Shown: in pieces, positions 1 to 17,476 of the stretch | How positions within the stretch are numbered: position 1 is the first letter of the stretch | How the letters are laid out: every line of letters starts with the position of its first letter | Source of the DNA: Amanita rubescens | Lineage: Eukaryota > Basidiomycota > Agaricomycetes > Agaricales > Amanitaceae | DNA length: 17,476 nt | NCBI GenBank assembly: GCA_015039365.1 | Contig: WION01000788.1 | Coordinates: 1 to 17,476 of the forward strand | Reading direction: 5' to 3' | Notes under the pieces: generated by a model | What the model was told of the DNA's origin: nothing | What the model saw: the letters and a program-made list of their open reading frames with translations, nothing else | The model's database searches: none | Program-made: the position numbers and the translations under genes

Positions 1-175
1 AGTCAAAATCGAAAGAAGCATTTTGCATCTTTTTCCGAGTACTTCTATGGACATAATTATCCTCGGACCGGTTCACGCGCTGGCGCTTGACAGGGGTGGC
101 CGTGGACGGCTCTATTTGATCCCTTCCTCGTTTCTGGCTCGACTTGCTCGAATCGCTAGTGCTTAAGATACCCAT
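1..175 (-). CDS. Possible start of an unrecognised basic protein, cut by the left edge
   Basis: On the minus strand an ATG at 175-173 opens a frame that stays free of stops for 58 codons to the window edge. The translation begins MGILSTSDSS and is rich in Lys, Arg, Ser and Gln (for example KRGRDQ and VKRQRV), like a disordered, nuclear-type basic segment. It overlaps the last 20 nt of the Gyp2-like coding sequence in a different frame. I do not recognise it. It may be a real 5' end, part of a rearrangement that cut the Gyp2-like gene, or intron sequence of that gene read by chance. Only the next bases to the left can decide. Confidence 0.22.
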   Translation of the reverse strand, partial: MGILSTSDSSKSSQKRGRDQIEPSTATPVKRQRVNRSEDNYVHRSTRKKMQNASFDFD

Positions 176-3077
176 CCTTGTTCTTGTCATGAAGGTTGAG
201 GAACCATTCAATATTCTCCATCAAGTCATTGAACATGACACCATCCAAGCCCGATACAAGATCCTGCAATCATCAGGCACATATCAAAAAGAAGATCCAC
301 AACGAGTAAAACTTCCACCTACCTGGAACGACAACGCACCCCGACATGACGTATCCCAAAAGTAGAACAACCGGTCGATAAACTCATGTTCAGCGACCTC
401 ACGATCCACACGCCGCTTATCAAACGAGCAAAACGTCAGAAAAGATTCTTCATGACGAACGGGAACTCACCGTCAAACCATTCATAACGATCTTCTCATC
501 TCGAGCCCACGTCGCAATCTCACTCAAAAAGTGGCGGAACGTCCGCAATCCGATCCTCGTCTCAGGCTTCTCCTCATGACCATCGTTGGTCGTGAACAAC
601 GACGGCGGTGGCGCAGCCGCAGGTGGCGCCGGCTCGATACACATCGCCTTATACAAGGCATCGTAAATGAGCCCCGCTTGTTCCTTGCTGAATCTACCGA
701 GAGTCTTGAGGTTCCGAACCGCAGCACGCTTAGAGAAAGCTTCGATATTGTGGATGATCTCATTTCGGAAACGTTTCCGTTCCGAGAGGATCATTTCCTC
801 TGTAATAACGGAAAACTCTCGGAAGGATATGAGAAGGAGTTCTTGGAAGCGCGTGATGGCACGCGAACGGGGGTCACTTGAGCTTGGATGGGCTGATTGG
901 TCAAGGAAGGCAAAGTATTCCCTCATCACACTGAACGGCAACGTGAGTGGTATGATCATCAAAAGGGTTTTAGTACGCACTTGAGGAAACCGCCGTCATC
1001 CTGAACTTGTAGTAGCTTTTCCCCGTTGATCTTGAGAATAGCTATAATATGTTCCATCGTAAGTCACGGTATCATCGTCGAGGCTGGAAGTCAGACCTAA
1101 TCTATCAAAAAGTCATTAATACGAGAAATTCAACATAGAAAAGGTTTACACACCCTACTTGGAACAAAACCTTGGGCCCCATGCAGAAGAAGCAGTCCAC
1201 TATCCGGAAAGCGAAGACCATAGGCATACTGTTGATATATCTGAGACCTCTGTCAGCGTCCTGATCGTGAAATGAGTGAAATTTCACGTACAAACTGAGG
1301 AACCAGGGAAGCGATGCGACCGATAGTTGCACGTCAACCGTTTCGAAATGAGTGTGGATCATAGGAAGACATCTGGCTACCAGAGCTTCGAAGACGCGTT
1401 GATCGAGGAGCGTCCCATGCATCGATGGCCTGTAGAGCATATACCATTAGTAATGAAGAAAATGGAGAGAAGGCAACGTACGAGTAGTATCCTGGTAGTA
1501 ATCTATCGCATAGCACTTCCAAAAGCCAAAATGCCTGCTCTTCCGACATATAACTGCCAATCGCGTTTGATAAACGAATCAAGGGGGACAAAGGGGGAAG
1601 GCCCTACATTAGGATCGCTGCTGCAAGTATGTTCATCGCCTATATATCAAGTTAGCACATGGTTTCGCAAAAAGGGGAGGAACCGACCTGACAATACCCA
1701 AGTTCCGGGTTTTTGAACGAATACGCTTGCAGCACCCGGCGGAGCGCGCCTATGCCTTCCTCAGACTGGTAGCCGGCATATTCGGGTAGACTTCTGTGTA
1801 AATCCTTCTCGATATCTTCTGTGCTTGTACTAGTTTTCCCCTTGTGTTCCTCTAGTAGCCGTTCGTAGTAGCCAGGATTCGTGAAACGAAGGAAAATGGA
1901 TCCAGAAAGCGTTTCCCATATTTCTCCACGTAGTCTGTTCGGAAGTCCGACTTGAACTAGCCTTGTACATTGAGGATAACGCAACAAAGCCAGGTTCCGG
2001 CCGTGAGCTAAAAAAACTCGTGAAATAGCAGAATTTAATGATAAACGAGACAGTACTTTTCAAATATGTAGTCCATAGCTTGATCTTTGATGCTTCCCTC
2101 AGCCTAGTTCGAGGTTAGTGAAAAAAATCTCTTGTTGAGATAGTCTACAGACTTTTTAGGATCACCAGGAAACTTAAAGCGAAGACCCAGTCCGCCGTGG
2201 TATAGATGCTCTCTAGCAGGTGCACCATCCGTCTCTTCGCTAATTAGACTACCATCTTCTCGTTCATTATCTGCAACGTTGGACGAGGTGGATATAAGAG
2301 CCTCCGAATAACACGTCTTGACAAACGTCTTGACGGCCTTCATCTGACCCTTTTGTAGCTCGATTTTCAGCGCATCCCGAAATATGGTGCAAAACGCGTC
2401 CGCGGTTGGGCGTAAAGACGTCAGTTGAACGACCTTGGAAGTTCGGTTCAAGTTATAATTTAGTTCCGTGATGGATGGGCTACGTACGAGTCGTGGACCG
2501 TGCCAGGTTGATACGCTGAGCGCATATATTCCTGCTCTGGCGTTCAACCGTTCAACGCGACGGACGGTTGCGAGGGGTATTGTGAACCGGACGGATTTGC
2601 GATCCAACGATGCAAACGAGAGGTAGGGCGGCATGAGGTAAAGCTTCCCCGCCTATTCGAATCGTACGGTGAGCAAAAGCCGTTGAAGCGCTGATAACTC
2701 ACGTATGATTCTTCCTCTGCGTCTCCCAGGGTCAAGACCGCGTTGATGTCCATCTTGTCGATATCATTGGAAGTAGAATCCGCGATTGTTGATGGAGGTA
2801 TAGAGAAGTAAATGTGGGTAAGTTCATCCTTTGTGGGTTCTTTAAAGTTGCGGAGAGCGGTTGAGATCATCGCGATCTCATGCGTGTCGCTTGCGGTGAA
2901 TGCGCGTGATGAACTGTTGCCTTTTTTGGAATGGGCGCGTGTCTCGTATGACGATCTATTATTGCATCTCTCGCGTTTCAACCTGAGGCCTGACAGCGTC
3001 GTGTCGGCGCATTACCTAGATCTCAAATATGTTGATCCAAGCATTAGCAGCGCGTCCCCCTCATCGTTATAATGTGC
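156..3077 (-). CDS. gyp2: GRAM-TBC domain Rab GTPase-activating protein, Gyp2/TBC1D8-9 type
   Basis: Rab GAP that would speed GTP hydrolysis on a Rab GTPase in membrane traffic. Inferred exons: 2982-2703, 2652-2153, 2097-2057, 2007-1688, 1639-1608, 1553-1482, 1429-1292, 1240-1154, 1101-1097, 1041-981, 930-471, 415-323 and 263-156. From 2652 to the stop they total 1917 nt, exactly 639 codons. The GRAM domain comes first (AGKLYLMPPYLSFASLDRKS). The TBC domain follows, with the arginine-finger motif IEKDLHRS and the glutamine finger YCQ, the latter split from AMNIL by an intron. Conserved blocks SLPWFL, INSMPM and FRIVDCFFCMGPKV come next, then a helical tail and an EF-hand region. The protein ends inside the calcium loop (DKNKDGYLKH, stop at 158-156), although relatives continue. 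The start is unresolved: a probable exon at 3077-3016 joins through an unusually short 33-nt intron, and any earlier exon was not found. The TBC assignment is firm; the paralogue name is by resemblance. Confidence 0.88.
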
Positions 3078-4602
3078 CTTTTAAAACTAGACACGAATTT
3101 TATTTTTACTTTTTTATGCTCTCATATGAGTCGCTGTATGAGTCGACGACTGACGAAGAACGGAACTGACATTTATCAAGCGACCTCACGCTTGACCGTC
3201 ATTGGTGGAAAACCGGGGAAGAAATATCTGTGTCCACGTTAACTCCAGCGAATCGACGGTGACTCGTTATTGAGACTTACAAAGTCTTTAATCTTCGACC
3301 TTTGCTGTTTTCCTGTTGAATACAGTCGACCTTCAGTAGATCCTCTGCAAATCGCCAGGTCGTGGTTCAGGTGGAGCTTATAACAGAATCAAGGAATGGC
3401 AGCAAATAATGACAAATCCGAAATAAACAGAAGGGTTATGATTGTTACTGGGCTGGACTGATTGGATTGGAGGAAGACGGGCGATACCGCTGCGTTTTGT
3501 GCTCCGTTAGGTTAAGGTAATATTTTACATTCACAGAGTTCGTCGGTGAGGGTTCGAATGGATGAGCAGCATCAATACGCAGCGTGGATCGATGGTTTGT
3601 AAAAGAGGGTCAGTCCGCTGCGTATATGGGAAAAATGGCAGCACCTTCATGAGTGTAGCACCCGCCAATATGGCCATATCTCTCTTTCGCGCCATAAACT
3701 CTGCAACATTTGCCTTGATAACCGGAGTTGGAGTGCTGGAGACGAACGAGCCAGATTCTGGAAGAGCTAAACGGGCGAAAATTGGCCTAAGCCTTGGCGT
3801 GAGGCCTACGGAAGGGGGTCAATCCATGCTATATAGGAATAGACGACCACACCTTCACCCTTGTTATTAATCTGTATCCCTCGTTTTGCAATCCAATCCA
3901 CTCTTGCGCTGTGCACGGCTGGCATACCTATCGTTATTCTGTAGAGGGGCAATGTCAACGAGAAAAGAACATGTCTTTCTTGTCAACACATTCACCAAGC
4001 ATAGCGAAGGGAGCGTTCAAGTGAAACCGATCCTCGTTTAACCTTACCCTTCGCGTCGCGCCATGGTTGTACGTCCAAATCTCACCGCGCCATCGAACTG
4101 TCGGAGATCATTAGGTTGAGCGAGAAGGTGTAGTAAGGATTTGTGGGCGCACCTTTGGGTTCTTGTACAGAGGTTCGATCGTGGTGGGATTAATATTAAA
4201 GCATAGCGGGTCACGATGAATACGTGGTTACAGTCACCGTTACGGACATATAAGGGCGATGAGGATATGAACCGTCGAGTTTTGCGCCTTGTGTAAGTCA
4301 TGACTGGTGCATCAGGCAGCTATTCCGACTCATGAGGTGACGGGGGAAGACACGGGTGCTGTCTCAATACATCAGTCTTCTACCCTCGTCTTTCAAGTTG
4401 GTTTGATCATAAGATTGGTCAGGTTGCGATGGACGGGCGGAGACACGAATAGAAGATGGTGGTTGGACAGCATGTGTGAAAGCGGGGAGTCAGCGGAAGG
4501 ACAGAGCACCTTCGCAAGCGTAGCGTCCGTCTATATCATTCAGTCACCGTTGAACGTTGAACGTTGACCTGAGAGTCCGGGGTACGTCAGTGCCGAATAG
4601 AG
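3078..4602. other. Stretch with no recognisable gene
   Basis: About 1.5 kb between the Gyp2-like gene and the next candidate ORF. The 5' leader and any first exon of the Gyp2-like gene should lie just above 3077. Around 3560-3800 both strands are open: the plus strand for about 100 codons from an ATG at 3562, the minus strand for about 100 codons reading through TPVIKANVAEFMARKRDM. Neither product is recognisable and neither has clear codon bias. At 4548-4568 there is a tiny tandem repeat, CGTTGAA twice then CGTTGAC. No tRNA with a convincing B box was found. Confidence 0.5.
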
Positions 4603-4773
4603 ATGTTATTCAAATATGTACCACTGGGCCTGAGAGCAACCCAGGGTCCCCGGTCAGTGCTGCCTGAACTTTCAGTCCTGCGCACTCTCAACCCTTTGAC
4701 CAGACGCACCATTCGATTTTACTCGGTACACTCGCATCGCTCTGAGCGTCTAGCTCAAGCCTATCGTTTCTAA
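4603..4773 (+). CDS. Small ORF with a mitochondrial-presequence look, probably partial or decayed
   Basis: ATG at 4603 opens 56 codons to a TAA at 4771-4773. The product starts MLFKYVPLGLRATQ and continues with LTRRTIRFYSV. It has many Arg, Leu and Ser residues and no acidic residue in the first 25, and the RFYS motif is typical of fungal mitochondrial presequence cleavage regions. Past the TAA the same frame stays open to a GTAAGT at 4879, and a good acceptor (TTTTATCTAG) ends near 4946, followed by about 60 open codons to 5127. It could therefore be the 5' end of a nuclear gene for a mitochondrial protein interrupted by a stop. The mature protein is not recognisable. Chance is quite possible. 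Confidence 0.25.
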   Translation: MLFKYVPLGLRATQGPRSVLPELSVLRTLNPLTRRTIRFYSVHSHRSERLAQAYRF

Positions 4774-5223
4774 CTGAAGCCTTTCCCACGGTCATTTGAG
4801 GCACAAGCGCTTCGAGCTACACGTGCTGCTTCCCACCAGGAGTGTAGACTCCGGCAACTCGCCACCACCTCAGCTTCGTAAGTTCTTCTCTGGCGTTTTC
4901 TCATTCCTCAAGTTACCCGTTTGCTCATTTACGGTTTTTATCTAGTCGGCTCAGGCCGTTCAACAACTTTCTGGCGGCTGGCCCTAAGCCCAACGCTCGG
5001 AAGTGACAGGCGATTCATACCCCCCATTTTATCACGTCATCCGCCGCTTTACTACTGCAGGACTCTCGCCTTTGACTCGCCTGCTCACGACCTCAGCGCT
5101 TTTAGAGAATTGAGTGGGATTTCATGATCCCATCAGATAATACCCTTCAATAGACAAGAAGTGGCACCACCGCTCTTCGCGCTCGTTAACTTCTGGCAAC
5201 GAATAGCACTACCGACCATGCCC

Positions 5224-5250
5224 GACCATACCCGTAATACGGGTATGGTC
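5224..5250. repeat. 27-nt palindrome, 13-nt perfect arms
   Basis: GACCATACCCGTA is followed by a single A and then its exact reverse complement TACGGGTATGGTC. A partial direct copy of the left arm (CGACCATGCCCG) lies just upstream. The sequence to the right (5250-5420) is clearly more AT-rich than its surroundings, so the palindrome may mark the edge of an inserted element. No ORF of note uses it. Confidence 0.8.
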
Positions 5251-5716
5251 TACATTACTTACATGTTAGTAACAAAATGCAAGTATATGTTATTAACTCA
5301 TGTTAGAAAAGGGTCAGCCACGGCAATTGTTAATAACACATGTGAGAAATCATGGGAGAATTATTCACGGTACCCTAACCTGGTCCCGTATCTATACCAA
5401 CTTCCGAATTCATAGCAATCTATCATCAAACGACATTTGAAATGCATGAAACTTTAGAGGATTGCAAAACTGTCATCTCATCCTTCGACATGTCGCCGTG
5501 ATAGATACTTCGCCCGCGGTCAAGCTATACCAACATGAACGTTATATGCGGGAATCTCGCCAATTGGGCGAAAAGGTTGCTTCGATCGTCTGCTTGAGCC
5601 AGTCTGCTTTCAACGATCAACTGCTGGTAACCGCGGACAACTTCACCAGTCTTATTGTCTCCGGTTTCCGCCGTTTCTATGACAACATTCAGCTCCCTTC
5701 TTGATTCTCATTCTAG

Positions 5717-6016
5717 CGCGATCTCGGATACATCCAACTCGCCAATCTCGTCAGCTTCCCCGTCATCTTCAACGTCGTTTCCATCTCCCACCTCTACGGC
5801 TGCGTCCCAAATCTCGCTTTTCAAAACTTCCGAGGTTTTATCTCCAATCCTCGTATCCTGTTAGCTTGTGTCCCAGGCGCCGCCATCTTACCTGTCATCC
5901 TTTGGTTCGTATGCGGGCGGTGCTGCTGCCTTCACAAGGATGATATGCACGTTCGATTGGAGAAGAGATCGCGGTGGGGAAGAAGACTATTCGCTCAAGG
6001 TGCCCGGCTCAGTTAA
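5717..6016 (+). CDS. Exon of an unrecognised membrane protein
   Basis: Directly after a good 3' splice site (GATTCTCATTCTAG, ending 5716) a frame stays open for 99 codons to TAA at 6014-6016. Its codons strongly favour C in third position (CTC, ATC, GTC, TTC, AAC), as highly used fungal genes do, while the overlapping serine-rich frame does not. The product has two hydrophobic spans, about residues 6-27 (IQLANLVSFPVIFNVVSI) and 49-70 (ILLACVPGAAILPVILWFV), then CGRCCCLH and a basic tail. Upstream coding may come from the frame open at 5462-5704 through an intron. An acidic frame (5868-6548, with VKDLDMVEAEKDELMD) overlaps and runs on downstream, so a further splice may switch into it. No ATG lies near the exon start. 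I cannot name the family. Confidence 0.4.
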   Translation, partial: RDLGYIQLANLVSFPVIFNVVSISHLYGCVPNLAFQNFRGFISNPRILLACVPGAAILPVILWFVCGRCCCLHKDDMHVRLEKRSRWGRRLFAQGARLS

Positions 6017-6904
6017 AGATCTGGATATGGTAGAAGCAGAGAAGGACGAGTTGATGGATGTTGAACCTCCGGGACTCGGTTCGGATGAACAATGGGATAT
6101 GAGGAACACATCGATCAGGACCCATTCAAGAGTGGGCGAGGAGAGGAGGTGGATGGCAGATTCGATGGAGGCCTTCGTGCCGGGGCAACGTTGTCATCAA
6201 CTGCCAGATCCGGAGGAACGAGCGTGGACAAGCGGGGGTATACATCATAGCGGGCTACTGCGGCTCAGAAGGATGGATCGTAGCCAACGCCAACGACAGG
6301 AAGAGGAGGTAGAAGTAGGAAGAGGGGTCAAGATCGTCGAGCCTTTTCCGCCGCAACTTTTGACGCCTGGAAATGCCAGTTGCGGGGCTCCCTTGGTTTT
6401 TGGCCTCCTCTCGAGCAGTACTTGGCAAGAAGAGGACAACACAATTCAGGGAGAGGACCCGTATACACGTGTATTGAGGCGGATGAGGAGAGGAGCTGGG
6501 GTTTGTCTCGCGCTGACTCGATTCCTACCGCTAGCCCCAAGAAGATGAGTGGAGGTCCTCGACGCGGTCACCGATGTACACTTCTTTGTCGCCATCTGTG
6601 TTGAGGATACGAAGCCCGCTGATCTGTGATGACGCCGCAGATTGGTCGAGGCGTTGCCTCTGGAGTCCAAGCTTGGTACGATCTATACCAAGTACCGTGG
6701 CATGTAAGACGGATCGTATCATGAGATGGGTCCGGGGATTGTTGAAATTGGGTGGAGTTCTTCCCCTCTTTCGCGTCCGCTCTACAAGACGAACGCAATT
6801 TACAATAGTATCTATTATTCTATTATCTACAATACAGAGGTGTATATTCATCCTTAAATTGTCATCCTCGCAAGTGCATCATTCATCCTTTGGAGCTTCG
6901 TGTT
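6017..6904. other. Weakly coding region, possible gene remnants
   Basis: Several frames are open on both strands, but none gives a recognisable protein. The plus frame ending at 6548 is acidic at first and then Arg-rich. On the minus strand 6851-6531 is open and ends with LRILNTDGDKEVYIGD and a stop, with reasonable codon use over the last 60 codons. These may be pieces of decayed genes. A weak inverted repeat (TTGGTACGATC / GATCTATACCAAG type) occurs near 6672-6693. Confidence 0.3.
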
Positions 6905-7090
6905 GACATTAAAACCCCTACATACATAAATCTGTCCGCTTATGTTAGCTTCTCTTCTTTAGAATCCACATCTGCGCGCATGTACTTACATCGTTTACCG
7001 GTACCATTGGCGCTGGTCGTCGATCAAAACATACTCCATCCTTGAACATCGATATCATGGAGGCGATGACCGGCCTTCTCGCTCGAGCGT
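6905..7090 (+). repeat. Diverged duplicate of the start of the small gene at 7718 (copy 1)
   Basis: This segment matches 7635-7830 with many substitutions and small gaps. The clearest shared blocks are TTAGCTYCTCTTCYTTAGAA and the coding stretch for GAGRxSKHTxSxxIDxxxA. In copy 1 the frame reads TGTIGAGRRSKHTPSLNIDI, continues for about 20 codons and stops at a TAG near 7110. The methionine region present in copy 2 is shortened. The rest of the gene (the exons beginning DGWLATA) is not seen here, so copy 1 looks like a truncated duplicate. Confidence 0.65.
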
Positions 7091-7634
7091 CGAGCCTAAC
7101 ATTTACATAGGTATACGTGCATGAAGTAGCACAAGAGATAGGATGAATATAATGAGTTTTTTGTGTCGCAGATATTGGATCTGCGTCAAGGGCAAGTTTT
7201 CCCCCGGTTTGACTGATAATGATGGACAGTGATAGAGGAACAGAGCGTGTATCAGGTGATGAGCCCAGATAGTTGTGTTCGGGATACGAGGAGATAGTTC
7301 CTCTAGTGCATTGGTATGAACGACCGATTGCCAATTGATGCATAACGAAATTACGAAGGTCCTGGTCTTCAGCTTCTCCATCCCGCCATATTACTCATCG
7401 GTGCAAATAGGCTGACCCTGAGCGCGTCTCGCTCACTGATGCCTAATTGTGTTCGCTCTGGTAGCGTCGATGCTGAGCACAGTACCAGTTGGTCCATGTC
7501 ATCCTTTTAGACAACCGTCAACACCTCCAGCACCTCAATTGCATTGCCCCCCCCAAAAAAAACGTCAACTTCTCAACTATCAGCGCTCTACTTGTTTGTC
7601 CAAGCAGGAAATGGCTGACCGACCGTGTGGTTGA

Positions 7635-7830
7635 ATTTTGAAATTGAAACGCCTATCTAAACCTGTCTGCAAACATTAGCTCCTCTTCCTTAGAATCCAC
7701 ATTTACACACATTTACCATGCTCGCCATCACATCCTTCATCTCTGCCATGGGCGCTGGTCGTCAATCCAAACACACTTCATCGTTCAAAATCGATGCCAC
7801 CGACGCGATTGCCGGTGTTCTTCACGTCCA
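7635..7830 (+). repeat. Duplicated segment, copy 2 (5' part of the small gene)
   Basis: Partner of 6905-7090. It covers about 80 bp of presumed leader plus the first exon of the small gene. That both leader and coding parts match shows a DNA duplication of a gene start rather than just a shared protein motif. Confidence 0.65.
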
Positions 7831-8175
7831 AGTTCCAAGGACGAGGAAAAAACCTGTCATCATCCTTTGACATTCAAGGATGGCTGGCTTGCCACTGCCG
7901 CCGTGTTCAAAAAGTGGAAAACGCAAATTGCCAAGAAAATCACAAAAGATAAGCGCTCCCTTCTTCCTAATGCTGACGCAGAGCATATGCAAAGGATTTT
8001 GCACCATGCGGCTTTCTTCGTTGCTATCAAGGCGGGTCAGAAGTTGAAAACGTCGACGGCGGTTTTCTGCACCTCTGAGTGATTTGACGCGATGTTTCCT
8101 CCACATCTTCACTATATCAGCAAGGCTTGGGAAGACGAAATCTCGGGGAAAATCCGGGAGGAGCTGCGGAAGTAA
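7718..8175 (+). CDS. Small unrecognised protein, three inferred exons
   Basis: Inferred exons are 7718-7825, 7879-8061 and 8125-8175, giving 113 residues. Exon 1 starts MLAITSFISAMGAGRQSKHT. The 53-nt first intron (GTCCAA to TTCAAG, with a TTTGAC branch-like site) joins it in frame to DGWLATAAVFKKWKTQIAKK. The second, 63-nt intron (GTTTTC to CAGCAAG) has a weak donor; it removes an in-frame TGA at 8080-8082 and joins to AWEDEISGKIREELRK. If that intron is not used, the protein ends at CTSE. The product is small, basic and helical, with no signal peptide, membrane span or motif I know. Copy 1 upstream keeps the GAGRxSKHT block, which suggests past protein-level constraint. It could also be a decaying gene. 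Confidence 0.45.
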
Positions 8176-8667
8176 CCCAGCCCTGTAAAGGGAGGTAGGA
8201 GGCGCGAATTTCGTTTGATTTTTTTCTATTCCTTTATCCACGGTATGGGCGTACATATTGTGTTTTTTTAGGTCCAGATCCCCGCCCACGATGTTTGTCG
8301 CCCGCCCCGTTCGCCCATCGCGTCAGGACAGCCCCAATCCTTGGAACGACTCCGGATGATGAGGAGGAGGAGGAATGGGAAATAATGTGCGTTTGCCAAG
8401 AGGGTGAAGAGGTTAAGTGGGGCAGGAAGAGTCTGAGAGCGCATGTTAGTGTCTTCTGTGCACGGAAGACCTTACGACTCACGGCATTGAGATTAGGCTT
8501 GGAAAACAAGGCATCGCGTAGCCGGAAAAACCATGAGTTACTCAAAGATGTGGGTGCTGCGGTCACTACTGCGGCACGCAATGTTTGGTAGTGTTTGGCT
8601 GAATCAATCGATAAGACTTGCCTTAAACCTCCACCACGCTTGAAACAACCATACGCTTTCGTCTAGA
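8176..8667. other. Upstream region of the NLR-like gene
   Basis: About 490 bp before the NLR start codon. A plus frame is open at 8295-8591 and includes a run of acidic codons (GAT/GAG repeats near 8354-8372, giving DDEEEEEW) followed by a basic stretch, but it has no convincing start and no recognisable domain. The last 70 bases are CT-rich and contain no obvious TATA box. Confidence 0.35.
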
Positions 8668-11600
8668 ATGTCTAGCGCCGGAAACATCGATATCTCCGGC
8701 AGCCAGTTCACCGACATTGGGGGTGATCAGATCAATAATTACGGCCAGAGCCAGTTCATTACGGGCAACTTGAATCAAATTAACATGCCAGTGCATTATG
8801 GGAGCACTCGTGCGCTGTTTGCTTCCTACTCGTAGCTACCAGGTCGTGACCACATAGATACAGGGACTGTCTTTGATATCTTGAAGGACTCGAATCAAAT
8901 TGCTATTCACGCCGCCTATAATTCTGCAGAACGCGAGTCAGAACATGCATCAACCTGTCAAGAGGGTACTCGCGAAATGGTTTTGTCGAAGCTCATGTGG
9001 TGGTCCAAAGCTAGTGATGGATACCCAGTGTGTTGGCTCGAGGGACCTGCCGGCTCAGGGAAGTCGACAATCTTGCATACCATCGCGAAGCAATGTGACG
9101 ATGAGGGGCGGCTCGCATTCAGCTTTTTCTTTTCAAGAGGCAAAGCTGATCGCAGCGATACGGCTAAAGTCATCCCCACATTTGCGTATCAGCTTGCTCG
9201 ATCCCTTCCCGCAATTCAATCACCTTTGCTGCATGTGCTCACAAAGAGTCATCCATTTGCTCCTTTTCTCCGCTTGCACGATCAGCTCGAAAATCTCATC
9301 ATCAATCCCACTCTTAGCATTCAGCAGGCCACCCTGCCCATGGTTGTCATTATTGATGGCCTTGATGAATGTAGTGACGAGAATCTCCTACCGCAGCTCA
9401 TTCACGCACTTGTTGATGCGACCTATTACCTTCCATTCCGATTTCTCTTTGCAAGTCGGCCTGAATCTCATATCCGACAAACATTTGAATCCCCTTTGAT
9501 CAAACCAAAGGCAGACTTCCTCTCACTTCGAGACTTTCAGGCTCATCATGATGTCAGCAACTACTTGAAGCAGCATCTTACAGAAATACACAGGCAAAAT
9601 TACAACATCATGCAAAAAGTACCCCATCCTTGGCCATCGGCAGAACAGCTTGTTGCTCTTGTCCAGAAATCAGAGGGTTTATTCATCTATGTGTCAACCC
9701 TGGTCAAATTTGTGGGTGATAGGCAAGGGCTTCTTCCCCAGGAGAAGCTTGAGTTAGCTATAACAGCACATCATGGTGTTGATCCTCTATATGAGCAGGT
9801 TTTATCAAAAGCTCAAGCTGAGTCTGCTCACTTTTCCAGTGTAGTGGGTACCATCATATATCTCCACCACCCTCTTGCCATACATGACCTGGAGCAACTT
9901 CTACAGCTATCATCTGACCATATTCGACAAGCATTGCAGGGTTGCCAATCTATTTTTGTCCTTCCCAACACTGAAGAGGAATCAGTTCACCCATATCATG
10001 CATCATTGAAAGATTTTCTTAGTGATATGAACAGAGCAAAGGTTCATTTTCTTGACCCCAAGATGTACCATGTTACCATTCTGGTCAACTGCTTGCAGTT
10101 GATTGGGCAGGTGCATGACTCAAACCATGGTGGTCAACCTCTGAAATATGCATGTCAACAATGGTATTATCACTTCTCTTTGGCACTTTCACATCAGGCA
10201 ACAATTGATTTGATGAAGAACTGTGGAAACATAGAGGTGTTAATGGTGAAGTTGAGCAGAGAGTGGTTAAAAACTTGGATGTATGGGCTGGAAGATGGAT
10301 TAATGACTTTTTGTCAAGGTTGTGATTCTGTTCTTAAACAATTACAGGCAAGTTGTATTTAAACCACTATTGGAATATGTGCTCAAGCTTATCAATCAAG
10401 CCACTTCAAAGAGAGTGGAAAGTTGTTACAGAGAGTATGAATCAAATATTGGAGATTTCTAAGGTGAATAATCCCTTATGAAATATAATAGAAGGAAAAT
10501 GATTTTGTTACTCTGCTTAGAATGTATGTAACTTGATATATCATTGTGGCTCAAGTTGACTATCTTGTGCCTGAATAAATATCAGCTGGTGTGTATTTTG
10601 TCAATCTTTCTATAGCAAAGCAGCATTTCTCAAGCAATTATCTCTAGAATGTAAGCAAGTTGAATTTGTTCATATAATTGTCAAAATCTATTAATAATTG
10701 CTGTTCTAGAATGTAATATTTGTGCAAAATCAAAAACCAAATATATTGCTAACTGATATTTTGTATTTCATTACTGTATCATTAGAAAGTAAGTTGCTTT
10801 GTTTTACATGTTTGATAACTAGTAGATGGTGGTATTGATCACAAAATGTCTTAGTTGGTAAGTGGTACTTTCAAACATGAACATAATATTCTGATTATCA
10901 CTTTGTGGCAACAATCTGTGTACAGCAACTTGTAAGTGATTCAGGTTGACATGTGCAGAACCTCTTGGTGATGATTTTGTGGCATCTGGCTGTGTTCAGG
11001 GTGTAAGTGATTCAGGTTGACATGTGCAGAACCTCTTGGTGATGATTTTGTGGCATCTGGCTGTGTTCAGTATGTAAGTGATTCAGGTTGACATGTGCAG
11101 AACCTCTTGGTGATGATTTTGTGGCATCTGGCTGTGTTCAGAGTGTAAGTGATTCAGGTTGACATGTGCAGAACCTCTTGGTGATGATTTTGTGGCATCT
11201 GGCTGTGTTCAGGGTGTAAGTGATTCAGGTTGACATGTGCAGAACCTCTTGGTGATGATTTTGTGGCATCTGGCTGTGTTCAGGGTGTAAGTGATTCAGG
11301 TTGACATGTGCAGAACCTCTTGGTGATGATTTTGTGGCATCTGGCTGTGTTCAGTATGTAAGTGATTCAGGTTGACATGTGCAGAACCTCTTGGTGATGA
11401 TTTTGTGGCATCTGGCTGTGTTCAGTATGTAAGTGATTCAGGTTGACATGTGCAGAACCTCTTGGTGATGATTTTGTGGCATCTGGCTGTGTTCAGAGAG
11501 TAAGTGATTCAGGTTGACATGTGCAGAACCTCTTGGTGATGATTTTGTGGCATCTGGCTGTGTTCAGTATGTAAGTGATTCAGGTTGACATGTGCAGAAC

Positions 11601-13668
11601 CTCTTGGTGATGATTTTGTGGCATCTGGCTGTGTTCAGAGAGTAAGTGATTCAGGTTGACATGTGCAGAACCTCTTGGTGATGATTTTGTGGCATCTGGC
11701 TGTGTTCAGTATGTAAGTGATTCAGGTTGACATGTGCAGAACCTCTTGGTGATGATTTTGTGGCATCTGGCTGTGTTCAGGGTGTAAGTGATTCAGGTTG
11801 ACATGTGCAGAACCTCTTGGTGATGATTTTGTGGCATCTGGCTGTGTTCAGTATGTAAGTGATTCAGGTTGACATGTGCAGAACCTCTTGGTGATGATTT
11901 TGTGGCATCTGGCTGTGTTCAGTATGTAAGTGATTCAGGTTGACATGTGCAGAACCTCTTGGTGATGATTTTGTGGCATCTGGCTGTGTTCAGTATGTAA
12001 GTGATTCAGGTTGACATGTGCAGAACCTCTTGGTGATGATTTTGTGGCATCTGGCTGTGTTCAGAGAGTAAGTGATTCAGGTTCACATGTGCAGAACCTC
12101 TTGGTGATGATTTTGTGGCATCTGGCTGTGTTCAGAGAGTAAGTGATTCAGGTTCACATGTGCAGAACCTCTTGGTGATGATTTTGTGGCATCTGGCTGT
12201 GTTCAGTTTGTAAGTGATTCAGGTTGACATGTGCAGAACCTCTTGGTGATGATTTTGTGGCATCTGGCTGTGTTCAGAGAGTAAGTGATTCAGGTTGACA
12301 TGTGCAGAACCTCTTGGTGATGATTTTGTGGCATCTGGCTGTGTTCAGAGTGTAAGTGATTCAACAGGTTGACATGTGCAGAACCTCTTGGTGATGATTT
12401 TGTGGCATCTGGCTGTGTTCAGTATGTAAGTGATTCAGGTTGACATGTGCAGAACCTCTTGGTGATGATTTTGTGGCATCTGGCTGTGTTCAGTATGTAA
12501 GTGATTCAGGTTGACATGTGCAGAACCTCTTGGTGATGATTTTTTGGCATCTGGCTGTGTTCAGGATGTAAGTGATTCAGGTTGACATGTGCAGAACCTC
12601 TTGGTGATGATTTTGTGGCATCTGGCTGTGTTCAGAGAGTAAGTCAATTAGCTTGACATTGTGCAGAACCTCTTGGTGATGATTTTGTGGCATCTGGCTG
12701 TGTTCAGAGAGTAAGTCAATTAGCTTGACATTGTGCAGAACCTCTTGGTGATGATTTTGTGGCATCTGGCTGTGTTCAGACAGTAAGTCAATTAGCTTGA
12801 CATTGTGCAGAACCTCTTGGTGATGATTTTGTGGCATCTGGCTGTGTTCAGACAGTAAGTCATTCAGCTTGATATGTGCAGAATCTCTTCAAAAGTGATA
12901 ATTTTGTGACCCTTTGCTGGTACTTAGTTTGTAAGTTGTTTTCTTAGACTCAAAAAAAATTTTTTTTAATCATACATATTTGTATTTAGAATGTATGTCA
13001 CTTTTTATTTGTTGGGACATTTGCTAATGTCCCTCTTGCTCATAAATCAGAATGTATGTACTTTTGTTCATTCCTTTACACCTGTGCTTCAGCACTCAAA
13101 ATTTGTAGTGGGCATGTTACTTTTTTACATTTACATTCAAATTATGCTAACATTGTTTATTAATGTTATCAGAAGGTTAGTGGATTTTTTAACTAATTTA
13201 AATTCAAATCTTTACTCTTTCTCTTGTCAGGAGGTATATGTAATACATCTTTTCTATCTCTGATTTGTATGCTGACTCTACTATTGTCTACTAAACTTAG
13301 TTGGTATGTTTCTTTACTCTTTTATGCTTAATAACTGAATTAATGTTATTTTTTGACTTCATTTTCAGATTGTATGGTTCTTCATCTGCAGTGCAGTGCA
13401 GAACTTTCTCATCTTTTTTCCTTTAGGATGTCAGTTTGTTACTCCTCATTTCAATTTTTATCAATGCAAATTTTAAATTGGGAATTTGCTAGCATGTATG
13501 TATCCTCTTTGTTCTATACATAGCATACTAACATTTACCAATTACTTGTCTTTGAAGTACTTTGGTGCTGTTTTTAATTCTTCTATCTGTTTCCTGTTGT
13601 CATTAAAATATTCTACAGACAATTTTGTGCAACATTTCAAGTTGGATTGCACTCCCCCTCTCACCTAA
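8668..13668 (+). CDS. NACHT-domain NLR-like protein with a 3' run of one-codon microexons
   Basis: Fungal NLR-like signal-transduction NTPase. Exon 1 (8668-8790) encodes 41 residues including GSQF, GGDQINN and GNLNQIN. A 45-nt intron (8791-8835, GTGCAT to TCGTAG) removes an in-frame TAG. Exon 2 (8836-10347) carries the NACHT core: P-loop GPAGSGKST (residues 111-119), Walker B VVIIDGLDEC (211-220) and FASRPE (246-251). It also has the helical region ending in HPYHASLKDFLSD, the HxSFxDFL-type block usual in this family. A GC-AG intron (10348-10400) leads to exon 3 (10401-10463, PLQREWKVVTESMNQILEIS). Forty-four inferred microexons follow, then a last exon at 13558-13668. The product would be about 647 residues. 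No WD40, ankyrin or TPR sensor repeats are present. If splicing fails after 10347, the protein stops at 10362. Exon 2 is certain; everything after 10347 is inferred from splice signals and frame. Confidence 0.75.
10464..10931 (+). other. Non-repetitive part of the microexon run, 5' side
   Basis: Seven intron-like units of 57-73 nt, unrelated to each other in sequence: 10464-10520, 10524-10585, 10589-10647, 10651-10709, 10713-10785, 10789-10854 and 10858-10925. They are separated by AAT, CTG, AAT, AAT, AAA and TTG (3 nt each), and the seventh is followed by CAACTT (6 nt). Acceptors are TAG or CAG; donors are GTGAAT, GTATGT, GTGTGT, GTAAGC, GTAATA, GTAAGT and GTAAGT. Branch-like sites include GCTAAC in the 10713 unit and TTGAC in the 10524 unit. 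The sequence is AT-rich. The regular architecture without sequence similarity is the evidence. Confidence 0.65.
10932..12854 (+). repeat. Tandem satellite of 27 intron-shaped units (71-72 bp)
   Basis: Units start at 10932 and recur every 71 bp, with one of 74 bp at 12352 (an in-frame 3-nt insertion AAC) and the last three of 72 bp (12639, 12711, 12783). Every unit starts GTAAGT and ends TGTGTTCAG, followed by a variable triplet and the next GTAAGT. Copies are nearly identical outside the triplet. Triplets are TAT (10), AGA (7), GGT (4), AGT (2), ACA (2), TTT and GAT. Variants include TTCACATG for TTGACATG in the units at 12068 and 12139, one G-to-T change near 12544, and CAATTAGCTTGACATT in the last three units. 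A 28th, strongly diverged unit follows at 12855. Confidence 0.97.
12855..13557 (+). other. Non-repetitive part of the microexon run, 3' side
   Basis: Eleven intron-like units: 12855-12927, 12931-12989, 12993-13050, 13054-13108, 13112-13172, 13176-13230, 13234-13300, 13304-13368, 13372-13426, 13430-13492 and 13496-13557. They are separated by TTT, AAT, AAT, TGG, AAG, GAG, TTG, ATT, GAT and CAT. The first is a decayed satellite unit; the others are unrelated T-rich sequences. The unit at 13112 begins GCATGT (GC-AG type) with GCTAAC 21 nt before its acceptor. The last has a perfect TACTAAC (13526-13532) 25 nt before TTTGAAG. The following frame stays open to TAA at 13666-13668. Confidence 0.65.
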
Positions 13669-14184
13669 AAGTCTGCATGTGTCAATTCAGCACGTATAGT
13701 ATGCACATTCCCTTGATTTTTGGTCCATTCTGACATTCCCCACAACTCCTAGCATGCCTTTTTTTCATTCCATTTATTTTTGTAATTTACTTCAACTGTA
13801 TGATTAGAGACTGAGTTTTTCATTTGTATTTGAAAGTTTGACAATATGAGTAAAACCCTTGACTTCCATGTAGAGACTTGTGGCTAAACCTTTTGTGATA
13901 AAACAATCACAAAATATGCCACTGATCATAACAGGCTGCCAGAAGTTCATGAGAAGCCAATTTCGTGTGCTTTGCCTTGCCAATTTCACAGACAATTTCA
14001 ATACTTTGCCTATACAATCACACCTAATTTGTTCATCAACATCAATCTTTATAACGTGCTCTACTTAGTGCTTAACACAATATGTTTAGTACTAGTAAGC
14101 ATCAGAAACCTCATACATGTCAACACTCAGGCCAATTCTGTCATTATCATCACCCTCCGTCCCTCACCATCCCAATTTTGTTCA
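13669..14184. other. AT-rich stretch, no gene recognised
   Basis: Downstream of the presumed NLR stop. The base composition resembles the preceding intron run, but the regular AG-NNN-GT spacing is gone. A 65-codon minus frame (14001-13804) is open with no recognisable product and may belong to the remnant further right. Confidence 0.4.
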
Positions 14185-14670
14185 CCTGTCAATTCACTTA
14201 CCTCAGCTTCTTCAACTGGCATGGTTGATTTGTACTGCATGCTCCATTCTGGACTTGGCCAATATGAGCTGCCACTTCATGTGGCAGGTCCAAGGCCTTT
14301 TTTTTTGATCTTACCCAAGGTATCAACATGCTGCACCCCTGCAAAAGTAATCTGTGTTGCATCCAGAAATTCTTCAACTGATTCTGCCAACTGATTATGA
14401 ATATCTACTGGCAGTGAGAGCTCACTTGATAAGGTTGTATACTCAGCACATACATTTTCCCTTGTTATTTTGATGAGTTGTAGCAAGGTTTCAGGCTGAA
14501 AAAGTTCTGCATGGAGAAGTGAGTAAATACTAAGCAACTGAAGAAAAATGCATTTGAAACAATATTGTATGGTACCCAACCCTTGATGTTCTTCATAGAT
14601 TTTGCAAACAACTATAGAAATATTCCCTTTGCCCCTGCACTGCCAGTTGGTCACCATGAAGAGGTCAAAC
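14185..14670 (-). pseudogene. Probable remnant of an unrecognised minus-strand gene
   Basis: The minus frame is open from 14670 down to 14277 and reads like real protein in its lower half: HAELFQPETLLQLIKITREN, then EYTTLSSELSLPVDIHNQL and EEFLDATQITFAGVQHVD. It stops at a TGA after GPAT. In another frame the next bases read MKWQLILAKSRMEHAVQIN, which plausibly continues the same protein, and a second frame change soon follows (HAS then stop, with KKLR in the next frame). Two or more small indels, one close to an A9 run, point to a pseudogene. Upstream the frame runs through the inverted-repeat element at 14671-14799. I do not recognise the family; a mobile-element origin is possible but unproven. 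Confidence 0.4.
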
Positions 14671-14799
14671 TCTGTATAAACTTTAGGGAACTTGAAGAGG
14701 GGTTGGGCAAACTCCAGGGTTTTTATGGGGAGTTTTGGAGGGGCAGGGGTGGGGGTTGGAGATGCCCAACCCCTCTTGACCCTCCACTGTATATCAGAC
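14671..14799. mobile_element. MITE-like inverted-repeat element
   Basis: A perfect 15-nt inverted pair, AAGAGGGGTTGGGCA at 14695-14709 and its reverse complement at 14763-14777, lies inside longer imperfect arms. The outer ends are TCTGTATAAACTTTAGGG on the left and, read backwards, TCTGATATACAGTGGAGGG on the right. The centre is G-rich. The element is about 130 bp with no coding capacity of its own, which fits a small non-autonomous DNA element. No clear target-site duplication is visible. Confidence 0.45.
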
Positions 14800-15124
14800 T
14801 CAAGAGATGAAATCTGATGGAGGCTGCCAAGGCAAGAACAGTGCATTGGGTACAAGATTGAGGGCAAGGGGGTAACAGGCACTTCGCCAAGCTCAAGAGT
14901 TGAGTGTGTGGGCCAAGGCTTGGGCTCCAGGGTTTACTATGTGATGCATGACCCGGGGACCACCTGCGTTGCATCCGAGACACCCACGGTTGGAAGCTCA
15001 GGATCTCATGCTTAGGCCACCGTTGAGCCATGAACGTTCACAGCTCTACTGCTGCCAGCCTGAGAGACGTGATGATTACGTGAAACAAAATGGTTATACA
15101 CTAGCAATACAATGTCAACATACG
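14800..15124. other. Intergenic stretch downstream of the Swd3-like gene
   Basis: The 3' flank of the minus-strand Swd3-like gene should lie in 15124 downwards. Open frames here are short and unrecognised. Base composition returns from AT-rich to the more balanced level of the right-hand genes. Confidence 0.4.
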
Positions 15125-16578
<1,454 letters not shown>

Positions 16579-16681
16579 GGGTTAAAGATGATAGTCGGGA
16601 AGCATAATATTGATTACGGTATCCAAATCCATTATCTTATCAACGAAATAAATGTATGTAGTATAGATGATAATCCCGAGA

Positions 16682-17476
16682 TCACTCCTCTAGATGAATC
16701 CGAACATGTTGTCCTAAATTATCCCTTCTGCTGAACGACTTTCCGCACCCTTTGTGCGGGCAAACATGTGCTACGCGAGAGATCAGACAGCAACCAGTAA
16801 AGAGACCGCATGTACGACTTACGCTTGTCGTCGGTATGAATACTCCTAACGTGCCTCTTCAAGTGCTCACCACGCACAAAGCATTTCCCACATCCGGGAA
16901 CCATACAGATGAACGTTCGCTCTTCAACAGCAGACGCGTCATCGTCCAAATCATTTGCTGCCGTCCTTCTTCTGCCCCTGCGACCACTAGGGGTCAAAGC
17001 CACAATGTCAGTGACAGGAACGCCTTCTCCGATTCCTTCTCCCCCGCGTAGCACTGGAACATATGGTACCTTTCTTCCGCGACTCTTCTTAATCAAATTC
17101 GGTACAGGAACAGGTAGCGGGGCCCGCCTTGTTCTACTGGCACCTTCGGTAGATGCGCCCCCTATCGAAAGACCATCTCCGTCAGATAGATCAGGATACC
17201 TGAGTTCCAAAGAGTCTTGCTCTTCTCTTGCTCTAGTGACCATAGCCAATGCACGGGCTGCGCTGCCCTTCGCCTTTCCTTTACCTCTTCCTCGTCCCCT
17301 TTTGCCTTTGACAACAATTGTCGACAGCTCATCAGCTATTGATGGAGACGCAGATGGACTTGGAGACGTGACCACAAAGGATGGAAGAACAGGTGAAGGC
17401 GATCGAGATGGGATATATGCGTCGGAATCATCGTTCCCAGAATCATTCTCGCCCTCATCGTCGCTTCCCAAAACCA
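16682..17476 (-). CDS. Tandem C2H2 zinc-finger transcription factor, N-terminus beyond the window
   Basis: Nuclear DNA-binding protein. Exon A is open from the right edge to 16823, and a 52-nt intron (16822-16771) joins it to exon B, 16770-16682, ending TGA. The visible N-terminal 170 residues are low-complexity, with an acidic stretch, a Ser/Pro stretch and a basic KGKRGRGRGKGKAKG block (possible nuclear localisation). Finger 1 is CMVPGCGKCFVRGEHLKRH, ending RSIH; finger 2 is VCPHKGCGKSFSRRDNLGQH, ending VRIH. Both are C-x4-C-x12-H fingers joined by a short TDDKPH linker formed across the intron. The pair at the extreme C-terminus resembles fungal Msn2/Com2-like stress regulators, but the paralogue cannot be fixed. 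No start codon is visible. Confidence 0.9.

Follow-up and report, generated by a model that had tools for sequence, protein, structure and literature searches.

The original description of the nank microexons of Tuber melanosporum is reportedly that of Iotti et al. in 2012 (doi 10.1016/j.funbio.2011.11.009). In the excerpts available from four papers, nank genes (NACHT-ankyrin) contain dozens of 3-bp, alternatively spliced microexons (PMC4986451, PMC3689799, PMC10197012 and PMC9815663). The micro-exon genes of Schistosoma, as excerpted from one paper, combine exons of 3-81 bp with introns of up to 5 kb and encode secreted proteins (PMC10526429). Here, we analyzed a 17,476-nt stretch of Amanita rubescens DNA (hereafter, the window), in which an NLR gene, resembling an immune receptor, is followed by a long predicted microexon array. 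The earlier note held that no described gene carries such a tail; according to the same four excerpts, the nank genes are a precedent, and this claim has to be abandoned. The predicted gene is laid out as follows:

8668..8800 (3' end approximate), + strand: N-terminal NLR coding exon beginning MSSAGNIDISGSQFTDIGGDQINNYG; located by tblastn of the homolog P0001, residues read by eye
8836..10347, + strand: main NLR exon, NPHP3_N/NACHT P-loop NTPase (Pfam); the start given is that of the open frame
10348..10400, + strand: predicted GC-AG intron, 53 nt; read-through reaches a TAA at 10360, and the same 53-nt intron is present in the gene copies L049 and L050
10401..10463, + strand: predicted short exon PLQREWKVVTESMNQILEISK, phase 0; similar by eye to Tricholoma homologs
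10464..10931, + strand: left outer units, outside the tandem repeat; 7 introns, 3-nt microexons N-L-N-N-K-L and the 6-nt microexon QL (10926-10931)
10932..12854, + strand: homogeneous array of 71-bp units with 27 introns and as many one-codon exons, GYSGGYYRYRYGYYYRRFRSYYDRRTT; a GTAAGT donor comes after every exon (repeat and unit listing)
12855..13557, + strand: right outer units; 11 introns and one-codon exons F-N-N-W-K-E-L-I-D-H, with a GC donor (13112) after W (unit listing)
13558..13668, + strand: predicted last exon YFGAVFNSSICFLLSLKYSTDNFVQHFKLDCTPPLT with a TAA stop, from unit-by-unit frame reading

The tblastn search with P0001, an annotated A. rubescens NLR homolog, matched 8668-10359, and the main exon, which is 92% identical to an A. 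rubescens protein, was assigned to NPHP3_N (4.3e-26) and NACHT (2.7e-13) by Pfam. P0001 terminates upstream of the array, and its C-terminus, ASCI, consists of residues read from the start of the 10348-10400 intron. The phase 0 junction that the earlier note placed at 10463 depends on this intron: it holds if the predicted intron is removed and fails otherwise. The short exon PLQREWKVVTESMNQILEISK is similar by eye to the tails of the Tricholoma homologs P0023 and P0039. Ankyrin, WD and TPR were absent among the 12 Pfam families found at E ≤0.1 in the predicted 606-aa NLR protein.

The array (10464-13557) was listed unit by unit and comprises 45 intron-like units of 55-73 nt between 44 microexons, 43 of 3 nt and one of 6 nt (10926-10931); as proposed previously, it is stop-free and runs into an open last exon. 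The AG-NNN-GT pattern was recovered in strict form for 42 of the 44 microexons, but not for the hexamer or for the triplet at 13109-13111, which has the GC donor. The longest GT-only, stop-free and correctly spaced chain was 30, whereas no chain above 5 arose when the dinucleotides were shuffled 300 times. Because 27 microexons sit in one 71-bp tandem repeat, of which 68 nt are predicted intron and one codon is coded, they are not 27 independent observations; independent support comes from the units on either side of the repeat and from the counts across the genome. Six-unit chains in the left outer and right outer parts were each matched by 0 of 300 dinucleotide shuffles. Chance as the origin of the AG-NNN-GT runs was ruled out by the shuffles and by reversed-pattern controls. 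A 103-aa frame on the minus strand (12577-12888) was set aside as a probable reflection of the 72-nt spacing of neighboring units there.

Genome-wide, 4,498 strict AACAG-NNN-GTRAGT sites were found in A. rubescens, compared with 105 for the reversed pattern; these strict counts stem from GTPase-type arrays, not from the window's own array. The corresponding counts (reversed control in parentheses) were 77 (156) for inserts of 4 nt, 87 (93) for 5 nt and 136 (96) for 6 nt, that is, inserts of 3 nt are in clear excess, those of 6 nt slightly so and those of 4 and 5 nt not at all. Among the strict triplets, TAA and TGA occurred 3 times and the six comparable sense codons (AAA, AGA, CAA, CGA, GAA and GGA) 2,124 times. 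No stop was present in 469 strict triplets of the examined loci, all from GTPase-type loci (~32 expected), nor in 122 triplets of the window and two fetched copies, three arrays that are not independent of one another. In 21 oriented stretches (the window and 20 fetched loci), the distance from AACAG to GTRAG[TC] was 3 (460 cases), 6 (10), 9 (2), 12 (1), 15 (3) or 0 (1), with 0 cases at 1, 2, 4, 5, 7, 8, 10, 11, 13 and 14. With the looser CAG acceptor, distances of 3 (644) and 6 (22) were found, but also 0 (13), 2 (5), 4 (7), 5 (5) and 7 (1). A splice-chain model without a frame rule gave 3 nt for 1,049 of 1,180 exons; among the remaining exons of ≤15 nt, 40 had a length divisible by three and 30 had another length. 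The strict form captured 469 of 1,109 one-codon exons in the stretches examined, and extrapolation from the 4,498 sites gives roughly ten thousand units in the assembly, a rough figure drawn from loci that were not randomly chosen. Since the NLR arrays (window, L049 and L050) contain 0 AACAG acceptors, the strict genome-wide counts apply to them only by analogy.

Eighteen of the 20 fetched array loci belong to a GTPase family, and the other two (L049 and L050) are copies of the window gene. In 13 of the 18 GTPase loci, the array is flanked by two conserved domains: a G domain lies ≤430 bp before it and a C-terminal domain lies beyond it, at ≤430 bp in 12 of these 13 loci and at 1.26 kb in L043. 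The peptide W-F-E-x-G-K, with one codon per predicted exon, was found at seven of the 18. The family appears IRG-like, which is a lead rather than an assignment of membership. Between near-identical, probably allelic GTPase loci (four locus pairs, leaving out the 95% identical L022/L025), 6 of 318 exon sites and 98 of 5,729 intron sites had changed; codons there change no faster than introns. The splice cores (7 of 975) diverge less than the intron bodies.

Several intron-free environmental proteins carry the peptide spelled by the one-codon exons of the GTPase family. Eight tails were aligned, of 28 proteins examined from 120 listed of 1,662 matches, and the alignment partner of each was the best of 22 peptides. 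P0121, P0134 and P0169 scored 104, 124 and 70, respectively (shuffled maxima: 45, 48 and 47), and P0121, aligned with one gap, has the same residue as L032 at 14 of 16 consecutive one-codon exons. The match of P0184 (47 vs 35) lies mostly across one 15-nt exon; P0140, P0166 and P0161 were barely above the shuffles, and the P0183 tail was not above them (30 vs 37). A protein search with the P0161 tail returned four proteins, two of them new. In the AlphaFold model of P0169, the linker at 318-359 has a pLDDT <50, and we therefore draw no structural conclusion about this segment. The environmental contigs are likely to represent spliced transcripts. The interpretation as in-frame one-codon exons thus gains strong support at other loci from the spacing, the stops and these proteins, and extends to the NLR array by analogy.

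The unit of the 71-bp array gave 234 genomic matches in eight candidate stretches, which are the eight NLR loci; the placement beside NLR genes comes from the rows listed, and very common words were skipped in the search. An open frame of 506-508 codons is kept in seven copies, including that of the window. In the eighth, C605, one of four protein pieces is interrupted by in-frame stops, and these four pieces are only 77-81% identical, yet the neighboring introns are 99-100% identical to the unit, as at all eight loci. The window, L049 and L050 contain 27, 31 and 31 units matching the pattern, and 2 of 68 (23 units), 7 of 68 (27 units) and 2 of 68 (26 units) intron positions are variable, respectively. 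Intron diversity is 0.0033-0.0136, and triplet diversity, calculated from triplet counts, is 0.54-0.55 (window: 0.55). Nine triplet types encode nine residues with zero synonymous pairs, and because all nine are connected by single-base steps, ordinary point mutation plus selection suffices. Targeted mutation of the triplets may nevertheless play a part: of 575 unit pairs whose introns are identical, 75% have different triplets, a large amount of change for so short a time; at the GTPase loci there are only 6 such pairs, with 0.44 differences per site. Same-triplet pairs among identical introns numbered 54, 44 and 62 (shuffled means: 41.0, 31.2 and 47.6); the triplet is partly tied to its own intron and not wholly independent.

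The array might instead be a single large intron, a minisatellite with decoy splice sites that splicing bypasses or excises in a few long steps, adding few or no residues. The placement of 27 microexons within near-identical tandem repeats fits this reading, no NLR-array transcript was found, the frame would tolerate direct splicing of 10463 to 13558, and the strict genome-wide tests exclude NLR units. However, decoys would hardly avoid TAA and TGA as arrays of this type do (3 vs 2,124) or keep their inserts at multiples of three; relatives in the GTPase family show approximately 16 successive one-codon residues joined, and the NLR intron is constant while its triplet varies without a synonymous pair. 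We therefore regard a single large intron as unlikely.

Far less weight still is given to the units being mobile, self-copying introns (introner-like elements), with triplets that arose by duplication of the insertion site and not as codons under selection. The 99-100% identical introns at all eight NLR loci, including the diverged C605, would suit such an element, but the listed matches all lie beside the NLR family and not beside unrelated genes, other listed arrays have different introns, and site duplications would neither lack stops nor encode conserved peptides. Equally improbable is a reading of the arrays as pseudogene tails in decay, still open by chance, within a family that has expanded recently: the stops in C605 are what decay would leave, whereas the frame retained in seven NLR copies, the genome-wide avoidance of stops and the constraint on splice cores relative to intron bodies between near-identical loci point the other way.

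We consider it likely that the 45 introns around the 44 in-frame microexons are spliced singly and that the NLR thereby gains a 45-residue hypervariable segment. Each one-codon exon would add one residue, with the NLR units presumably spliced individually, like those of the GTPase family. The segment is probably a recognition surface. Since the length of each unit is divisible by three, the frame survives the skipping of any set of units, and combinatorial isoforms from in-frame skipping are possible, though putative. Unequal exchange and conversion may keep the introns alike within and between copies, while codon changes would be favored. More tentatively, and with slightly less than an even chance in our judgment, a genome-wide system of peptide diversification in which a residue equals an exon could operate in two immune-type protein classes, NACHT receptors and IRG-like GTPases, exchange homogenizing the introns and codons being driven apart to yield a hypervariable recognition loop at the DNA level and, through in-frame skipping, a vast isoform space in RNA.

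If the units are indeed spliced singly, dozens of 3-nt exons in a row, each with an acceptor-donor gap of three bases, are included by the spliceosome as a matter of routine. Exon definition accounts poorly for such an arrangement, which opens intron definition or stepwise splicing to a direct test. NLRs and a GTPase family would then be linked by a common mode of loop diversification. It would also mean that annotation can miss such segments, as the annotated A. rubescens NLR just stops. A fixed intron with one free codon per repeat also offers a clean natural setting in which to separate mutation from selection.

No description of these arrays was found among the titles and abstracts listed on Amanita microexons, A. 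rubescens introns, one-codon exons, nank and tandem microexons. Within this literature, the basidiomycete host, the second family, the genome-wide scale and the codon diversity between identical introns are new. As far as the excerpts go, the Tuber nank genes are similar in being fungal NACHT NLRs with tens of codon-sized exons, which are said there to diversify the C-terminal recognition domain. They differ in that the gene described here is from a basidiomycete, its predicted protein has no ankyrin repeat, its 71-bp unit carries a variable codon, and a GTPase family uses the same device; moreover, alternative splicing is reported there, whereas splicing here is predicted from DNA. The Schistosoma micro-exon genes, by the excerpted account, likewise build variable proteins from many short exons, whereas the present exons are of near-uniform 3 nt, with introns of 55-73 nt, in an NLR-type gene. 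Recursive splicing sites (AG|GT; PMC13149111, in excerpt) also place a donor after an acceptor and would allow stepwise splicing, but three coding nucleotides separate the two here, and in place of very long introns there are tiny ones. In HNWD-type NLRs (WD/ANK/TPR; PMC4986451, in excerpt), repeats are near-identical with few hypervariable codon positions and a polymorphic repeat number, and the window, L049 and L050 share with such highly conserved-repeat NLRs repeats that are near-identical save at the codon and vary in copy number between copies. In those receptors, however, the repeat itself encodes a structural motif, whereas here most of it is predicted intron.

Unit-by-unit listing of positions 10464-13557 of the window (contig C746 of the 75.7-Mb Amanita rubescens assembly) confirmed the 45 intron-like units (55-73 nt) and 44 predicted microexons (3 nt in 43 cases, 6 nt in the remaining one) of an earlier note, with no stop codon in the run and an open last exon behind it. 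The AG-NNN-GT series also had the spacing and triplets claimed, except for a GC donor at one unit. A 71-bp tandem repeat holds 27 of the 44 microexons, and the others lie in diverged or unrelated units, 7 to the left and 10 to the right. A NACHT-type NLR (Pfam) lies upstream and is joined in frame to the array via a predicted 53-nt GC-AG intron, which is also found in two copies of this NLR from the same genome (loci L049 and L050). Approximately 690 bp of L050 (the C321 copy, 7322-8008) are missing from the window near 13506-13510, just 5' of the last exon. Two other frames with Pfam matches flank the gene:

15180-15647, reverse strand, WDR5-like WD40 protein
2104-2652, reverse strand, GRAM-domain match just under the Pfam cut-off

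In the window, up to 30 spaced AG-NNN-GT sites follow one another without a stop, compared with at most 5 in 300 shuffles, and the six-site chains in the left and right outer units were reached in 0 of 300. Genome-wide, a paired pattern of CAG acceptors and GTAAGT donors occurred 262 times (reversed control: 0), and the strict site AACAG-NNN-GTRAGT 4,498 times (reversed: 105). The strict counts contain no NLR unit and leave out the window's own array, because its acceptors are TTCAG. Inserts of 4 nt (77 vs 156 in the control) and 5 nt (87 vs 93) showed no genome-wide excess, and those of 6 nt a slight one (136 vs 96).

Twenty array loci of 9.9 kb each were fetched from places found with the paired-pattern search, and were therefore preselected for 3-nt units; the 6-, 9-, 12- and 15-nt classes are free of this preselection. 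Across the window and these loci, the distance from AACAG to GTRAG[TC] was 3 nt in 460 cases, 6 in 10, 9 in 2, 12 in 1 and 15 in 3, with one case at 0 and none at 1, 2, 4, 5, 7, 8, 10, 11, 13 or 14. Looser sites (CAG and GTRAGT) were less clean, with 644 cases at 3 and 22 at 6, and 13, 5, 7, 5 and 1 at distances of 0, 2, 4, 5 and 7, respectively. Stops were absent from the 469 strict triplets (approximately 32 expected from base composition), none of which came from an NLR copy, and numbered 2 of 924 at looser sites (approximately 63 expected), both in locus L046. The window, L049 and L050, which are copies of one another, had none in 122 loose-site triplets. Genome-wide, TAA and TGA triplets together occurred 3 times (control 6), compared with 2,124 (control 9) for the sense codons AAA, AGA, CAA, CGA, GAA and GGA combined. 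A splice-chain model run without a frame rule, and on both L046 strands, called 1,180 exons, of which 1,049 had 3 nt; among the remaining exons, those of up to 15 nt comprised 40 multiples of three and 30 others, and 61 were longer. When the frame rule was imposed (one L046 strand), the model gave 1,121 exons, 1,076 of them a single codon. Third positions across all arrays were mostly A or T, and C was nearly absent (7/924), perhaps due to the CpG that NNC would form before GT.

Apart from L049 and L050, the fetched loci (18 of 20, a share that applies to these loci) belong to a GTPase family in which the array links a G domain to a C-terminal domain. The assignment comes from a weak MMR_HSR1 match (E 4e-4, below the Pfam cut-off). 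The G domain was visible in 14 of the 18, and 13 of these also had the C-terminal domain after the array. In these 13, no more than 430 bp separated the array from the G domain; the same limit held for the C-terminal domain in 12, L043 being the exception with 1.26 kb. L033, L042 and L045 showed the C-terminal domain only. L047, whose detected C-terminal domain precedes the array, was placed by its W-F-E head; W-F-E-x-G-K, with one predicted exon per residue, opens the array in 7 of the 18 loci, and the other heads have diverged. In L046 (C154:36400-46300) there is one array on each strand, and a C-terminal domain follows each of the two.

Environmental relatives of these GTPases were retrieved from databases of uninterrupted frames, and eight, on contigs of 1.2-1.9 kb, were aligned. 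By eye against locus L034, they run continuously across G-domain sequence that introns split in A. rubescens, and then into a tail, which reads ...NEQLSETKWFEKGKKESDREIEYDGG... in P0121 and ...EMANKQLSEAQWFEHGKKDTDKQIVYDGE... in P0134. Their contigs are presumably cDNA, because the introns are missing. Tails were scored on their alignment to peptides from 22 oriented stretches, and each pairing was compared with 100 shuffles. Clear matches were obtained for P0121 (score 104, shuffled maximum 45), P0134 (124, 48) and P0169 (70, 47); P0121 agreed with locus L032 at 14 of 16 successive one-codon residues, with one gap. The P0184 match (47, 35) lay mostly within one 15-nt exon. P0140 (51, 46), P0166 (49, 41) and P0161 (43, 38) matched weakly, the last likely by chance because its best partner was an NLR copy, and P0183 failed (30, 37). 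Identity between P0161 and P0166 is 96% over the N-terminal part and 95% over the C-terminal domain, compared with 59% and 21 gap positions in the linker, which is therefore the variable part. In the AlphaFold model of P0169, linker residues 318-359 are predicted with pLDDT below 50 between better predicted domains, and the modelled fold appears nearest to immunity-related GTPases, by a margin that is not wide. Linkers of two other environmental relatives, P0237 and P0235, contain E runs, and that of P0237 H runs as well; DDDDDDD and TTTTTT in the L050 array resemble them.

Among 23 window units with 68-nt introns, 2 of 68 intron positions vary (diversity 0.0037), compared with a triplet diversity of 0.55. 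The values were 0.0136 and 0.55 in L049 (27 units) and 0.0033 and 0.54 in L050 (26 units), excluding units whose introns were not 68 nt long (4, 4 and 5 in the window, L049 and L050, respectively). When two units had identical introns (575 pairs), their triplets differed in 75% of cases. The three copies use nine triplets for nine residues (Y, R, G, D, E, S, F, L and T), with no synonymous pair and all connected by single nonsynonymous steps. Their outer residues are the same (NLNNKLQL on the left, FNN and KEL on the right), and the inner ones differ in number and order. Neighbouring units carried the same triplet in clear excess in L050 (19/30 vs 5.4 expected) and barely above expectation in the window (8/26 vs 5.5) and L049 (8/30 vs 5.9), as local duplication would give. 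The array unit has 234 matches in the genome, in eight candidate stretches, all beside NLR copies: seven close ones (93-100%, the window's included) on C746, C321 (two), C223, C557 (two) and C716, and a broken one on C605. The four protein pieces of the latter are only 77-81% identical, yet, among the matches listed, its array introns match the unit at 99-100% identity, which would reflect either sequence exchange among loci or an intron held under constraint. Four near-identical GTPase locus pairs, probably allelic, argue against a simple account by fast codon change, with changes at 6/318 sites in exons, 98/5,729 in intron bodies and 7/975 in splice cores. Between the near-identical L045 and L019, whose intron bodies differ at 1.6%, a whole triplet is replaced at L045 position 3407 (CTT to GAA, three changes).

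Each unit has its own donor and acceptor, and at an intron length of 55-73 nt, intron definition and stepwise joining are plausible. Skipping units would preserve the frame because all are multiples of three in phase 0. Judging by the 30-82 one-codon exons predicted at each locus, the NLR or GTPase would thereby acquire a flexible segment of roughly 30-80 residues, with Y, R, D, G and T abundant in that of the NLR and E, G, Q, F, L and R in those of the GTPases. The segment would likely act in non-self recognition, by analogy with fungal NLR repeats, which evolve under diversifying selection according to the available text of PMC4986451.

In the searched open-access literature, no report was found of codon-sized microexon arrays in basidiomycetes, in GTPases or at this scale, or of codon diversity between identical introns. 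The earlier statement that no gene of this sort had been described is superseded by the truffle Tuber melanosporum, for which the available portions of four papers (PMC4986451, PMC3689799, PMC10197012 and PMC9815663) describe an NLR family with codon-sized microexons, as predicted here for the A. rubescens NLR. The kind is therefore already known, from an ascomycete, whereas the A. rubescens arrays are those of a basidiomycete.
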